A stretch of DNA of 64,000 nucleotides, from contig NC_015151.1 of NCBI RefSeq assembly GCF_000190315.1, forward strand, positions 682,001 through 746,000, in the 5' to 3' direction. The DNA comes from Vulcanisaeta moutnovskia 768-28 (GTDB lineage: Archaea; Thermoproteota; Thermoprotei; Thermoproteales; Thermocladiaceae). The notes beneath the pieces are model-generated. The model searched no databases and was not told where the DNA came from. It saw only the letters and a list, made by a program, of their open reading frames with translations. The translations under genes and the position numbers were made by a program. Below are positions 1 through 64,000 of the stretch, one piece after another. Each line of letters begins with the position of its first letter. Position 1 is the first letter of the stretch.

Positions 1-81
1 TAGGCAGTAATTATACGTCGAGATTTCACTCGAAAATAATGTTTATTAATCACTAAAGAATCTACTTATGGAATAGGTTTT

Positions 82-567
82 ATGCCTGGTTTACCATTTA
101 TGCCATTAGATGCAAGATTTGCCGATGTATTGGGACTTATAGACACGCTTGCCAATGAGTTTAAGGGACAGGCCGACATATTCATGATTGCCAAGGAAAT
201 GGAATCTGACATTGATGATTTAATGCCAGCCCTAAACGCAGCTGTTTACCTTGGTTTTGTTGAGGTTAAGGGTGGTGATGTTAAGATTACGGATGAGGGT
301 AAGGAGTTTCTGAATGCTAAGATTAGCGATAGAAAGAAAATACTCCGACAGAAATTACTTAGCCTTGAACCATTTCATACGGCCTATAGTTTGGGATTAC
401 GTAAACCATTCACCATCGATGACCTCATCGAGGAACTAAATGACGAGGGATACGTAGAGGCTAGGGAACCAGGTATTAGGCATCTACTCGAAATATTGCT
501 GGCCGAATGGGGTGTATTTGCTGGAATGCTTAAGAAGAGAGGTGATGTGTATATTGCGATACCGTAG
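82..567 (+). CDS. AAA-associated C-terminal domain protein, stand-alone
   Basis: A 161-residue protein that matches, nearly end to end, the domain usually found at the C-terminus of NitT/TauT-type ABC transporter ATPases (PF09821 pattern: a VLGLIDTL opening, then an LGFVEVKGGD hairpin and KITDEGKEF). Two winged-helix-like halves are visible, about residues 10-85 and 90-160. Here the domain stands alone, with no ATPase or permease adjacent inside the window; a partner could lie upstream of base 1. A regulatory or adaptor role is inference. The start is the first ATG. Confidence 0.75.
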   Translation: MPGLPFMPLDARFADVLGLIDTLANEFKGQADIFMIAKEMESDIDDLMPALNAAVYLGFVEVKGGDVKITDEGKEFLNAKISDRKKILRQKLLSLEPFHTAYSLGLRKPFTIDDLIEELNDEGYVEAREPGIRHLLEILLAEWGVFAGMLKKRGDVYIAIP

Positions 568-575
568 TATTTTTA

Positions 576-1022
576 TCATTTATTAACCTTAACAAAAACC
601 ATCCCCGAGACAATAACCTCCTCAATGACGCCATCATTCAGTAATTGATTATAGACTAACCGCCAATTCTCAGAAACATTATTACTAAGCCACTCCTCAA
701 ATTGGGGCTTTGGTATAATTCCCTGAATCTCACTCCTTATCTTATCCACAAGCCTCTGAAGATTTAGCTTGTTCCTGCCATTATTTGTATCATTATTAGA
801 ATTATTAATTATAAGATCCTTAATGACCCTCCTCCTTATGTAGAATGTGCCATCCAACGTACTGTACATTACCTCGAAAAGCCCTGATCTACTCAATTTA
901 TTAATCATATCAATACCAATCTTTATACTTAGTAAATTCTCTATCTCATCAATGCTAACCCATTTATCATCAACCACTCCTATTAATCTTCTTATCATAT
1001 CGTCATTTACTGCTAATGTCAT
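576..1022 (-). CDS. Hypothetical protein, winged-helix-like N-terminus
   Basis: A 148-residue protein I do not recognise. The first 70 residues alternate short helices and end in a strand pair (FEVMYSTLDGTFYIRRR), which resembles a winged-helix fold. An Asn-rich linker follows at about residues 73-83, then a second helical segment. It converges with the preceding gene, 8 bp apart. A TATA-like element (cttatataaat, 1040-1050) lies about 23 bp before the ATG, which supports a nearly leaderless transcript from this start. Confidence 0.6.
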   Translation of the reverse strand: MTLAVNDDMIRRLIGVVDDKWVSIDEIENLLSIKIGIDMINKLSRSGLFEVMYSTLDGTFYIRRRVIKDLIINNSNNDTNNGRNKLNLQRLVDKIRSEIQGIIPKPQFEEWLSNNVSENWRLVYNQLLNDGVIEEVIVSGMVFVKVNK

Positions 1023-1101
1023 ACGAAAGGTATTGCGTGCTTATATAAATCTTAAATAATTAATTTAAAAAGGAACAATCAATGATCACCACCTTTAAGG
1101 T

Positions 1102-1218
1102 ATGATCAATGGAGTTCTACCAATACATTCTTATTCTGATGCAGACGCATATGGTATTAACATACTTAGCAAACTAAAGGGCCACTCCTTAAGCATTAAA
1201 ATGCTAGCCTATTTCTAG
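1102..1218 (+). pseudogene. Short Toprim-like remnant (Spo11/Top6A-like)
   Basis: A 38-codon open frame whose translation contains PIHSYSDADAYGINILS. This resembles the DxDxxG Toprim stretch of topoisomerase VI A subunits and Spo11 (typically TDADPYGIxI). A full-length subunit is over 350 residues, so this would be a decayed fragment. TAA lies just upstream and TAG ends it, and I see no further homology on either side. The resemblance is judged by eye. The rest of the 1023-1286 gap shows only the TATA element of the next gene. Confidence 0.3.
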
Positions 1219-1286
1219 CACTGATATTCCTTTATCACAGGGTCCGGACTAAAAACAAAAAATCGCTTTAAAATAGGTAAATACAT

Positions 1287-2012
1287 ATGTACACCTTTAA
1301 AATCTCCAGGACACCCGCGGTATTAGTAATCGGTCGAGTAGGTAAGGAATTAGCAGTATGGAGTATTGACGGTACTATTACGACTCTGGGCAGTATTAAT
1401 GGTATTGAGTTAGTTGATGAGCTTAAGGTAGAGAGGCAGATAGTGGGTCATGTTGCCATTGCATCCTTTGGACAGTACATAATTAAGGCTATGGATATGG
1501 GTAGTAAGTATGGCTCATACACATTAAGCGAGGATTCACTGGTTAGGATACCCAGCAGGGGTGGTATTGACCTTAGGAAGTACAATGATTGGGTTACAAT
1601 TAGGAACGCCTTCATATTAATAGGAGATCCCAATTCCAATTATTCTGATTACTACCCATTGATATGCCCATACAGGGTTGGTGATACATTATTCATTAAT
1701 ACTGGGTATACAAGTACAGGGAGTATTAGGGTGGTGCTGACTATACTCGGTATTCTACGTAATTATGCGGATAGAGGTCGAGTAAATGCATCATGTATGT
1801 GCAGAATACCTTCAATGCCCCTGGAAATAGCTCTGATGAACGGTGATAAGTACTTATTGATTAGGACGCATCTTAATGAGGGACAAGCATCTACGGGTAA
1901 TAAGTACCTAGTTTTGTTAACTAAGGGTGGTAACGTGATTAGTAAGTACTCATTGAATGATAACCCAACTGATATTGTGGTGAAAATGCTTAATGAAATG
2001 AGGAGCATTTAA
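1287..2012 (+). CDS. Hypothetical protein
   Basis: A 241-residue protein of unknown family. It is rich in predicted beta strands and has no transmembrane segment or signal peptide. The only cysteines form a close pair (ASCMCRIP, about residue 170) plus one near residue 127. A TATA-like box (tttaaaat, 1267-1274) lies only about 17 bp before this ATG, closer than for other genes here, so the true start could be a little downstream, but no in-frame ATG, GTG or TTG fits the usual spacing. It precedes the ThiR-like gene on the same strand by 54 bp. Confidence 0.6.
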   Translation: MYTFKISRTPAVLVIGRVGKELAVWSIDGTITTLGSINGIELVDELKVERQIVGHVAIASFGQYIIKAMDMGSKYGSYTLSEDSLVRIPSRGGIDLRKYNDWVTIRNAFILIGDPNSNYSDYYPLICPYRVGDTLFINTGYTSTGSIRVVLTILGILRNYADRGRVNASCMCRIPSMPLEIALMNGDKYLLIRTHLNEGQASTGNKYLVLLTKGGNVISKYSLNDNPTDIVVKMLNEMRSI

Positions 2013-2066
2013 TTTAATAAAATGAAAAATAAAGAATTATTAATTACTATTACTAATCATTAATTC

Positions 2067-2993
2067 GTGAGTATAAGTACAGGGCTTGAATTTGTATCTG
2101 AGAATGTATTACCAATAATAAGAAGCCTAGTGGCTAAGAAACTTCTTGAAAACGGGTATAGCCAACTTAAGGTGGCTAAGATACTGGGCATAACGCAACC
2201 AGCTGTTAATAGGTACGTTAGTAAGGATTACGGTGAATTAATAAGCAGGGCAGAGTCCCTCGGCATTAATAAGGATTGGGTAACTAGGATTGTTAATAAT
2301 ATTGTTGAACTAATACTGAACAATAAGGAATATGAAGCACTTGAATATCTGACAAACATGATAGTGATGGAATTAGGCTCCTTAAGACTATGCGATGCAC
2401 ACAGAAAACTTGTTCCCTCATTACCAACAATCTGCAATGTATGTTCTATATTAACGACCGGCATTACGGATTCAATAATTAAGAACATGGAAAGGGCGCT
2501 ATCAATTCTTGAAATGCATCCTGAAATACATGCCATAATACCGAGGGTTCTCATGAACATTGTTGAGGCTAAACCAGGTGCCGTTACTGAGGATGATGTT
2601 GTTGGTGTACCTGGTAGGATTGATGCCCATGACGGAAGAGTTATCATAGGCTCAAAACCTATTTATGGCGGTAGTAAGCACTTGGGTAAATTAATCATTA
2701 AATGCATGAATGTGAATCCGAGGTATAGGTCCGTAGCCAGTATTAAGTATGATAATAAGGTAGAGTATGCACTTAAGGAATTGAGTATGCACTATGTTAA
2801 AGTTGGGCCTCATGAAAGCTCTAATGAGGATGATGTAATAAACGCAGTGGTTGACTCAATTGTTAAAGATCCCACATTAGAGGCTATTATAGACCTTGGA
2901 GGCTATGCACTGGAACCCGTCACTTACGTGTTTGGTATAGATTCAATAGATGTTGCATTAAAGGTGATAAAAATAGCTTCAAGGGCAACCTAG
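2067..2993 (+). CDS. thiR: HTH-ThiN transcriptional regulator, ThiR-like
   Basis: A 308-residue protein with a helix-turn-helix at about residues 17-47 (VAKILGITQPAVNRYV), a C/H...CxxC cluster near residues 112-130 that could bind zinc, and a C-terminal ThiN domain (about 135-305, with the GSKPIYGGSKHLGKLI and VGPHESS segments). ThiN normally makes thiamine phosphate; fused to an HTH it forms the archaeal ThiR repressor family, which senses thiamine compounds. GTG start; a TATA-like element at 2035-2047 is about 26 bp upstream. Two likely target-pathway genes, thi4 and thiDN, are in this window but not adjacent. Specific targets are inference. Confidence 0.8.
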   Translation: MSISTGLEFVSENVLPIIRSLVAKKLLENGYSQLKVAKILGITQPAVNRYVSKDYGELISRAESLGINKDWVTRIVNNIVELILNNKEYEALEYLTNMIVMELGSLRLCDAHRKLVPSLPTICNVCSILTTGITDSIIKNMERALSILEMHPEIHAIIPRVLMNIVEAKPGAVTEDDVVGVPGRIDAHDGRVIIGSKPIYGGSKHLGKLIIKCMNVNPRYRSVASIKYDNKVEYALKELSMHYVKVGPHESSNEDDVINAVVDSIVKDPTLEAIIDLGGYALEPVTYVFGIDSIDVALKVIKIASRAT

Positions 2994-3892
2994 GCCTTTA
3001 TCTTACGTATTAAGTAATTCACTATATATTTAGCTGGATTTATACCTGTGGCTTTCTTAAATCCCTGCCAGGACATGGTTGGATTAACCTCAAAAATGAA
3101 GTAGCCATTCCTTGTTTCCGCAATATCAACGCCACCATAATCAAGCCCAAGAACTTCAATCGTCCTCAACGCCAACTCACTTAATTCATCAGTAACCTTA
3201 GCTGGCTCGGGATTAGCACCTTGGGCAATATTGCTCTTCCATGAAATTCCCCTCCTGAATTCAGCACCTATTACCTCATTGCCAACAACCACGACTCTAT
3301 AATCACCATTACCAACCTTATCAAGAAACCTCTGTACATACATTGGCTTATTCAGGTTAGTTAGATAGCTAAATATGTGCATGGCTACATCAGCATCATC
3401 GATCTGAAAAACACCGAAACCCATAGCACCCCTAATCTGCTTGATAACGGATCTGCCGAACTCCTTAACTGTATTATAGGCGACGAACATGTTCTCACTA
3501 ACCACGGTATCAGGGACTGGTAAGCCATGCTTAGCCAATAGCATTAGTGATATGAACTTATCACTGGCCATCATCCAATTCATCACTGGATTCATTACAT
3601 AAACACCATTAAGTTCAAAGGCCCTAACAACCCATAGCCTATGCACGAATTGCTCAAAATCCCTAATTATGCCTATATGCCTAAGTATTGCGCCTGATAC
3701 GTTCAACTCCTCATAATTAGACCTACCAATTAATTGGTAATAATTAATACGACCTTTACCAAAACCAACCCCAACCATATCAATGTATATCCTCTTAATC
3801 CTATGACCCAACGACCTAATGGCATCCTCTAGATCAACCACATCTTCAGGGTTATACTCAACCTCGTAAGGCCTAATAATTCCTATGTCCAC
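2990..3892 (-). CDS. RimK-family ATP-grasp ligase
   Basis: A 300-residue ATP-grasp protein of the RimK/LysX type, which joins a carboxylate to an amine using ATP through an acyl-phosphate. ATP-grasp landmarks are VIKQIRGAMGFGVFQ (about 142-156), YVQRFL, a basic EFRRG loop, and the metal-binding FEVNPTMSW near residue 270. The substrate cannot be read from sequence: glutamylation of a cofactor or of a carrier protein are both known in the family. GTG start; a TATA-like run at 3914-3925 sits about 27 bp upstream, indicating a leaderless message. Its 3' end overlaps thiR by 4 bp tail to tail. Confidence 0.8.
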   Translation of the reverse strand: MDIGIIRPYEVEYNPEDVVDLEDAIRSLGHRIKRIYIDMVGVGFGKGRINYYQLIGRSNYEELNVSGAILRHIGIIRDFEQFVHRLWVVRAFELNGVYVMNPVMNWMMASDKFISLMLLAKHGLPVPDTVVSENMFVAYNTVKEFGRSVIKQIRGAMGFGVFQIDDADVAMHIFSYLTNLNKPMYVQRFLDKVGNGDYRVVVVGNEVIGAEFRRGISWKSNIAQGANPEPAKVTDELSELALRTIEVLGLDYGGVDIAETRNGYFIFEVNPTMSWQGFKKATGINPAKYIVNYLIRKIKA

Positions 3893-3964
3893 AGGAGTGA
3901 TGCGAATAAATACTGTTTTATTAATTTAGCCTAACTAATAATTGATGCATTAAATGATAAGATA

Positions 3965-3985
3965 TATACGTAAAGTAAACGTATA
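3965..3985. promoter_or_regulatory. Perfect 7-bp inverted repeat before the ATP-grasp gene
   Basis: TATACGT and ACGTATA are perfect inverted arms separated by 7 bp. They lie in the 94-bp gap between the stop of the UbiD gene and the start of the ATP-grasp gene, upstream of the latter's TATA element. It could be an operator or a transcript-end hairpin; no binding protein is identified. Confidence 0.4.
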
Positions 3986-3986
3986 C

Positions 3987-5330
3987 CTACTCCAATTTTA
4001 TTTTATTTAAATCAATAGAAGCAGGAATAATGCCTCTCTTAAATCTATTAATATCGGAATTGAGAGGTCTTGTGGCATCAATACCCATCTTAGTGGTTAT
4101 GCCCTGTACGGGATCAAGAGCCACAGGATCGAGGGTAGACCCCCTAGCGTACTTAATGAGTACTAAGTCCTCATCAGCCCTGAATCTCGTTGCAATCGCC
4201 CACTCAATCTCATTTAGGTCATCTACATTTATGTCTTCATCAACAATTACGACATGCTTAAGGCTTGGATGCGCAGTAAAGGCTGCCATAATTGCGTTCT
4301 TAGGATCACCATCGCTCTGCTTCCTAATGGCCACAACTGCGTGTAACCATCCGCATCCACCATCGGTCAGCCTAACAGCCTTAACCTCAGGCACAACATT
4401 ACTAACGAACTGCCAAATCTTTGCCTCCTTCTCAATTCCCATTAAGAGTTTATGCTCAGAATAACCAGCCACCAATGCCTGTGCGATTAATGGGCTGTCT
4501 CTCCTTATATAGATTCTTGTTATTCTAACAACAGGTTGTTCCCTAACTTCATCATAAGTACCGAGTACGTCCATACAGGGGCCCTCCTTAGTTGTTTCCC
4601 TAGCTGATATGTAGCCCTCCATAACGACCTCAGCATACGCAGGCGCAGGTACTCCATTATCTAAGACCTTGATCCTGAGTGAACCGTCTAGCAATGCATT
4701 CGCAATATTTAATTCGAAGATTCCAAAGGGTGGTGATGATGCAGCAGCAAGTAGTAGGGCTGGGTGTAAACCCCATGAAATTGATATGGGCGTGTCCTTA
4801 CCAAGCTCCCTATTCCTCACGTATATTCTGTATAAATGCCTAGGTACAAGCCTAATAACAAACTTATCAGGCCCTATTGGGGTAAGTCTATGAATGCTTG
4901 CGTTTAAAATGCCGTCTTTGACATCCATTCCAACAACAACGGCACTCGTTAAGCAAGGCCCTGGCTCTAACTCAAAGTACCTAGGTATGGGTATCCTCGT
5001 TAAATCAACATTGGGTAATGGTTCATAAACCACGTTGTTTGTTTCCATGGTCTTATACGAAGAAGCAACCTCCTCGGCCCAAAGAAGTTTCTTATAAAAT
5101 TCAACGTCACTTTTCACATTGAGAGCCCTGTATATCTTATCCCTAGTATTAACGACATTACCTACAACATGGGCAGTCCTGAACTCACGCACATTAGTAA
5201 ATTCTAGGGCAGGTCCTTTGTCGAACTTCGTGATTACGTAAGGTATTTCATAGTTAATACTTAATTCCTCGTTAATGAGTTTTAACATACCTGCGCTCCT
5301 TAAGTCAGCTATGTATTTCCTTAAGTCCAT
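3987..5330 (-). CDS. UbiD-family decarboxylase, probable anhydromevalonate phosphate decarboxylase
   Basis: A 447-residue UbiD-family protein, a class that uses prenylated FMN to decarboxylate unsaturated acids. Family signatures include ASIHRLTPIGPDKFVIR, an EGYISARETTKEGP stretch with the conserved acidic pair, and the C-terminal VDEDINVDDLNEIEWAIATR. In archaea with the modified mevalonate pathway, a UbiD homologue makes isopentenyl phosphate from trans-anhydromevalonate 5-phosphate. The size fits that group, so this role is likely but is an assignment from family knowledge. A plain biodegradative UbiD is the alternative. Confidence 0.72.
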   Translation of the reverse strand: MDLRKYIADLRSAGMLKLINEELSINYEIPYVITKFDKGPALEFTNVREFRTAHVVGNVVNTRDKIYRALNVKSDVEFYKKLLWAEEVASSYKTMETNNVVYEPLPNVDLTRIPIPRYFELEPGPCLTSAVVVGMDVKDGILNASIHRLTPIGPDKFVIRLVPRHLYRIYVRNRELGKDTPISISWGLHPALLLAAASSPPFGIFELNIANALLDGSLRIKVLDNGVPAPAYAEVVMEGYISARETTKEGPCMDVLGTYDEVREQPVVRITRIYIRRDSPLIAQALVAGYSEHKLLMGIEKEAKIWQFVSNVVPEVKAVRLTDGGCGWLHAVVAIRKQSDGDPKNAIMAAFTAHPSLKHVVIVDEDINVDDLNEIEWAIATRFRADEDLVLIKYARGSTLDPVALDPVQGITTKMGIDATRPLNSDINRFKRGIIPASIDLNKIKLE

Positions 5331-5375
5331 TAATTTAACGCTAAGGCTTTTAGTAAAATAATTTTACCGCGCTAT

Positions 5376-6479
5376 TCAGAATTGATGTTGTGGTTTTAGT
5401 TTTATGCCTATGCCCGGTGTCTCCGGTACGTAGACCTTACCATTCTTTGCATACATTATTGATTTAGGCTCGTCAAACACATCAAATATGGCGCTCCTAA
5501 GTGGGTTATCGGGTGCCGTGTACTCAATCCACATGGTACCTGGCTTAGCGGCAACGAGGTGGGCACTGACTATTGGCATTAGGTGTGGTGAGACAGGTAT
5601 CCCATAAGCCCTGGCGAGGGCCCAAACCCTGAGCCACTCAGTAATTCCACCGACATGGCCTACGTCGGGCTGGACTATATCCACGGCCTCACTCTCGAGT
5701 AGTAGCTTGAAGTCGTAAATTGTGTGGTGCTGCTCACCGGCAGCAATTGGTATACCGCAAACCCTCTTCAATCTTTTATAGCCCTCGAGATTGTCAGGGT
5801 GCACAGGCTCCTCAATCCAGAACAGCTCATACTTCTCCCATCCCCTACACATTCTCATTGCCAGGTTTAGGTCATAGGTTCCGTTCAGATCAACCATTAA
5901 CTTAACATCAGGCCCGACAGCCTCCCTAACGGCCTTAATACGCTCAGTAGCCTCCTCAGGACTGACGGCCGTTAACGAACCCCTAATCTTAACAGCATCA
6001 AAGCCTTGCTTAACATACTCAAGGGCCTTAGCCGCAAGCTCCTTAGGCGGTAGTTGATGGGCCGTGTTTGCGTATGTAGTCACCTCACTCCTATAACCAC
6101 CGAGCAATCTCCAAAGTGGCTTATTAGCCTCCTTAGCCAGTAAGTCCCAGATGGCTATGTCAACACCACTAATTGCATGGATCACGAAACCCCTCCTACC
6201 CCACCTAGTCAACCTCTGGAACAACTCATCCCAAATTGCCTCATACTCCGTGGTATCCCTACCAACAACAAACCTTGCAATAACCCTCCTAATGAACTCT
6301 GCAAGTAGGTCTGAGAAGTATACGCCCTCCTTGATGTGATGATAATCGGTCACATAACCAATCCCTTCACTACCATCCTCACCAATAACTTTAACGACAA
6401 CCATGTCATTGGCAGACCCGAAGTCTGGGATCTCAAGACCAGCCCTAAAAACCCCAACCCTAACCTCCCTAATCTTCAC
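5376..6479 (-). CDS. Enolase-superfamily sugar-acid dehydratase/racemase (MR subgroup)
   Basis: A mandelate racemase/muconate lactonizing-type barrel enzyme. With the GTG start used here (366 residues) the base motif is K164-I-R166, the metal ligands are D197, E223 and E249, and a D272/H299 dyad is present, which places it in the MR subgroup. Such enzymes dehydrate sugar acids (galactonate, arabinonate, fuconate) or racemise; the substrate is not deducible. A TATA-like box at 6501-6510 lies 27 bp before GTG 6479, whereas the longer TTG frame from 6500 would start inside the promoter, so the shorter start is chosen. Confidence 0.78.
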   Translation of the reverse strand: MKIREVRVGVFRAGLEIPDFGSANDMVVVKVIGEDGSEGIGYVTDYHHIKEGVYFSDLLAEFIRRVIARFVVGRDTTEYEAIWDELFQRLTRWGRRGFVIHAISGVDIAIWDLLAKEANKPLWRLLGGYRSEVTTYANTAHQLPPKELAAKALEYVKQGFDAVKIRGSLTAVSPEEATERIKAVREAVGPDVKLMVDLNGTYDLNLAMRMCRGWEKYELFWIEEPVHPDNLEGYKRLKRVCGIPIAAGEQHHTIYDFKLLLESEAVDIVQPDVGHVGGITEWLRVWALARAYGIPVSPHLMPIVSAHLVAAKPGTMWIEYTAPDNPLRSAIFDVFDEPKSIMYAKNGKVYVPETPGIGIKLKPQHQF

Positions 6480-6500
6480 GCCTAATGAAGGTATAAACAA

Positions 6501-6510
6501 CTTAATAAAT
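6501..6510 (-). promoter_or_regulatory. TATA box of the enolase-superfamily gene
   Basis: On the minus strand this reads ATTTATTAAG. Its centre is about 27 bp before GTG 6479, which fixes that start and implies a leaderless mRNA. Confidence 0.5.
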
Positions 6511-6525
6511 ATGATTTGTTAGTTT

Positions 6526-6720
6526 TTATCGAGCCCTGGCTTGCTCGAATATTGTGTATCCACATTTACCGCAGGTCCATCTCGGCACTGGGACCTTGTG
6601 ATAAGCCATTACTGAACCGCACCTTGGACAAATCCTCCTAAGAAACTTTATGGTACCCTTCTCATAATCAACCTCATACCACGTGTGCGCCCTTGCCTTA
6701 ATCTCCTTTGGCACAGTCAT
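6526..6720 (-). CDS. rps27ae: 30S ribosomal protein S27ae
   Basis: A 64-residue zinc-ribbon protein with two CxxC pairs (CPRCGSVMAYHKVPVPRW, then TCGKCGYTIFE), diagnostic of archaeal S27ae. It binds the beak of the small ribosomal subunit. The N-terminal 28 residues are basic. It usually sits next to rps24e, but no such gene is beside it here. A TATA-like ttataaag (6737-6744, minus-strand sense) lies about 20 bp upstream of the ATG. Confidence 0.93.
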   Translation of the reverse strand: MTVPKEIKARAHTWYEVDYEKGTIKFLRRICPRCGSVMAYHKVPVPRWTCGKCGYTIFEQARAR

Positions 6721-6774
6721 GGGCTTAACGCATCCCTTATAAAGATTTTTCCTTCGTCGTGGTGAGCCATAAAA

Positions 6775-6784
6775 CCTTATAAGG
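6775..6784 (+). promoter_or_regulatory. TATA box of the candidate C/D sRNA
   Basis: CCTTATAAGG centres about 26 bp before the C-like box at 6805, the spacing used by this organism's promoters. No protein start lies at that distance. Confidence 0.45.
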
Positions 6785-6804
6785 GACTTACTGATTTACT
6801 GCTT

Positions 6805-6856
6805 GCGATGATTAATGTGGCCAGGGCTGAGCCGTGATGTAAGAATCGTTTTATGA
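6805..6856 (+). ncRNA. Candidate C/D box sRNA (imperfect)
   Basis: The boxes in order are GCGATGA (6805-6811, C-like), a 15-nt guide, CTGA (6827-6830, D'), a gcc linker, GTGATGT (6834-6840, C'), a 12-nt guide, and ATGA (6853-6856) where a D box CTGA is expected. The layout and the CTGA-gcc-NTGATG core match the stronger sRNA at 43376. A TATA box lies at the right distance. Against it, the C and D boxes each carry a mismatch and the first guide is long. Guide targets were not determined. Confidence 0.42.
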
Positions 6857-7366
6857 TACGTGAAGAGTTGTTGATTTCTTATTGAATAATATAGGCGCTT
6901 ATTCATATCTTTACATAATTGCTTATTGCTTTGTTTCTTAGTGATGGGGTTCGATGGCTTTTGTTCTGTGTTGGGTACTTTTAGTGGTTTTAAAGGGCTC
7001 CTATGCAGTGTAAGTTTGGTGGGCCTGGGCGTTATTGTTGTGTGTATTCATTTCCTGGTTGGGGTGTAAAAGAGGGCGAAGGCGATAACAAAAGCAATGG
7101 CGAACCTAAACTGCCCGCCCAGGATCCACCATGTAAGTTTAAAGATTCACAGTTCTCATTAATTTCAGAATTAGAGTGGTGGCAGTTCTGTCCTCGTTGA
7201 GGTACCTATTAAGGGTCTGGGTCTTGAGGACCGTGGCCAGTGGACCAACGGTTTCCGACCCAACCACGTATAAAGACGCCACAACCATACTGAGGAATAG
7301 GGGTCTTTGGGATAACTCAAGCCCTTAATAGATATTTCGACCAAAGTCTTCCTTCCTGACAAATCA
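6857..7366. other. Gene-poor gap, no supported gene
   Basis: About 510 bp without a convincing gene. A 65-codon frame at 7003-7200 has a composition unlike its neighbours, and a TATA-like run (ttttaaaggg) directly abuts its ATG, too close to serve it. The stretch after 7180 translates in short fragments in several frames, interrupted by stops, so decayed coding sequence is possible. I could not assign a family. Confidence 0.5.
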
Positions 7367-8569
7367 TCACCACATTGATACCCACTTCGCATTTTCATAC
7401 TCCTCAAGCACGTCTTGGTAAACCTTCTTTGTCCAGCGGGCAATCCTATCCCAGGTGTACCACTTAAGTACGGATTCCCTTGCGTTCCTTGCTATGCTTC
7501 TCCTCAATTCATCATTACTAAGCAAGATCTTGGCTACATTAATTATCTCATCAACATTGTTGGGCGTTACTTTAACGCCGTTATACCAATCGCGTACAAT
7601 CTCATCAGGCCCACCAATCCTTGTGGTTATTACGGCTAATTCGGTAGCCATGGCCTCGAGTATCGTTATTCCAAAGGGTTCATACCTACTGGGTAATATT
7701 GCCAAGTCTGAGACCTTTAATATTGAGTATAATGTCTCATCATCAACCCTACCAGTGAAGTAAACCTTGTTCCAAATACCCCAATCATGTGCAAGTCCCA
7801 TCAGGTACTCCCTCATTGGCCCATCACCAACAATAAGAAGTTTCAAATTCCAATCCCACTTAAGCAATTCCTTAAATGCCGCAAGTACCAGGTCAGGACC
7901 CTTCTCATGTACCAACCTACCGACAAAAACTATGATCCTTTCATTAGGCATTGCGTAGAGGTCCCTGAAGCCAGGCCTTACTTTGACGGAGTCTATGTAG
8001 GATATGTCAATGCCATTGGGAATCATTATCAATTTATCCTTTGGAATTCCATGCACCATCGAAACCTCATTAAGCATGTAATTACTGCAAACAATGACCT
8101 TCCAAGCCTCGTAAGTGGTTCTCCATTCCCATGAATGAATTATGAATTGTTCCTCATTATGAATACCACCACGCCTACCAACCTCAGTAGCGTGTATCGT
8201 AGCTATTAAGGGCTTACGTAATACATGCTTAAGCACTATTCCAGCAGGTCCCGTTAACCAATCATGAACATGAATCAAATCAAACCCCCATTCGTCATAT
8301 AGCCTAAGGGCCTCCTCAATCATTTCCTCATTGAAATTCAACACCCACGTAATAAAGCCAGTTGATCGAAACCTAAATGGATCAACTCTCCTAACGTGAA
8401 CCCCATCGACTTCCTCAAAAGGTAGTACGCCAGGTAATGATATACTCATCACGGTAGTATCAACACCATCACTAACCAAATGCCTAGTAATGTGATAAAC
8501 ATGCCTTCCCAATCCACCAACCATATGAGGTGGATATTCCCAACTGAGCATTAATACGTGTATTACCAC
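7367..8569 (-). CDS. GT4-family glycosyltransferase
   Basis: A 400-residue retaining GT-B glycosyltransferase. The N-terminal domain opens with SWEYPPHMVGGLGRHVY, the nucleotide-sugar binding loop seen in glycogen and sucrose synthase relatives. The C-terminal domain has FVGRLVHEKGPDL and the E-x7-E signature EPFGITILE. Donor and acceptor are unknown; alpha-glucan or surface glycan synthesis are both plausible. GTG start; a TATA box at 8593-8600 lies 27 bp upstream (leaderless). It stands alone between two gene-poor gaps. Confidence 0.82.
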   Translation of the reverse strand: MVIHVLMLSWEYPPHMVGGLGRHVYHITRHLVSDGVDTTVMSISLPGVLPFEEVDGVHVRRVDPFRFRSTGFITWVLNFNEEMIEEALRLYDEWGFDLIHVHDWLTGPAGIVLKHVLRKPLIATIHATEVGRRGGIHNEEQFIIHSWEWRTTYEAWKVIVCSNYMLNEVSMVHGIPKDKLIMIPNGIDISYIDSVKVRPGFRDLYAMPNERIIVFVGRLVHEKGPDLVLAAFKELLKWDWNLKLLIVGDGPMREYLMGLAHDWGIWNKVYFTGRVDDETLYSILKVSDLAILPSRYEPFGITILEAMATELAVITTRIGGPDEIVRDWYNGVKVTPNNVDEIINVAKILLSNDELRRSIARNARESVLKWYTWDRIARWTKKVYQDVLEEYENAKWVSMW

Positions 8570-8592
8570 GGAGTATTTTTTGTGACATATTT

Positions 8593-8600
8593 ATTTAAAG
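8593..8600 (-). promoter_or_regulatory. TATA box of the GT4 gene
   Basis: On the minus strand this reads CTTTAAAT, centred 27 bp before GTG 8569. Confidence 0.5.
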
Positions 8601-8893
8601 TTAATTTAAGGTAATTCATTTCAGGGATAATATGTCTTTTCACTCTTTTCAATTCCCTTGTAAATACCTTACTTCCCTATATCATGACCCTTAGCGCCTT
8701 GGTCTCTTGGTCCTAATATCGAGACCCTTACCATAGATACCCTTAAGTACTCAATGATTCTTCTTGATCTTAATAATAAACTGGCAAGGTCCTTGAAGAG
8801 GTTCGAGAATTAGAACTTAATTTAGTACATCGTTACGGGCATTATTTCCTACGCTATTTAAAGCAAGGTCTGCAGTGAATGCCGTGTAATAAA
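8601..8893. other. Gap with no recognisable gene
   Basis: Between the diverging promoters of the GT4 gene and adkA there are about 290 bp with frequent stops in all frames and no repeats or box motifs I can support. Confidence 0.5.
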
Positions 8894-8901
8894 ATTTAAA
8901 A
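8894..8901 (+). promoter_or_regulatory. TATA box of adkA
   Basis: ATTTAAAA, centred about 27 bp before the GTG at 8925, fixes that non-ATG start and implies a leaderless mRNA. Confidence 0.55.
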
Positions 8902-8924
8902 TTAATGAAAAGTGGTCTTAGTAC

Positions 8925-9524
8925 GTGAAGATTATACTTGTTGCTGTGCCGGGTAGTGGTAAATCAACAACGTTAAAGTTCGTTAAGGAGATGCTGCCTG
9001 ACATAGCGATAGTAAATTATGGTGATTATATGCTTGAGATCGCGAAGAAGCATTATGGAATTACCAATAGGGACGATATGAGGAGGAAATTACCAGTTGA
9101 GGAGTATAGGAAGGTTCAGGAGCTTGCTGCTGAGGAGATCGCGAAATTACCTGGTGATGTAATTATAGATACTCACGCAAGTATTCGAGTACAAGGAGGC
9201 TTTTATCCAGGTCTTCCTGATAGGATAATAACGAAGTTAAAGCCGGATGCAATTGTACTTATGGAGTTTGATCCAAAGGATATAATGGAGAGGAGGGCTA
9301 AGGACGTGGGGCTTAGGGATAGAGAGTCTGAGTCGCCTGAGGATATTGAAATGCATCAATTAGCCAATAGGTATTACGCCTTTGCAGCAGCTAATGCAGG
9401 GGAGTGTACCGTTTATATACTTGACTTTAGGAGGAAACCCCAGTCGAAGCCCTTTGAGCATGCTGAGATAGCTGCTAAGTTTGTTGTTGATTTAATAATG
9501 AGGAGTAGAGGTTCAAGTAAATAA
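8925..9524 (+). CDS. adkA: Adenylate kinase, archaeal type
   Basis: A 199-residue P-loop kinase of the archaeal AdkA family, which interconverts ATP + AMP and 2 ADP. The Walker A loop is VPGSGKST at residues 8-15. The family's MRRKLPVEEYRKVQ helix and the IDTHASIRVQGGFYPGLP segment follow, and an arginine-rich lid (MERRAKDVGLRDRE) comes later. Length matches the family's usual 190-200 residues. GTG start set by the promoter. In many archaea the gene lies near secY or ribosomal genes; here it stands beside G1P dehydrogenase. Confidence 0.93.
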   Translation: MKIILVAVPGSGKSTTLKFVKEMLPDIAIVNYGDYMLEIAKKHYGITNRDDMRRKLPVEEYRKVQELAAEEIAKLPGDVIIDTHASIRVQGGFYPGLPDRIITKLKPDAIVLMEFDPKDIMERRAKDVGLRDRESESPEDIEMHQLANRYYAFAAANAGECTVYILDFRRKPQSKPFEHAEIAAKFVVDLIMRSRGSSK

Positions 9525-9580
9525 TTCTTTCCTATCAAGGCGCGAAATACTTAAAATAGTATGACATTTCGAAGGCTTGT

Positions 9581-10105
9581 ATGAAGGCTTTAATAATCGT
9601 TGCTGATGTATCATATAAGGGGGAGTACTCAATGGCGGTACAGGCACTTAGACAATTAGGTATGGAAGTTAGTACGGGGTTAGTAAGTAAATCCGTGAAT
9701 GTAAACTTCGACATTGATCTCACAGGTGGATTAAGTGAGGGTATTCTCAGTAATTATGACGCCGTAATCTATATAGGTGGTTATTGGGCCTACTACGCCA
9801 GTACCGGTAAGGAAATACCTGGTAGAGTTAAGCCCATGGTTAATAAGGAGGTTTTTGAGGAAATACTTACTCAATCGGTAAATGGTGGTAAAACAACGAT
9901 ACTACCCCTGGCAACACCAGCCTATGCAGCCAAGCTGGGTTTACTAAAGGGTAAGAAGGCAACTGTTTACCCAACGACGGACTTAATAACCATACTCAGG
10001 AATAATGGTGTTGAGTATATTAATGACAATTTTGTGATCGATGGCAGTATAATAACCCTGAAGAAAGTAACAGTGGAATCGCTCACCAAGGCACTTAGCA
10101 AATAA
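9581..10105 (+). CDS. DJ-1/PfpI-like protein without the usual nucleophile
   Basis: A 174-residue protein with the DJ-1/PfpI fold pattern: KALIIVADVSYKGEYS, YDAVIYIGGYWAYY and LGLLKGKKATVYPT. The family's nucleophile elbow (AICHGP) is replaced by LPLATPAYAA, so the catalytic cysteine is absent, and the protein has no cysteine at all. It is therefore unlikely to be a protease or deglycase of the normal type; a binding or regulatory role is inference. A TATA box at 9550-9557 is 27 bp from the ATG. Confidence 0.65.
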   Translation: MKALIIVADVSYKGEYSMAVQALRQLGMEVSTGLVSKSVNVNFDIDLTGGLSEGILSNYDAVIYIGGYWAYYASTGKEIPGRVKPMVNKEVFEEILTQSVNGGKTTILPLATPAYAAKLGLLKGKKATVYPTTDLITILRNNGVEYINDNFVIDGSIITLKKVTVESLTKALSK

Positions 10106-10197
10106 ATACGTTTCATAGTTTTCATGATATTAAGCATCATATCATTGATAAGAGCAAGGAATAGTTTAAATTACCATATACCTCGCCTTAACTAGTA

Positions 10198-11268
10198 ATG
10201 GCTTCACCACAACGTAAATCACTGGAAATGTATGAGATTCCCCGAGTCGTGGTATTTGGACCCAACGCCATTAGTAAGGTTCCTGAAATATTAAGTAAAA
10301 TTGGACTTAATGGATTAAGAGGGTTAATTCTCATTGGTCCTCACTTTGGCAAGCACTTAATTGATAAGATTGAGTGTAGGATTTGTGATGTTGAGGAGAT
10401 TAGTGAAATAAGTCCTGAGGGAATTATTGAATTATCGAATAAGTATGCCCACATTGTTGATTATATAATAGCCCTAGGTGGTGGTAGGATAATTGATTTC
10501 GGTAAGGCCATGGCTCACATAATGAATGCACCATACGTGTCAATACCCACGATAGCGTCTCACGACGGTATAGCAAGCCCTTATGTATCACACATACTTC
10601 AGTTAGATCTTAATAAGTACGGTCTCGGCAAGGTTCAGAGAACTCCAATAGCCATTATTGCAGATACGTCAATAATACTTGAAGCTCCAAGGAGGTACCT
10701 ACTGGCTGGTGTTGGTGAATTGATTGGTAAGTTAATAGCTGTTAAGGACTGGGAACTAGCCGTTAGAGTTAAGGGCGAGGAATTCAGCGAATACGCCGCA
10801 GCCCTTGCAAGGGATAGCGCGTTGATAGTCCTTAGGAATAGGGATAGGTTGAAGATACATGGCGAGGAGAGTGTGAGGATAGTTGTAAAGGCGCTACTTG
10901 GTTGTGGTGTCGCTATGGCAATTGCCGGTAGCTCAAGGCCGTGTAGTGGTTCCGAGCACCTATTCAGTCATGCTATAGATTTACTAGCGAGGGAAAGGGG
11001 GTTCAGACCTGCACTGCATGGAGAGCAGGTGGCACTTGGTGCAATAATGATGGCGTATCTACATGGTATGAGGTGGAGGAGGATAAGGTCGTTCCTACAG
11101 AGCTTAAATATACCCGTTACGGCTAAGGATCTTGGTCTTGATAGGGAAATAATAATTGAGGCATTAACAATGGCACATAACGTTAGGCCTGATAGATTTA
11201 CTATATTAGGAGCGGGCTTGTCTCGTAAAGCCGCCGAAAACCTAATCGAGATTACAGGTATTGCTTAA
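10198..11268 (+). CDS. egsA: sn-glycerol-1-phosphate dehydrogenase
   Basis: A 356-residue enzyme that reduces dihydroxyacetone phosphate to sn-glycerol-1-phosphate, the backbone of archaeal lipids. The NAD(P) loop is ALGGGRIIDFGKAMA (about 92-106) and SIPTIASHDGIASP follows. Zinc ligands appear as H254 (SGSEHLFSH) and H274 (ALHGEQVALG). The third position reads GVGELIGK, with E174 where most relatives have Asp. A TATA box (tttaaatt, 10165-10172) sits 29 bp before the ATG. The 3' end overlaps the PiT gene by 4 bp. Confidence 0.95.
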   Translation: MASPQRKSLEMYEIPRVVVFGPNAISKVPEILSKIGLNGLRGLILIGPHFGKHLIDKIECRICDVEEISEISPEGIIELSNKYAHIVDYIIALGGGRIIDFGKAMAHIMNAPYVSIPTIASHDGIASPYVSHILQLDLNKYGLGKVQRTPIAIIADTSIILEAPRRYLLAGVGELIGKLIAVKDWELAVRVKGEEFSEYAAALARDSALIVLRNRDRLKIHGEESVRIVVKALLGCGVAMAIAGSSRPCSGSEHLFSHAIDLLARERGFRPALHGEQVALGAIMMAYLHGMRWRRIRSFLQSLNIPVTAKDLGLDREIIIEALTMAHNVRPDRFTILGAGLSRKAAENLIEITGIA

Positions 11269-12167
11269 ATAACCTTAATTAGCAGGTAGCTGAATATTAG
11301 GCCTACGATTATTGATGCTATGAAGCCGAGTATTAACTCATTGAAGTATCTAAGGTTTATTATTCTGAATCTATGCGCAGCTCCAACACCAACTAGACCG
11401 AATGATGTCGTTACGGTGACGGGCATGGGCACAGAATAGAGAGTGCCAATCTCCATGGCAATAAATGAGAACAATTGCACAGTAAAGCTGGTTAATGGGC
11501 CTATTGTGAATAAGCCAGTACTAAGTCTATATAGTGTTCTCCAACCAATCAATAAAACACCCATCATTGAACTAATGATTATTAGTAATAGGCCTCTATA
11601 ACTAAAGCCTAATAATGCCCATAGTAATCCAAGGTTATTTGCACCAAAGGAGAATGAGAGTAGAAAGACTGTTAGTATGGATAATGCCCTATAAATACCT
11701 ATGTGCCTGAATGATATTCTCGAAAATGCGCTAAGAAATTTGTAAAGAATATATGAGAGAAACATTACTATTATAGGCAGGGATAACCAATAACTAAGTA
11801 CAAAAACTGCATTGCTCATTATGTGGCCTAGTGCAAATGAAGCACCGACTAGGCTTGCGTATAAGGAGCCTGTTAGTGACATTGGGACTTTCATTCCCTC
11901 ACCAATTATGAATATAACTATGGCAACCGCCATAGCCACCAGGGCCACATCACCACTCACTATATTGGACTTCATATAAGTACCCTGCAACCATAATCCA
12001 AGTACATAACCAAGTAACGCAATTACTAAGGCATATTTATAATCAATTGACCTAGAACCCACGGCAGCTCCAGCATTAGCCGATAAATTATTCCCGGATA
12101 CTAAAAATGAAAGCAAAAACGCTAATGCGTAGTTCACTATCAACGTATACGTCATACTAATAAACAA
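11265..12167 (-). CDS. PiT-family phosphate permease
   Basis: A 300-residue integral membrane protein with about 9-10 hydrophobic segments. It carries the two PiT signature repeats: SGNNLSANAGAAVGSRSI near residues 24-41 and FSFGANNLGLLWA near residue 172. PiT proteins import inorganic phosphate (or sulfate in some clades) with a cation. Length is slightly short for the family. An alternative start is the ATG four codons downstream. No regulatory PhoU-like gene is adjacent. Confidence 0.83.
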   Translation of the reverse strand: MFISMTYTLIVNYALAFLLSFLVSGNNLSANAGAAVGSRSIDYKYALVIALLGYVLGLWLQGTYMKSNIVSGDVALVAMAVAIVIFIIGEGMKVPMSLTGSLYASLVGASFALGHIMSNAVFVLSYWLSLPIIVMFLSYILYKFLSAFSRISFRHIGIYRALSILTVFLLSFSFGANNLGLLWALLGFSYRGLLLIIISSMMGVLLIGWRTLYRLSTGLFTIGPLTSFTVQLFSFIAMEIGTLYSVPMPVTVTTSFGLVGVGAAHRFRIINLRYFNELILGFIASIIVGLIFSYLLIKVI

Positions 12168-12216
12168 GAAACGCTCTCTACTTTTAAATTCAACTATTCT
12201 ATGTATGCAAAATGCA

Positions 12217-12999
12217 CTACTTTAAATCATTAATTATTAATTCAGCCACCCTCTTCCCGCTCATAATCATTGAACCAAATATTGGCCCCATCCTCGGCAA
12301 TCCGTAAACGGCAGCAACGGCCATACCAGTCACGTAAAGGCCATTCACGACCTTACCTGTGTATTTGACGACTAAGTCCTCAGCAATTGCGGCATTTGCT
12401 GAGCGTTCACCAAGTACCTTCAATCCCATGTTAGGATTCTTCCTGGCGGTTACATTAGCGATTTCTGCATCATGCCCCGTAGCATCAACCACGGCTTTGG
12501 CTTCTATGAAGAACGGGTCCGTATGCATATTGGCCATCTGTATTGTTGACCAATAAACAGCTAGACCAGCAACTCTAGGTGGATTGTCCCTAGTTATAAC
12601 ATCCTCAACGTGGATTCCAAGAAGGAACTTTGTTCCAGCATCCATAGCCTTAACAGCCAACTTGACAATTAATTCAGCAGGGTCAATGGTGAATAATCCA
12701 TCGCCCATGTCCTGAAGCCTAATGCCAAAGTCCTTACTTAGGATCTCAGAGGCTGGGTACTCAATGACTATGCTTGGTAAGTGGCTTGCAGCGCCACCGA
12801 TACCACCACCAAATGACAACCTTCTCTCAAGAACTATTGTCTTCAAACCAGCCTTTGCCAGATAATAAGCCGCGGTCATGCCTGAGGGACCGGCACCAAC
12901 AATAGCAACATCAACGCTTGAATACTCATCAAGTATTTTCAAGGCGCTCCTCATTATCGCACGGGTAATGCTTGACTCCGAGATTGATACTCCCACCAT
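12217..12999 (-). CDS. thi4: Thi4-type thiazole synthase
   Basis: A 260-residue FAD/NAD-binding protein that makes the thiazole part of thiamine from NAD and glycine. It has the GxGxxG dinucleotide loop VGAGPSGMTAAYYLA (about 34-48) and LERRLSFGGGIGG. The segment ATGHDAEIANVTARK aligns with the yeast region carrying the sulfur-donating Cys205; here Thr occupies that place. It is therefore likely to be a multi-turnover enzyme using free sulfide, as in methanogens, rather than a suicide enzyme. A palindrome-like TTATTT-AC-AAATAA (13015-13028) covers the likely promoter and could be a ThiR site (inference). Confidence 0.88.
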   Translation of the reverse strand: MVGVSISESSITRAIMRSALKILDEYSSVDVAIVGAGPSGMTAAYYLAKAGLKTIVLERRLSFGGGIGGAASHLPSIVIEYPASEILSKDFGIRLQDMGDGLFTIDPAELIVKLAVKAMDAGTKFLLGIHVEDVITRDNPPRVAGLAVYWSTIQMANMHTDPFFIEAKAVVDATGHDAEIANVTARKNPNMGLKVLGERSANAAIAEDLVVKYTGKVVNGLYVTGMAVAAVYGLPRMGPIFGSMIMSGKRVAELIINDLK

Positions 13000-13028
13000 G
13001 CAATCACCAAGTTATTATTTACAAATAA

Positions 13029-13373
13029 ACAAGTTATAAATTAATTCCCCCGATAAAGTTCATGAAGAAAGGAGTAATTAAGCACGTAGCATCCTGATTA
13101 AAATCAAAACTTACCTGGTGCCCACATGAGAAGGTTAAGCTGAAGAAACAAAGTGGCTGTCTCAAAGTCTACGTGAACATAGGAAAAATAAGGAAACACC
13201 CAGAACTTTAGAAATACGTTTAATGAGATAATGACCAAGCGCAACATCAAAAGAACATAGGGTAATAACCAGGGCAATGGCTAACTTATTAAACAGCTAA
13301 CAACCCCACCCAAGGCCCATAGGCTCAAAACAAAACCGCAAATAATAATAAAATTTCAATTTCTTTAACACTT
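13029..13373. other. Gap with degraded coding-like fragment
   Basis: About 345 bp between the thi4 promoter and tRNA-Asp. One frame, about 13097-13213, reads WCPHEKVKLKK then YVNIGKIRKHPEL before a stop, and looks like a protein fragment with no start. I do not recognise it. No tRNA-end duplication or integrase that would mark an integrated element was found. Confidence 0.35.
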
Positions 13374-13451
13374 TGGCGCCCCGGCCGGGATTTGAACCCG
13401 GGTCTGCGGCTCGACAGGCCGCCATACTAGACCGGGCTATACCACCGGGGC
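13374..13451 (-). tRNA. tRNA-Asp (GTC)
   Basis: The acceptor strands GCCCCGG/CCGGGGC pair fully, with discriminator G and an encoded CCA (13374-13376). The anticodon stem GCGGC/GCCGC encloses the loop CTGTCGA, giving anticodon GTC. The T arm contains GTTCAAATC. No intron is present. A TATA box (13476-13483, minus sense) lies 28 bp upstream of the 5' end. Confidence 0.95.
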
Positions 13452-13475
13452 TTATGGTGGAAAGGCTTGAGGAAG

Positions 13476-13483
13476 TTTTAAAT
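13476..13483 (-). promoter_or_regulatory. TATA box of tRNA-Asp
   Basis: On the minus strand this reads ATTTAAAA, centred 28 bp before the tRNA 5' end. Confidence 0.55.
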
Positions 13484-13661
13484 TTTTTGGCTCGTTATGG
13501 TATTAAGATTGGTATTCTATTTGAATTCTATTTTGCATTTTAAACAAAAGCAGGAACATAAAGAAAAGACCCTTGGATGTAAATCTTCCTTAAAGTACGT
13601 GCTCTATTATGTGTGGGTCTCTATTTAGTCGTTTCCTGTCTAATTACTGACTGAGTAAACA

Positions 13662-13670
13662 CTTTAAATT
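13662..13670 (+). promoter_or_regulatory. TATA box of the thioredoxin gene
   Basis: CTTTAAATT centres 24 bp before ATG 13690. The TTG at 13669 lies inside the element and cannot be the start. Confidence 0.55.
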
Positions 13671-13689
13671 GCCGATTTTTTGTCTTGGT

Positions 13690-14112
13690 ATGACGGTGAA
13701 TAATACAAGTAATGTAAATAATAAGGAGGATGATGAATTGAATAAGTTATTGGAAAGGAGAGCTAGGGAATTAGCTAGGGCGGTTGGTAATGAGCCTGTT
13801 GAGTTGGATGCGGATAATTTTGATAATTTTATCAGGAGTAAGAGGGTTGTGGTTGTGGACTTTTGGGCACCCTGGTGCGCTCCATGCTTTTTACTCGAGC
13901 CTATCCTAAAGGCCTTAGCTAAGGAGATGCCTTGTGTTGGTTTTGGTAGGTTAAATACGCAGGAGTGGCCTGATGTTGCGGCAAAGTATGATGTAATGAG
14001 TCTGCCTACGGTCATCATATTTAGGAATGGTGAACCTGTGGACTTCGTGATTGGTGCAGTGCCCAAGAAGATAATTGCTGATAAGATAAGGAGAATCCTT
14101 AGCGAGAATTAA
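13690..14112 (+). CDS. Thioredoxin
   Basis: A 140-residue protein with one thioredoxin fold behind a charged 35-residue N-terminal helix. The active site is WCAPC (C63/C66) in FWAPWCAPC, and the cis-proline is in MSLPTVIIFRNGE. It reduces protein disulfides in the cytoplasm. The start is chosen from the promoter spacing, which implies a leaderless mRNA. The N-terminal extension is longer than in classical 105-residue thioredoxins. Confidence 0.9.
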   Translation: MTVNNTSNVNNKEDDELNKLLERRARELARAVGNEPVELDADNFDNFIRSKRVVVVDFWAPWCAPCFLLEPILKALAKEMPCVGFGRLNTQEWPDVAAKYDVMSLPTVIIFRNGEPVDFVIGAVPKKIIADKIRRILSEN

Positions 14113-14146
14113 TGATTTAAATTACATTTAACAAGATCATGGTTAA

Positions 14147-15466
14147 TTACTTGATATTCTCCTCCCTCTCTACTTCACCTAGTGATTTATCGAGTACATC
14201 TATCGCCTTATCAATATGTTCCTGCTTAACAGTTAGTGGCGGTGCGAACCTAATGACGTTACCATTCCAACCACTGGTCACGAAGAGTACGCCTCTTTTC
14301 AATGCTCTATTAAGGCATACGTCACTTGTTTCCTTCGTCGCTGGCTCCTTAGTCTTCCTGTTCTTAACAAGTTCAATACCGATCATGAGTCCTAATCCCC
14401 TGACCTCACCAATGAGTGGATGCTTATCATAGAGCTCCATCAACCTCTTCATCGCATACTCGCCCATTTTCTTGGCATTACTTAATAATTCCTCCTTATG
14501 TATGTTATAATAATCAATTGTCGCCTTCACAGCAGCCATTATTAACGCTGATGCGCCAAAGGTCGAATGCTCATCATTTAGTTGCATTACCGATGATAAT
14601 TCCTTCCTAGTGACTACAGCTGATGCCGGCAATCCACCAGTCATTCCCTTAGCAGCTACGACAATGTCAGGCTTAACGTTAAATTGTTCAAAGGCCCAGG
14701 TGGTGCCTGTCCTACCCATACCCGTTTGAACTTCATCAAATACTAGTAATATGCCGTATGTATCCAATACCTTCTTGAGCTTCTCGAAGAAATTCATAGG
14801 CGGTACTACGATACCACCAACACCCTGTATTGGTTCAGTCACTAAACAACAAGCGTCTTTAATGGCGACATAATTTATGTAATACTCAATAGTCTCGACG
14901 GCTGCCTTGCTGCATTCCTCGGGTGCCATTTCGCCAAATGGACACCTGTATGGGTATGGGAATGGAGCTATTAATGTACCTGATGGTAATGGGCCATACT
15001 CCTTTCTCCTCATTCCATGGTATGAACCGGTTAGGTATGTCCTACCGTGATAGCCACCCATTAGGTACATCACGTATGTGCTCTTAGTATACCTCTTTGC
15101 AATCTTCAGCGCTAATTCAATACCCTCAGAACCACTTAACTTGAAGTGAACCTTATTATACATTGCCTTATCAGGGAAGAGGCCTAGTACTGCCTTCGCG
15201 GCGTTTAGTAGCTCCTCAGTGTACCAATTATAACCATTGCCAGCTATTAATCGCTTGGCCGTTTCAGCAATAGCATCAGCGAGACCTGGTGGATTATGGC
15301 CAAGCAATGCCGTGGTTACTACGGTCATGAAGTCTAAGTACGTATTCCCATCAACATCATAAACATAAATATCGCGGGCCTCCCTGACGACGATCTTATG
15401 GGTTGGGTATATATTCGTCATTAAATATTCGTCCAGTTCCTTAAGGATTTCCTCGGATCTTCCCAT
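14147..15466 (-). CDS. Class III aminotransferase (4-aminobutyrate/ornithine type)
   Basis: A 439-residue PLP enzyme. The conserved LVFDEVQTGMGRTG carries the aspartate that binds the pyridine nitrogen, and the PLP lysine lies in VVAAKGMTGGLP, about residue 268. ALLGHNPPGL and KLSGSEGIELALKIAKRYT are the cofactor phosphate and substrate regions. The amino donor is probably 4-aminobutyrate, ornithine or another omega-amine, but clades overlap. A TATA box (minus sense, about 15487-15496) lies 25 bp from the ATG. Next to the divergent ADP-forming acyl-CoA synthetase operon, it may feed carbon into amino acid breakdown (inference). Confidence 0.8.
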   Translation of the reverse strand: MGRSEEILKELDEYLMTNIYPTHKIVVREARDIYVYDVDGNTYLDFMTVVTTALLGHNPPGLADAIAETAKRLIAGNGYNWYTEELLNAAKAVLGLFPDKAMYNKVHFKLSGSEGIELALKIAKRYTKSTYVMYLMGGYHGRTYLTGSYHGMRRKEYGPLPSGTLIAPFPYPYRCPFGEMAPEECSKAAVETIEYYINYVAIKDACCLVTEPIQGVGGIVVPPMNFFEKLKKVLDTYGILLVFDEVQTGMGRTGTTWAFEQFNVKPDIVVAAKGMTGGLPASAVVTRKELSSVMQLNDEHSTFGASALIMAAVKATIDYYNIHKEELLSNAKKMGEYAMKRLMELYDKHPLIGEVRGLGLMIGIELVKNRKTKEPATKETSDVCLNRALKRGVLFVTSGWNGNVIRFAPPLTVKQEHIDKAIDVLDKSLGEVEREENIK

Positions 15467-15662
15467 CGAGTTAATTAAATGTTTCTCCTTTTAAGCTTAA
15501 TCTATTAACTACTTCCTCTATAAGATATATAATATGTTTTCCTAAAATTCTCTATTTTTCTTTAAGATTTTTCCATTAAGGTGTTCAGTCTATAAAAATA
15601 CATAGATTATTTATATATCTAGAAAGGTTTTTAAGAATAAGCGTGAATTGCGTCCGGTTCTT

Positions 15663-17117
15663 ATGGAGGAACAGAAGGCACAATCACAAGAGGGTAAGAT
15701 TGCTGAAGTGTCATTAGTAACTGCCTCACCTCTTGACTTATTATTTAATCCAAAATCGGTGGCAATTATCGGAGCCACGCCCAGGGAGAATAGTGTTGGT
15801 GGTGTAATAACTAAGAACCTGCTCACTAGGTTTAAGGGTAAGGTTTACCTAGTTAATCCTAAGTATGATGAAGTTAATGGCATTAAATACTATAAATCAA
15901 TACTTGATATTCAAGACAATATTGACCTGGCAGTCATAGCAGTCCCAGCACCTGCAGTGCCTAAGGTCGCTGATGAATGCATCAAGAAGGGTGTTAGGAT
16001 TGTCATAATAATTAGTGGTGGTTTTAGTGAGGTTGGTGAGGATGGGGCAAAGCTCGAGGAGGAGCTCAGAAGAGTTGTTCAAAACCGCATTAGAGTACTT
16101 GGACCTAATTGTATTGGTGTTTACAATGCATTTAATGGCCTAGACACATTCTTCCTGCCTGAGGATAGGATGGGTAGGCCTAAGCCAGGTCCTGTGGCTC
16201 TTATAAGCCAGAGTGGTGCTGTGGCTGGTGCAATACTTGATTGGGCAGCCAGGAGGAATATTGGGGTAGGCCTCGCCGTTAACTATGGAAATAAACTGGA
16301 CATTAACGAGTCTGAGCTCCTTGAGTACTTTGCTAAGGATAATAGGGTTAAGGTTATTGTTATGTACATGGAAGGACTGAAGTATATTGGAGAGGGTAAG
16401 AAACTCCTTGAGGTGATGAAGGAGGTATCCAGCGTTAAGCCAATTGTTACTTATAAGGCGGGCAGGACTAAGGCAGCCACGGGAGCCGTTAAGTCCCACA
16501 CAGCGGCATTGGCGGGTAATTACGAGATATACCATGCGATGCTTAGGCAGGCTAATGTCATAGAGGCTGATAACTTAACTGATGCATTTGATATGGCTAA
16601 GGCATTGGCAACGCAACCATTGCCAAGGGGTAACAGGGTATTGGTGATAACGGACAGTGGCGGTATGGGTATACAGTCTGTGGATGCCTTGGACATACGT
16701 GGACTACAAGTACCGGAATTATCTGAGAGTCTTCAGGAAATCTTGAGGAAGCAGTTACCTCCATTATCCGTTACTCGTAATCCAATTGACTTGACGGGTA
16801 GTGCCACGGATGCCATGTACAAATTCGTGCTAGACACAGTACTACCAACGAGTTATGTAGATATGGCGTTAATAATAGCCCTAATGCAAATACCTGGTTT
16901 ATCAATAAACCTGGGCAATTACATAATTGAGGCCAAGAGATTCAATAAACCAATAGTTGTTGTTAGCTTTGGTGGTAATGAATACGTGGCCAAGTTCGAG
17001 AGTAATCTAGAGGAGAATGGCATTCCTGTTTACCATGCGCCTCATAGAGCTGCAAAGGCACTGTGGGCCTTATATGAATACTCAAAGATAAAAGGCGTAG
17101 CTAAGGAATGGTGGTGA
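15663..17117 (+). CDS. acdA: ADP-forming acyl-CoA synthetase, alpha subunit
   Basis: Makes ATP from acetyl- or acyl-CoA, ADP and phosphate, the main acid-forming energy step in hyperthermophilic archaea. The order is a CoA-binding domain (FNPKSVAIIGATPRENSVG), a succinyl-CoA-ligase-like domain (LGPNCIGVYN, ISQSGAVAGA) and the phosphohistidine region (VKSHTAALAGN). ATG 15663 is chosen over an upstream TTG (15648) because a TATA-like tttttaag at 15627-15634 sits about 30 bp away. The beta subunit follows immediately, completing the split alpha/beta form. Confidence 0.88.
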   Translation: MEEQKAQSQEGKIAEVSLVTASPLDLLFNPKSVAIIGATPRENSVGGVITKNLLTRFKGKVYLVNPKYDEVNGIKYYKSILDIQDNIDLAVIAVPAPAVPKVADECIKKGVRIVIIISGGFSEVGEDGAKLEEELRRVVQNRIRVLGPNCIGVYNAFNGLDTFFLPEDRMGRPKPGPVALISQSGAVAGAILDWAARRNIGVGLAVNYGNKLDINESELLEYFAKDNRVKVIVMYMEGLKYIGEGKKLLEVMKEVSSVKPIVTYKAGRTKAATGAVKSHTAALAGNYEIYHAMLRQANVIEADNLTDAFDMAKALATQPLPRGNRVLVITDSGGMGIQSVDALDIRGLQVPELSESLQEILRKQLPPLSVTRNPIDLTGSATDAMYKFVLDTVLPTSYVDMALIIALMQIPGLSINLGNYIIEAKRFNKPIVVVSFGGNEYVAKFESNLEENGIPVYHAPHRAAKALWALYEYSKIKGVAKEWW

Positions 17118-17122
17118 GGGTT

Positions 17123-17821
17123 ATGAACCCAATAGTTGCTAAGGCCCTTGAGGAGGGCAGGTATAAATTACTCGAACATGAATCCTTTGAGCTTCTTAGG
17201 CAGTATAACATACCAGTTCCTGACTTTGCACTTGTTCAGGATGTTAATGAGGCGCTTAAGGTTGTTAAGGACATAGGTTACCCAGTGGTACTTAAGGTTG
17301 TTTCTCCAGACATAATCCATAAATCCGATGTTGGTGGTGTCATTCTCAATATAAATAATGATGATGAACTTAGGAACGCCTGTGATAGAATTAAGAATAA
17401 TATTAAGGAAAAGGCCCCATATGCCAGAATCAGTGGTTTCCTAATACAGAGGATGGTGCCTGAGGGTTTGGAGACAATAATTGGCGCCACAAAGGATCCA
17501 ATTTTCGGTCATGTAATAGCCTTTGGTCTTGGTGGTATTATGGTCGAGGTTCTACAGGACGTGAGCTTTAGGATAGTGCCTATTACCGAGGAGGATGCCA
17601 GGGCAATGGTTAGGGAAATAAAGGGCTATCGATTATTTAATGGTTATAGGAACATGCCTGCCAGGGATGAGGAAGCCATAATATATGTAATAACGAAGTT
17701 CTCAGAACTCCTATCCGACAACCCAAACATTGTTGAGGCCGATCTAAACCCAGTCATTGTACTTGAGAGGGGTAAGGGGGCTTACGCAGCCGACGCCAGA
17801 TTCATAATCAGATCAGTGTAA
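17123..17821 (+). CDS. acdB: ADP-forming acyl-CoA synthetase, beta subunit
   Basis: An ATP-grasp subunit of about 232 residues, matching the archaeal ACD beta subunit. Landmarks are PVVLKVVSPDIIHKSDVGGV, the FLIQRMVPEGLETIIGATKDP nucleotide-binding strand, and the metal-binding EADLNPVIV. It pairs with the alpha subunit upstream. ATG 17123 has a GGTGAGG Shine-Dalgarno sequence overlapping the alpha stop codon. A second possible ATG five codons upstream (17108) overlaps alpha by 10 bp and has weaker ribosome-binding context. Confidence 0.88.
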   Translation: MNPIVAKALEEGRYKLLEHESFELLRQYNIPVPDFALVQDVNEALKVVKDIGYPVVLKVVSPDIIHKSDVGGVILNINNDDELRNACDRIKNNIKEKAPYARISGFLIQRMVPEGLETIIGATKDPIFGHVIAFGLGGIMVEVLQDVSFRIVPITEEDARAMVREIKGYRLFNGYRNMPARDEEAIIYVITKFSELLSDNPNIVEADLNPVIVLERGKGAYAADARFIIRSV

Positions 17822-17836
17822 TCTACGTGAGTTAGG

Positions 17837-17844
17837 TTTAAAAT
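17837..17844 (+). promoter_or_regulatory. TATA box of htpX
   Basis: TTTAAAAT centres 27 bp before ATG 17868. The ATG at 17847 lies too close to it to be used. Confidence 0.55.
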
Positions 17845-17867
17845 TAATGCCGTGCCTCTTGTCTTGT

Positions 17868-18839
17868 ATGAACAAGGCACTACTAGTATTCAGGTTAAAG
17901 ATGGCACTTGCAATAATAGCAATATTACTATTGGGTGCGGCTTTTACGTATGGTGTCATTTTGTTACTAGATCCATCACTAGGTGGTGTTGCGTTAGTTA
18001 CGAGCTTAATAATAATGGCTTTCTTCTTAACATTACTACAATGGCTTATTGGACCGTTTTTGATAAATGCCATGTATAGAGCCCATGAGATTAAGCCTGG
18101 TGACCCAACCTATGGCTGGGTCTACGACATTATTGCCGATGTCGCTAGGGCTAATGGCTTCAAGAGTGTGCCGAAGGTCTATGTGGCTGATGTACCGTTT
18201 CCCAACGCTTTCGCTTACGGAAGCCCAATAGCTGGTAAGAGGGTTGCAATAACACTGCCTCTACTGAAGATATTGAAGCCAGGCGAGTTGAAGGCTGTTC
18301 TTGGTCATGAGATTGGCCACCTTAGGCATAGGGATGTTGAGGTTCTGATGGCTGTCGGACTATTGCCCACAGTTATTTACTGGCTTGGTTGGTCGCTTTG
18401 GTGGGGTGGTTGGTGGGGAGGTTGGTCAGGAGGCAGGAATAATAATGGTGGTTTACTGCTTCTCATAGGCCTGGTATTACTTGCCGTTAGCTTCCTATTC
18501 CAGTTATTTGTTCTGTACATAAATAGGTTAAGGGAGGCTTATGCCGATATTAATGGCGCATTGACTGTGGAGAATGGTGCACATAATCTTCAGAGAGCCC
18601 TTGCAAAGATAACGCTTTACATGGATCCAAACATGGTGAAGAAGACTACAAATGGTACATTAAGGATGTTGTTCTTTGCACCACCAGTTAGTGCTGAGTA
18701 TATTGAGAATAATGTTGATGACTTGATAGAGTATTGGAGACATTACAAGCCATCAATTTGGGAGGAGTTATTCATGACGCATCCGCATCCTGCAAAGAGG
18801 ATACAGATGCTTGATAGGTTAGCTGAGTCCTCACCGTAA
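17868..18839 (+). CDS. htpX: M48-family zinc metalloprotease HtpX
   Basis: A membrane protease of about 323 residues. Two N-terminal membrane segments (about 12-35 and 42-65) precede the catalytic domain with HEIGH (H147, E148, H151) and the third-ligand helix REAYADINGA. A Gly/Trp-rich loop (WWGGWWGGWSGG) and another hydrophobic hairpin lie between them. M48 membrane proteases degrade damaged membrane proteins. The start is set by the promoter (leaderless). A conserved C-terminal MTHPHPAKRI segment is present. Confidence 0.9.
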   Translation: MNKALLVFRLKMALAIIAILLLGAAFTYGVILLLDPSLGGVALVTSLIIMAFFLTLLQWLIGPFLINAMYRAHEIKPGDPTYGWVYDIIADVARANGFKSVPKVYVADVPFPNAFAYGSPIAGKRVAITLPLLKILKPGELKAVLGHEIGHLRHRDVEVLMAVGLLPTVIYWLGWSLWWGGWWGGWSGGRNNNGGLLLLIGLVLLAVSFLFQLFVLYINRLREAYADINGALTVENGAHNLQRALAKITLYMDPNMVKKTTNGTLRMLFFAPPVSAEYIENNVDDLIEYWRHYKPSIWEELFMTHPHPAKRIQMLDRLAESSP

Positions 18840-18883
18840 TTCTCATAATTAATTGAAAAATAAATTTAATTCATAAAAATTAT

Positions 18884-19207
18884 TTAATCTTCTTTTATGG
18901 CTGATTGGAGATAGAGGACCCTATATTTATCTCTAAATTTAAGTAAGGCGAAGGTAAATATTTGTTCACCGTTGATGTAATTACTAGTGGCTGTAACTCT
19001 CACGTACTTAGCGCTATTAATGTCCCTAGTCACATTACCATCTATGTCAAAGAGTGCTACATCGTTAATGCTTAATCCAATGCCCGTCAATGCATTCTTG
19101 ATACAATCTATCACTAATGACTCATCAATATCATAGCACCTACCGCCCATGAACTCGCTCATCACCCTACTATGTAATTCATATACTCGCTTGTCTAAAT
19201 TACTCAT
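18884..19207 (-). CDS. Hypothetical protein
   Basis: A 107-residue protein of unknown family. It has an acidic N-terminal half and a strand-rich C-terminal half, and is soluble. The ATG is 27 bp from a TATA-like element centred at about 19234 (minus sense), so the gene is probably expressed as a leaderless message. It converges with htpX. Confidence 0.55.
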   Translation of the reverse strand: MSNLDKRVYELHSRVMSEFMGGRCYDIDESLVIDCIKNALTGIGLSINDVALFDIDGNVTRDINSAKYVRVTATSNYINGEQIFTFALLKFRDKYRVLYLQSAIKED

Positions 19208-19348
19208 CTACATATCATCACTGTACCACTAAATATACCTTATCTGCTCGTTACTTACCGTAAAGTCAAATCTAAAGGATTCCTTATGGTAATTAGGAAT
19301 TATGAGCCTTAGGTAATGCTTATTTTTAACCAGGCACTATTTATTCTG

Positions 19349-19828
19349 ATGGAGGTCATAAATACAGGTAAGAACGTTATGGATATGCTCAATGATCTTC
19401 TCAATGATCTCAGTAGAGATGATTTATCACTTATTGAGAGATTGCCCTATGTACGAGAGTATGAAAGATATAGGGACGTGATTACAAACATACTTAGGGA
19501 ATTTCACATAGCGTTGGTCCTCGTTAGGGTAACGTTCAATGATGGTTCCCATAAAGGTTACGTATTCCTAATAAGGGGCGAAGGCGGTGAATTGGGCAAA
19601 ATACCTGCGTCAGGTATTGTTGAGGGTTATGTAGTGAGTGTGAAGGGCGGCGATAAGAGGAAGCTCTTATACAACCCAGTATCCTTTAGTAAATCTGATG
19701 ATGTTGCTGCGAGGATTATGGAATTCGCAAACATGTATAGAAAGGCTGAGGAAAGAATATCGCAACTCCAGCTACTTCGTGAAGCCGAGAAAGACTATGC
19801 TCTCTTTTATGAAGAGGCTGGTGATTAA
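19349..19828 (+). CDS. Hypothetical protein with C-terminal coiled-coil
   Basis: About 159 residues of unknown family. An N-terminal helical region (MDMLNDLLNDLSRDD) is followed by a strand-rich core with a GGELGKIPASGIVEGYVVSVKGG segment at its end, and the last 40 residues are predicted coiled coil. The start is ATG 19349, about 25 bp after a TATA-like atttttaa (19322-19329). An upstream ATG at 19316 would lie in the promoter. No partner is evident. Confidence 0.5.
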   Translation: MEVINTGKNVMDMLNDLLNDLSRDDLSLIERLPYVREYERYRDVITNILREFHIALVLVRVTFNDGSHKGYVFLIRGEGGELGKIPASGIVEGYVVSVKGGDKRKLLYNPVSFSKSDDVAARIMEFANMYRKAEERISQLQLLREAEKDYALFYEEAGD

Positions 19829-19892
19829 CGCATTTAAATTGCAGAATTAGTATTAAGTTCTGCATGACGATCACGCCCTTAACTGAGACCAC

Positions 19893-20957
19893 TTAATGAT
19901 GAGTACTGCCATGCTGATTACTCATTAACTGCACCTGAGACTTTAATCTATTCTTTATTTCCTTAATCATTAAGTAAGCCTCTTCAGGACTCGGTATCTT
20001 TGACTTAGTCTTATAATATCTATAGACCTCTTCCTCAAAGTTAAGCTCGGTCATTACACCCTTACTATTTAATGTTCTCATTGCATCCCAGGGATCCCTT
20101 GCATTAATCACTAAATTGGCTAGCGGTAAATCACTAATGATCTTCCTGAGGTCTAGGTAGTAAGTTATTGATGATGATATATCGAGCTTCACATTCTTAG
20201 TGCTTCCTCTTATCCCAACGTTTCCGTGATACCCCTTAGCAGCCCTATACACTAATCCACTGGCCTCTGTTACTGCCTTACTTAGAATGTCCTCAAGAAT
20301 CATTAAATCGCCTCGTGTTGGTCCATAGGCACCTAGAAATGCACACTTACTGGCTAATTGGCTTATTCTCATTAGCACGTAATCCCTATCTAACTCACCA
20401 TCAACACCAGGACCTGCAATACCAAGTACTACCTGGGCGCCAGTATAATCTTGAACCTTACTTAAAACAGCAACTGAGTAACTATCAGTAAGTGGGCTAT
20501 ATAGTCCATCCTCATTACCTAAGGCTAACACATCACCACCAACATCAATGCCTATTATGGCATCAAATCCATACTTATTCACATACGTACTTAATTCTCT
20601 AGCTACATCATTTACGGAGCCCGAAATGCTAATACCTAACCCATCATCCTTAATTACACTTAATACATTGGCTATTTGAGGTACAACACGCCTACCCTCC
20701 CTAATTGCATAAGTATCTCCATCAACCATAGCTAAATAATTACCAAAGACCTCGGCGTTTCGAAGCTCCTGCACTCTAATTGGCCCAGGTACAATATCAT
20801 TAATATATCTCTCCCAAAGAACTGCACCAAGCACGGCCTCCTTCCCCTCATTCACAGCAAGACTATATGTAATTGATGAACCGACAACATCGCCTCCACC
20901 GCCAATTCCAATTACCAAGACACTCCTAACATTAAGTCCAATAATTTCGTTAATCAC
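19893..20957 (-). CDS. DUF1152 family protein
   Basis: A 354-residue protein of the archaeal DUF1152 family. It begins with a Rossmann-like glycine loop (VLVIGIGGGGDVVGSSITY) followed by LGAVLWERYINDIVPGPI, and has a central acidic GIDVGGDVLALGNEDGLYSPLTDS segment. Biochemical function is unknown; the loops suggest nucleotide or sugar-phosphate binding. GTG start, 26 bp from a TATA box (20980-20987, minus sense). The last 25 residues are low in conservation and end HGSTHH. Confidence 0.75.
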   Translation of the reverse strand: MINEIIGLNVRSVLVIGIGGGGDVVGSSITYSLAVNEGKEAVLGAVLWERYINDIVPGPIRVQELRNAEVFGNYLAMVDGDTYAIREGRRVVPQIANVLSVIKDDGLGISISGSVNDVARELSTYVNKYGFDAIIGIDVGGDVLALGNEDGLYSPLTDSYSVAVLSKVQDYTGAQVVLGIAGPGVDGELDRDYVLMRISQLASKCAFLGAYGPTRGDLMILEDILSKAVTEASGLVYRAAKGYHGNVGIRGSTKNVKLDISSSITYYLDLRKIISDLPLANLVINARDPWDAMRTLNSKGVMTELNFEEEVYRYYKTKSKIPSPEEAYLMIKEIKNRLKSQVQLMSNQHGSTHH

Positions 20958-21022
20958 GGATTAAAGGTTGTGCCTTATTATTTAAATGCATTAACTTAAT
21001 TAGTTCCTCTAGAATTTAGTCA

Positions 21023-21823
21023 TTATTTGTTATTACTAATTATTCCATTAATTGTGAAGTAATATGTATTATTTACATACTTATTAATAATTATTGTGAC
21101 GTAAAAACTACCAGTGATTTTCGCGAATTCACTACATAGTTTTTCGCTTGGTGAAACGTATAAAGTGTAATCTATTATTCCAACGTAAATGGTGTAGTTA
21201 CGCGTTCGCTGGGTCATACTAAAAACACCTGTATAATGAAGTGTGATATTTATGTTATCATAATTATGATTAATCTTGCTCATTAATTCCTTGCTTAAAC
21301 CCTCAGAGGTCTCTGTTATATTATCGGCATGTATTGTTATATTTTCTCTCAAGTCATTAACGATATTATTGACTAATTGTGAATAGTAACATAAATTGAA
21401 TGGATACACGGTAGTAATCGTTCCCTCAATACTATTAGATTGGATAAGTGCTTGAATTGTTATCTGGTAAATTGTTACATTTCCTTCTCCATAAATCTCA
21501 TAATTAATCACTCTATATCTTGCGATATTTCCTGTTTTATTACTAATAATATTGAGGGCTTCACTTAACATATTCGTCATATTCATAGCAATAATGCTAC
21601 ATGAATAATTCATTGGATTCGCAATAAGCATGCATGCATTATTCCGTAATATCTGGGGTAATGTATTATTCAGTTGCTTAAATACGTTCGTCGACAATAG
21701 GTAATTATTCTCAAGGGTTAATGCCCTCGATGTCTCATTATTTACGTAATTCATTAAGTACGTGGTTAATACAATCATTACCAGTAATACTATTAGTATG
21801 GGTAGTAACGATTTATAAATCAT
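21023..21823 (-). CDS. Membrane-anchored extracellular protein, operon gene 4
   Basis: A 266-residue protein with one N-terminal membrane helix (about 5-28) and a long Asn/Thr/Ile-rich extracellular part with about fifteen N-x-S/T sites and three or four cysteines. No family is recognised. The ATG has a GGTGAT Shine-Dalgarno sequence 5 nt upstream. It is the last and largest of four tightly packed genes, all with a single N-terminal membrane helix; the set may build a surface appendage (inference). Confidence 0.6.
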   Translation of the reverse strand: MIYKSLLPILIVLLVMIVLTTYLMNYVNNETSRALTLENNYLLSTNVFKQLNNTLPQILRNNACMLIANPMNYSCSIIAMNMTNMLSEALNIISNKTGNIARYRVINYEIYGEGNVTIYQITIQALIQSNSIEGTITTVYPFNLCYYSQLVNNIVNDLRENITIHADNITETSEGLSKELMSKINHNYDNINITLHYTGVFSMTQRTRNYTIYVGIIDYTLYVSPSEKLCSEFAKITGSFYVTIIINKYVNNTYYFTINGIISNNK

Positions 21824-21828
21824 TTACA

Positions 21829-22137
21829 TCACCTAGTATAAGTAACGTAAACATTAACCTCCAACTGCGAGTTGTTAACCGTGATCCTTGGACATATAAT
21901 TAAATAATTACTCGATATTACCTCATCAGTTATTATTATGTGATCGAGATCAGCATCGCCCGTAAAATTACCTAATTGGCATTTGGTGAATAGGTAAGTT
22001 CCCATGGATGCCTTATAATCAATTATAGAGAGTTTTACCAGTAGGTTTGTCAGGAATATGGCGAAAATGAGTATTACGATTACTAGGGTTATGGAGATCA
22101 ACATGTCAGGAAATATTAAGGAATCTGCGAGTGCCAT
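21829..22137 (-). CDS. Small membrane-anchored protein, operon gene 3
   Basis: A 102-residue protein: a membrane helix at about residues 13-35, then an extracellular domain with two cysteines (KCQLGNF, YLIICPRI) that could form a disulfide. Unknown family. The ATG follows GGTGATC by about 5 nt and overlaps the end of gene 2 by 32 bp; an internal ATG at 22104 lacks a ribosome-binding site. The stop lies 5 bp before gene 4. Confidence 0.58.
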   Translation of the reverse strand: MALADSLIFPDMLISITLVIVILIFAIFLTNLLVKLSIIDYKASMGTYLFTKCQLGNFTGDADLDHIIITDEVISSNYLIICPRITVNNSQLEVNVYVTYTR

Positions 22138-22267
22138 TCATGATCACCACGGCGTAATTACTAACGGAGCCTGTTAGGTATAGTATATTTAATATGAAAC
22201 CTGTTATCATAATGATCATGATCAGAATCATCAGTATTAGGACTGATGTTAATAGATATCTAATCAT
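22106..22267 (-). CDS. Small single-helix membrane protein, operon gene 2
   Basis: A 53-residue protein that is almost entirely one long hydrophobic helix (residues 4-32) with a short polar tail. ATG 22267 overlaps the stop of gene 1 in an ATGA junction and is preceded by GGTGATC, so it is preferred to the upstream in-frame GTG at 22288. No family recognised. Confidence 0.55.
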   Translation of the reverse strand: MIRYLLTSVLILMILIMIIMITGFILNILYLTGSVSNYAVVIMNGTRRFLNIS

Positions 22268-22449
22268 TTGATCACCCCATTGATCCACTGAATAATGGTA
22301 TTAAGTTCCTTGATCAATAGAATATTATTTCTCAATAATTCCGCATATAATGTGGCAATGATTATCGACAATATCGTAGATACTACCATGAGTATTAATG
22401 CGCCATATTCCTGGAAAAGTATGTTCATTAGTTCCTCAAGAAGTTTCAC
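22264..22449 (-). CDS. Small single-helix membrane protein, operon gene 1
   Basis: A 61-residue protein: an amphipathic N-terminus ending FQEYGALILMVV, a membrane helix (about 17-38) and a hydrophilic C-terminal helix. The Glu just before the hydrophobic stretch recalls type IV and TadE-like pilin N-termini, but the K/R-G peptidase site of prepilins is missing. GTG start, 25 bp from a TATA box (22471-22478), so it opens the operon as a leaderless mRNA. Confidence 0.55.
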   Translation of the reverse strand: MKLLEELMNILFQEYGALILMVVSTILSIIIATLYAELLRNNILLIKELNTIIQWINGVIK

Positions 22450-22470
22450 AATTAATTACTCCACAGCTCA

Positions 22471-22478
22471 ATATATAA
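22471..22478 (-). promoter_or_regulatory. TATA box of the four-gene membrane operon
   Basis: On the minus strand this reads TTATATAT, centred 25 bp before GTG 22449. The following three genes instead have GGTGAT-type Shine-Dalgarno sites. Confidence 0.55.
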
Positions 22479-22483
22479 GTCAC

Positions 22484-25400
22484 TCAGGGATTCGACGATT
22501 TAAATAATGACGTACTGCTAATTACGTGGTTTATTAAACGCCTAATCTCATCAGCCAAGTATCTCCTGCACTCAATTTCGAGAACCTCACCCTTAACATG
22601 CCTCTCCTCACTCAGCGCCTCCTCAATGGTGTTCCTAGCCACTACTTCGTAGATTCTCGCCTCAACCTTATCATCACTAGCCCTAACAACACGACCAATC
22701 CTCTGGATCATCTGCCTTCGGGAACCAGTCCCGGAGAGAATAATTGCTACATCCGCATCAGGCACATCAATACCCTCATCAAGAACCGTTGTCGCCACAA
22801 TGACCTTATACGCACCCCTGGCAAACGCCTTAAATATCGAGTCCCTATCACTTGTCTTGGAGGTTATTAATGTAATAATTGGCCCCAACTCTTCCTTAAG
22901 GACTTTATACAACTCCTCAGCCTGCCTTATGAATTGTGTGAAGACAATAATCTTACTACCAATACCAACCTCAGCCTTCACTATTTCCTTAGTAATACTA
23001 ATCTTGGCGCTGGCTACGCTGGCTATGTTCCTCAGAACAATCGCATTATCACCAGCCCTCTCATAGTCCCTCCTTTCCTCAGGCGTTAGGTCAACGTATA
23101 TCCTGAAATGCCTAACAGGAACAACCAACCTAGCCTCAACCATATCCCTATAATCAGCCTGAAACACAACGTCACCAGAACTCAGGAAAATCAAATGCTC
23201 ATTACTATCACTTCTCTTTGGCGTAGCAGACAAAGCCAACCTAAACGGCGCTCTAAGCCTAAACGCAACCTCCTTAAAGGTATCGGCAGGAACATGATGA
23301 CAATTATGCACTACTACCCCATCAGCCACGAAACTATGATCCTCCTCTACCTCAATGTCATAAACGAATTCACCTTCCCTGGAAATGCCTCCAGTGCTAT
23401 CGGTTTGATCAATTCCAGGAATTTCTTCGCCTCCCTCATATTCGGTGTATGTAGGAAGTAGTAATTGCGATATTGTGAAATGCTGAATGTTAGGTCCCAA
23501 TTCGTCTTTAACTACTGTACCAGCTCCCTGTTCTCCTTCAAGGTATAACCCTCCGTATGAAGAGAAATTGCGATATAACCATTTTTCCCCATACTTATTG
23601 ACCCATCGTCCAGGAACCAAACTGCCAATGCTATCGGAGTATTTATCATATTCAGGAACTCCCTGGTTATTGTTTTCCGCCCATTTACGTAAGCCACCTT
23701 GTAAATCTCCGTTAGCTCTGGATGGCAGATAGTTTGAAATCTGTAGACGTCCCCGTAAGCCCCGTACTTCGTATTCCTTTCCAACCTTGGTGGCGACTTC
23801 ACGATATTTTTTAGTTTCGAGTACTTCCACATTAAGTACTCGTACTGGGATAAAGCATGAACCACCGTTAGTCTTGCATTCTTCGCCCTTGGTGGTGGAA
23901 TTGATAGATACCCATCCCCAAGTACCGTACCTAACACTATTTCCCTCTGTTCTTCCGTCAATCTCGGTAATGAAGCTAATCTCCTCTCCTCCCTCATTCT
24001 TACCATATTCCTTATTTGCTGAACTCCCTCTTCTCTGTGAAGTAGCCACCGTTTCTGAGACCTCATCCCTTGAAGCTCTGAGTTGTGAGCCGTCACGTAA
24101 TGTCCCCCAAGGGCTTGAACCGTCTTGAATTCTTTCCCGCAAATTCTGCATTTGTACATCATAAAAGTATACCACATCGCCTCTCTTTAACGTTATCGCT
24201 TGTTTCCATCCATCCTTAGTTAGGACCAGGTGATCCTCAGTTAATACTATCTCTCCCCTTTCATGAGTAACTCTTACTAACCTCTTAATGAGTGGTATCT
24301 TGAAGTAGTTCGTTATACGCATAAAGCGTCCTTTATGCGTCAGAACCTTCACTGGTAAGCGCTTCTCCACGACCTCACCTATGGGCATTAATCCTCTATC
24401 TGTGACTATCAATGCATCGTAAGGTAAGCATTCATCAAACACCACCATGTCGAACTTATCGCTTATTTCTGCTATTTTATTAACGGCTGAGTTGTAAATT
24501 GCCACAGTGACCTCCCTAATATCGTCAAAACCACCACCTAGCCTACCTGCCTTTATGCCTAAGTGCCTCATTATTCTCTCGTACCACTGGTTCATTAATT
24601 CCTCCGTAATTACCAGGATTATTGTCGGTACCTTAGTAACGGCTAGAGCTTTGAGTGCTATGAAGGTTTTTCCACCGCCGGTTGGTACGACGATGGTACC
24701 TCTCTTACCGGCCTTCAGCCAGGAATCGAGGGCCTTTTCCTGAAAGGGTAGGAGCTTTATTTCATCCTTAGGTATTTGTATGGTTCTTGGACTCCATGGG
24801 ACCTCAGAAACCCTATAGCCACTCTTTACCAGCATGTCCTTAATCGTCTCTCTGATGAATACGGGGAATCTAATGATGACTTTATCCTCAGCTCTTACTA
24901 TATCGTCCTTGCGTATAAGCCTCAAATCATACTTATTCAGGTTACCCTCCTTATCAACTACGTAGTACGGTATGGTCAAACCCCTCAACTTATCATAAAG
25001 TTCCCTGGATAGAAAGTGTAGCTCGGCTCCATCAAGGCTGAGCTTGGCGGTCCACCACTCAGTCCTCCTCATGAATAATTCCCTCAACTTATTACTGGCC
25101 AGGGCAAACTCCCGAGCCCTCTTAAGGGCAAGTTCCACGTCGCCAATCACCGCCTTACCAATGAGTAACTGCCTAATACTCTCCACGGCTTTATCAACGT
25201 ACTCCTCATATGAAGATACACTGCCTATGTGATTCCTATCATTTTTAATGAAATCCCTGATTAGGCATGATAGTGAAATAATGAATAAGCCACCCTCCTC
25301 ACCCAACACACAGTCGTTAGGTATGGATCCGAGACTCCCTAAATCCTCGACACCGATTACGCCACCTGACGAGTTTACGAGTATAGCCCTCATTAATTTC

Positions 25401-25612
25401 TCAACCTCCTCACTAGTCAGCTCCAGCAGGTCCTTCAGCTCTCTAATTAATGAAACCGAGTAAACCTTGCCAGTCCAATACTCACCATTCCACCTAAAGC
25501 CCAGCTCCTTCAACCTATCCTTAACCCTCGATACCCTATCCCACGGCCACTCCCTCCTAATCTCAACATCGCCATTAATGACAACCCTAAATCGCATTTT
25601 ATGAATAGCCAA
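22484..25612 (-). CDS. xpb: XPB-type DNA helicase carrying an intein
   Basis: A 1042-codon frame whose extein parts total 666 residues. This is an archaeal XPB/Ercc3-like superfamily 2 helicase, which unwinds or translocates DNA in repair and transcription-related processes. An N-terminal damage-recognition-like region comes first, then the Walker A loop VVPTGGGKT (K315, T316), Walker B VVFDE...CHH, ALSATPKR (motif III), and motif VI MIQRIGRVVRA near the end. An intein spans residues 395-770, splitting the DECHH box after Glu394; splicing must restore it. The Bax1 nuclease partner is not adjacent. Confidence 0.92.
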   Translation of the reverse strand: MAIHKMRFRVVINGDVEIRREWPWDRVSRVKDRLKELGFRWNGEYWTGKVYSVSLIRELKDLLELTSEEVEKLMRAILVNSSGGVIGVEDLGSLGSIPNDCVLGEEGGLFIISLSCLIRDFIKNDRNHIGSVSSYEEYVDKAVESIRQLLIGKAVIGDVELALKRAREFALASNKLRELFMRRTEWWTAKLSLDGAELHFLSRELYDKLRGLTIPYYVVDKEGNLNKYDLRLIRKDDIVRAEDKVIIRFPVFIRETIKDMLVKSGYRVSEVPWSPRTIQIPKDEIKLLPFQEKALDSWLKAGKRGTIVVPTGGGKTFIALKALAVTKVPTIILVITEELMNQWYERIMRHLGIKAGRLGGGFDDIREVTVAIYNSAVNKIAEISDKFDMVVFDECLPYDALIVTDRGLMPIGEVVEKRLPVKVLTHKGRFMRITNYFKIPLIKRLVRVTHERGEIVLTEDHLVLTKDGWKQAITLKRGDVVYFYDVQMQNLRERIQDGSSPWGTLRDGSQLRASRDEVSETVATSQRRGSSANKEYGKNEGGEEISFITEIDGRTEGNSVRYGTWGWVSINSTTKGEECKTNGGSCFIPVRVLNVEVLETKKYREVATKVGKEYEVRGLRGRLQISNYLPSRANGDLQGGLRKWAENNNQGVPEYDKYSDSIGSLVPGRWVNKYGEKWLYRNFSSYGGLYLEGEQGAGTVVKDELGPNIQHFTISQLLLPTYTEYEGGEEIPGIDQTDSTGGISREGEFVYDIEVEEDHSFVADGVVVHNCHHVPADTFKEVAFRLRAPFRLALSATPKRSDSNEHLIFLSSGDVVFQADYRDMVEARLVVPVRHFRIYVDLTPEERRDYERAGDNAIVLRNIASVASAKISITKEIVKAEVGIGSKIIVFTQFIRQAEELYKVLKEELGPIITLITSKTSDRDSIFKAFARGAYKVIVATTVLDEGIDVPDADVAIILSGTGSRRQMIQRIGRVVRASDDKVEARIYEVVARNTIEEALSEERHVKGEVLEIECRRYLADEIRRLINHVISSTSLFKSSNP
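23303..24430 (-). mobile_element. Intein in XPB Walker B motif
   Basis: A 376-codon insertion between Glu394 and the Cys of CHH. Block A is CLPYDALIVTDRG with Cys1. Block B is GEIVLTEDHLVLTKDGW with the TxxH motif. Blocks F/G are VYDIEVEEDHSFVADG then VVVHN, followed by Cys+1 of the extein. These are the residues of a standard self-splicing intein. The middle, about residues 479-745 in the helicase frame, is hydrophilic low-complexity sequence without the usual endonuclease motifs; the endonuclease is found in the +1 frame of the same DNA. Confidence 0.92.
23512..24177 (-). CDS. Out-of-frame LAGLIDADG homing endonuclease nested in the intein
   Basis: 221 codons in the +1 frame relative to the helicase. 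A C2H2 zinc finger (YKCRICGKEFK...GGHYVTAHN, about 8-31) is followed by LAGLIDADG_2-type motifs: REIVLGTVLGDGYLS and LAVWFLDDGSIS, with the catalytic Asp in both. The frame has its own ATG preceded by GAGAGG, and an in-frame TAA lies four codons upstream. It ends at TAG 23512, but the same frame continues past TAG for about 50 codons with family-like sequence (ISQYRNYYFLHTPN, FLELIKPI). The stop therefore probably truncates the last helix. It may be separately translated or decaying. Confidence 0.75.
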   Translation of the reverse strand: MWYTFMMYKCRICGKEFKTVQALGGHYVTAHNSELQGMRSQKRWLLHREEGVQQIRNMVRMREERRLASLPRLTEEQREIVLGTVLGDGYLSIPPPRAKNARLTVVHALSQYEYLMWKYSKLKNIVKSPPRLERNTKYGAYGDVYRFQTICHPELTEIYKVAYVNGRKTITREFLNMINTPIALAVWFLDDGSISMGKNGYIAISLHTEGYTLKENRELVQ

Positions 25613-25983
25613 TATAACTGGAGTTTAAATCCATATTTTAAACTTGAATTTAAAAATGAGTAATCATCATTTACGAAGCTGGCACGTATTACCACACTTA
25701 TTAAGCAGTCCTGAGTTTCCCACGACCTAAGCCCACTCCTTACTATTTACGGCAGTACTAATCTATCAATAGATCATTGATCTCAATTACTCTAATGTTA
25801 ATAATCACGACCTTGGAAATAATTAGGCACGGTTCAGGAGGAACCTGGAAACTATGACTAACGCCTGAATAAGACGAGCGAGGCACTGTTAAGGGTTGAT
25901 AAGCCCGTGTAGGTTATTTTCAACCTCGCTCGAACCACTTTTTAAGAATAGGCGAAGTAAAAAATCCCGTAAATTAATAACTC
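25613..25983. other. Gap with XPB promoter and a long inverted repeat
   Basis: About 370 bp. The left part holds AT-rich elements upstream of XPB. The right part holds the perfect 9-bp arms CGAGCGAGG (25875-25883) and CCTCGCTCG (25924-25932), with GGTTGA/TCAACC as a nested pair. A TATA-like tttttaag at 25938-25945 serves the next gene. No ORF is supported. Confidence 0.5.
25875..25932. repeat. 9-bp inverted repeat ahead of the surface-protein gene
   Basis: CGAGCGAGG and CCTCGCTCG are exact reverse complements 40 bp apart, just upstream of the TATA element of the secreted-protein gene. It may be a regulatory hairpin or operator; the function is unknown. Confidence 0.5.
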
Positions 25984-25986
25984 TTG

Positions 25987-27594
25987 ATGTCTATGCAATC
26001 CGCCTCCCGTAGGTGGTTGGTCACGGCTTTAGTCGTTACTATTGCCTCTCTATCGGTTATCCTCTCACTCCTTACCACTGTTAGGGCTCAGCCAAGCCCT
26101 GTTCAGAGTATTAGGTTCACCTACGGCATCGTCTCTTACTATAAGTCCCTCCAGTCCTCCACACCTCCCGGCCTCATTGTCAGGGTTTATGTGGTCAATG
26201 GTTCTAAGGTCTACCCAATACCTGCCTTCGTGGCTGTTTATGGACTGACCCCTAGGCATATCGTCCCAATAGTCTATGGTTTTGGCTCTGTGATTGATGT
26301 ACCATTCAATAATACGAATTGGAGGTTTGTGGCTGGTAGGTGGTTGTCCTTTAATCCGAGTGTTAGTGAGTACAACACGTCACTCCTCGTGTTCGTGACG
26401 TACATAGACCTCGCAACAAACAGGAGTTGGATTACGGCAATCTCAGTGCCATACAACATCGGCTGGGTAATGAAAAACCAAGGGAGTGTAAGGTACATAA
26501 TCCTGACAGCATACATAAACCTAACAACAAAACCATTCAAGCTAATCCCGGCAAAACCACCGGTTATTCAAAGGGATCAATCCATAACCGTCGGCCCATA
26601 CACAGTCTATAACTGTAGTGAGCAGGGCCCATCACCACCCACATTCTATGAATCCGGCTATTACACAACGGTCTACTCACCAACAACGATGTGCGACGGC
26701 TTTACGGGTCCAATACCACTGGCTTGGGTGACGTGGAGTAACGGAATAGTTAATGAGTATGAGGATTACGGACTAAACCTCGCACTTCAAGCCTCGATTA
26801 CAGGGACCACTGATTGGTATGCCACGGATTACTATAATGGTCGGTTCGGTACGATAGGCGTCTCGTATAGCGAGAATGTTTATTGGTATGAGAATACAGG
26901 CGAGATACTTACCAGCTCTGTTGTTAGCGAGGGTAGTATGTATATTTATTATGAGGGTACATTCGCCATAGTTAACTACAGCGAGTACGTGTACAACACG
27001 CACCTCGGAATTTACGAGTACGTGGGGCAGGTACCTGTTGTTGAGGTCATAAGTGTATCAACGCCCGCCGGCTCATCAACCTCAACTCAATCACTCCCAG
27101 GTAATTACGACTTCGGTAATGGGCCGATATCGTACATATACAACGGCTTGATACCACTCGCGGAGCAGGAGCTTGGCTACCCAGTCCTAAATCAATCAAC
27201 TGTGGTAACATACGCAAGCTGGCAAGAGGGGAGTAATGGGCCTGGATGCACAACATTAAACCCAGCTCAAGGACCTAACGAGCTCGTATGGGCCATATTA
27301 TTGCAGAGCGTTGATGAGCAGTACCAGTTGAGTGGTCCCGAGCTTAGGTATGAGTTGGGAGGCTTAGGCCTTGGTATTAACCTAATAGGCCTACTCATGC
27401 CATTGAACACCTTAATTAACGTACGACAAACCGCATTAGCAATATATGTACCAACGAGCAATGTGAATCATGTGAGTTGGTATTTATCCTTAATAACCGC
27501 ATCCAACGCCTTTGGAGTACCAACCTTCGGATTCATAGTAAATGCAACGAGTTACTACCAAAATCCATACAATAACCTGAACTGCCAGGGTTAG
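25987..27594 (+). CDS. Secreted surface protein of unknown function
   Basis: About 535 residues. A signal peptide (hydrophobic at about 12-33, then VRAQP) precedes a Tyr/Ser/Thr/Asn-rich body typical of crenarchaeal secreted proteins, with many N-x-S/T sites and a few cysteines (YNCSEQG, TTMCDGF, PGCTTL, NLNCQG). No transmembrane anchor is seen at the C-terminus. No enzyme motif is recognised. ATG 25987 is preferred over the adjacent TTG 25984; a further ATG lies two codons on. Confidence 0.7.
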   Translation: MSMQSASRRWLVTALVVTIASLSVILSLLTTVRAQPSPVQSIRFTYGIVSYYKSLQSSTPPGLIVRVYVVNGSKVYPIPAFVAVYGLTPRHIVPIVYGFGSVIDVPFNNTNWRFVAGRWLSFNPSVSEYNTSLLVFVTYIDLATNRSWITAISVPYNIGWVMKNQGSVRYIILTAYINLTTKPFKLIPAKPPVIQRDQSITVGPYTVYNCSEQGPSPPTFYESGYYTTVYSPTTMCDGFTGPIPLAWVTWSNGIVNEYEDYGLNLALQASITGTTDWYATDYYNGRFGTIGVSYSENVYWYENTGEILTSSVVSEGSMYIYYEGTFAIVNYSEYVYNTHLGIYEYVGQVPVVEVISVSTPAGSSTSTQSLPGNYDFGNGPISYIYNGLIPLAEQELGYPVLNQSTVVTYASWQEGSNGPGCTTLNPAQGPNELVWAILLQSVDEQYQLSGPELRYELGGLGLGINLIGLLMPLNTLINVRQTALAIYVPTSNVNHVSWYLSLITASNAFGVPTFGFIVNATSYYQNPYNNLNCQG

Positions 27595-27660
27595 TACATC
27601 GATTGCATCATATTTTTGCGCGTACTTAAAGCTTACAAAGGCTTTAGTTTAATAATCCTG

Positions 27661-28677
27661 ATGAACCTGATTGACTACCCGAAATGGCCGTCACTCGCGA
27701 GGGAGTCAATACTTAATGTGCCCATGGATCTGAGGAGTGTTAGGTTGAGTATCGATGGTAAGGTCATTGATTATGGCGCTGAGATTGATTCCGTGGTTAT
27801 TACCGGTATGGGTGGGTCGGGCGTTGTTGGCGATTTATTAAGTGACCTGTGCTGGTTCTGGGATTGCAGGGTGCCCATAATCGTTAGTAAGAACATGAGG
27901 TTACCGAGGAGGTTATCGAGGCCTTTGGTCATAGCCATTAGTTACTCGGGCAACACTGCAGAGACGATAATGAGCGCTAATGAGGCTCTGTCCAGGGGAT
28001 ACCCAGTGATTGGTATTACGACTGGCGGTAAATTAAGCGCGGTACTTAGTGGTAAGGGTGTACCCGTTGTCCTGATTCCAAAGGCTTCGGCGCCCAGGTA
28101 TGGATTACCGGCACTACTATACCCGGCGTTAATCATCCTTGAGAGATTCGGCATTGCCTCAGTGACTAATGAGTTAGAGAGCGGTATTACCGGGATTGAG
28201 AATGCCCTTAAGCACGTTGACGATGCGGTAAACCTGGCCAGGCAGTTAGTGGATTCAATACCCGTGGTTTGGGTTACGGAGAGTAGGCGTGGCGTTGGTA
28301 TTAGGTTTAAGAACGACCTCAACGAAAACGCCAAGTACTACTCAGTGATTTCCGTAGTGCCTGAGGGTGCTCATAATGACATAGCTGCGGTAATCACAAA
28401 GCAAGGCTGTTTAAAGCATGTGGCGATAATGGGACCTAGTGACTATGAGGGCTTGTATGAGGAGGTGCTCATTGACGTGATATCCTCATTCGGGGCAAGG
28501 CCAATAATTGTTAAGCTTGAGGGTAAGACACCTCTCGAGACGGAGATTTATGGCGTAACCTACCTAGGAATTGTAACCCTTGCATTAGCTGAATTGTTGG
28601 GTGTTGAACCTGTGTCCACGGAACCAATTGATAGGCTCAAGAACCTACTTAATGAGAGGAGGGTATTCCAGGTTTAA
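27661..28677 (+). CDS. Bifunctional phosphoglucose/phosphomannose isomerase
   Basis: A SIS-domain isomerase of about 338 residues that interconverts glucose-6-P, mannose-6-P and fructose-6-P, as in crenarchaeal PGI/PMI. Landmarks are VVITGMGGSGVVGDLL (first SIS loop), VIAISYSGNTAETI (second), and a conserved LNENAKYYSVISVVPEGAHND segment with the catalytic Glu and His. ATG 27661 is preferred to the TTG at 27616. The 3' end overlaps the convergent MFS gene by 29 bp. Confidence 0.9.
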   Translation: MNLIDYPKWPSLARESILNVPMDLRSVRLSIDGKVIDYGAEIDSVVITGMGGSGVVGDLLSDLCWFWDCRVPIIVSKNMRLPRRLSRPLVIAISYSGNTAETIMSANEALSRGYPVIGITTGGKLSAVLSGKGVPVVLIPKASAPRYGLPALLYPALIILERFGIASVTNELESGITGIENALKHVDDAVNLARQLVDSIPVVWVTESRRGVGIRFKNDLNENAKYYSVISVVPEGAHNDIAAVITKQGCLKHVAIMGPSDYEGLYEEVLIDVISSFGARPIIVKLEGKTPLETEIYGVTYLGIVTLALAELLGVEPVSTEPIDRLKNLLNERRVFQV

Positions 28678-29839
28678 ATGGTTCAAGGCCTGAGTTTAGG
28701 TAAAATCTTGTGAATATAATAGCCACGGTAATTACTGGAACTAGGAGCAGAGCCATTGATAATCTAATTCCAATTAAATCCGCCGAAACTCCAAATAATG
28801 CTGGAACCACTATGCCTAGTATGCCTTGAAATGCCGAGAAGTAAGAATTGGCGGTGTTCCTTTCCTCAATACTTGTTCCCCTACTGATCATAAGCGTTGA
28901 GAGAGGGTATGTCGAGCCATGAGGTATGCCGAGTATTGCCATAGATGCTATGAATATTGCGTAATTAGGTGATGCGTAGAGCAGGGTAATACCTATTACG
29001 GTTAGTACTATGGAAATGGCCATAGGCCTGAATAGACTTCTTGGGATATAAATGGTTAGGTAAAGCCTGGTAAGGAAGGAGGTAAGGAAGAATGGTACGA
29101 ATGAGAAATAAGCCAAGTATCTACTAACGTGGTATATGCTCTGTGCGTATATTGCTATGAATGCCGTAAAGACAATAAACGGTATACTATATGTGGAGTT
29201 CGCGAGCATGGCCGATATTAAGCCCTTGTTCCTAAGTATCCTACCTGAATCAATGCGTATTCTTGGTTCCCTAGGATCTGGCGGGAATCGTACCCTAAAT
29301 GATAAGGCGAGGGAGAGTATTGCCAGTGGTATGAACAGTAGGAATACGTACCTATAGCCAAATCGGGTCAATAAGTATGTTTCAAATAATGGACCCACAA
29401 CTAAACTCGTACTAAGGGCTAGGGTATAGAGCACAAGTAATCTCTCTGCGGTGGTTTGATCACCTATAATACTTGCTGATGTCATTATGTTGGGCATTAT
29501 TACGCCATACGCAAATCCAGTAAGTATAGATACTAACCAAATACTGAGGGAATTAGCCAGGGAGTACATTGGCAATAGGATTATTATTAATGCATTTGAA
29601 ATAATGAATAGTAGCCTCCTTGTTGACCCAGGTAATCTAGCATTAATAAATAGAATAGATGTGAGATTTACGGCAGTAACCAATGATGCCAACAAACCAA
29701 CTAAATAATTAGAGAATAATAGGTCATACCTAGCCAGTAAAGGTGCTGTGGTTCCGATCATGTTATTTGTTGCACGTATGGCGAAGGTCATTAGGAATAT
29801 CGTAATTGCATAATAAATAATTTCTCGATTGATACGCAC
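28649..29839 (-). CDS. MFS transporter
   Basis: About 396 residues with 12 hydrophobic helices in two six-helix halves joined by a polar loop (SFRVRFPPDPREPRIR). No substrate-specific motif is recognised. GTG 29839 is chosen because a TATA box at 29863-29870 lies 27 bp upstream; the longer frame from TTG 29848 would sit only 18 bp from it. Confidence 0.75.
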   Translation of the reverse strand: MRINREIIYYAITIFLMTFAIRATNNMIGTTAPLLARYDLLFSNYLVGLLASLVTAVNLTSILFINARLPGSTRRLLFIISNALIIILLPMYSLANSLSIWLVSILTGFAYGVIMPNIMTSASIIGDQTTAERLLVLYTLALSTSLVVGPLFETYLLTRFGYRYVFLLFIPLAILSLALSFRVRFPPDPREPRIRIDSGRILRNKGLISAMLANSTYSIPFIVFTAFIAIYAQSIYHVSRYLAYFSFVPFFLTSFLTRLYLTIYIPRSLFRPMAISIVLTVIGITLLYASPNYAIFIASMAILGIPHGSTYPLSTLMISRGTSIEERNTANSYFSAFQGILGIVVPALFGVSADLIGIRLSMALLLVPVITVAIIFTRFYLNSGLEPFKPGIPSSH

Positions 29840-29862
29840 AATAATCAACGGAAGACCTATTA

Positions 29863-29870
29863 CTTAAAAA
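29863..29870 (-). promoter_or_regulatory. TATA box of the MFS gene
   Basis: On the minus strand this reads TTTTTAAG, 27 bp before GTG 29839. Confidence 0.5.
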
Positions 29871-29897
29871 CCATTTGATTTAATAAATCATTGATCA

Positions 29898-30803
29898 TTA
29901 GTAAATCGGTGTGAGCCAGTTCTTGTACTTGCTGACCCTACCGTGAACCACATCCATATAATAACTCCTTACCTTGAGGGCTATTGGGCCTGGTTCTCCA
30001 TTACCAATGACCCTACCGTCAATGTTTACTACCGGAGTTACCTCAGCAGCAGTTCCCGTGAAGAAGACTTCATCCGCCGTATATAATTCCTCCCTGGTAA
30101 TTCTTTTCTCAGTAACTGTTAAGCCTAGGTCCCTTGCTATTGTGATTACGGTATCTCTCGTAATACCCTCGAGTATTGAGTCATATACTGGTGGTGTGTA
30201 TAGTATGCCGTCCTTAATAATGAATATGTTCTCCCCGCTTCCCTCAGCAACATAACCGTCGCGGTTAAGTAATATGGCCTCATCAAATCCCGACACCTTG
30301 GCATCTATTATTGCAATTACGGAATTAACGTAAATACCACTTACCTTGGCCTTCATTGGGAACATAGAATTATGAACCCTTAACCAACTAACTACCTTGG
30401 CCTTAATGCCCTTAGGTTCTAGGTAATGTCCGAAGGGTACCGTTATTATTGCTGTGGTTACATCAAGGTTCCTAATGTCTAGGTTAACGGTACTTGCAGA
30501 TACAAAGGTTATTGGTCTTATATAAACATCCTCATGCACATCATTGGCTCTCAATAGTTCCACGGTTGCATCAATCAGCTCATCAACGCTATAACCAACT
30601 TTAATACTCATTATCTTAGCCGAGTCGTGAAACCTAACGTAATGATCCCTAGCCCTAAATACATATAGATTATTATTGTCAGAATTCCAGTAAGCCCTTA
30701 TACCTTCGAATATTGATGTACCGTAATGTAGCGCATGCGTGAGTATTGGTATTGTAGCTTCCTTTTCAGGTATTAACTTACCATTAACCCATACGTACTT
30801 CAT
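29898..30803 (-). CDS. ilvE: Branched-chain amino acid aminotransferase
   Basis: A fold-type IV PLP aminotransferase of about 301 residues that makes or degrades Val, Leu and Ile. It has HALHYGTSIFEGIRAY, SGIYVNSVIAIIDAKVSGFDEAILLN with the PLP Lys region upstream, EGSGENIFI and the C-terminal EVFFTGTAAEVTPV. Start ATG 30803 gives the usual N-terminus MKYVWVNGK. A TATA box (minus sense, about 30841-30849) lies about 42 bp away, so either a short leader exists or GTG 30815 is used. The longer frame from 30842 begins at the TATA box. Confidence 0.9.
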   Translation of the reverse strand: MKYVWVNGKLIPEKEATIPILTHALHYGTSIFEGIRAYWNSDNNNLYVFRARDHYVRFHDSAKIMSIKVGYSVDELIDATVELLRANDVHEDVYIRPITFVSASTVNLDIRNLDVTTAIITVPFGHYLEPKGIKAKVVSWLRVHNSMFPMKAKVSGIYVNSVIAIIDAKVSGFDEAILLNRDGYVAEGSGENIFIIKDGILYTPPVYDSILEGITRDTVITIARDLGLTVTEKRITREELYTADEVFFTGTAAEVTPVVNIDGRVIGNGEPGPIALKVRSYYMDVVHGRVSKYKNWLTPIY

Positions 30804-30863
30804 TAAGTGTTGCACTATAGGCTCCTTATTAAGCATTATCATTTATATAGTATATTTGTTCAA

Positions 30864-31268
30864 TCACGAGTTAGGGCTAGGTATATCCCTGCCATGGGGG
30901 CATTTATTTGGTCTTCCCAGGTAATCATAAAGCTTCTCTACAACCTCCTCGGGTAATGCATCGTCGAACATCTTGGCCAGTTCGCAGGCCTTATCGGGGT
31001 CAATACCTGCCTTGACAAGTAGGGTTTCAATAACTCTATGGGCTCTGATTAATGAGTTCATTTCCTTAATGCCCTCATCAGTAATGAAGATGCCATTATC
31101 TCTCTTCTCCACGAAACCCTTCCTAATCAAGTGATTTACCTCCTCGTAAGCGCTTGCGGTTGATATGCCGAGAGCCTTAGCAACACTGAATATTGTAGCC
31201 CCAGAACCCTTCTCATTCATCCCCTTAATTACTAATAGGTATAGAAATTCTCTATTGGATATCCTCAC
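30864..31268 (-). CDS. DtxR-family metal-dependent regulator
   Basis: About 134 residues. A winged helix (FSVAKALGISTASAYEEVNHLIRKGFVEKR) is followed by the metal-binding dimerisation domain, ending with the family hallmark CPHGRDIP. Such proteins repress Fe or Mn uptake genes when metal is bound. GTG 31268 is chosen from the TATA box at 31289-31298, 25 bp upstream; the TTG at 31280 is too close. It lies just downstream of an Nramp-like transporter on the same strand, its likely target. Confidence 0.87.
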   Translation of the reverse strand: MRISNREFLYLLVIKGMNEKGSGATIFSVAKALGISTASAYEEVNHLIRKGFVEKRDNGIFITDEGIKEMNSLIRAHRVIETLLVKAGIDPDKACELAKMFDDALPEEVVEKLYDYLGRPNKCPHGRDIPSPNS

Positions 31269-31288
31269 GCTCAGACCCAACTACTACA

Positions 31289-31298
31289 CTTAATAAAG
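31289..31298 (-). promoter_or_regulatory. TATA box of the DtxR-family gene
   Basis: On the minus strand this reads CTTTATTAAG, centred 25 bp before GTG 31268. It shows the regulator has its own promoter separate from the transporter gene. Confidence 0.5.
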
Positions 31299-31329
31299 AT
31301 CTAATTAAACCTTATTCCCTAGGCATCGC

Positions 31330-32580
31330 CTAAATTGCCATTATTGCGGCGTAAATACCTGAAATGACAAGCATAGTTGTTACCACATAAAGCACAATAG
31401 TTCGAGCCCTACTTATTGCATACTCCCCAACAACATCTTTCCTCGATGTTAAACTTATCAATAAGTAGGTGGGTATTGCCAGGGCTATGGCGTTGAAGAC
31501 CATGATCCCCAATATTAAGTTAACGAGGTCTCTCATGAATATTATTATCAGGGCAGCGGGTACAACCTCAACCACGTAAAATGCGTAAAAGCCCCTGGCC
31601 TCACACATCCTCTTACTAAGTCCTGAGGGCCAATTGAAGTACTCGCTAAGTCCATAGGCGAAGCCCAGGCTTATCACGAATATGGCGAGTAACGCCGCTG
31701 CTATCATGCCTATGGCAGCTACTACGAACCAGTACGGACTAATGATCTTGTCAATGGAAAGAAGTGCTGATTGAAAGCCATCAACAACCCCACCCTTAAT
31801 CCTAAGCCAATAACCAACCAATAGGCTACCAATCATTAACACTTCACTTATTATGGCGCCCATAATCGTCTCAAATCTCTCATGAGTATAATGCTCCCTT
31901 CTTAACCCCTTATCGACAATTGCCGATTGCTGGTAATAAAGCATCCAGGGCATTACCACAGCACCAATGTTGGCCGCGAGTAATGTAACGTATAATGAAT
32001 TAATGTATGAACTGGGTGTGAAAATAGACAGAAATGCATCAAAAGTCTCCTGAGGTTTCACAGGTATTACTGCGAAAGCAGTTATGTAAACGAGAATAAA
32101 TGCGGAAATAATCAATAATATATTCTCAACCCTCTTATATGAACCACCCATTAGTATTATGGCTGTATGGAATGTCAGTATCAGGATCACGGAAACGAAG
32201 ACAGGAATTCCAAAGAGAAGTCCTATTGCTGATATTGCTGCGTACTCGCTGACATACGCAGCGCCATCTATGATGAGCATCGCGATTAATGATATCGCCA
32301 CAATCTTCTCGCCATAAACCTCCTTAAGCAAGGTCCCCATACCCTTACCACTGCCTAATGCTGCCCTTATGGTCAATTCCTGAATAAAGTACAAGGGTAT
32401 GGTTAGGAGTATAAGCCAGGGAACCATGGCCAAGCCCATGTAATAACCGCTCTGCATTGCCGTAAGTATACTCGGCGCATCGACGTCAGCAAGCATGGTT
32501 AACCAACCAGGACCTAGTAATACCCTAAGTGAGTCGCTGACTCCTTTAATACTTCTCGATACTCTCTCCTGAAAATTCAC
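31330..32580 (-). CDS. Nramp-like divalent metal transporter, atypical TM1 motif
   Basis: A 416-residue protein with about 11 membrane helices and Nramp architecture. The first helix reads GPGWLTMLADVDAPSILTAM, where classical Nramp has DPGN; the TM6 region reads VVMPWMLYYQQSA in place of MPHN. These substitutions mark a divergent Nramp-related clade with possibly different ion choice. The location next to a DtxR regulator supports a transition-metal role (inference). The first ATG is used. Confidence 0.8.
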   Translation of the reverse strand: MNFQERVSRSIKGVSDSLRVLLGPGWLTMLADVDAPSILTAMQSGYYMGLAMVPWLILLTIPLYFIQELTIRAALGSGKGMGTLLKEVYGEKIVAISLIAMLIIDGAAYVSEYAAISAIGLLFGIPVFVSVILILTFHTAIILMGGSYKRVENILLIISAFILVYITAFAVIPVKPQETFDAFLSIFTPSSYINSLYVTLLAANIGAVVMPWMLYYQQSAIVDKGLRREHYTHERFETIMGAIISEVLMIGSLLVGYWLRIKGGVVDGFQSALLSIDKIISPYWFVVAAIGMIAAALLAIFVISLGFAYGLSEYFNWPSGLSKRMCEARGFYAFYVVEVVPAALIIIFMRDLVNLILGIMVFNAIALAIPTYLLISLTSRKDVVGEYAISRARTIVLYVVTTMLVISGIYAAIMAI

Positions 32581-32648
32581 GCCAGAGTCACAAAAAGACC
32601 TGTTTAATTAATATTTTTCCTGTGGCAACTAAAGAGATAAGGCATGCA

Positions 32649-33848
32649 TTAAGTACCGTGAATAACTCTAACCTTACCCTCAACACCCCTAAGCAAGGCA
32701 TAAAATAGTACCACTGCTATGGCATAGAGTATGGAAGTTATGTACAAGGGCAGGTCTAAATAACCAATATCCATTAGGTAACCACCAATACCTGGACCAA
32801 CAGCTCGCGGTATTGAGGATATCATATTCCAAATACCGAATACACGACCTCTCTCTTCCCTAGGCACTAATTCATTAATGAGTGATGTCAGTAATGGGTT
32901 TGCCATGTTCATGAGCGTATTCCTAATTATGAAAAGAGCTAGTAACAATGGTAGGTCGTATATTAACGGCATTATTGCAAGTACGACCGTGGCCAAGCCC
33001 TCAAGTGTTACCACGGAAATCACCCTACTACGTAGTAGTCTTGATATTGTCGGTGCCATTAACGTGCCCAGGGCTAGTGTGGCGTTGGATATGGCGTAGA
33101 CAATGCCCAGGCTGGCAATGTTTATGTGAAACTTAAGATAGAACCAAAGGCTAAATAGTGGTATTATCACGCCAGCCCCAAGGCCAATTAACGCCTCGGG
33201 CAACAGTCTCTTTATTAGCCATGATGAACGCAGCCTACCCAAATCCCTAAGGCTGATCTTCTCAATCTTTGCATTCACGATGACCGGGTCCAAATGCCTA
33301 ATTGCATTGAGCACTAGAGGTATTGTTAGGTAGACTGCGATTGCCTCGGTCACGAAGATAAGCTCATAACCAAGATGACCAAGGTAACTGGGTAACACAG
33401 CCATTATCGAACCAATGACGCTAAAAACTATGTTGAAGGATGATGAGAGACTAAACACCTCGTCTGATACATTCCTCTGCTTAGCGAATTCACCAATTAT
33501 GGCTGTCAGAACAACGTATCGGTTAAATAATGCTGCCAACAAGTAAGCCGTTGAAACGATAATGGGCACACCGGTGATCATTAGTAGTATTAGGGAGCCG
33601 CTAATTACGGAGAGAACCATGAAGAGTCTGACTCTATTTATGAAATCGGTTAGGTAGCCAACGACTAATGAACCAAGGGCATTTATTAATGAGAAGAGCC
33701 CTAGGACGATACCAATGAGCGTGGTTGATATTCCAATGTTTAACATATATATTGAAAGAATCACCGAATTAGCACCCCAAATGATTCCACTTAGGGAATT
33801 GGCCGTTACCAGGAGGAAACCAACACGACCAATGCGTTTAAACGACAT
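32649..33848 (-). CDS. MFS transporter
   Basis: A 399-residue protein with 12 predicted helices. It carries an MFS-A-like loop (GYLTDFINRVRLF) between helices 2 and 3 and a related motif in the second half (VPREERGRVFGIWN). Substrate unknown; drug/metabolite exporters share this layout. A TATA-like element at about 33870-33879 (minus sense) lies 26 bp upstream of the ATG. It precedes the Nramp-like gene by 68 bp. Confidence 0.75.
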   Translation of the reverse strand: MSFKRIGRVGFLLVTANSLSGIIWGANSVILSIYMLNIGISTTLIGIVLGLFSLINALGSLVVGYLTDFINRVRLFMVLSVISGSLILLMITGVPIIVSTAYLLAALFNRYVVLTAIIGEFAKQRNVSDEVFSLSSSFNIVFSVIGSIMAVLPSYLGHLGYELIFVTEAIAVYLTIPLVLNAIRHLDPVIVNAKIEKISLRDLGRLRSSWLIKRLLPEALIGLGAGVIIPLFSLWFYLKFHINIASLGIVYAISNATLALGTLMAPTISRLLRSRVISVVTLEGLATVVLAIMPLIYDLPLLLALFIIRNTLMNMANPLLTSLINELVPREERGRVFGIWNMISSIPRAVGPGIGGYLMDIGYLDLPLYITSILYAIAVVLFYALLRGVEGKVRVIHGT

Positions 33849-33918
33849 TAGGCATTGGTTAGAGCCTAGGTTAATAAGGTGTATTTCTCATTTAGGAATA
33901 GAAAATTTAAAGAAACAA

Positions 33919-33969
33919 AGAGAAACATAGAATAAGTAATCAAAGGGAATACGATAAAGAGAGAAACAT
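33919..33969 (+). repeat. AGAGAAACAT direct repeat upstream of the sedolisin gene
   Basis: Two exact 10-bp copies, at 33919-33928 and 33960-33969, 41 bp apart. The second abuts the TATA box. It may be an activator or BRE-adjacent site. Confidence 0.35.
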
Positions 33970-33977
33970 TTAAAAAT
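33968..33977 (+). promoter_or_regulatory. TATA box of the sedolisin gene
   Basis: ATTTAAAAAT, centred 27 bp before ATG 34000; leaderless mRNA. Confidence 0.55.
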
Positions 33978-33999
33978 AGAAAAGAAAACATAATTAACT

Positions 34000-35961
34000 A
34001 TGACAAATCTAGGGAAAACCCTACTAATAATAACCGCACTAACGCTAGCACTGACAATACCAATAGTTCACGCTCAGTCATTACCGATAGGCCCATCACC
34101 AACCCCACAATACTTCACATGTACAGAGATAATACCCACAGTATCGGGCTCAAACATAAGCCACGTTATTGTCTGGCTGAGGTTAAGCAACGTTACCACA
34201 CCTAATGGTCTGCTTTACCTGCTTGATCAGATGTATTATAACCCATTTAGTCCCTACTTCCACCAGTTTATTACGCCGCAGCAGTTTGCGGCTTGGTATT
34301 CACCGCCAAGTTACGTCTTCAGTTATATTGAGGGTCTTGCCCAGCAATATGGCTTGACTGTTATGTACACATTCCCAATGCTCATTGAAGCTAGCGGCAA
34401 TGCATCGGCAGTAGACAACTTCCTAACAGCCCTACAATCAGCACCAAGCAACATACAACAATGGATACTGGCAGGAGAATGCATACCACTCGGGTACTTC
34501 ATAGTCAATAGTACAGCCCCCAACTATAAACCACAGTACACAATGCTCAGCCTAAACACGACAAACATCAATACTGTGCTCACAACAAACGTAACCACAC
34601 TAAACGGAGTACCACTACAAATTCGTTATCACCAAGCCGAGATATGGCTACCAAAGGGTCTCGAATTCATCTATGACGAATTACCACTATTTAATGGATA
34701 CACGTATAGTGGCTATACTGGCCAAGGCCTAACAATAGCCATTGTCGATGCCTTTGGCGACTTTGAGGGTGCCTATAAAGCTACATTCACCGGCATAGTT
34801 CCGCCTAAATACGTTTCAGTAGCATGCCAAGACCTGGCAACATTTAGCGAGAACTTTGGCTTGCCGTATAGTCCTTCCCAGTGTAGTGTTATTTACCCAA
34901 CAGGCATGCCAGTAATAACCCGTAGTGATATATACACGGCAGCTGGCTGGTCTTGGGAGACGGCCCTTGACATTGAGTATGCCCATACGATGACTCCTGG
35001 CGCTAATATACTCCTTGTAATATCACCAACATCTGGTGATGATTTGTTCACAGATGTTGAGTACGTGATCGCCAACAAACTAGCAAACTTCATAAGTCTA
35101 AGCTGGGCCTCACTAGAGGATGCCTACTACATACCACCCGTATCATATAACCTACTCTATGGCTATGACGAGATATTCATGCAAGCTGCTGCGGAGGGTA
35201 TTGGCGTATTCGCGGCATCAGGTGATAGTGGTGCCTATGACGTGTTTGTAAGTCCAATGGAGGCCAGTGTCTCATACCCAGCCAGTGATCCGTGGGTGAC
35301 TGGGGTTGGTGGGACAACGCTTAAGGGCGTAATTAGTTATGTAATGACTAACCGCGTAGAGTATGCCTGGGACTGGAATAGCCACTACATGTGGGGCACT
35401 GGAGGCGGTTACTCATTCACATTCCCTGAGACGCCTGGTCAGGCATTGATACACATAGTTTATGAGAGGACTTACGTGTATGAGCCTGACCTAGGCATCT
35501 ACTTCTATACGGTTGGTCATAGGGGTGTGCCAGATATTGCCGCCGATGCTGACCCATTCACCGGCGTATTAATTGTGCTTAATGGCGTGATACCGCCATA
35601 CTTCATAGGCGGCACTAGCCTAGCCACACCACTGTCTGCGGGCATGACCACGACCATACAGAGCTACTTAGGTAATTCATTCATAATCGGTGACCTAGCA
35701 CCAAACCTATACCTACTCGACCACTATTACCCAAGCCAATTCTATGCGTGGAGCACGGCATACCCAACGAGCCAATTCTTCACTGGCTTCCCTGGAGGTA
35801 TGTTCGTGACTCTCGGCGGTGAGAATGGTCTCTATTGGGTCATACAGGGCCAGTGGAACCCAGTTGATGGACTTGGTCAAATAAACGTTTATGGACTGGC
35901 TCAACTGCTTCCATACATAACGCCGAGATACCTCTTTGCGTCTCAGATGCAGATTGGTTAA
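34000..35961 (+). CDS. Sedolisin (S53) secreted acid protease
   Basis: A 653-residue pre-pro-protease. The signal peptide ends about residue 25 (IVHAQ), a pro-kumamolisin-like domain spans about 30-215, and the catalytic domain follows. The Ser-Glu-Asp triad is visible as E320 and D324 (WETALDIEYAH) and S540 (IGGTSLATP), with the oxyanion D409 in ASGDSGAYD. A calcium-site-like NPVDGLGQINVYG lies near the C-terminus. Sedolisins work at low pH, which fits an acidic hot spring and extracellular peptide scavenging. Confidence 0.92.
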   Translation: MTNLGKTLLIITALTLALTIPIVHAQSLPIGPSPTPQYFTCTEIIPTVSGSNISHVIVWLRLSNVTTPNGLLYLLDQMYYNPFSPYFHQFITPQQFAAWYSPPSYVFSYIEGLAQQYGLTVMYTFPMLIEASGNASAVDNFLTALQSAPSNIQQWILAGECIPLGYFIVNSTAPNYKPQYTMLSLNTTNINTVLTTNVTTLNGVPLQIRYHQAEIWLPKGLEFIYDELPLFNGYTYSGYTGQGLTIAIVDAFGDFEGAYKATFTGIVPPKYVSVACQDLATFSENFGLPYSPSQCSVIYPTGMPVITRSDIYTAAGWSWETALDIEYAHTMTPGANILLVISPTSGDDLFTDVEYVIANKLANFISLSWASLEDAYYIPPVSYNLLYGYDEIFMQAAAEGIGVFAASGDSGAYDVFVSPMEASVSYPASDPWVTGVGGTTLKGVISYVMTNRVEYAWDWNSHYMWGTGGGYSFTFPETPGQALIHIVYERTYVYEPDLGIYFYTVGHRGVPDIAADADPFTGVLIVLNGVIPPYFIGGTSLATPLSAGMTTTIQSYLGNSFIIGDLAPNLYLLDHYYPSQFYAWSTAYPTSQFFTGFPGGMFVTLGGENGLYWVIQGQWNPVDGLGQINVYGLAQLLPYITPRYLFASQMQIG

Positions 35962-36034
35962 GGGTAATTGTGGGTAATGCTTAGCTTGTTATTAAAAATT
36001 GAAAGTATTTTTCAAACCCTATAATACCACGGTT

Positions 36035-36625
36035 TCAAATTAATAATGCCTCCTTAATTCCCTCTATTATTAGTGATACTGCCCATGCCACTATTATGAG
36101 GCTCATGAACCTACCAATGAATCTAAGCATGTTGCTCCCAATGAACCTAATTATTGAGAAGCTGAACCTAATGATTAAGTACGTTATTAATGACGTAATG
36201 AGTATGCTGATTATTACCTCGGGCGCTCCATAATAGGTGGTGAAGAGCATTACCGAGGTTATTGCGCCAGGTCCAACAAGCATCGGCGTTATTATTGGCG
36301 TGAATATGAAGTCCTCTGGGCTTAGGCCCATCGTCCTTGGGGCACCTTCACGGAGTGTGTCAATGCCTATTACCAGGAGTACTATGCCACCCGCGATTCT
36401 AAAATCGGCAATGCTTATGTTGAAGGCCCTTAATATGTACGGCCCGGCCACGGCAAAGATCATCAGTAGTGTTGGTACGGCAATAGCAATGATCTTAAGG
36501 GCTTTCCTAAAGACCTCGGGTTTTTCAATACCCGGCATACTAATCATTATTGGCAGCGCACCTACTGGATCCACTATTGCAATTAGTTGTGTGGTCATTA
36601 TCAATACGTCAATTGCAATACTCAT
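36035..36625 (-). CDS. MarC/NAAT-family membrane protein
   Basis: About 196 residues, six helices. MarC signatures are IVDPVGALPIMISM at the N-terminus and ITPMLVGPGAITSVMLF in the middle. Some archaeal members take up neutral amino acids; others have no known activity. ATG 36625 is chosen because a TATA box (36649-36656) is 27 bp away. The upstream in-frame start at 36664 would lie before the promoter. Confidence 0.82.
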   Translation of the reverse strand: MSIAIDVLIMTTQLIAIVDPVGALPIMISMPGIEKPEVFRKALKIIAIAVPTLLMIFAVAGPYILRAFNISIADFRIAGGIVLLVIGIDTLREGAPRTMGLSPEDFIFTPIITPMLVGPGAITSVMLFTTYYGAPEVIISILITSLITYLIIRFSFSIIRFIGSNMLRFIGRFMSLIIVAWAVSLIIEGIKEALLI

Positions 36626-36648
36626 TATCCAATGGTGAGGCCTAAGCC

Positions 36649-36656
36649 CTTTAAAA
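36649..36656 (-). promoter_or_regulatory. TATA box of marC-like gene
   Basis: On the minus strand this reads TTTTAAAG, 27 bp before ATG 36625. Confidence 0.5.
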
Positions 36657-36720
36657 GAGTTCACTATGTACGTTGTTATGGCATGTTTACATCCTAATTT
36701 TTCTAAACCTAATTAGAAAC

Positions 36721-36730
36721 TTTAATAAAT
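36721..36730 (+). promoter_or_regulatory. TATA box of the AbrB-like gene
   Basis: TTTAATAAAT, centred 28 bp before ATG 36754. Confidence 0.5.
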
Positions 36731-36753
36731 AAATCAGTATGTATAATCTTGAT

Positions 36754-37074
36754 ATGGCGTCTGGAATTTCTAGGGTAAGGAGAGTTAGGAGAAGTATGGT
36801 AATTACTAAACTACCATATGTAACGAAGATATACATAAATTACCAAGTCCTTATACCAGCCAGTTTAGTTAAGGCTCTCAATATTGAAAATGTTTGGTAT
36901 GCGGACATAACCATTGAGTACTTCGGCCAGGAAATAACACTTGAGAGGGTTAAGTTATTGAGGACTAGGAATACGGCGAGTAGGCAATTCACAATACCGA
37001 AGGAAGTCAGGGAGAAGTATGGCATAAAACCGCTTGATGAGATTAAGATAAAGGCGATAGTACCGGTTGAGTAA
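36754..37074 (+). CDS. AbrB/MazE-fold DNA-binding protein with two motifs
   Basis: About 106 residues carrying two swapped-hairpin motifs: YQVLIPASLVKALNIENVWYADI and RQFTIPKEVREKYGIKPLDEI (the second is the canonical one). A single chain may therefore form the fold that other AbrB proteins make as dimers. The N-terminus is very basic (RVRRVRRS). No toxin gene is adjacent, so a chromatin or regulatory role is more likely than an antitoxin (inference). The start is set by the promoter. Confidence 0.75.
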   Translation: MASGISRVRRVRRSMVITKLPYVTKIYINYQVLIPASLVKALNIENVWYADITIEYFGQEITLERVKLLRTRNTASRQFTIPKEVREKYGIKPLDEIKIKAIVPVE

Positions 37075-37123
37075 TTGTCATGAAGGTAAAAATATAAAAA
37101 GGCCCTTAACTTCATAAACCACG

Positions 37124-37279
37124 ATGCCTATCAGTGATCCCGAAAAGCTTAGAATAGCTGTTGAGCATAGGTTTAATTACTGGATATGCAGGGAATGCGG
37201 GGCAAGAAACCCACCAGGTGCCGAGAAGTGCAGGAGATGTAAGAGCAAGAACCTAAGACCCAAAAGATTCAAGAGGTAA
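37124..37279 (+). CDS. rpl40e: 50S ribosomal protein L40e
   Basis: 51 residues with one four-cysteine zinc ribbon ([20 protein letters not shown]) and a basic tail, the exact layout of archaeal L40e. A TATA-like aatataaaaa at about 37090-37099 lies 29 bp before the ATG. Confidence 0.93.
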
Positions 37280-37389
37280 ATTACTCAATCCCTGCCTTAT
37301 TCTTAGTGTATTACCTAACTACGCATATTTATCGTTAACACTGTCGGTGCTTAGATAAAAATATAAAGAGGTGGTTTGAGCTTTATGTA

Positions 37390-37701
37390 ATGGAGGACGA
37401 GGATAGGTACGAGGAAGAGCCTGAAAACGAAGGAGGAAATGAGGAAATGACGAGCGGTGAGGATTACTCATCACTTGTTGATAAGGCACCTGAGTGGAGT
37501 GTTGGTGTGATACTGTATAATGGCAATGCTTATCCATTGGCCAAGTCCAAGTTTAAGAGGAGTGAGTATTACTTCTCACCGAGTTGGAGGCCTGTGGCTA
37601 AGAATGTCAGTGGCGAGGTTGTTGTTCTTAGGGATGGAAAGGTTAGCAAGTACAAGATAAGTAGGCGCGGGGATAAGTACCTTCAGGTTGTTTTAATTTA
37701 A
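37390..37701 (+). CDS. Hypothetical protein with acidic N-terminus
   Basis: 103 residues. The first 30 are dominated by Glu and Asp; the rest is a compact strand-rich domain (WSVGVILYNGNAYPLA...GEVVVLRDGKVSKYKI). Unknown family. A TATA-like element centred near 37362 is 28 bp before the ATG. It lies between L40e and the convergent thiDN. Confidence 0.55.
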   Translation: MEDEDRYEEEPENEGGNEEMTSGEDYSSLVDKAPEWSVGVILYNGNAYPLAKSKFKRSEYYFSPSWRPVAKNVSGEVVVLRDGKVSKYKISRRGDKYLQVVLI

Positions 37702-37726
37702 TGATGCTTTACCGCAGTAATTATTA

Positions 37727-39109
37727 TTAAAACCGATTCTCGTTAATACGCCTTAATATCGCCAATAACTTACTAACAACCTCCGTTGGATTTCTACCAA
37801 GTATTATGATCACAGGTTCCTTACCCCAATCACCAAGGTGGTAAATAACGTCAGGAACCCTACCAGCGTTCTTTATGGCTTGCTCAGTGCCCCAGGGTAT
37901 TGATGCACCCTCCCTAGCCTTAACCTCAGGTGGTTCCTGTCTCCTATCGTAACTGCTAACCACATAACCAAGTTTCCTCGCAGTCTCTATTACCTTATCG
38001 TCATACTTAATATTCATTGCAGACCTAACCTCAGGGTCATGCCTCATAGCAGTAAGTATATAATTAGCCACATGGGAACTAACGCCAAAGGCCGGTGGGC
38101 CGCTCGGCTTGGCCTTACCCATGTATTTAATAATCCTGCCAGGCACGGCAGCAATATCATTTAAGTCCCTAGCATAAAACGCGGGTAATGCATAGCCTAG
38201 GTTTGACTGAACCTCGGGTATGTAATTCCCAATTAGGTCGGCATTATCCTCGATAATCCTCAACGCCTTATTTAATTCATCAATAACATCAGCCCTATAG
38301 GCCCTAAGCTCGAGCCACGCCATTGGATTAACGGGGCCGTGGCCATGGCCAAGAGGTAATGAGTACTTAATGGCCGTGGTTATAAATTCCTTAGCCAGTT
38401 TAATAGCGTCCCAAGGACTTAAACCCTTAGCTAATCCAGCGGCTATGGCTGCTGAGAATGAGCAACCAGTGCCGTGTGTATTCTTTGTATCTATCCTGGG
38501 AGCCCTCAACTCCCTATACTCACCTGAATCTCTGAAGTAAACAATGTCAATACTCTCATTACCAGTTAGGTGACCACCCTTGACAATAACAATCTCTGGG
38601 TGAAGTTCTTCGGCAATAAACTTAGCAGCCCTCTTAGCATCATCCAGTGTTTCGACACGGAAACCAGCAAGGTGGGAAGCCTCAGGCGCGTTTGGAGTTA
38701 CGACCTTAGAAATGGGTATTATTACACGCCTTAGTGTTTCCATGGCCTCAGGCCTAATGAGAGGATCACCACTCTTTGCGTACATCACAGGATCAACAAC
38801 AAGCTGGAATCCCCATCTCCTTACTGCACGGGCTGCAGCCTCCATGATTTGCGAACTACTTAACATGCCTGTCTTAGCTGCATCAACACCTATGTCCTCG
38901 GCCACAGTATTTATCTGGTTCTCAACTACTAATGGGTCAATCTCCTGGACGGCCTTAACACCAAGGGTATTTTGTGCTGTTACTGCCGTTAATGCGACCA
39001 TGCCATAAACCCCAAGTGCATGAAACGTCTTTAGATCAGCCGTAATACCAGCACCACCACCTGAATCAAGACCTGCTATTGTTAATGCCCTAGGTATTCT
39101 CATGCTCAT
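37727..39109 (-). CDS. thiDN: HMP kinase/HMP-P kinase fused to thiamine-phosphate synthase (ThiDN)
   Basis: 460 residues. The N-terminal ThiD domain (about 1-265) has the ribokinase features TIAGLDSGGGAGITADLKTF and NTHGTGCSFSAAIAAGLA with the catalytic Asp/Gly loop. It phosphorylates hydroxymethylpyrimidine twice. The C-terminal ThiN domain (about 275-455; RIIKYMGKAKPSGPPAFGVSSHVA) then joins HMP-PP to the thiazole phosphate. With Thi4 at 12.2 kb this gives both thiamine branches. TATA-like stretches precede the ATG, and ThiR is the probable regulator (inference). Confidence 0.93.
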   Translation of the reverse strand: MSMRIPRALTIAGLDSGGGAGITADLKTFHALGVYGMVALTAVTAQNTLGVKAVQEIDPLVVENQINTVAEDIGVDAAKTGMLSSSQIMEAAARAVRRWGFQLVVDPVMYAKSGDPLIRPEAMETLRRVIIPISKVVTPNAPEASHLAGFRVETLDDAKRAAKFIAEELHPEIVIVKGGHLTGNESIDIVYFRDSGEYRELRAPRIDTKNTHGTGCSFSAAIAAGLAKGLSPWDAIKLAKEFITTAIKYSLPLGHGHGPVNPMAWLELRAYRADVIDELNKALRIIEDNADLIGNYIPEVQSNLGYALPAFYARDLNDIAAVPGRIIKYMGKAKPSGPPAFGVSSHVANYILTAMRHDPEVRSAMNIKYDDKVIETARKLGYVVSSYDRRQEPPEVKAREGASIPWGTEQAIKNAGRVPDVIYHLGDWGKEPVIIILGRNPTEVVSKLLAILRRINENRF

Positions 39110-39222
39110 ACGAATAATTCACTTATTATAATCATATAAATCTTTTATTAATTGTTGTTGACGAAGGAGTTCAGTGAAAGTAATTTATAAATCGTAATGA
39201 TAATTAAAGTATTGGTGAGAAA

Positions 39223-39591
39223 ATGAGAAAGGCCTTGGAAATATTCCTCGTAATATTAATCACATTAGTAACGCCAATTATTGCACATGCTTCGCAGAAC
39301 ATTGATAACCTTAATAATGCAGCGACTAATGTGACGAGTACGATAAATGGCTTCATGGACTCAATAACTAATGGTACTGAGAATATTATTAATACAGCAT
39401 TGGCGGACCTGATATCCTTCACTAATTTCTTAAAGAGTGTGATATACAGTGCTTCCGAAGCACTCGCAATACTTTTTGGCATTATTGGTGGGTTCCTATG
39501 GCTTAGTGGCATAAGTCCATATAGAGGTAGAAGACTCGTTATATCAGCAATACTACTTGCGTTATTGGCTATAATAATAATTCACATATGA
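39223..39591 (+). CDS. Signal-peptide membrane protein, VirB2/TedC-like layout
   Basis: 122 residues. The signal peptide cleaves near residue 24 (IIAHAS) and is followed by a polar helix rich in Asn/Thr. Two closely spaced hydrophobic helices (about 74-94 and 100-122) are joined by a short basic loop (SGISPYRGRRL). This is the topology of conjugative pilins of the VirB2/TrbC type, including archaeal DNA-import pilins. No conjugation ATPase is adjacent, so the assignment is only structural resemblance. A GGTGAG site precedes the ATG. Confidence 0.5.
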   Translation: MRKALEIFLVILITLVTPIIAHASQNIDNLNNAATNVTSTINGFMDSITNGTENIINTALADLISFTNFLKSVIYSASEALAILFGIIGGFLWLSGISPYRGRRLVISAILLALLAIIIIHI

Positions 39592-39634
39592 GAGAGCAAA
39601 TAATATAAACGAGCTAAGCGGTTCAGTGAGGCAT

Positions 39635-39931
39635 ATGTTCGTAAGGATCCTCGAAAGGATGGGGTTCAGGAAAAGTGATGATGATAATTACTGGTTTAAG
39701 GATTATGGAAATAACGTAGTATTAAAGGTAATGTCTGCGGGTTCTAGTGAAATAGAGATTGAACTTAACATGCCCATACCCACGGATGTTAACCCATCCT
39801 CACTCGATAAGCCTGAGGATATAATTGATTTAATAGTTAACTCACCAACAAATAAGAATCTATTATTGTCATTACTTCGTGCAATTAACGATATGATGAA
39901 CCTAAGGCTAGTAATTAACATGAGCAATTAG
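39635..39931 (+). CDS. Hypothetical protein
   Basis: About 98 residues, unknown family: a basic amphipathic N-terminal helix (FVRILERMGFRK) and an alternating strand/helix body. ATG 39635 has GTGAGG just upstream; GTG 39626 is an alternative, since a TATA-like element centred near 39605 is 21-30 bp from both. It overlaps the 3' end of the convergent srp19 gene by 4 bp. Confidence 0.5.
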   Translation: MFVRILERMGFRKSDDDNYWFKDYGNNVVLKVMSAGSSEIEIELNMPIPTDVNPSSLDKPEDIIDLIVNSPTNKNLLLSLLRAINDMMNLRLVINMSN

Positions 39932-40263
39932 ACGCCCTTTAACTGCACCGTGGTTTGCCTAATTCTAATTATTTCCTTGGCTATTAGCATGAGCAGCCTC
40001 CTCTTATTCATTGAACCAAATCTCTTAATTATTGAGTCCTTCCTAACGGCAATGTAACCATATGGACCATCAAACCAATTACTCGGGTGCTTCTTGTCGC
40101 CATAAACCTCGAATTCAAGGCCCAGGTTACTAACTGCCTTAACCAACTCCTCGATTGTTGGGGACCTCACAGCCATACTACTTGGAACTCTCCTACCAAA
40201 GCCCCTACTCCTACTTGAGTCGAAGTACACCGTCCATATAATCCAATAATCACTCTTATCCAC
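39928..40263 (-). CDS. srp19: Signal recognition particle 19 kDa protein
   Basis: 111 residues. The SRP19 signature YWIIWTVYFDSSRSRGFGRRVP at the N-terminus and PYGYIAVRKDS in the middle bind 7S RNA helices 6 and 8 and prepare the site for SRP54. GTG start. Length is normal for archaea. It is followed downstream (minus direction) by nothing co-directional, and preceded by rps8e 41 bp away. Confidence 0.93.
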   Translation of the reverse strand: MDKSDYWIIWTVYFDSSRSRGFGRRVPSSMAVRSPTIEELVKAVSNLGLEFEVYGDKKHPSNWFDGPYGYIAVRKDSIIKRFGSMNKRRLLMLIAKEIIRIRQTTVQLKGV

Positions 40264-40304
40264 GATTAATCAGGAAAACACTAATTAATAATGCTTTACT
40301 GGGG

Positions 40305-40706
40305 CTACTTCTCAAGGAGCACCGCATTTACTACGCCATCCTGTCCAGGCCTTGACGTGACCACGGCTCTGCCTCTCTCTGTCTCGATAATTGCGCCCTT
40401 AACGATAATATCCCTCTTAGCCAATTCCCTATTTGCTGGTGTTTCAAGGACTCTGAGAATCTTCACCTTAACCGCCTTACCCTCCCTAGGTATGTACAGA
40501 TTTGCATATTGAGCACCCACAATTTTAACCTTAACATTACCACCAAAGACCCTAATTACATTCCTAGTGTCATTGCTTGACAATGTTGTGTTTGTTGGTG
40601 AGCCGCCGCCCAGTGCCTTCTTCTTAACCTTATATGGCCTAGCCCTATAACCACCAGTAGGCTTCTTGGTGTCCCTGTCTTGGTAAAAGCTCAGTAGCTT
40701 AACCAC
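40305..40706 (-). CDS. rps8e: 30S ribosomal protein S8e
   Basis: 133 residues. The family signature is at the N-terminus (FYQDRDTKKPTGGYRARPYKVKKK) and the C-terminal beta domain ends GRAVVTSRPGQDGVVNAVLLEK. It is probably co-transcribed with srp19, as in several crenarchaea. Confidence 0.95.
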   Translation of the reverse strand: MVKLLSFYQDRDTKKPTGGYRARPYKVKKKALGGGSPTNTTLSSNDTRNVIRVFGGNVKVKIVGAQYANLYIPREGKAVKVKILRVLETPANRELAKRDIIVKGAIIETERGRAVVTSRPGQDGVVNAVLLEK

Positions 40707-40842
40707 GAAGACCCAACGCGAGTATTGCCTTTAAAAGATTTTGTTCCGTAAGGTATGGAATTATGATACCTAGTATTAATGAAGGACATTGTTCCTTACC
40801 AATATGCACATTTTGCACAGATAATAATGTATTAAGGTATTG

Positions 40843-42207
40843 ATGATGAAAATCAAACAGGTAATGAATGAGTATAGGCATGAAAAAGCACCTACAGACT
40901 TAGTGGAGAAGCTTCATAGTAGGATTGGGCTTAAGCTAGATCGCTATGACTTAATTAGGCTAAGGGAGTCGTTGATTGCGAAGGTACGGAATAATAGGAA
41001 CCTAGTCATTTCCCTGGGTCTATGCGTGGGTTGTGGTGCGTGCCTAACGGTATGCCCCGCATATTTAGCAACACGTAATATTAAGAACTCACCAATAGGG
41101 AGAATAACACTGGCTAAGCTATTAATACGTAGTTATTTTGATAGTAAACTAATTAATGAGGCGTATACGTACTTCTGGCAGTGTCTCACGTGTAGGAGAT
41201 GTGCATGGGTCTGTCCCTTCGGTGTTGATATTGCTGATATATCGAGAACCATTAGGTCACTACTCTATGAAATTGGCTTGGCTCCTAACTACGTGGCTGG
41301 GGTAATTAATAACCTGGAATTCACTGGAAACTTCCTAGGCCTACCCGAGGACGCCCTTAAGGAAATAATACTAAATTTGGTTGATGAAGTAAGGCTTGAG
41401 AAGGGCGTTTACGTTAATATTAAGATTAATGAGCCTGCCTACGCATTATTGCTCCCATCGGCTTGTGCCGATTATACCGTAGCAATAAATACATTTAAGG
41501 GTTACATACTACTACTTAATGAATTAGGTATAGACTTTACCCTAAGTACAAAGACACCGGACATAACAAATTACGGCTTATTCATGGATGAAAGACACAT
41601 GAGGTTAATAGCCGAGAAAATTGTTGAAGAGGCACGTAGGTTGGGCGTGAAGCTTGTAATAGCCGGTGAATGTGGACATGGTTGGAGGGTGTTTAAGAAT
41701 TACGTAATACCAAGGCTTAGGGAGTATGGCATTGAAGGAACGCACATACTCTATATAGCCGCGGATGCTATAAGGAGGAATTTAATTAGGCTCGATTCTT
41801 TAGTTAATAGTGATTTAGTGTATATATACATGGATCCATGTCACTACGCAAGAGGTGGGGATCTAGTTAAGGAGCCGAGGTTCATCATGAATAGTGTGGT
41901 GTCGCGTTACATAGAGTTGAATGAAAGACCTGAATTAGCTATATGCTGTGGAGGAACAAGTGGAATGCTAGCTAGGGAGATGGAGGAATTATCCATTAAG
42001 TACGCAGAACTCTGGTACCAAAGAGTAGTCAATAAGGGCGCTAATTGCATTGTAGTGCCATGCGCAGCCTGCAAATTACAAATGGACAGGGTATTACCAA
42101 AACTAAATAAAATGCATAGCCAAGAGGTAACATTCACAGGGTTAATGGACCTAATATACAGAGCCATGATACCGAAGAAGGGCAATGAGGGTAAGGCCGT
42201 GTCCTAA
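40843..42207 (+). CDS. DsrK/HdrD-like iron-sulfur oxidoreductase
   Basis: About 454 residues. Two [4Fe-4S] ferredoxin motifs come first (CVGCGACLTVCP near 63 and CLTCRRCAWVCP near 113). Two cysteine-rich CCG-type domains follow, the first degenerate (LPSACADY...GECGHGW) and the second complete (MDPCHYARGG, AICCGGTSG, VVPCAACK). This is the layout of the catalytic subunit of heterodisulfide reductase-like complexes and DsrK. No membrane or HdrABC partner is adjacent. ATG 40843 or 40846 may be used. Confidence 0.8.
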   Translation: MMKIKQVMNEYRHEKAPTDLVEKLHSRIGLKLDRYDLIRLRESLIAKVRNNRNLVISLGLCVGCGACLTVCPAYLATRNIKNSPIGRITLAKLLIRSYFDSKLINEAYTYFWQCLTCRRCAWVCPFGVDIADISRTIRSLLYEIGLAPNYVAGVINNLEFTGNFLGLPEDALKEIILNLVDEVRLEKGVYVNIKINEPAYALLLPSACADYTVAINTFKGYILLLNELGIDFTLSTKTPDITNYGLFMDERHMRLIAEKIVEEARRLGVKLVIAGECGHGWRVFKNYVIPRLREYGIEGTHILYIAADAIRRNLIRLDSLVNSDLVYIYMDPCHYARGGDLVKEPRFIMNSVVSRYIELNERPELAICCGGTSGMLAREMEELSIKYAELWYQRVVNKGANCIVVPCAACKLQMDRVLPKLNKMHSQEVTFTGLMDLIYRAMIPKKGNEGKAVS

Positions 42208-42261
42208 CCGCAACCCTAATGGATAATGGTTTATTAGTATTTACTTTCTATTTCCAACTCA

Positions 42262-42525
42262 ATGATTGACTACGCACTTTATAAACGCGTTATGGAGTTC
42301 TTAGCTAACTACCTAGGCCTTAGGAATAAGTCGTTGTGCATGAGCGTTCTTCACTATAACGAAGTATTAAACGGCGTAAAGATGCTCATTGCGATTTATC
42401 AAGTAGATACAGGGGAATTAATTACATATTGCGTGGTAAAATTCGATAACGTTATGAATAGGGCGGAACCATTATGTAATGAGGATAGAAAATACATAGA
42501 GAGAATATATGAAGAAGTATTATGA
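42262..42525 (+). CDS. Hypothetical protein
   Basis: 87 residues, unknown family, with three cysteines and a strand-rich centre (GVKMLIAIYQVDTGELITYCVVKFD). It follows the DsrK-like gene by 54 bp in the same direction and may be co-transcribed. Confidence 0.5.
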   Translation: MIDYALYKRVMEFLANYLGLRNKSLCMSVLHYNEVLNGVKMLIAIYQVDTGELITYCVVKFDNVMNRAEPLCNEDRKYIERIYEEVL

Positions 42526-42625
42526 TAGAATAAACTTACCGGGGATTTGAGAGGAGGAAGCATTAATTACCTAAAACACAGTATCACAGAAACACATAAA
42601 AACTAACTATTGAGACTTAAGGCGC

Positions 42626-42761
42626 GGGGCCGTAGTCTAGCCTGGCTAGGATGCCGGCCTGGGGCACCAGCCCCGATGAATGGGTTGGCACGAAGCCGGT
42701 GAACCCGGTCGCATACCTTAATGGGTATGCGGGGTATGTTCAAATCCCGGCGGCCCCACCA
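42626..42761 (+). tRNA. tRNA-Pro (GGG) with two introns
   Basis: Acceptor GGGGCCG/CGGCCCC, discriminator A, encoded CCA. The anticodon stem CCGGC/GCCGG forms only after removing about 42665-42693 (29 nt) at the canonical 37/38 site, giving loop CTGGGGA and anticodon GGG. The T stem CCGGG/CCCGG forms only after removing about 42709-42737 (29 nt), a non-canonical intron near position 52/53 or 53/54; this intron holds its own hairpin (GCATACC/GGTATGC). Exact splice sites may shift by one or two bases. A TATA-like cataaaaact lies about 29 bp upstream. Confidence 0.88.
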
Positions 42762-42843
42762 AATTAATTATTTAATCCTTACATTATCGATCAGTGAATT
42801 TTTATTGAGTTATATGTGATTTATTAAAAATAAAAGCGAAGGA

Positions 42844-43206
42844 TTATGTTTTAGTTAAGTTAAACATTGGTTCATTTATGGATATTTCTTTACTATTTTC
42901 ACTTTCGATTCTTATGGTTCTTTCTCCTCCATTTATGGAGATTGATATTACTTTTATTCTTGATTTACCGCTTATTGTAATTATTCTCTCTATTATTTTC
43001 CTAAATTCCTTATAATGATCTCCACAGCAGAAGTATAATTTTATGCCGGCCACTTCTTGGTAAAAACCTATCCATGGCTTACCACACATCTTGCACCTAA
43101 GGGTGCCGTCAATACTTAAGTAAGTCCCTGTTCTTCTGTTGTCGCCGCATAAAGCACATCCCGTGTATTCATCGCCAACTATTCTGCCATTAATTAGGAC
43201 AATCAT
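42844..43206 (-). CDS. Ta0938-like zinc-binding protein
   Basis: 120 residues. GCALCGDNRRTGTYL, CKMCGKPWIGFYQEV and YFCCGDHYKEF form a cysteine/histidine cluster resembling the small archaeal Ta0938 family, followed by a strand-rich tail of about 45 residues. Function unknown; the metal site suggests nucleic-acid or protein binding (inference). Confidence 0.6.
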   Translation of the reverse strand: MIVLINGRIVGDEYTGCALCGDNRRTGTYLSIDGTLRCKMCGKPWIGFYQEVAGIKLYFCCGDHYKEFRKIIERIITISGKSRIKVISISINGGERTIRIESENSKEISINEPMFNLTKT

Positions 43207-43344
43207 AATTTAGCTAATTATTCGGCTTTATTTTATTGTATTTTGAGGTTTCTAATCTTTTATGAACAGTTATATTTATTAATATTTTATCTAATATAAG
43301 TACATAGAAATATATTCAATAACATGCTTACGATAAAATCAAGC

Positions 43345-43352
43345 ATTTAAAT
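43345..43352 (+). promoter_or_regulatory. TATA box of the C/D box sRNA
   Basis: ATTTAAAT, centred 27 bp before the C box at 43376, so transcription would begin at the RNA's 5' end. Confidence 0.6.
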
Positions 43353-43375
43353 CCTAAGGAGATATTTTTAATGCT

Positions 43376-43424
43376 ATGATGTTAGGGAGTACGGCTGAGC
43401 CTTGATGACGTGGTCCTTCACTGA
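43376..43424 (+). ncRNA. C/D box sRNA (2'-O-methylation guide)
   Basis: A textbook archaeal arrangement: C box ATGATGT (43376-43382), 12-nt guide (43383-43394), D' CTGA (43395-43398), gcc linker, C' TTGATGA (43402-43408), 12-nt guide (43409-43420), D CTGA (43421-43424). Both guide lengths equal 12 and a TATA box sits at the correct distance. It would bind L7Ae, Nop5 and fibrillarin; the L7Ae gene is in this window. Targets were not determined. The rps8 promoter follows 13 bp later. Confidence 0.82.
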
Positions 43425-43469
43425 TGGTTCAGTAAAGTTTTTTAATTTGCGGATCTGTGCGTTGGTTGT

Positions 43470-43862
43470 ATGGTAATGCTTGACGTCCTATCCAGCGCTT
43501 TAATGATGATAAAGAATGCGGAGGCTAGGGGACATAGGGAAGTGATTATTTGGCCTTCTTCTAAGCTTGTGGGTAATGTTCTTAGGGTTATGCAAAGATA
43601 TGGCTATGTAGGTGAGATTGAGTTCATTGAGGACGGTAGGGGTGGTAAGTTCAAGGTTCAACTCCTTGGAAAAATCAATGATGTTGCTGCAATTAAGCCT
43701 CGGTTTAATGTTAAGGTTTCCGAGTTAATGGGTTGGGAGGAGAAGTACTTACCGGCCAGGAATGTCGGCATACTAATCCTAAGCACATCAAAGGGTGTAT
43801 TATCACATCTAGAGGCTAGGCAGTTAAATGTTGGTGGTGTATTAGTTGCGTATGTTTATTAA
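43470..43862 (+). CDS. rps8: 30S ribosomal protein S8
   Basis: 130 residues of universal S8: [19 protein letters not shown] at the N-terminus, [22 protein letters not shown] in the middle, and the RNA-binding [21 protein letters not shown] at the C-terminus. A TATA-like tttttaattt lies 28 bp before the ATG. It is followed by rpl32e but lacks the rest of the spc operon (S14, L6), so the cluster is split in this genome. Confidence 0.95.
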
Positions 43863-43902
43863 TGTGGTAAATTTAAAAAGGCATTAACTAGGTGCTTCTG
43901 CG

Positions 43903-44511
43903 ATGTCCACGGAAGAGAATAAGCCCACGGAGCAGCAAGCAATGGAGTCGCAAACAACTAATGAGCAAGTGACTACTCAACAGGCAGAGGAACAGGCACA
44001 ACAGACCCAGCAAGCTCCTGAGCAGGCAGCGGCTAAACCAGAGACTAAGCCTGAGGTTAAGGAGGTGAAGTTACCAAGACCAAGAGTTTCCTTGAGTGAT
44101 AAGTTGAGACGGTTATTAAGGCTTAGGTTATTGATGGAGAGGAGAGAACCGCGTTGGATGAGGATGGATGAATGGAGGTATCTTAGGGTCGCCCATGGCG
44201 AGCACTGGCGTAAGCCCAGGGGTAATGATAATAAGATTAGGCTTGAGATTAAGGGTTACCCGAAGAGGGTTAAGGTTGGTTATGGGAAGCCCAGGTTAGT
44301 TAAGAATTTGCATCCAACAGGGTTTAAGCTCGTCCTTGTGCATAGGCCTGAGGAGGTTGATAAGGTTGACCCTAATACCGAGGCTATCGTCATTGGAAGA
44401 ACCGTTGGACTTAGGAAGAGAGTCGAGATTGTTAAGAGGGCTATTGAGAGGGGCGTTAGGGTAATGAATGTGACTAAGGACGTAATTGAGGAATTAAAAA
44501 GGACTCAGTAA
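43903..44511 (+). CDS. rpl32e: 50S ribosomal protein L32e with Gln/Glu-rich extension
   Basis: 202 residues. The L32e core occupies the C-terminal 130 or so (WRKPRGNDNKIRLEIKGYPKRVKVGYGKPR). The first 55 residues are low-complexity Gln/Thr/Glu/Pro, not part of the standard fold. It has its own TATA-like element (aaatttaaaaag, about 43868). The 3' end overlaps the convergent S9 peptidase gene by 38 bp. Confidence 0.93.
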   Translation: MSTEENKPTEQQAMESQTTNEQVTTQQAEEQAQQTQQAPEQAAAKPETKPEVKEVKLPRPRVSLSDKLRRLLRLRLLMERREPRWMRMDEWRYLRVAHGEHWRKPRGNDNKIRLEIKGYPKRVKVGYGKPRLVKNLHPTGFKLVLVHRPEEVDKVDPNTEAIVIGRTVGLRKRVEIVKRAIERGVRVMNVTKDVIEELKRTQ

Positions 44512-46435
44512 TTACGCCTTTAAATTTACCGTTGAACCAATCAACGATAGTCCTCAACCTAACAATCCTATGGTTAGGCTTACCAAACCTGGATAGGTCG
44601 TGGTTTTCTCCTGGGAATACGACCATCCTGACCTCCTTATTCAAGTACTTCAGTGCCGTGTATAGTTGAATTGCTTGTTCGAACCAGCAACGATAATCCT
44701 CTAACGAATGTATTATCAATAGTGGTGTCCTGACGTTCTTCACATACATAATTGGTGATTTAGCCATGTAATTCTCTAGATTTGACCAGAAGTCCCTATC
44801 CTCATTCCCGCCTATTTGGTCATTGGCGAAGTAAGGACCAATATCACTCGCACCAAAGAAACTAATCCAGTTAGATATTGATCTGTCAGTGATTGCCGCC
44901 CTGAACCTATCTGTGTGGGTTATTATCCAGTTAGTCATGAACCCACCATACGAACCACCAATAACACCCAACCTATTCGGGTCTATAAAGTCATAGCTCT
45001 TAATTATATAGTCAAGCCCCTCCATTAAATCCTCATAATCCCTCTCGCCATAATGCCCACGTATATCTGCGAATTCCTCATCATAGCCATCACTGCCCCT
45101 TGGATTCATGAAGATAACGGCAAAGCCCTCGTTAGCTAACAACTGGAACTCGAACATGAACGAGTAGCCATAAGCGGTCTTTGGACCGCCGTGAATCTCA
45201 AGGATCGCTGGGTATTTAACACCTTGTTTAATTTCGATAGGCCTCATTACCCAACCCTCAACCTCTCTACCATCACTAGCGTGGAACCTAAATGGTTCAG
45301 GTCTCGAAAGCTCTACAGAATCAACCCAATCATTGAGGTTTGTTATCCTTTCCTCACTGCCATTATACCATTTATACAATTCAGTAGGTCTTAGTGGATC
45401 CATGGATATGAAATATATTGTACCGTCCTTCATGACCACGAAATCCTCAACACTCCTCTCACTACCAATCACGGTCTCAACACCACCATGGACATTAGCC
45501 CTAGCGAGCTTTGCTGACCCGCCATCCATCATTATGAAGTAAACCCAATCATTGAGCCACTGAAGCTTGATTGGTGGTGGTGAACCCCTAACATCACTAT
45601 TGAGGCTGTTACCAACATTCCTATCAACACCCTTCATCAAATCAACCACCTCACCACCCTCTGATCTTATGAGTAAAACGTGGTCATGAGTCACAAGGCC
45701 TCTATGAAGATCATTACCAATTAACGCAAGGTATTTTCCGTCCTGTGACCACCTGATCGCCGATACGCTATAGTTACTTAATACGGTGTATCTCTCATTA
45801 CTCTCTAGGTTTAGCACCCAGACCTCATTCCTATACGGTTTAAACCTGCTGGTACTTACAACCACCGCAACCCTCTTACCACTAGGCTCTACATCGTACG
45901 TAACAACATTAAAGTCACCGCTTGTAATCTGCCTTATGGTGCCATTCAGATCAAGCGAGAACAGGTGCGACTTAAACGTATGTATGAAATCCCTACCATT
46001 AAACCAAAGAGGCCATTCATCAACGAACTTCACATCCTCCTGTATCGGACCAACATTACTAATGAAGTACATGGTATCATTAATTATACGTAAATTACTA
46101 ACACCACCCTCAATATGTGCGATCTTTACGGCCTCTCCATTAAAGGGCAAATACCAAACCTCAACGCCTGGTTTATCCTTACCGAGACCTCTCCTTGATA
46201 GGAATACTAAGCCCTTATTTCCACTTAGGATCCTTGGTGAAAAATCACTATTACCCCTAGTAACCTGCCTCAAAACCTTACCGTCAAAAATCCAGATATT
46301 CCTTTCATAATCCTCGAGAGAATCCGCTATTTTCGAAACCGTAAAAGCAATGATATTATTATCAGCATCCGCGTCCAAATCATGAATCATCCTCACTAAT
46401 TTCAAGTCATCAACCGTTAACCTCCTATCCATCAT
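44474..46435 (-). CDS. S9 prolyl-oligopeptidase-family peptidase (acylaminoacyl-peptidase-like)
   Basis: 653 residues. A seven-bladed beta-propeller (about 1-380) precedes an alpha/beta hydrolase domain. The nucleophile is in GVIGGSYGGFMTNW, the Asp in IIHSLEDYRCWFEQ and the His in FPGENHDLSRFG. It probably releases acylated or short peptides in the cytoplasm. The first two codons are both ATG. Confidence 0.9.
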   Translation of the reverse strand: MMDRRLTVDDLKLVRMIHDLDADADNNIIAFTVSKIADSLEDYERNIWIFDGKVLRQVTRGNSDFSPRILSGNKGLVFLSRRGLGKDKPGVEVWYLPFNGEAVKIAHIEGGVSNLRIINDTMYFISNVGPIQEDVKFVDEWPLWFNGRDFIHTFKSHLFSLDLNGTIRQITSGDFNVVTYDVEPSGKRVAVVVSTSRFKPYRNEVWVLNLESNERYTVLSNYSVSAIRWSQDGKYLALIGNDLHRGLVTHDHVLLIRSEGGEVVDLMKGVDRNVGNSLNSDVRGSPPPIKLQWLNDWVYFIMMDGGSAKLARANVHGGVETVIGSERSVEDFVVMKDGTIYFISMDPLRPTELYKWYNGSEERITNLNDWVDSVELSRPEPFRFHASDGREVEGWVMRPIEIKQGVKYPAILEIHGGPKTAYGYSFMFEFQLLANEGFAVIFMNPRGSDGYDEEFADIRGHYGERDYEDLMEGLDYIIKSYDFIDPNRLGVIGGSYGGFMTNWIITHTDRFRAAITDRSISNWISFFGASDIGPYFANDQIGGNEDRDFWSNLENYMAKSPIMYVKNVRTPLLIIHSLEDYRCWFEQAIQLYTALKYLNKEVRMVVFPGENHDLSRFGKPNHRIVRLRTIVDWFNGKFKGVITESFLIPQLRP

Positions 46436-46482
46436 TAATACGGATAATTAATAAGCTATTAAGATTTCACTCAGGACCGAAT

Positions 46483-46842
46483 TCAATGAATGAGTAAGTA
46501 CATGACAATTATTATGAACATTAATTCAGTAAGTTCGTAATAACCATAATACCTAAGGTTACTACGTTTACGCGATAAATACGCCAACGTTCCATTTATG
46601 TATAAATAGGCACCACCTACATGTATTACCAAAAATAGTGCTGCTATACTGAGGAGCAATGGGTCATATCGATTTAACAGTAAGTAGGTTAAGAGAAGCA
46701 CGTAGTAAATTCCTTCATAAATAGCGATGGGTAAACCGATTGATCTTGCTATCGTCAGGTACCTCATACTAATTATCGCTATTATAATGTGAATCGCAAT
46801 CATGGGTATTGTAAGAACCACTAATAGGTCTATAGGTGGCAC
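46483..46842 (-). CDS. Small multi-pass membrane protein
   Basis: 119 residues with about four hydrophobic helices and a basic loop (YLSRKRSNLRYYGYY). No family recognised. GTG start, roughly 24 bp from a TATA-like element near 46866. It lies upstream of the S9 peptidase gene on the same strand. Confidence 0.5.
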   Translation of the reverse strand: MPPIDLLVVLTIPMIAIHIIIAIISMRYLTIARSIGLPIAIYEGIYYVLLLTYLLLNRYDPLLLSIAALFLVIHVGGAYLYINGTLAYLSRKRSNLRYYGYYELTELMFIIIVMYLLIH

Positions 46843-46991
46843 GTAAAATCCCCTACCAGGACAATACTAAATCCCTTATTTACGTGATTAATTACGGCTT
46901 CATTACTATGGCTGGTATCGAAAAACCTAATTAAAAATACAGAAACAGAATGTGTAGATTAAGTCATGATTTAATATGTAAATATATTGAC

Positions 46992-47237
46992 TTATTTTAC
47001 TGTTAGCTTCCTGGCTTCTCTCTCGGTCTCCCTGAGCATTACAATGTCTCCAACCCTTACGGGTCCCTTCACGTTCCTTGTTATTACCCTGCCCTTATCC
47101 CTACCCTCCAGTATTCTAACCCTAACAATACTGACCTCACCAGCTATTCCAGTCCTACCTAAAATCTGGACTACTAAGGCGGCAACGGCGTCCTCATACG
47201 GGCTAAACTTCTCAATCTTAACCTCCTCATTACTCAC
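46992..47237 (-). CDS. rps28e: 30S ribosomal protein S28e
   Basis: 81 residues, an OB-fold protein with the family core [24 protein letters not shown] and [19 protein letters not shown]. The ATG overlaps the L7Ae stop in an ATGA junction, so the two are translationally coupled. The usual next gene, L24e, is absent. Confidence 0.95.
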
Positions 47238-47755
47238 TTAGACTCACCTTTCCTGGCAGCCCTCCTAACATGAGCCTTCTCAGCAGGTGGTGCAGCCTGT
47301 GGCTGTGGCATTTGTATCGGGTTTAAGCCAGCCTTAACCCTAACGTCATTTACCTGCTTGATAAGGTTCTCTAACTCGGCACCTGCCTGTCCAGGATCAA
47401 TAATGACTGCTGATGCTGCTGACGTACTCTGAAGACCAGCAGCCTTGCCAAGTCTCTCCTTACTCGGCACATAAATATAGGGTACACCCTTCTCCTCACA
47501 AAGTATTGGTAAGTGAGCCACAATCTCAGGTGGATCAACATCCTCTGCTATAAGAACAAGCTTTGCTAGTCCTCTTTCAACAGCCTTAGTAACCTCATTG
47601 GTGCCTTTCTTAATCCTGCCCGTTTCCCTTGCAGCTGATAAAACCTCATAAGCCTTCTCAGCTATTTCCTGCGGTACTGTGAATCTTACGTAAAATGGCT
47701 TCCCCTGCGGTGGATTTGCGTAAAATGTCTTTGGGTCTATACTTACTGCTGCCAT
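47234..47755 (-). CDS. rpl7ae: 50S ribosomal protein L7Ae with C-terminal extension
   Basis: 173 residues. The kink-turn-binding core is [17 protein letters not shown]...[24 protein letters not shown] and [13 protein letters not shown]. It is also the scaffold protein of C/D and H/ACA sRNPs, relevant to the sRNA at 43376. About 25 extra C-terminal residues are Pro/Ala/Lys-rich. A TATA box (47780-47787, minus sense) lies 28 bp upstream. Confidence 0.95.
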
Positions 47756-47816
47756 ACTCGTGTATACCGTGAAATTGGCATTTATAAGTATTTTTCAATA
47801 CGAGATAATGGAGGTA

Positions 47817-48416
47817 TCACTTTGAGGCTATGTGCAATGTACTCCTTGTTGCCTTGAGACCTGGTTCGCCATGCTGCACAATCTTTGAAGTTATTGCGAA
47901 CTCCCCAAGGTAATGACCAATATGCCACGGACTAATCGTAATTGGTAGATAGGTAATACCGTTATAAACAGCTATTGTTAAGCCAACCATCTCGGGCAGT
48001 ATTATCATGTCCCTGGTATGGGTCTTTAGGGTAACCTTCTTGCCCTCGGCCATGAGTTTCCTAGCCTTCCTAATCTTCTCAAGGAACTTCCTGTGCTCAG
48101 GCTTTAAGCCTCTCATTAAAGATCTTCTCTGCCTAGCAGGCAATAACTTAATGAACTCCTCCATGGACATCTTAGAAATATCCTCAAAGGTAAAGCCCCT
48201 ATACCTAAATCCCTTCCACTCCTCCTGTGGTATTACGGCAGCAGTTAACCAACCCTTCCTACCAGCCTCAGCACCTTCCTCTTCTTCCTTAGTTGCCGCA
48301 GCAGCCGGCGCAGCCGCTGGTTTCTCAGCAGCCTTCTCTGCCGCCTTACCAGCAGCCTTAGCTCCAGCCTTCTCCTCAGCCTTACTGGGTGCCTTTGATT
48401 CTGGCTTCTTGGACAT
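47817..48416 (-). CDS. rps19: 30S ribosomal protein S19 with Ala/Lys-rich extension
   Basis: 199 residues. The S19 core (about 65-199) includes [32 protein letters not shown] and [16 protein letters not shown]. The first 55 residues are an Ala/Lys/Glu repeat-like tail. It is separated from the usual L2-L22-S3 neighbours. A TATA box (48437-48444, minus sense) lies 24 bp upstream. Confidence 0.94.
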
Positions 48417-48550
48417 TCAAGCCACAATAACAGGCCTTTTTATAATCTTTACTCATTACGTAGCACGAATACGGCATCATCATTTTACATATATAAAGCG
48501 ATCTTTAAACGAATTAATTTTAATAAGGGCGTTTAATAGGCAATAATTAT

Positions 48551-50554
48551 ATGGTGGAAAATATCAAGGTTCTTTGGTCGCCTAATCAGGACGTGATTAA
48601 GTGGTCGAATATTTTAAGGTTTGTTAATTGGGTTGATGGCGTTTTTGGTTTTGATTTTGAGATTTCTGTTGATGATCCCCTGAGGAATGTGGGTAATTAT
48701 GATAGGCTTTGGAGGTGGAGTGTTGATGATCTCGAGAACTTCTGGGTCAGTATCTGGCGCTACTTCGGTGTTATCCCCCACTCACCCTATACTAAGGTTC
48801 TCGAGCCCAAGACCATGCCTGGTGCCCGCTGGTTCATTGGTTCTAGGCTTAATTATGCAGAGCACGTGTTTAAGGCGGCTCGTTGGGGTGAGGAGGCCAT
48901 TATATACGCTAGGGAGGATGGACTTAGGAGAAGCCTTACATGGGATCAATTGTATAGGGAGGTTGCTGCCTTGGCTGATTGGCTTAGGAGTGTTGGTGTT
49001 GGTAGAGGTGATAGGGTTGCTGCCTATGTTAGTCAAGTCCCAGAGGCTGTGGTGGCTCTACTGGCTACGGCGAGCATTGGGGCCATTTGGGTTGGTGTTG
49101 GTGCTGAGTTGGCTCCTAGGGCTGCTATTGACAGGTTTAACCTGCTTCAGCCTAAGGTATTGATTGCAGTTGATGGTTATCAGTATAATGGTAGGATCTT
49201 TGATAAGTATGGTGATATTAAGCAGATTGTTGATTCGGTGCAGAGTATTGGGAGGATTGTCGTAGTACCGAACATGAGGAATTCAGTGGAGTTAAGCCTT
49301 AGCAAGCCAGTGCATGATTGGAGGGAGGTGACGGGTAGGAGGGGTGTTGGGCTTTCCTATGAGCCCATGGAGTTCAATGAACCACTATGGGTACTATTCA
49401 CGTCAGGCACAACGGGAATACCAAAACCAGTAGTACACAGCCACGGTGGTGTCCTCCTAGAGGCCTACAAGGTTGGTCTTCACATGGATTATAAATCAAG
49501 CGATAAATTCACCTGGTACACGACACCGTCATGGATGATGTGGAACTTCACAGTCAATGCCCTGCTCTTCGGCACGACAATACTCTTCTACGATGGCGAT
49601 CCAACGGCTAGGAACTTCGAACCATATTGGGAGATTACGGAGAAGGAGGGCCTCACAATACTAGGCCTAAGTGCGCCTTATATCCACGCTGCCATGAAGT
49701 CCACGATAGAACCTGGCAAGCAATTCAACCTGAAGACTCTTAGGGAGATTGGCTCAACGGCAGCGCCGCTATCGCCGCAGGGTTTTGAGTGGGTTTACAC
49801 CAAGGTTAAGGAGGATGTTTGGCTAGCGCCAATTAGTGGCGGGACTGATGTTGTCTCAGCATTCGTTGGTGGTTGTCCAATACTGCCTGTGTGGGAGGGT
49901 GAGATGCAGTGTAGGTGGTTGGGGGCTGCGGTCAATGTGTATAATGAGGAGGGTAAGCCCGTGGTTAATGAGGTCGGTGAATTGGTCATTGAGAAACCCA
50001 TGCCCTCGATGCCCATCTACTTCTGGAACGACCAAGACTATAACTGGTACAGGGAATCATACTTCAGTATGTTCCCTGGTGTTTGGAGGCATGGTGATTG
50101 GGCCGTGATAACGAATAGGGGATCGGTAATGATTACTGGTCGTTCAGACTCAACAATAAAAAGAAGGGGTATTAGAATTGGTACTCTCGATATTTATAAG
50201 GTTGTTGAGTCACTACCAGAGGTTGTGGGTAGCCTAGCCGTTGAAGTTAAGAACAAGTTAATTCTCTTCGTTGCCTTAAGGCCAGGTCTTCAGTTGACTG
50301 AGGAATTGAAAAAGAAAATAAACAACACATTAAGGAACCAACTGGGGCCTTACTATATCGCTGATTACATAATACAGGTCCCAGACATACCAATGACCAG
50401 GAATTACAAGAAGCTCGAAGTACCCATCAAGAAGGTCCTAATGGGCTGGTCCATCGATAAGGCGGTAAACATAAATGCGGTCCTAAACCCAGAGGCTCTC
50501 TACGCAGTCATCGAAGCCCTGAAACCATACATAGATGAAATAATGAAGGAATGA
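48551..50554 (+). CDS. Acetoacetyl-CoA synthetase
   Basis: 667 residues. An adenylate-forming enzyme that activates acetoacetate (or a similar short acid) to its CoA ester with ATP. The acetoacetyl-CoA synthetase N-terminal signature PGARWFIGSRLNYAEHVF is present, followed by the AMP-binding loop LFTSGTTGIPKPVVH, YTTPSWMMWN and ISGGTDVVSAFVG, and the C-terminal lysine is in PMTRNYKKLEVPIKK. The next genes in the same direction are an orphan and a thioesterase, so a linked acyl-CoA role is possible. Confidence 0.88.
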   Translation: MVENIKVLWSPNQDVIKWSNILRFVNWVDGVFGFDFEISVDDPLRNVGNYDRLWRWSVDDLENFWVSIWRYFGVIPHSPYTKVLEPKTMPGARWFIGSRLNYAEHVFKAARWGEEAIIYAREDGLRRSLTWDQLYREVAALADWLRSVGVGRGDRVAAYVSQVPEAVVALLATASIGAIWVGVGAELAPRAAIDRFNLLQPKVLIAVDGYQYNGRIFDKYGDIKQIVDSVQSIGRIVVVPNMRNSVELSLSKPVHDWREVTGRRGVGLSYEPMEFNEPLWVLFTSGTTGIPKPVVHSHGGVLLEAYKVGLHMDYKSSDKFTWYTTPSWMMWNFTVNALLFGTTILFYDGDPTARNFEPYWEITEKEGLTILGLSAPYIHAAMKSTIEPGKQFNLKTLREIGSTAAPLSPQGFEWVYTKVKEDVWLAPISGGTDVVSAFVGGCPILPVWEGEMQCRWLGAAVNVYNEEGKPVVNEVGELVIEKPMPSMPIYFWNDQDYNWYRESYFSMFPGVWRHGDWAVITNRGSVMITGRSDSTIKRRGIRIGTLDIYKVVESLPEVVGSLAVEVKNKLILFVALRPGLQLTEELKKKINNTLRNQLGPYYIADYIIQVPDIPMTRNYKKLEVPIKKVLMGWSIDKAVNINAVLNPEALYAVIEALKPYIDEIMKE

Positions 50555-50609
50555 CTTCCCTAAACCTTAACTACTTATTTTTGTAAAATACCACTGAAGG
50601 CAGTAATTA

Positions 50610-51107
50610 ATGAACCCAAGGCTAAGGAGGATATACTCAAAGTGCGTTGTTGAGGTCGAGCGTGGGACTCTCTCAGACCTAGTTAATGATAGGTATGACT
50701 ACCTAATGATTGACCTGGCCAGTATAACCTACGGTTTAAGGGACCCAAGGACATTTCTAATGAATGTTAGGCTCGCCCTGGACTACGACTACCTAAGGCC
50801 AAGCGTCACCTTCGTGATTGACTACTCAAGGCCTGAGCATAAAGCCGTTGCTGAGTCTAGGGTTAAGTGGCTCAGGGAGCTCGGTCTCGATTATATACTA
50901 GCGGAGGACGAGCCAGCTGAAGTTAGGGCAGCCAGGGAATGCCTAAGGAGGGGTAGGTGCATAGTCCTGAGTAGGGATTATGACCCGCTTACCGTGATGG
51001 ATGAGATGATACAGCCAATAAAAATAACCGAGAGGGCGTGGATAAACAGGAAAATAACAATAAACAAGGAATGCCTTAATAATTATTTAAAAGAGAAAGA
51101 GAATTAA
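50610..51107 (+). CDS. Hypothetical protein, PIN/NYN-like
   Basis: 165 residues. An early YLMIDLASITYGLRDP strand with Asp, a middle FVIDYSRPEHKAVAESR, then AEDEPAEVRAARECL and CIVLSRDYDPLTVMD resemble the order of acidic residues in PIN/NYN RNases. This is inferred by eye. Four cysteines are present. It starts 56 bp after the acetoacetyl-CoA synthetase gene. Confidence 0.45.
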   Translation: MNPRLRRIYSKCVVEVERGTLSDLVNDRYDYLMIDLASITYGLRDPRTFLMNVRLALDYDYLRPSVTFVIDYSRPEHKAVAESRVKWLRELGLDYILAEDEPAEVRAARECLRRGRCIVLSRDYDPLTVMDEMIQPIKITERAWINRKITINKECLNNYLKEKEN

Positions 51108-51598
51108 TGGTATAATACCAAGTAATTTATTTACTTATTTTAATAAATACCTATGCCTAGTTCTCATTAACTTTGTTTCCCTAGGAAACAGATTTATGAT
51201 TAAGTTGTTTCCTATTCAATGCTGAATCCACAGCATGAGTGTTGAGAGTGTGGTTAAGTAAGTTATTGAGGAGTGGTTTGCCTTTAACCTGCTTAGGGTT
51301 ATATCCAGATATTTCGTACTCATTATCTGAGGGTAAATGGTTACGAGGTAAACTTCGTAATTAATCAAAGCCCAGGGAGTACATGCAGTTACCTACGTCT
51401 CGGCAATTAATGAAATCAAATAGGAGGGAGTTTAAGGCCTTGGTTAAGGTTTATGAGGTGCTTGGGCGTGGAGCGGCCAGGATAATTAGTTGGGACCTTG
51501 GGATGAGGTAGAGGAGCTCAGGGCCGAAATAACGCCACCCTGGAGGTGGCTGTTCATGGGCTAATGCTTAAAGCCCATAGTCGTAATGCCAACTAGCA
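51108..51598. other. Debris-filled gap with coding fragments and hairpins
   Basis: About 490 bp. Fragments include 51262-51330 (VIEEWFAFNLLRVISRYF, transposase-like by feel only) and a 42-codon frame at 51383-51511. Perfect hairpins are ATGCTG/CAGCAT (51219-51236), GCCACC/GGTGGC just before 51550, and ATGGGCT/AGCCCAT at about 51555-51580. The last two in tandem look like an insertion-sequence end. No intact gene. Confidence 0.45.
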
Positions 51599-52081
51599 AT
51601 GCAGGAATTAAGATGTGAGGCGAGTAATGATGAGTTATTGAGGACGATGAAGATTATTGAGGAGTCAAGTCCCTACTGGGTATTGATAGGCATTAGGGTT
51701 GAGGATGTAGGCAGGGACTGTGCAGTAGGGTTTGTGGAGATAGGCAGGAAACACTTGCAGGTATTGGGCACTGTGCATGGTGGAGTCCACGCGGCGTTGA
51801 TCGACGCAATGGCCTGGGTAGCCATAATAAGCCATTACTACCCAAGGTACGTGATCGCAGTGACCACGGACTTAACAGTAAAGTACCTAAAGCCAATAAC
51901 CGAGGGTGTACTAAAGACCATTGCCAGGATAACCCACGTGAAGGAACCAATGGCGTTAATAACCGCGGAACTAAGGAATAAAAACAATGAATTAATAGGA
52001 ACGTCAACAACTACGTACTGGATAACGCCAACAAACAAAACACTAAACGACATAATAAACGAATTAAGAAGCAAGGCGTGA
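51599..52081 (+). CDS. PaaI-type hotdog thioesterase
   Basis: 160 residues, one hotdog domain. The catalytic segment is GTVHGGVHAALIDAMAWVA, where the HGG loop and helix Asp polarise the thioester; TTDLTVKYLKPI follows. It hydrolyses acyl-CoA, probably aromatic or branched. It begins right after the debris-filled gap. Confidence 0.82.
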   Translation: MQELRCEASNDELLRTMKIIEESSPYWVLIGIRVEDVGRDCAVGFVEIGRKHLQVLGTVHGGVHAALIDAMAWVAIISHYYPRYVIAVTTDLTVKYLKPITEGVLKTIARITHVKEPMALITAELRNKNNELIGTSTTTYWITPTNKTLNDIINELRSKA

Positions 52082-52124
52082 GCTTCTCGGAAGAATTTCG
52101 AACATTAGTCCTTGTATTGTTCTG

Positions 52125-52140
52125 TGGCAAAATTTTGCCA
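52125..52140. promoter_or_regulatory. 16-bp perfect palindrome
   Basis: TGGCAAAATTTTGCCA is exactly self-complementary. It lies 44 bp after the thioesterase stop and about 80 bp before the mannosidase promoter. An operator or transcription-end hairpin are both possible. Confidence 0.45.
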
Positions 52141-52218
52141 TGGAATGTCTCAGGGAATACGTTTCTAAATTCTTCCTACGGAGCGCGTATTTGTTGTTTT
52201 TCGTGGTTTGTGCGTTGT

Positions 52219-52227
52219 TTTTAAATT
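52219..52227 (+). promoter_or_regulatory. TATA box of the alpha-mannosidase gene
   Basis: TTTTAAATT, about 28 bp before GTG 52252. It favours a start at 52249-52252 over the first TTG at 52243. Confidence 0.45.
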
Positions 52228-52251
52228 TGTACTTGTTTCTCTTTGTGTTTG

Positions 52252-55179
52252 GTGTTTGTGGGTTTTGATTTGAGGGATGTTGGTGGTGTTAGGACTAAGT
52301 TGTTTTATCTTGAGGCGGCTTCCATAATGGGTGTTGATGTTGTTAATCTCGAGGCTTGTGGTGGTGCTCTCTGCAGCTCTGTTGTGGTTAGGGATTTTGG
52401 TGAGCCTTGGTTTTTCGTTGATGTTGTTGGTGAGGGTACCCTGAGGGTTGATGATCTTCAGTTTGCGGTTTTTAATTACGGTGATGAGGGTGAGAGTAGG
52501 TGGGTTAGGGCTTCCCCGGGTAGGCATTCCCTATCGCTTGTTTTGTCCCCTGTTAGGATGTTTGGTGAGCGTAAGGTTAGTTTCAATGGTATGTACGTTG
52601 TCTATAGGGAGCCTTCACTATTTAACTTCGTCCTGAGGGCTAAGTTACTACTTGATGTTGCTGATGCCTTTGATGACCTTAGGCTTGACTACCTCAGGGT
52701 GCTTAATGAGGCCCTTGACGCCGTTCCTCTGGATTCCATGGCCAATTGGCAGTTGGAGTTCGCGGTTAGAGGGCATATTGTTGAGCCACCGGGCTTTGTT
52801 AGGGCCTTATTTAATTACTACGATTCTAAGGAGCTCACGCACCTAAGGCCTCCGGACTTCAACGAGCTCAGTAAGGCTGCTAAGGAGGGTTTGAGGATTC
52901 TTGAGGAGGGTATTGAGGAGTTGAGAGTTAGGAGGGGTCATAGGGGCGTCGTGTACGTGGCCGGCCACGCGCACATAGACCTTGGTTGGCTGTGGAGTAG
53001 GGACGTGACTAGGGAGAAGATTAGGAGGACTGTTATTAATGTCCTATCACTGCTCCAGTCATACCCGGAGCTAACATTCCTAGTCTCAAACATGGCTTAC
53101 CTGAAGTGGCTTAGTGAGGATAAGGATTTATGGTCTAGGATTAAGGACGCCATTAAGGCGGGCAGAGTAATACCAATCGGCGGTATGTGGGTTGAAAGCG
53201 ACACTAACTTGCCTGGCGGTGAATCCCTAGCTAGGCAGTTCCTTTATGGACAGAGGTTCCTACTCAAGGAGTTTGGGTTCACGACGGAGATTGGTTGGTT
53301 ACCGGACACCTTTGGGTTCCCAGCATCACTACCGCAAATACTAAGGAAGGCTGGTATCAAGGTGTTCTTTGAGCATAAGATGTATTGGAACACGGTTAAT
53401 AAGTTCCCATACTCCGTATTCCTGTGGGAGGGTATTGATGGCTCAGTGATACCAACAATAAACTACGCAACCTACGGCGCAGACCTAACACCGAGACAAA
53501 TAGCGAGGGCCTGGTCAGACCACACAAGCCCTGAGCTCCCCGCCTTCCTACCCTTTGGTAAGGGTGATGGTGGTGGTGGACCAACCTGGCTAATGCTCGA
53601 GAGGTATGGAGCATATAGGGATTTACCAGGTATGCCGAGACTCGTGATGGGTAATTTAAAGGACCTGGTTAATAAGGTTGTTAAGGACTGTTCACTACCC
53701 AGGTGGAGAGGCGAGTTATATCTTGAAATCCATAGGGGTGTCTATACGAATGGCATTAGGCTTAAGCAGTTGGTTAGGATTCTCGAAACTAAGCTCAGGG
53801 AGTTAGAAGCACTGAGTGTGGTTGTTGGTGTTCATAAAAATTATGAGGAGCTTTGGTATCCACTCCTTGAGGCTGAGTATCATGATCCGATGGGTGCCAC
53901 ATCCACTAAGGCTGTTTATGATGAAATCATTAATGAGCTCGAGGAGGATTTGAGGAAGGTTAATAATGAATTAATGAATGTGCTCAGGAATGTTCTTGGT
54001 ACAGGTTCCCTCACGACCATTATTAATTCATTACCTTGGTCTCGCAGAGAGCTGGTAATGACTAAGGAGGAATTAGGCGGTGTACCTATGCAGAAGGTTG
54101 ATGAAGGTTACCTAGCCCTTGTTAGCATTCCCGCTCTAGGTTGGAAATCCTTTGAGGTTGGTGATGGTGTTTCCTCTGGTGATGTTAATGTTGGTGGTGA
54201 CTATATTGAGAACTCAATGATTAAGGTTGTCTTTAACGACTCACTTAAAATCTACGATAAAGAAGTCAAAAGATGGGCAATTGAAGAAGGTAATCTAGTG
54301 GTTTGTGAGGATATACCGAGTCGCTGGGATGGTTGGGATATAGAGGCTTACTATAAGAGGGTTTGTAGAAAGTTGAAGCCAATTGGCTTTAGTATTGTGG
54401 AGAGAGGACCGCTAAGAGGTTGTATCGAGGTTAATTATAAGTTTAGGGACTCAAGTATTAAGCAGAGGATTTGCGTAAGTGCCTTCAATAGGCGTGTTGA
54501 TGTTGAAAATGAGGTTGATTGGAAAGAGAGACTTACGTTACTCAAGGCTGTGTATAAACTCGGTTTATTCGGGCATAATGCATCATTTGAGATACCCTAC
54601 GGCGTGATAAGCAGACCAACAAGACCAAGTAATACCTGGGAGGTTGCCAAGTTCGAGGTGCCAGCTTTGCGTTGGGTTGATGTTTGGGACCCGGATTATG
54701 GCGTTGCGATTATTAATGATGGTAGACAGGGTTACTCCGTTGAGGAGAATACGGTATCAATAACATTACTCAGGTCACCGATTTATCCAAACCCATTCCT
54801 TGATTATGGACATAGTAAATTCACATACGCCATATACCCACACCCAGGTGATTGGAGGATCGCCCAAATTCCTAGGAGAGCCTATGAATTCAATCAACCA
54901 CTAATTATTGTTGAGAATACGAGTGGCGGTGAATCATCCTTCCTCGAAATTACAAACCCAGCGGTAATGCTTGAGGCACTTAAGTGGGGTGAGGACTCTG
55001 GTATAGTCATGAGGCTTTATGAGACCTACGGCATCAATACCTGCACAGAGGTTAAGGGTTCTATACGTGGTGATGGTGTTGAGACTGACCTAATTGAGTT
55101 AGGTGATTACGGAACTACTGATATAAGTAACCTATGCTTTAGGCCGTATGAGATCAAGACGGTACTCATTAGTTCATGA
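52252..55179 (+). CDS. GH38 alpha-mannosidase
   Basis: About 975 residues. The GH38 catalytic domain starts near residue 240 with AGHAHIDLGWLW (zinc ligands His and Asp), continues GGMWVESDTNLPGGESLARQF, and has the nucleophile Asp in IGWLPDTFGFPASLPQIL. A helical bundle and C-terminal beta-sandwich (about 560-975) complete the family layout. It releases mannose from alpha-linked mannans or glycans. No signal peptide is seen, so it is probably cytoplasmic. Its start is uncertain by a few codons. Confidence 0.9.
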   Translation: MFVGFDLRDVGGVRTKLFYLEAASIMGVDVVNLEACGGALCSSVVVRDFGEPWFFVDVVGEGTLRVDDLQFAVFNYGDEGESRWVRASPGRHSLSLVLSPVRMFGERKVSFNGMYVVYREPSLFNFVLRAKLLLDVADAFDDLRLDYLRVLNEALDAVPLDSMANWQLEFAVRGHIVEPPGFVRALFNYYDSKELTHLRPPDFNELSKAAKEGLRILEEGIEELRVRRGHRGVVYVAGHAHIDLGWLWSRDVTREKIRRTVINVLSLLQSYPELTFLVSNMAYLKWLSEDKDLWSRIKDAIKAGRVIPIGGMWVESDTNLPGGESLARQFLYGQRFLLKEFGFTTEIGWLPDTFGFPASLPQILRKAGIKVFFEHKMYWNTVNKFPYSVFLWEGIDGSVIPTINYATYGADLTPRQIARAWSDHTSPELPAFLPFGKGDGGGGPTWLMLERYGAYRDLPGMPRLVMGNLKDLVNKVVKDCSLPRWRGELYLEIHRGVYTNGIRLKQLVRILETKLRELEALSVVVGVHKNYEELWYPLLEAEYHDPMGATSTKAVYDEIINELEEDLRKVNNELMNVLRNVLGTGSLTTIINSLPWSRRELVMTKEELGGVPMQKVDEGYLALVSIPALGWKSFEVGDGVSSGDVNVGGDYIENSMIKVVFNDSLKIYDKEVKRWAIEEGNLVVCEDIPSRWDGWDIEAYYKRVCRKLKPIGFSIVERGPLRGCIEVNYKFRDSSIKQRICVSAFNRRVDVENEVDWKERLTLLKAVYKLGLFGHNASFEIPYGVISRPTRPSNTWEVAKFEVPALRWVDVWDPDYGVAIINDGRQGYSVEENTVSITLLRSPIYPNPFLDYGHSKFTYAIYPHPGDWRIAQIPRRAYEFNQPLIIVENTSGGESSFLEITNPAVMLEALKWGEDSGIVMRLYETYGINTCTEVKGSIRGDGVETDLIELGDYGTTDISNLCFRPYEIKTVLISS

Positions 55180-55255
55180 CAAAAAGATTGACAAGTCTCG
55201 TCCCTTCTAGGGGTGGGGTTGGGTTTTTTAAGCTACTGCCTGCTACCTCTGTAGT

Positions 55256-55390
55256 ATGCCTGCTACTGAGCCGATTAGGGTTAGTAGGGAGGTTAAGGAG
55301 GAGTTGAGGAAGTTGAAGGTCCACCCTAGGGAGACCTATGATGATGTGATTAGGAGACTCATTGAGGTGTATAAGAAATGCCAACAATGA
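55256..55390 (+). CDS. Ribbon-helix-helix protein, VapB-like
   Basis: 44 residues. IRVSREVKEELRKLKVHP forms the strand-helix and ETYDDVIRRLIEVYKK the second helix of an RHH fold. Related small genes are antitoxins or repressors. It overlaps the start of tnpB by 13 bp, so the two are probably co-expressed, and it may control the element (inference). No toxin is adjacent. Confidence 0.75.
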   Translation: MPATEPIRVSREVKEELRKLKVHPRETYDDVIRRLIEVYKKCQQ

Positions 55391-56709
55391 AGAGGACTAA
55401 TGTGGTTAAACTCGCCGTGGATAGGAATACCCACGGGAAGCTTAGGGAGCTAGCCGTAATAACCGCGAAGTGTTGGAATGAGGTGAACTGGTTAAGAATG
55501 CAGCAGTTCAAGGAGGGGGAGAGGGTTGATTTTGCTAGGACAGAAAGGGAGGTCTACGAGAAGTACAAACATGTTCTGAAAGTTAATGCTCAGCAGGTTG
55601 CTAGGAAGAATGCTGAGGACTGGAGGAGCTTCTTCTCATTAATCAGGGAAAAGGAGGAGGGGAAATTACCAAAGTGGTTCAAACCTAGACCTCCAGGGTA
55701 CTGGAAGGATGAGGATGGAAATTATAGGTTAATCATCCTCATTAGGAATGATAGGTATGTTGTCGATGAGACTAATCAAGTTATTCACCTCAAGGACTTC
55801 AAGTTGGCCCTAAGGTTTAAAGGGAGGCTGAGGTGGCGTGGGAGGCAGGGTAGGCTTGAGATTCATTATGATGAGGCTAGGAGGGCTTGGTACGCACACA
55901 TACCTGTTGAGTTGGGGAATACCGTGAAGGCTAAAGGCAATTTAAGGGCTTCTGTGGATCTGGGGATTGTTAATTTAGCAACGGTTTATGTTGAGGATGG
56001 TTCTTGGTACCTCTTCAAGGGTGGTGGTGTTCTCTCTCGATACGAGTATTACAGTAAGAGGATTAGTTCAATTCAAAAGGTTTTGGCTAGGCATGGGCAG
56101 GGGAGTGGTAGGAGGCTTAAACTGCTTTATGATAAGAGGAGGAGGTTCCTGAAACATGCCTTGAACAGCATGGTTAGGAGGATTATGAATATCTTGATAG
56201 AGAAGGGAGTAGGTGAAGTCATTGTGGGGTATCCTAAGGAGATATTGCGGAACCACGGCAATAAGTTGACTGTTAACTTCTGGAACTACAACTACATCAT
56301 TAGGCGTTTCAGGGAGATTGGGGAGGAGTTGGGCATTAGGATTGCCACAGTTAATGAGGCGAATACCTCAAAAACATGCTCCCTGTGCGGGGAGACCCAT
56401 GAGAGTGGGCGTATCCACCGTGGCTTGTTTAAGTGTCCCCGCACGGGGAAGGTAATAAACGCAGACTTGAACGCCGCGATAAACATCCTAAGCCTACATA
56501 GCCCCAAGTCCCTGGCCAGTGCCAGGGATAGGGGTAATGGGCTGAAGACCCAGCCCGTGGTCTACCGCTGGACGAGCGGAGCGGGGTGGCTGAAGGCCAC
56601 CAGCAATGAAGCAATGAGGATGAAGGCGGCAAACCACAAACCAATGAACCACCCTGAGAAAACCCACACCCTCCAGGGCGGGAAGGAGGTCAGATTGATG
56701 GACTTATGA
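55378..56709 (+). CDS. tnpB: TnpB, IS605-family RNA-guided nuclease-like, atypical active site
   Basis: 443 residues. The RuvC-I Asp is in ASVDLGIVNLATVY. RuvC-II reads EVIVGYPKEI, with Gly where most TnpB have the catalytic Glu. RuvC-III Asp is in INADLNAAINIL. The zinc ribbon has CSLCGETH then KCPRTGK, so the fourth Cys is Thr. TnpB proteins use an RNA from the element's right end to cut DNA. Here activity is uncertain, and a neighbouring Glu (in PKEI or NEANTSK) could substitute. The C-terminal 60 residues are probably right-end sequence read through. Confidence 0.88.
   Translation: MPTMKRTNVVKLAVDRNTHGKLRELAVITAKCWNEVNWLRMQQFKEGERVDFARTEREVYEKYKHVLKVNAQQVARKNAEDWRSFFSLIREKEEGKLPKWFKPRPPGYWKDEDGNYRLIILIRNDRYVVDETNQVIHLKDFKLALRFKGRLRWRGRQGRLEIHYDEARRAWYAHIPVELGNTVKAKGNLRASVDLGIVNLATVYVEDGSWYLFKGGGVLSRYEYYSKRISSIQKVLARHGQGSGRRLKLLYDKRRRFLKHALNSMVRRIMNILIEKGVGEVIVGYPKEILRNHGNKLTVNFWNYNYIIRRFREIGEELGIRIATVNEANTSKTCSLCGETHESGRIHRGLFKCPRTGKVINADLNAAINILSLHSPKSLASARDRGNGLKTQPVVYRWTSGAGWLKATSNEAMRMKAANHKPMNHPEKTHTLQGGKEVRLMDL
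56539..56601 (+). ncRNA. Candidate right-end guide RNA (reRNA/omega RNA) hairpins
   Basis: Two perfect stems (GGGCTG/CAGCCC and GGTGGC/GCCACC) lie in the 3' part of tnpB, where TnpB guide RNA scaffolds are normally encoded. They are visible in the sequence; the function is inferred from the IS605 family. The guide itself would be whatever follows the element's right end, here the Sm gene. Confidence 0.35.
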
Positions 56710-56920
56710 ACAATACTGTGTCGCCTCTAATAATCATTAAACCGCTCTTAACCCCACCCTTTGGGTTTATCTCCTCCGTATTCGTTAATAGTAGGTTTAG
56801 GTGTTGGTCATAACCAACCAGTACACCCCTGATTTCTGTTCCGTTTCTCAGCTTCACAAGTATTACCTTATTCAGGTTTTTCTGTAACTCCTCATTAACT
56901 ATTTCCATGCAGCGAGGCAT
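56690..56920 (-). CDS. Sm-like archaeal protein (SmAP)
   Basis: 76 residues. Sm1 motif VILVKLRNGTEIRGVLVGYDQHLNLLL and Sm2 motif GLMIIRGDTVLFISP form the small heptameric RNA-binding fold. ATG 56920 is 26 bp from a TATA box (leaderless). The last six codons overlap tnpB, so the element's insertion may have rewritten the C-terminus. In many archaea this gene is followed by rpl37e; here rpl37e is divergent. Confidence 0.92.
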   Translation of the reverse strand: MPRCMEIVNEELQKNLNKVILVKLRNGTEIRGVLVGYDQHLNLLLTNTEEINPKGGVKSGLMIIRGDTVLFISPSI

Positions 56921-56942
56921 TGCGGTTAATCCCTCAAACCTT

Positions 56943-56950
56943 ATTTTAAA
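56943..56950 (-). promoter_or_regulatory. TATA box of the Sm gene
   Basis: On the minus strand this reads TTTAAAAT, 26 bp before ATG 56920. Confidence 0.55.
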
Positions 56951-57191
56951 GGTTAATCTTTACGAGACATCATGCAATAAACCGACAGGCTTTTTCCATG
57001 TAGGAGATTATTTGAGGAGGTCTAGTGAAGCGTACCGAAGACTCTTTTTCATGATTTACCGCTGAGTAAATAGGGTGAGGTAAAGCATTAACGTATATAA
57101 GCAATGAGATGGTAAATTGATGAAATACCCGTGATTGAATGTCGGAAGTTAAATTTATTAAGCAAGGAGAAAATGCCTTGGTTCAGGAATT

Positions 57192-57380
57192 ATGGGAAAG
57201 GGAACGCCCTCATTTGGAAGGATGAATAAGGGTTGGACACACATTAGATGCCCAAGGTGCGGTAGGCATGCATACAACCCAGTGAAGGGCTACTGCGCAG
57301 CCTGCGGTTGGGGAAGGTCAAAGAAGATAAGGCGTTATGCTTGGCAGAATAAGAAGGTGAATAAGGTTAGAGTTCGTTAA
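57192..57380 (+). CDS. rpl37e: 50S ribosomal protein L37e
   Basis: 62 residues. The N-terminus [17 protein letters not shown] and a zinc ribbon with [11 protein letters not shown] and CAACGWG are diagnostic. A TATA-like aaatttatta near 57152 lies about 35 bp upstream. The 3' end overlaps the convergent metallohydrolase by 4 bp. Confidence 0.95.
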
Positions 57381-58330
57381 TCCTCATTCTCATCCTTAAC
57401 TCCCCTGAATTGTTTAAGGTAATCCTTTGGTGGTGGTTCAGCGGCATATAGTTCTTTTCTCATTGCCTCGAGTAATTCATCTTCACGATCAAGCATTCCA
57501 GCGTATGTTATTATCGAAATATTATACTTAGATGCATCCTCAAACAAGGCCTTCAATGCATTCCTCCAATTCAACTCTCTTAATGTATGGTGGGCTATAA
57601 CTAACCTATCAAGGAAGCCTGCCCTTAAAATGCTCATGAGGTTTCTCAGTGCATTGTTAAGGTAATCCTCGCCGAAACCCTTTCTCGATAGATAAAGGGG
57701 TGGTCCACCGACTATTAATGTCTGTGGTCTTATAGCCATTATGTAATTAACGGCTAATTGTGAGACTGGACCCTCCACATCAGGCATAAAGGTTAATGAC
57801 TCATCGTTATTAATTATTGTAATGGCTATTACCTTGCCTGTTCTTGCATTATCTTCACCATGCGGTAGGGATTGTGATATCACAAGCTTTGTGGAGCCTA
57901 TGGTGAGTTCCCTACCATCAACAAACATTATTTCACGTACTAAGCCTTCAATGGCCCTTCTCAAGCCGTAATAACGCCTTCTTTGGCTCCAATTTTCATC
58001 ATCAGGTGACTTTAGTAATAATACCTTGTTACTATATATTTTCCTGTAGCTTTCGTTTGTAGTACCCATGTAAATACTTGGGTAAGGTACTGTGAAGTGA
58101 TCACGATGATAATGACTAATGAATACATAATTAGTCTCCTCTGAATATCTCTCAAGTATACTCCTTAATGTCCTAACTCTCTCTAGCTCACGGGGGTGTG
58201 GCGGTAAGCCAAATCTATTTGGTGAGAGACTAATACCTGGATCTAGGAGTATGGACAGGTCTCTAGTCTTTATGAACATGGCCATTGACCTAACCCCAAG
58301 TGATTCCTCGGCTATTGGTATTACATCCAT
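57377..58330 (-). CDS. Metallo-beta-lactamase-fold hydrolase (UPF0282-like)
   Basis: 317 residues. The metal site HYHRDH is in [13 protein letters not shown] (about residues 77-82), with further ligands in [19 protein letters not shown] and [10 protein letters not shown]. The order and spacing resemble UPF0282 proteins, conserved in archaea but of unknown substrate. The C-terminal tail is charged and low in conservation. It diverges from the next gene over a 53-bp gap. Confidence 0.8.
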
Positions 58331-58383
58331 TAAGTGATTAATGTATGAAAGATTTATAATATATTCAGTTCACACTATATTTA

Positions 58384-58983
58384 GTGGATGGCATTAGACT
58401 TGGTTTTGTAGGTAAGTCATCCACTTGGAATGTACTTAGAGGACTTGTGTTTCCTGAACATGTGTTATTGAGGTATGTGGGTAATGAGGAGGATTGTTTG
58501 GGGCTTGATTTAGTCATTGTTGAGAGATATATGGCGGACCTGGTTCACTGTCCAAGGACTCTCATATTAAGTGATTTAAGCGTTGATGGTATTATTGAGG
58601 CAATAATTAAGGGATTGAGACTTAATGAGTTAAACATTGGTATTGACATGGGGAACTCTAGGTGCGGTGTTATTATTCTCATTAATGAATTACCCGTAAT
58701 TCACGTAACGCTAGGCTTCATTAGGCTCATCAGGATAATAAGAAGATTATCTAGGCAATTAACCATTAACTTAATAATTGGTACTAGTCCAGGTGTTTCA
58801 TCGCTCGTTAAGGACTTCCTGAACTCACTGAGTGATGTTAATATTAGGATTAGGGTAATTGATGAGGGTATTGTTAATGGAAAGAAGGATATGTTTAAGT
58901 ATAGGTATCCGTACTTAACGCTTGATGAGCTTGACGGGTTGATTTACGCATATGCGGGTCTTGCCATGAATGTTTACGAGTAG
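58384..58983 (+). CDS. Hypothetical protein, RNase H-like fold suspected
   Basis: 199 residues, unknown family. IGIDMGNSRCGVIILINELPVIHV (about 95-118) reads as the Asp-bearing first three strands of an RNase H-like fold. NLIIGTSPGVSSL and LDELDGLIYAYAGL supply later strand and acidic positions. Inference by eye only. GTG start, about 25 bp from a TATA-like ttataata near 58357. Confidence 0.45.
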   Translation: MDGIRLGFVGKSSTWNVLRGLVFPEHVLLRYVGNEEDCLGLDLVIVERYMADLVHCPRTLILSDLSVDGIIEAIIKGLRLNELNIGIDMGNSRCGVIILINELPVIHVTLGFIRLIRIIRRLSRQLTINLIIGTSPGVSSLVKDFLNSLSDVNIRIRVIDEGIVNGKKDMFKYRYPYLTLDELDGLIYAYAGLAMNVYE

Positions 58984-59083
58984 TGTTTCCTTATCGCTGG
59001 ACTTGTATCTATGTATTATATACATATTACCTGTGTAATCTTCAAAGAGCATCATTAATTTACTGTGTATAGTGATAGTAATT

Positions 59084-59095
59084 CTTATAAAATAA
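59084..59095 (+). promoter_or_regulatory. TATA box of the small zinc-ribbon gene
   Basis: CTTATAAAATAA, centred 25 bp before ATG 59115. It supports this short gene as real and leaderless. Confidence 0.55.
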
Positions 59096-59114
59096 TCATA
59101 ATGAGGAATGCTGT

Positions 59115-59273
59115 ATGCCAATAATCATTAAGTGCCACTCCTGTGGCTTTACCTTTTATGGTGATCAACAACTTAAGAGTATTGACGAGGTACTTAGGCA
59201 ATGGGGTTATAGATGCCCTGTTTGCCTAAGTCCGTTAAATAAGTCGCCAATTTCAATGCGTGTTAGAGGATAA
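59115..59273 (+). CDS. Small zinc-ribbon protein
   Basis: 52 residues with two CxxC pairs (KCHSCGFTFYG and YRCPVCLSP) about 30 residues apart, the pattern of a rubredoxin-knuckle zinc ribbon. Function unknown. It has its own promoter and precedes the DUF354 gene. Confidence 0.7.
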   Translation: MPIIIKCHSCGFTFYGDQQLKSIDEVLRQWGYRCPVCLSPLNKSPISMRVRG

Positions 59274-59330
59274 ATTATCAAAGCAACCTGCACTAAAATT
59301 AAAATAGGCTTATTAACTGTGTCTTTAGAC

Positions 59331-60401
59331 ATGGTAATTAAGGCATGGTTTGATGCATTAACGGCTAAGCAAGCCAGGATAGTGGCTGTACTGGGCATGG
59401 AGGGCAGAAGACATGATATAGATTTTATAATAACATGTAGGAGATACGATTATGTGGAAGAGGTTTTGGACATGTTCAATCTTCACTATGAATGCGTTGG
59501 TTACCATGGCGAGAGTCCTAGGGAGAAATTGATAAGGGGTATTGAGAGACAAATAGCATTACTTGATGTAATTAGGGACTTTGATGTGCATGTTTCATTA
59601 ACATCACCTGACGCAGTTAGGGTGGCCTTCGGTTTAGGTAAGCCAATAATAGCATTAACGGATACGGCTCACTCATACTTTGTCAATAAACTAACACTGC
59701 CGTTAGCCAATACTATAATAGCGCCCTCGGCAATTCCCATGAGTGAGTGGTCTCGTTATGTATCCAGTGCCGAGATTGATAAGATTAGGGCCTTTGATGG
59801 CATATTTGAGCTAATGTGGATTAACAGGTTTAAACCCACTGGAGACTCAATTGCTAGGCTTGGGATTAGGAGTAAGGAATTCGTTGTTATTAGGTTTGAG
59901 GAGTCAAGGGCGTCCTATTACGGTTATGGTGATAGATCACGATTGCTAATTAGGATGGCCAAAAGCATACTTGAGAGGGGTTATTACGTGGTCATGTTTC
60001 CGAGATACCCATACCAGGAGGAGTTGATAAAGTCAGAGCTAGGCTTATTCCTGAGACTTGGTAAGTTAATAATTCCTAAAAACATGAGACTTGATGGTAT
60101 TGACTTGTCATGGCATGCAAGGTTAGTAATCACTGGTGGTTCAACAATGGCGCATGAAGCCGCATTACTAGGTACACCAGCCATTAGTTACTTCCCACAG
60201 CATTACTATATAGATGATTACCTAATAAATAAGGGATTGCCGCTGTATAGGTGCGTCGATGAGGATTGCCTAAATGTGCTTGAATCTGTTCTTAGGGCTG
60301 ATATTACGCATGTGGATACGAATTCCGTATTAAGCAGGATGGAAGACCCAACAAGGCTTATTATTAATGAGATAAAGAGGCTCGTAAATGAGGGTAAGTA
60401 A
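59331..60401 (+). CDS. DUF354 family protein, GT-B glycosyltransferase-like
   Basis: About 356 residues. WFDALTAKQARIVAVLG at the N-terminus and LVITGGSTMAHEAALLGTPAISYFP near residue 265 match DUF354, a family related to GT-B glycosyltransferases such as the UDP-GlcNAc 2-epimerase fold. Placement before an NDP-sugar epimerase and a GlcNAc-1-P transferase-like gene supports glycan assembly. ATG 59331 is about 28 bp from a TATA-like aaattaaaat; GTG 59319 is too close. Confidence 0.75.
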   Translation: MVIKAWFDALTAKQARIVAVLGMEGRRHDIDFIITCRRYDYVEEVLDMFNLHYECVGYHGESPREKLIRGIERQIALLDVIRDFDVHVSLTSPDAVRVAFGLGKPIIALTDTAHSYFVNKLTLPLANTIIAPSAIPMSEWSRYVSSAEIDKIRAFDGIFELMWINRFKPTGDSIARLGIRSKEFVVIRFEESRASYYGYGDRSRLLIRMAKSILERGYYVVMFPRYPYQEELIKSELGLFLRLGKLIIPKNMRLDGIDLSWHARLVITGGSTMAHEAALLGTPAISYFPQHYYIDDYLINKGLPLYRCVDEDCLNVLESVLRADITHVDTNSVLSRMEDPTRLIINEIKRLVNEGK

Positions 60402-60461
60402 GTATTAATGGTATTTTCAGTGGGTAATTATTATTAAGGTAATCCTATAGTCGGTGATCCG

Positions 60462-61343
60462 ATGAAAATTTTAGTAACTGGTTCCTCAGGGTTCTTAGGA
60501 AGAAACTTGGTTAATTGCATGAGGGCTAGGGGTTACGATGCGCATGGCCTTGATATGGTTAAGGCTGAGACCACGGATTACATGGTTGATATAACGAGGA
60601 GGGATGATGTTATTGGGCTTTCTAAGGAGGGTTTTGATGCTGTAATTCACCTAGCGGCTTTCCCAAATCCAAGATCGTTCATAAACGCAGGCGCACTTAA
60701 GGGTCTTGATGTTAATGTTGTTGGTACTATAAATGTATTGGAACTTACGAGGATTCTAAATGCAAGGTTCTTGCTATACTCAACATCTAATGTTTATGGT
60801 AAGCCCCTTAAACTACCCGTCATGGAGGATGACCCATTAAGGCCATTTGAGGGTTATGGTTGGAGTAAGGTTGCTGCGGAGGCTGTTTCAATGTCATACC
60901 AAGTTGTTCATAAGGTGCCTGTGACAATATTTAGGTTATGGAAGCCCTATGGTCCCTATGATAATGGTGTTGTTGGTATATTCATAACAAAGGCGTTCAA
61001 GAATGAGGATTTAGTGGTAAATAATGGCGGTGCTGATACCACTGACTTTCTCTATGTTGAGGATCTATGTGATGCAACGGAGCTAGCGCTTAGGAAGGAC
61101 GAAGCCATTGGTCAAGCTTTCAATATAGGATTTGGTGTTGAAACGTCTATATTGGATCTCGCCAAGGCAATAATTAAGTTGGTTGGTTCCAGTTCTAGGA
61201 TTAATGTGCAGCCGAGAACTGCCGAACCATTTAGGAGCTACCCAGACATTAGTAAGGCCATGAGGGTTCTAGGGTTCAAGCCTAAATATGACTTATTCAG
61301 TGGGTTGAGGGCCACCATAGATTGGTTTAGGCGAAATCCATGA
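60462..61343 (+). CDS. NAD-dependent nucleotide-sugar epimerase/dehydratase
   Basis: 293 residues, extended SDR. NAD loop VTGSSGFLGRNLV (6-18), LLYSTSNVYG (active Ser/Thr region), and the catalytic Tyr-x3-Lys in FEGYGWSKVAAE. It probably acts on UDP-glucose or a similar sugar nucleotide. The stop overlaps the next ATG in an ATGA junction. Confidence 0.85.
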   Translation: MKILVTGSSGFLGRNLVNCMRARGYDAHGLDMVKAETTDYMVDITRRDDVIGLSKEGFDAVIHLAAFPNPRSFINAGALKGLDVNVVGTINVLELTRILNARFLLYSTSNVYGKPLKLPVMEDDPLRPFEGYGWSKVAAEAVSMSYQVVHKVPVTIFRLWKPYGPYDNGVVGIFITKAFKNEDLVVNNGGADTTDFLYVEDLCDATELALRKDEAIGQAFNIGFGVETSILDLAKAIIKLVGSSSRINVQPRTAEPFRSYPDISKAMRVLGFKPKYDLFSGLRATIDWFRRNP

Positions 61344-62299
61344 TCATTAGTACTAACTATGTATTAATTGCAGTAATATCCTTCATCTTATCATTAACTA
61401 CCGTATACGTAATATCTAGGGTGAGAAATCCAAGGCTTGTTGCACCTGACGTACATAAACCATACAGGGTTTTAGTACCTAAGATAGGTGGTGTTTCAAT
61501 ACTTATAGCCATGAGTGCAGCCACGGTATTTGCCTACCTAATCAATGACTTGAGATTATTCGCACTTGGGCTTGTTACTATAACGGTTGGTTTAATAGGG
61601 CTTGCTGATGATCTCAGGGGATTGCCCGTTAGTGTCAGAGTATTCTTACCGATAGTTCCATCATTAATAATACCGGCAGTAATGCATGGTTATATTTACA
61701 TAATCTTAATTGGTCATGTTCATAACTTCTTCGTAGTTGCTTTCCTCTCCATGCTCGCAGTTACGGTCATGGCTAATGCCGTTAATATGCTTGATGTAAT
61801 GAATGGTATAGTTCCCGTCTCAACATTAATGATAATAACCGTGAGCGGAATAATCTCTTACATGGTTGGGTTTAGTTATGCCTTACCAGCGACAGTAGTG
61901 CTGGTGCTAATGGTCTTACCCCTAGCCATATTTAACTGGTACCCAGCGAGGGTTTTCAATGGGAATGTTGGTAGTTACGCACTTGGTGCAATGATGGGTG
62001 CATTCATGGTACTATACAATGCTGGCACTCAGGGAGTAATATCGGCACTGCCATACATAATAAATGGCTTTTTAATAGTCATAACTGCAAGGGGCTTCAG
62101 GCCAAGAGAAACCTTGAAAAGGCCCGTCATTGTGAATGACGGTGTTATTCATGCAAATAAAATACCTGGATCACCAATTACCTTAGTTAAGTTAATAGTA
62201 ATGAGGAAACCAAAGACTGAGAAGGAGGTTGTTAATGATATATTACTAATATTCCTAATAACAAGCCTAATTTCCCTCTCCCTGTTATTCATTGTTTAA
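61340..62299 (+). CDS. Polyprenyl-phosphate N-acetylhexosamine-1-P transferase-like (PNPT family)
   Basis: 319 residues with about 10 membrane helices. Family signatures are GLIGLADDLRG (the DD pair), NAVNMLDVMNGIV (NxxxxD-type) and PARVFNGNVGSYALGA. Such enzymes load GlcNAc-1-P on dolichyl phosphate to start N-glycan or cell-wall glycan synthesis (AglH-like in archaea). It is translationally coupled to the epimerase. Confidence 0.85.
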   Translation: MIISTNYVLIAVISFILSLTTVYVISRVRNPRLVAPDVHKPYRVLVPKIGGVSILIAMSAATVFAYLINDLRLFALGLVTITVGLIGLADDLRGLPVSVRVFLPIVPSLIIPAVMHGYIYIILIGHVHNFFVVAFLSMLAVTVMANAVNMLDVMNGIVPVSTLMIITVSGIISYMVGFSYALPATVVLVLMVLPLAIFNWYPARVFNGNVGSYALGAMMGAFMVLYNAGTQGVISALPYIINGFLIVITARGFRPRETLKRPVIVNDGVIHANKIPGSPITLVKLIVMRKPKTEKEVVNDILLIFLITSLISLSLLFIV

Positions 62300-62308
62300 T
62301 AAAGCTAA

Positions 62309-62743
62309 TTACCTAATTGCAACAGCCTCCTTCACACTTATATTGTAACCCTTCGTAACGTATATGCTCTTCGTATTACTTAACTCCTTGAGAACACCAA
62401 GGTAGAAGGTCGCCTCCATGAAGTCCGTCTGTTCCTCAAGACTCCTTGGCTTTCTTCTTCTAACCGTATTTATGAACTCCTCAATACTCATACCATACTT
62501 ACGCTCTAGATCCCTAATCATTGTTCTGAATGTTTCTTGTCTATACTCACCATAATCATTAATGCAAGGCGGCGGACTTAACCCGATTTGCTTTGTTAAA
62601 TTAACTATATATGGGCACGTTGCTGGGTCTCTACCGGCTGGGCAATGTTCCTGGCAAACAACCGTGGCATACCTCAGAATCCTCTCTAAAACACTTAATG
62701 GCATTATTACATACTCCTCCTCTGGATCGAGCTTTATCTCCAT
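62309..62743 (-). CDS. Hypothetical cysteine-containing protein
   Basis: 144 residues, unknown family. Four cysteines in the first 60 residues (VCQEHCPAGRDPATCPY, then PPPCIND) could hold a metal or iron-sulfur cluster. A helical half follows (TMIRDLERKYGMSIEEF). It converges with the GlcNAc-1-P transferase-like gene. Confidence 0.55.
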   Translation of the reverse strand: MEIKLDPEEEYVIMPLSVLERILRYATVVCQEHCPAGRDPATCPYIVNLTKQIGLSPPPCINDYGEYRQETFRTMIRDLERKYGMSIEEFINTVRRRKPRSLEEQTDFMEATFYLGVLKELSNTKSIYVTKGYNISVKEAVAIR

Positions 62744-62786
62744 CGATGATCATTAATACGCATATTATATCAACTAAATAAAACTT

Positions 62787-64000
62787 TCAAGTGCATTCTT
62801 TACTTATTATGGTACCACTTGGCGTTGATTCCAGGATCATGCCCCTCTTTATGACTATCAAGGCCTTATTCCTGCCTAATTCATAACTTAACCACCTATA
62901 ATTAGGTACATCCCAAATAACGATATCTGCTAAGTAACCAGGTTGTAAGATACCCCTGTCTCTGAGGCTGAGACTGTATGCTGCATTGACTGTGGAGGCC
63001 ATTATGACTTCCATGGGTGTCATGCCGAGTAAGTATGTGGCTAGTTCCATTACGTATTGCATGTTTAGGGACCAGGAGTTTGGGCTGAAGTCCGTACCAA
63101 GTGCAATGGGCGCACCTGCGTTCCTTAATGCCTTAACCGGTGGTCTCTTGCTGCTCATTAGTGAGAGTATGGTCACGGGTAATAGGGTCGCTACGGAACC
63201 CCTCTCGGCAATCAATCTTACATTTTGTTCAGGTAGATTCAGTAAGTGATCAAGCGATGCAATACTAAACTCATTAATCAAGTCGCTGCATCCGATATAG
63301 GCTATTTCATCGGCATGAAGCCTAAGCCCAAAGCCTCTTCTTAATGCTTCTTTAAATAAATCCCTGGTCTCCCGTACTGTAAATGCGCCCTCATCACAGA
63401 ATACATCCACAAATTTTGCTAATCCTCTTGCATTGTCGAGGGAGTTTATCACGGCATTAATGTATTCCCTTCTATCCATGTTCCTTGGTGGTACGTGGAC
63501 TAGGTATGTTGGTATGATATCAATGGGTGCATTGACTGATGAATCATTGATTATCCTGAGAAGCCTTATTTCTTGGTCTGGATCAATACCGTAACCATTC
63601 TTAACCTCTATTGTGGTCGTGCCGTACTTCGCAACTTCAAACAACCTAGTAAGGAGTATCCTCCTAAGTTCATCATCCGTTGCACTAACTGTGGCGCTAA
63701 CAGTCCTATAAATACCACCACCCCTCCTAAGTATTTCCTCGTATGGAACACCCTCGAGCTTTAGCTCAAGCTCATCCTCCCTCGAACCAGCAAAGAGTAG
63801 GTGTGTATGTGGATCTACAAGCCCAGTCGTCACCAATGATTCCTCAGCAGGTATTCTACACTTACCCTCATACTTCCTACTTATGGAATCCCACGAACCA
63901 ACATCGGTTATCTTATCACCGTTAACCGCAATACCCGCATTCTCAAGAACTAAGATGGGATCCCCATATCTCCAGGGCATTGACTTAGCCGTGACTAACT
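62787..64000 (-). CDS. hutI: Imidazolonepropionase, 5' end cut by the window
   Basis: At least 404 codons are visible, in frame to base 64000 with no start needed at 63980 (the frame upstream reads LVTAKSMPWRYGDP, as in full-length HutI). The enzyme opens 4-imidazolone-5-propionate in histidine breakdown. Amidohydrolase metal and active-site motifs: VDPHTHLLFAG (His pair), FGLRLHADEIAYIG (His, Glu) and ALGTDFSPNSW (Asp). Other hut genes are not in the window. Confidence 0.9.
   Translation of the reverse strand, partial: LVTAKSMPWRYGDPILVLENAGIAVNGDKITDVGSWDSISRKYEGKCRIPAEESLVTTGLVDPHTHLLFAGSREDELELKLEGVPYEEILRRGGGIYRTVSATVSATDDELRRILLTRLFEVAKYGTTTIEVKNGYGIDPDQEIRLLRIINDSSVNAPIDIIPTYLVHVPPRNMDRREYINAVINSLDNARGLAKFVDVFCDEGAFTVRETRDLFKEALRRGFGLRLHADEIAYIGCSDLINEFSIASLDHLLNLPEQNVRLIAERGSVATLLPVTILSLMSSKRPPVKALRNAGAPIALGTDFSPNSWSLNMQYVMELATYLLGMTPMEVIMASTVNAAYSLSLRDRGILQPGYLADIVIWDVPNYRWLSYELGRNKALIVIKRGMILESTPSGTIISKECT

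Follow-up and report, generated by a model that had tools for sequence, protein, structure and literature searches.

A LAGLIDADG homing endonuclease gene nested out of frame within an XPB helicase intein of Vulcanisaeta moutnovskia

The window analysed here is a 64,000-nucleotide stretch of the genome of the archaeon Vulcanisaeta moutnovskia 768-28, a genome that consists of a single contig of 2,298,983 bp. It contains an XPB-type helicase gene interrupted by an intein, and inside this intein the +1 frame carries a gene of the homing endonuclease type (HE). The features discussed below are the following (positions are those of the window; G007 is a complete genome of the same genus):

22484-25612, minus strand: XPB-type helicase gene, intein-containing precursor of 1042 aa, with Helicase_C, ResIII and ERCC3_RAD25_C matches
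23303-24430, minus strand: intein in the helicase frame, 376 aa, from C1 to the terminal HN, with Cys at +1 (TIGR01445 and TIGR01443, both above cutoff)
24218-24430, minus strand: N-terminal splicing region, with block A CLPYDALIVTDRG at 24430-24392 and block B with TEDH at 24256-24218
23347-24162, minus strand: HE gene in the +1 frame, 271 codons plus stop (PF03161, E=2.4e-30; 72% amino acid identity to the G007 copy; selection in the HE frame)
24082-24156, minus strand: C2H2 zinc finger of the HE, YKCRICGKEF...HYVTAHN (PF13912, E=5.9e-7)
23908-23937, minus strand: first LAGLIDADG-type motif of the HE, VLGTVLGDGY, aligned to I-SceI
23822-23854, minus strand: helicase-frame beta-strand F.PVRVLNVEV of the Hint fold, with invariant residues, antiphase in the HE core (the HE reads LSQYEYLMWKY)
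23599-23628, minus strand: second LAGLIDADG-type motif of the HE, LAVWFLDDGS, aligned to I-SceI
23512-23514, minus strand: premature TAG in the HE frame, a Trp codon at the same place in G007
23303-23365, minus strand: C-terminal splicing region, with block F VYDIEVEEDHSF and block G VVVHN (TIGR01443, E=6.7e-9)

The helicase frame is open across the whole precursor, and the XPB model NF045503 matches the host gene with E=1e-49, yet remains under the cutoff of that model. Translated from 24430 to 23303, the intein reads CLPYDALIV...FVADGVVVHN, preceded by FDE and followed by CHHVPA, and it splits the DExH motif of XPB between DE and CHH. These borders and the intact blocks A, B, F and G in the helicase frame are exactly those claimed by an earlier sequence-only reading of this DNA, and the two splicing-domain models agree with them, TIGR01445 in the N-terminal and TIGR01443 in the C-terminal region; PF14890 reaches 35.7 bits for a cutoff of 35.8. 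C1, T64 and H67 are invariant across six inteins. The host frame satisfies the criteria for an intein (the four blocks, Cys1, TxxH, C-terminal His-Asn and +1 Cys) and also that of an empty site: six genomes of the same genus (G009, G011, G006, G002, G003 and G008) cross the XPB site without an insert, as read from match coordinates. What fails is the in-frame endonuclease of a canonical large intein, the HE being in the +1 frame in both the window and G007. From its motifs the intein would be expected to excise itself and restore XPB, splicing itself being inferred. A second intein of the same genome lies outside the window in ribonucleotide reductase (RNR; L001, G000:C1:616673-617746), with its LAGLIDADG endonuclease in the normal frame.

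The +1 frame had been described as a zinc-finger LAGLIDADG protein, and both parts of this description hold at the E-values given above: PF13912 recognises the finger, and the LAGLIDADG_2 (PF03161) criterion is met over both motifs, in which GDG and DDG are conserved. Compared by sequence with solved structures, the HE matches I-SceI over both motifs (E=1e-13) and 6x1j more weakly. Structure predictions for the intein and the HE were of low confidence (mean pLDDT of 34 and 50, respectively); the best PDB matches of the HE model are I-SceI chains, which we take only as support for the sequence result. The nested frame does have its own start, an ATG at 24162 kept in five same-genus loci, even across a Tyr-to-His codon change. 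An alternative ATG lies at 24177; the GAGAGG motif that had been proposed as its ribosome site was rejected as a good one, because it lies only 2 nt upstream of this ATG and the ATG is absent from G007. No convincing ribosome-binding site was seen upstream of the HE start.

The other end of the nested frame required a correction. The sequence-only reading was right about the out-of-frame gene itself, but ended it at TAG 23514-23512 and overlooked that this stop is premature: homology and selection extend to the TAG at 23349-23347, the terminal stop common to the window and G007, and the PF03161 match grows to 1-160 of 168 positions (E=7.5e-36) when the premature stop is read as X. As a consequence of this extent, nucleotides 23365-23347 code both for the start of the C-terminal splicing region and for the end of the HE. 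The premature TAG follows codon 216 and removes the last 55 codons, so that the frame is not intact in the window genome; we take it as a recent inactivating change that probably leaves the HE non-functional at present. No fully intact copy was found, the window and G007 each carrying one nonsense codon; in G007 it is a TAG at codon 72, apart from which the HE is intact.

Relatives were searched for in 100 related genomes. Inteins at the same site are present in four genomes of the same genus (G007, G010, G001 and G004) and in two of another genus of the family (G012 and G015). The layout in G007, with the helicase frame and the out-of-frame HE, is identical to that of the window, and the alignment of the two inteins contains just one 3-nt gap. 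Four of the genomes with the intein, G010, G001, G015 and G012, have a decayed or deleted HE frame but an uninterrupted helicase frame, the stops in the helicase, HE and third frames of these four relatives being 0/2/9, 0/2/12, 0/8/32 and 0/6/26. The helicase frame of the G004 intein (L008) is broken, which could reflect misassembly or genuine loss; this genome is an 81%-complete draft and the locus was left out as evidence. The class-level relatives G074 and G080 (L042 and L043) also have XPB inteins at the same site, in frame and degenerate, with a different middle. The alignment with related XPB inteins, which had been suggested as a check, revealed no in-frame copy of the window's HE among the 100 relatives and the same frame relation in G007. 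These comparisons show that the layout arose before at least two species separated and that remnants of it persist in another genus.

Searches further afield gave no additional out-of-frame case, the PF03161 hits examined in 398 genomes of the phylum being in-frame inteins or stand-alone ORFs. Three other loci (L053, L055 and L057) are LAGLIDADG_2 ORFs; in L055 and L057 the sequence before the open frame resembles AVAQPGRAPVD and may represent a tRNA gene that has been interrupted, and ARAGORN found no tRNA at the ORF of L053 or L057. A profile of the two HEs detected no relative in viral contigs, phage records gave only distant matches of about 30-34% identity, and the scan of genome contigs returned one distant bacterial intron relative: in a bacterial MAG (L003:5150-6050), a LAGLIDADG_2 ORF with 34% identity to the window HE adjoins a group I intron in 23S rRNA.

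The substitution test in both frames, likewise suggested beforehand, revealed purifying selection in the HE frame. Counted by helicase codon position, the differences between the window and G007 are 11/5/45 in the N-terminal splicing region, 116/51/43 in the overlap and 2/1/10 in the C-terminal splicing region: in the overlap they concentrate on the third positions of the HE (116 versus 51/43, p=1e-10), and in the splicing regions the preference shifts abruptly to the third positions of the helicase. The pN/pS of the overlap is 0.24 for the HE frame (95% CI 0.19-0.31), against 1.36 for the helicase frame (1.03-1.87) and 0.95 for the third frame. The pattern continues 3' of the window's premature TAG (18/9/5, p=0.016); since it is present on both sides of this stop, selection acted on the HE at full length, and the TAG arose recently. 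After HE decay the pattern is gone (32/39/36 for G010/G001 and 50/50/50 for G015/G012). The strong signal in the HE frame rests on one species pair only, the window and G007.

The helicase frame has no stop in the roughly 270 codons across the HE in the window, and none in G007 either. Synonymous recoding of the HE produces on average 9-21 helicase-frame stops, and none of 20,000 simulations gave zero. T-ending HE codons are avoided where they would make a helicase-frame stop, namely before AA, AG or GA (0/60 versus 53/147 elsewhere in the window, p=7.5e-10; 0/58 versus 37/151 in G007, p=2.6e-6). Control sequences of the same genome, read in the equivalent frame, contain 26 stops in 267 codons for the RNR intein, and 54 in 394 and 52 in 272 codons for the helicase exteins. 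Among the 39 long open frames of the window, the stop-free run overlapping the HE is the longest nested one. Elsewhere in the window, an acyl-CoA synthetase-like gene (48527-50551) has a 159-codon stop-free run in one of its other frames (48684-49160, plus strand), probably due to chance. For the helicase frame chance was rejected by the stop avoidance, by the simulations and by the openness after HE decay, the frame being open in four relatives with a decayed HE, and the earlier suggestion that selection keeps it open gains firm support. As judged from these patterns of substitutions and stops, the analysis shows that both frames have been under selection.

The same data bear on the alternative that the sequence-only reading had itself raised, in which an ordinary in-frame intein recently had its HE displaced by two compensating indels in the window genome. 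Ordinary forms do exist: the RNR intein is in frame, in-frame LAGLIDADG_2 inteins occur elsewhere (G246), and the same-site inteins of G074 and G080 are in frame, with other, degenerate middles. However, G007 has the same frame relation and no indel besides the 3-nt gap, no in-frame copy of this HE was encountered in the relatives, and the helicase would be broken by the roughly 9-21 stops that a newly displaced frame would bring with it. Long coexistence out of frame is needed for stop avoidance as well as for HE-frame selection; together with the openness of the helicase frame after HE decay, these two rule out compensating frameshifts as a recent event, and we consider this origin highly improbable. 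As for how the long-standing nested arrangement first came about, a whole endonuclease gene may have been inserted, or a frameshift may have occurred deep in the ancestry.

Within the overlap, one segment appears to be constrained in both frames. Between Q93 and V356, the only helicase-frame residues invariant in the six inteins are F193, P195, V196, L199 and V201, in the stretch F.PVRVLNVEV, and a 24-nt run within the DNA of this strand (23848-23825) is the longest identical run between the window and G007. The low-confidence intein model predicts a strand at 193-206, the stretch is found close upstream of block F in G010, G001 and G004, and when aligned with the in-frame G074 and G080 inteins it corresponds to the Hint strand preceding block F (an Mtu RecA mini-intein was also included in this alignment, of which only the G074 and G080 rows were relied on). 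In the other frame the same DNA encodes LSQYEYLMWKY, which belongs to the LAGLIDADG_2 core of the HE, and the strand is still conserved where the HE is dead (L012 and L014). We infer from this conservation that the DNA of F.PVRVLNVEV codes for functional sequence in both frames. The helicase-frame middle had been viewed as a low-complexity linker; it does have long unconserved stretches, but it is not linker only, with a conserved Hint strand inside it.

This strand also matters for the idea that programmed frameshifting, or slippage during transcription, leads into the HE frame and back again to make a single fused product. The geometry would allow it: the HE frame starts right after block B and ends in block F, so that two shifts would give a canonical fusion. 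At the first junction, however, no slippery run is conserved among the seven loci, and the ATG is kept there in the five same-genus ones; moreover, selection keeps open the unshifted helicase frame, with its conserved strand in the middle, and a frameshifted product would need neither. A fused product is one to which we give scarcely any credence, and two separate products remain the preferred reading.

Divergence between the genomes informs on mobility. Between the two genera the N-extein has a pN of ~0.33 versus 0.07-0.12 for the N-terminal splicing part of the intein, and within each genus the divergence of the intein is comparable to, or faster than, that of the extein. The low between-genus divergence of the intein, taken with the empty sites, points to its horizontal movement between genera, a spread presumably driven by the out-of-frame HE, homing and cleavage being inferred. 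One may object that the HE frame is a mere relic of an old in-frame HE, untranslated in its present configuration, given the nonsense codons in both near-intact copies and the decay of four others. Against this, purifying selection acted on the HE frame between two species with the out-of-frame layout; its trace can be followed beyond the window's nonsense codon on the 3' side, and transfer of the intein between genera seems to have taken place. A mere relic is thus very hard to reconcile with the data, and a formerly active nested gene is preferred.

In published descriptions of inteins, the endonuclease is a domain in the same frame, located at a single conserved position (PMC6801210). The RNR intein and the ligase-type intein of G246 (L045) share with the XPB intein the splicing blocks and a LAGLIDADG endonuclease between blocks B and F; in those two the endonuclease is a same-frame domain, whereas the window HE is a separate gene in another frame. 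I-SceI (1R7M) and the LAGLIDADG_2 enzymes of rRNA introns belong to the same nuclease family as the HE and have its two-motif layout, but are separate ORFs in introns, whereas the HE is intein-borne and carries a zinc finger at its N-terminus. Split inteins of the "fractured genes" type reportedly have a separate endonuclease gene between intein halves that splice in trans; they are split, whereas the frame of the XPB intein is continuous through the HE gene. The closest parallel is the ShiLan domain, for which hidden out-of-frame HNH endonucleases were described in phage methylases (PMC11855218). Both cases have a homing endonuclease gene inside a coding gene in an alternative frame with the host frame open, its own start codon, zinc-finger domains and a patchy distribution. 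ShiLan differs in being a phage system with an HNH nuclease and no splicing domains, thought to remain in the host protein; the present case is archaeal, with a LAGLIDADG_2 nuclease, a host frame recognisable as an intein and one part of the splicing fold encoded antiphase to the core of the nuclease. Of the ShiLan-type criteria, an alternative-frame endonuclease with an open host frame is satisfied, and the absence of splicing domains with an HNH nuclease is not. The ShiLan paper was the only one found in the literature on inteins with an out-of-frame endonuclease, most subscription journals being outside our coverage. In-frame inteins and out-of-frame HNH endonucleases without splicing were known separately; here an intein is joined to an out-of-frame LAGLIDADG gene.

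The identical layout in G007, the selection in the HE frame, the avoidance of helicase stops and the openness after HE decay bear out the principal claim of the sequence-only reading, an intein with a nested out-of-frame endonuclease, and we are strongly persuaded that this is a mobile XPB intein whose DNA encodes two proteins in different frames. The helicase-frame product would consist of blocks A and B, a long unconserved stretch, the Hint strand, a second long unconserved stretch and blocks F and G, and its self-excision would restore XPB. The +1 frame, read from its own start at 24162, would yield an independent LAGLIDADG homing endonuclease with a zinc finger. When active, this enzyme would spread the intein by cutting XPB genes that lack it; the window HE is probably freshly dead, as the homing cycle would predict. 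Protein splicing, independent translation of the HE by internal initiation and homing are all inferred, without expression data. We are inclined, with less assurance, to see here a distinct kind of mobile intein, a complete HE gene overprinted on an intein that can splice, one strand of whose splicing fold lies antiphase in the HE core: precise loss of the HE DNA would damage splicing, and the essential gene would thus shield part of the parasite's sequence.

A separate, overlapping HE gene breaks the rule that the endonuclease of an intein is an in-frame domain, and a splicing element can then spread by means of a nuclease outside the spliced polypeptide. Two proteins packed in this way into one piece of DNA are rarely seen, and the locus is a natural example of dual coding maintained over a long time in a cellular genome, for which the decayed and empty relatives serve as internal controls. 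Finally, it suggests that intein annotation restricted to the host frame misses endonucleases.
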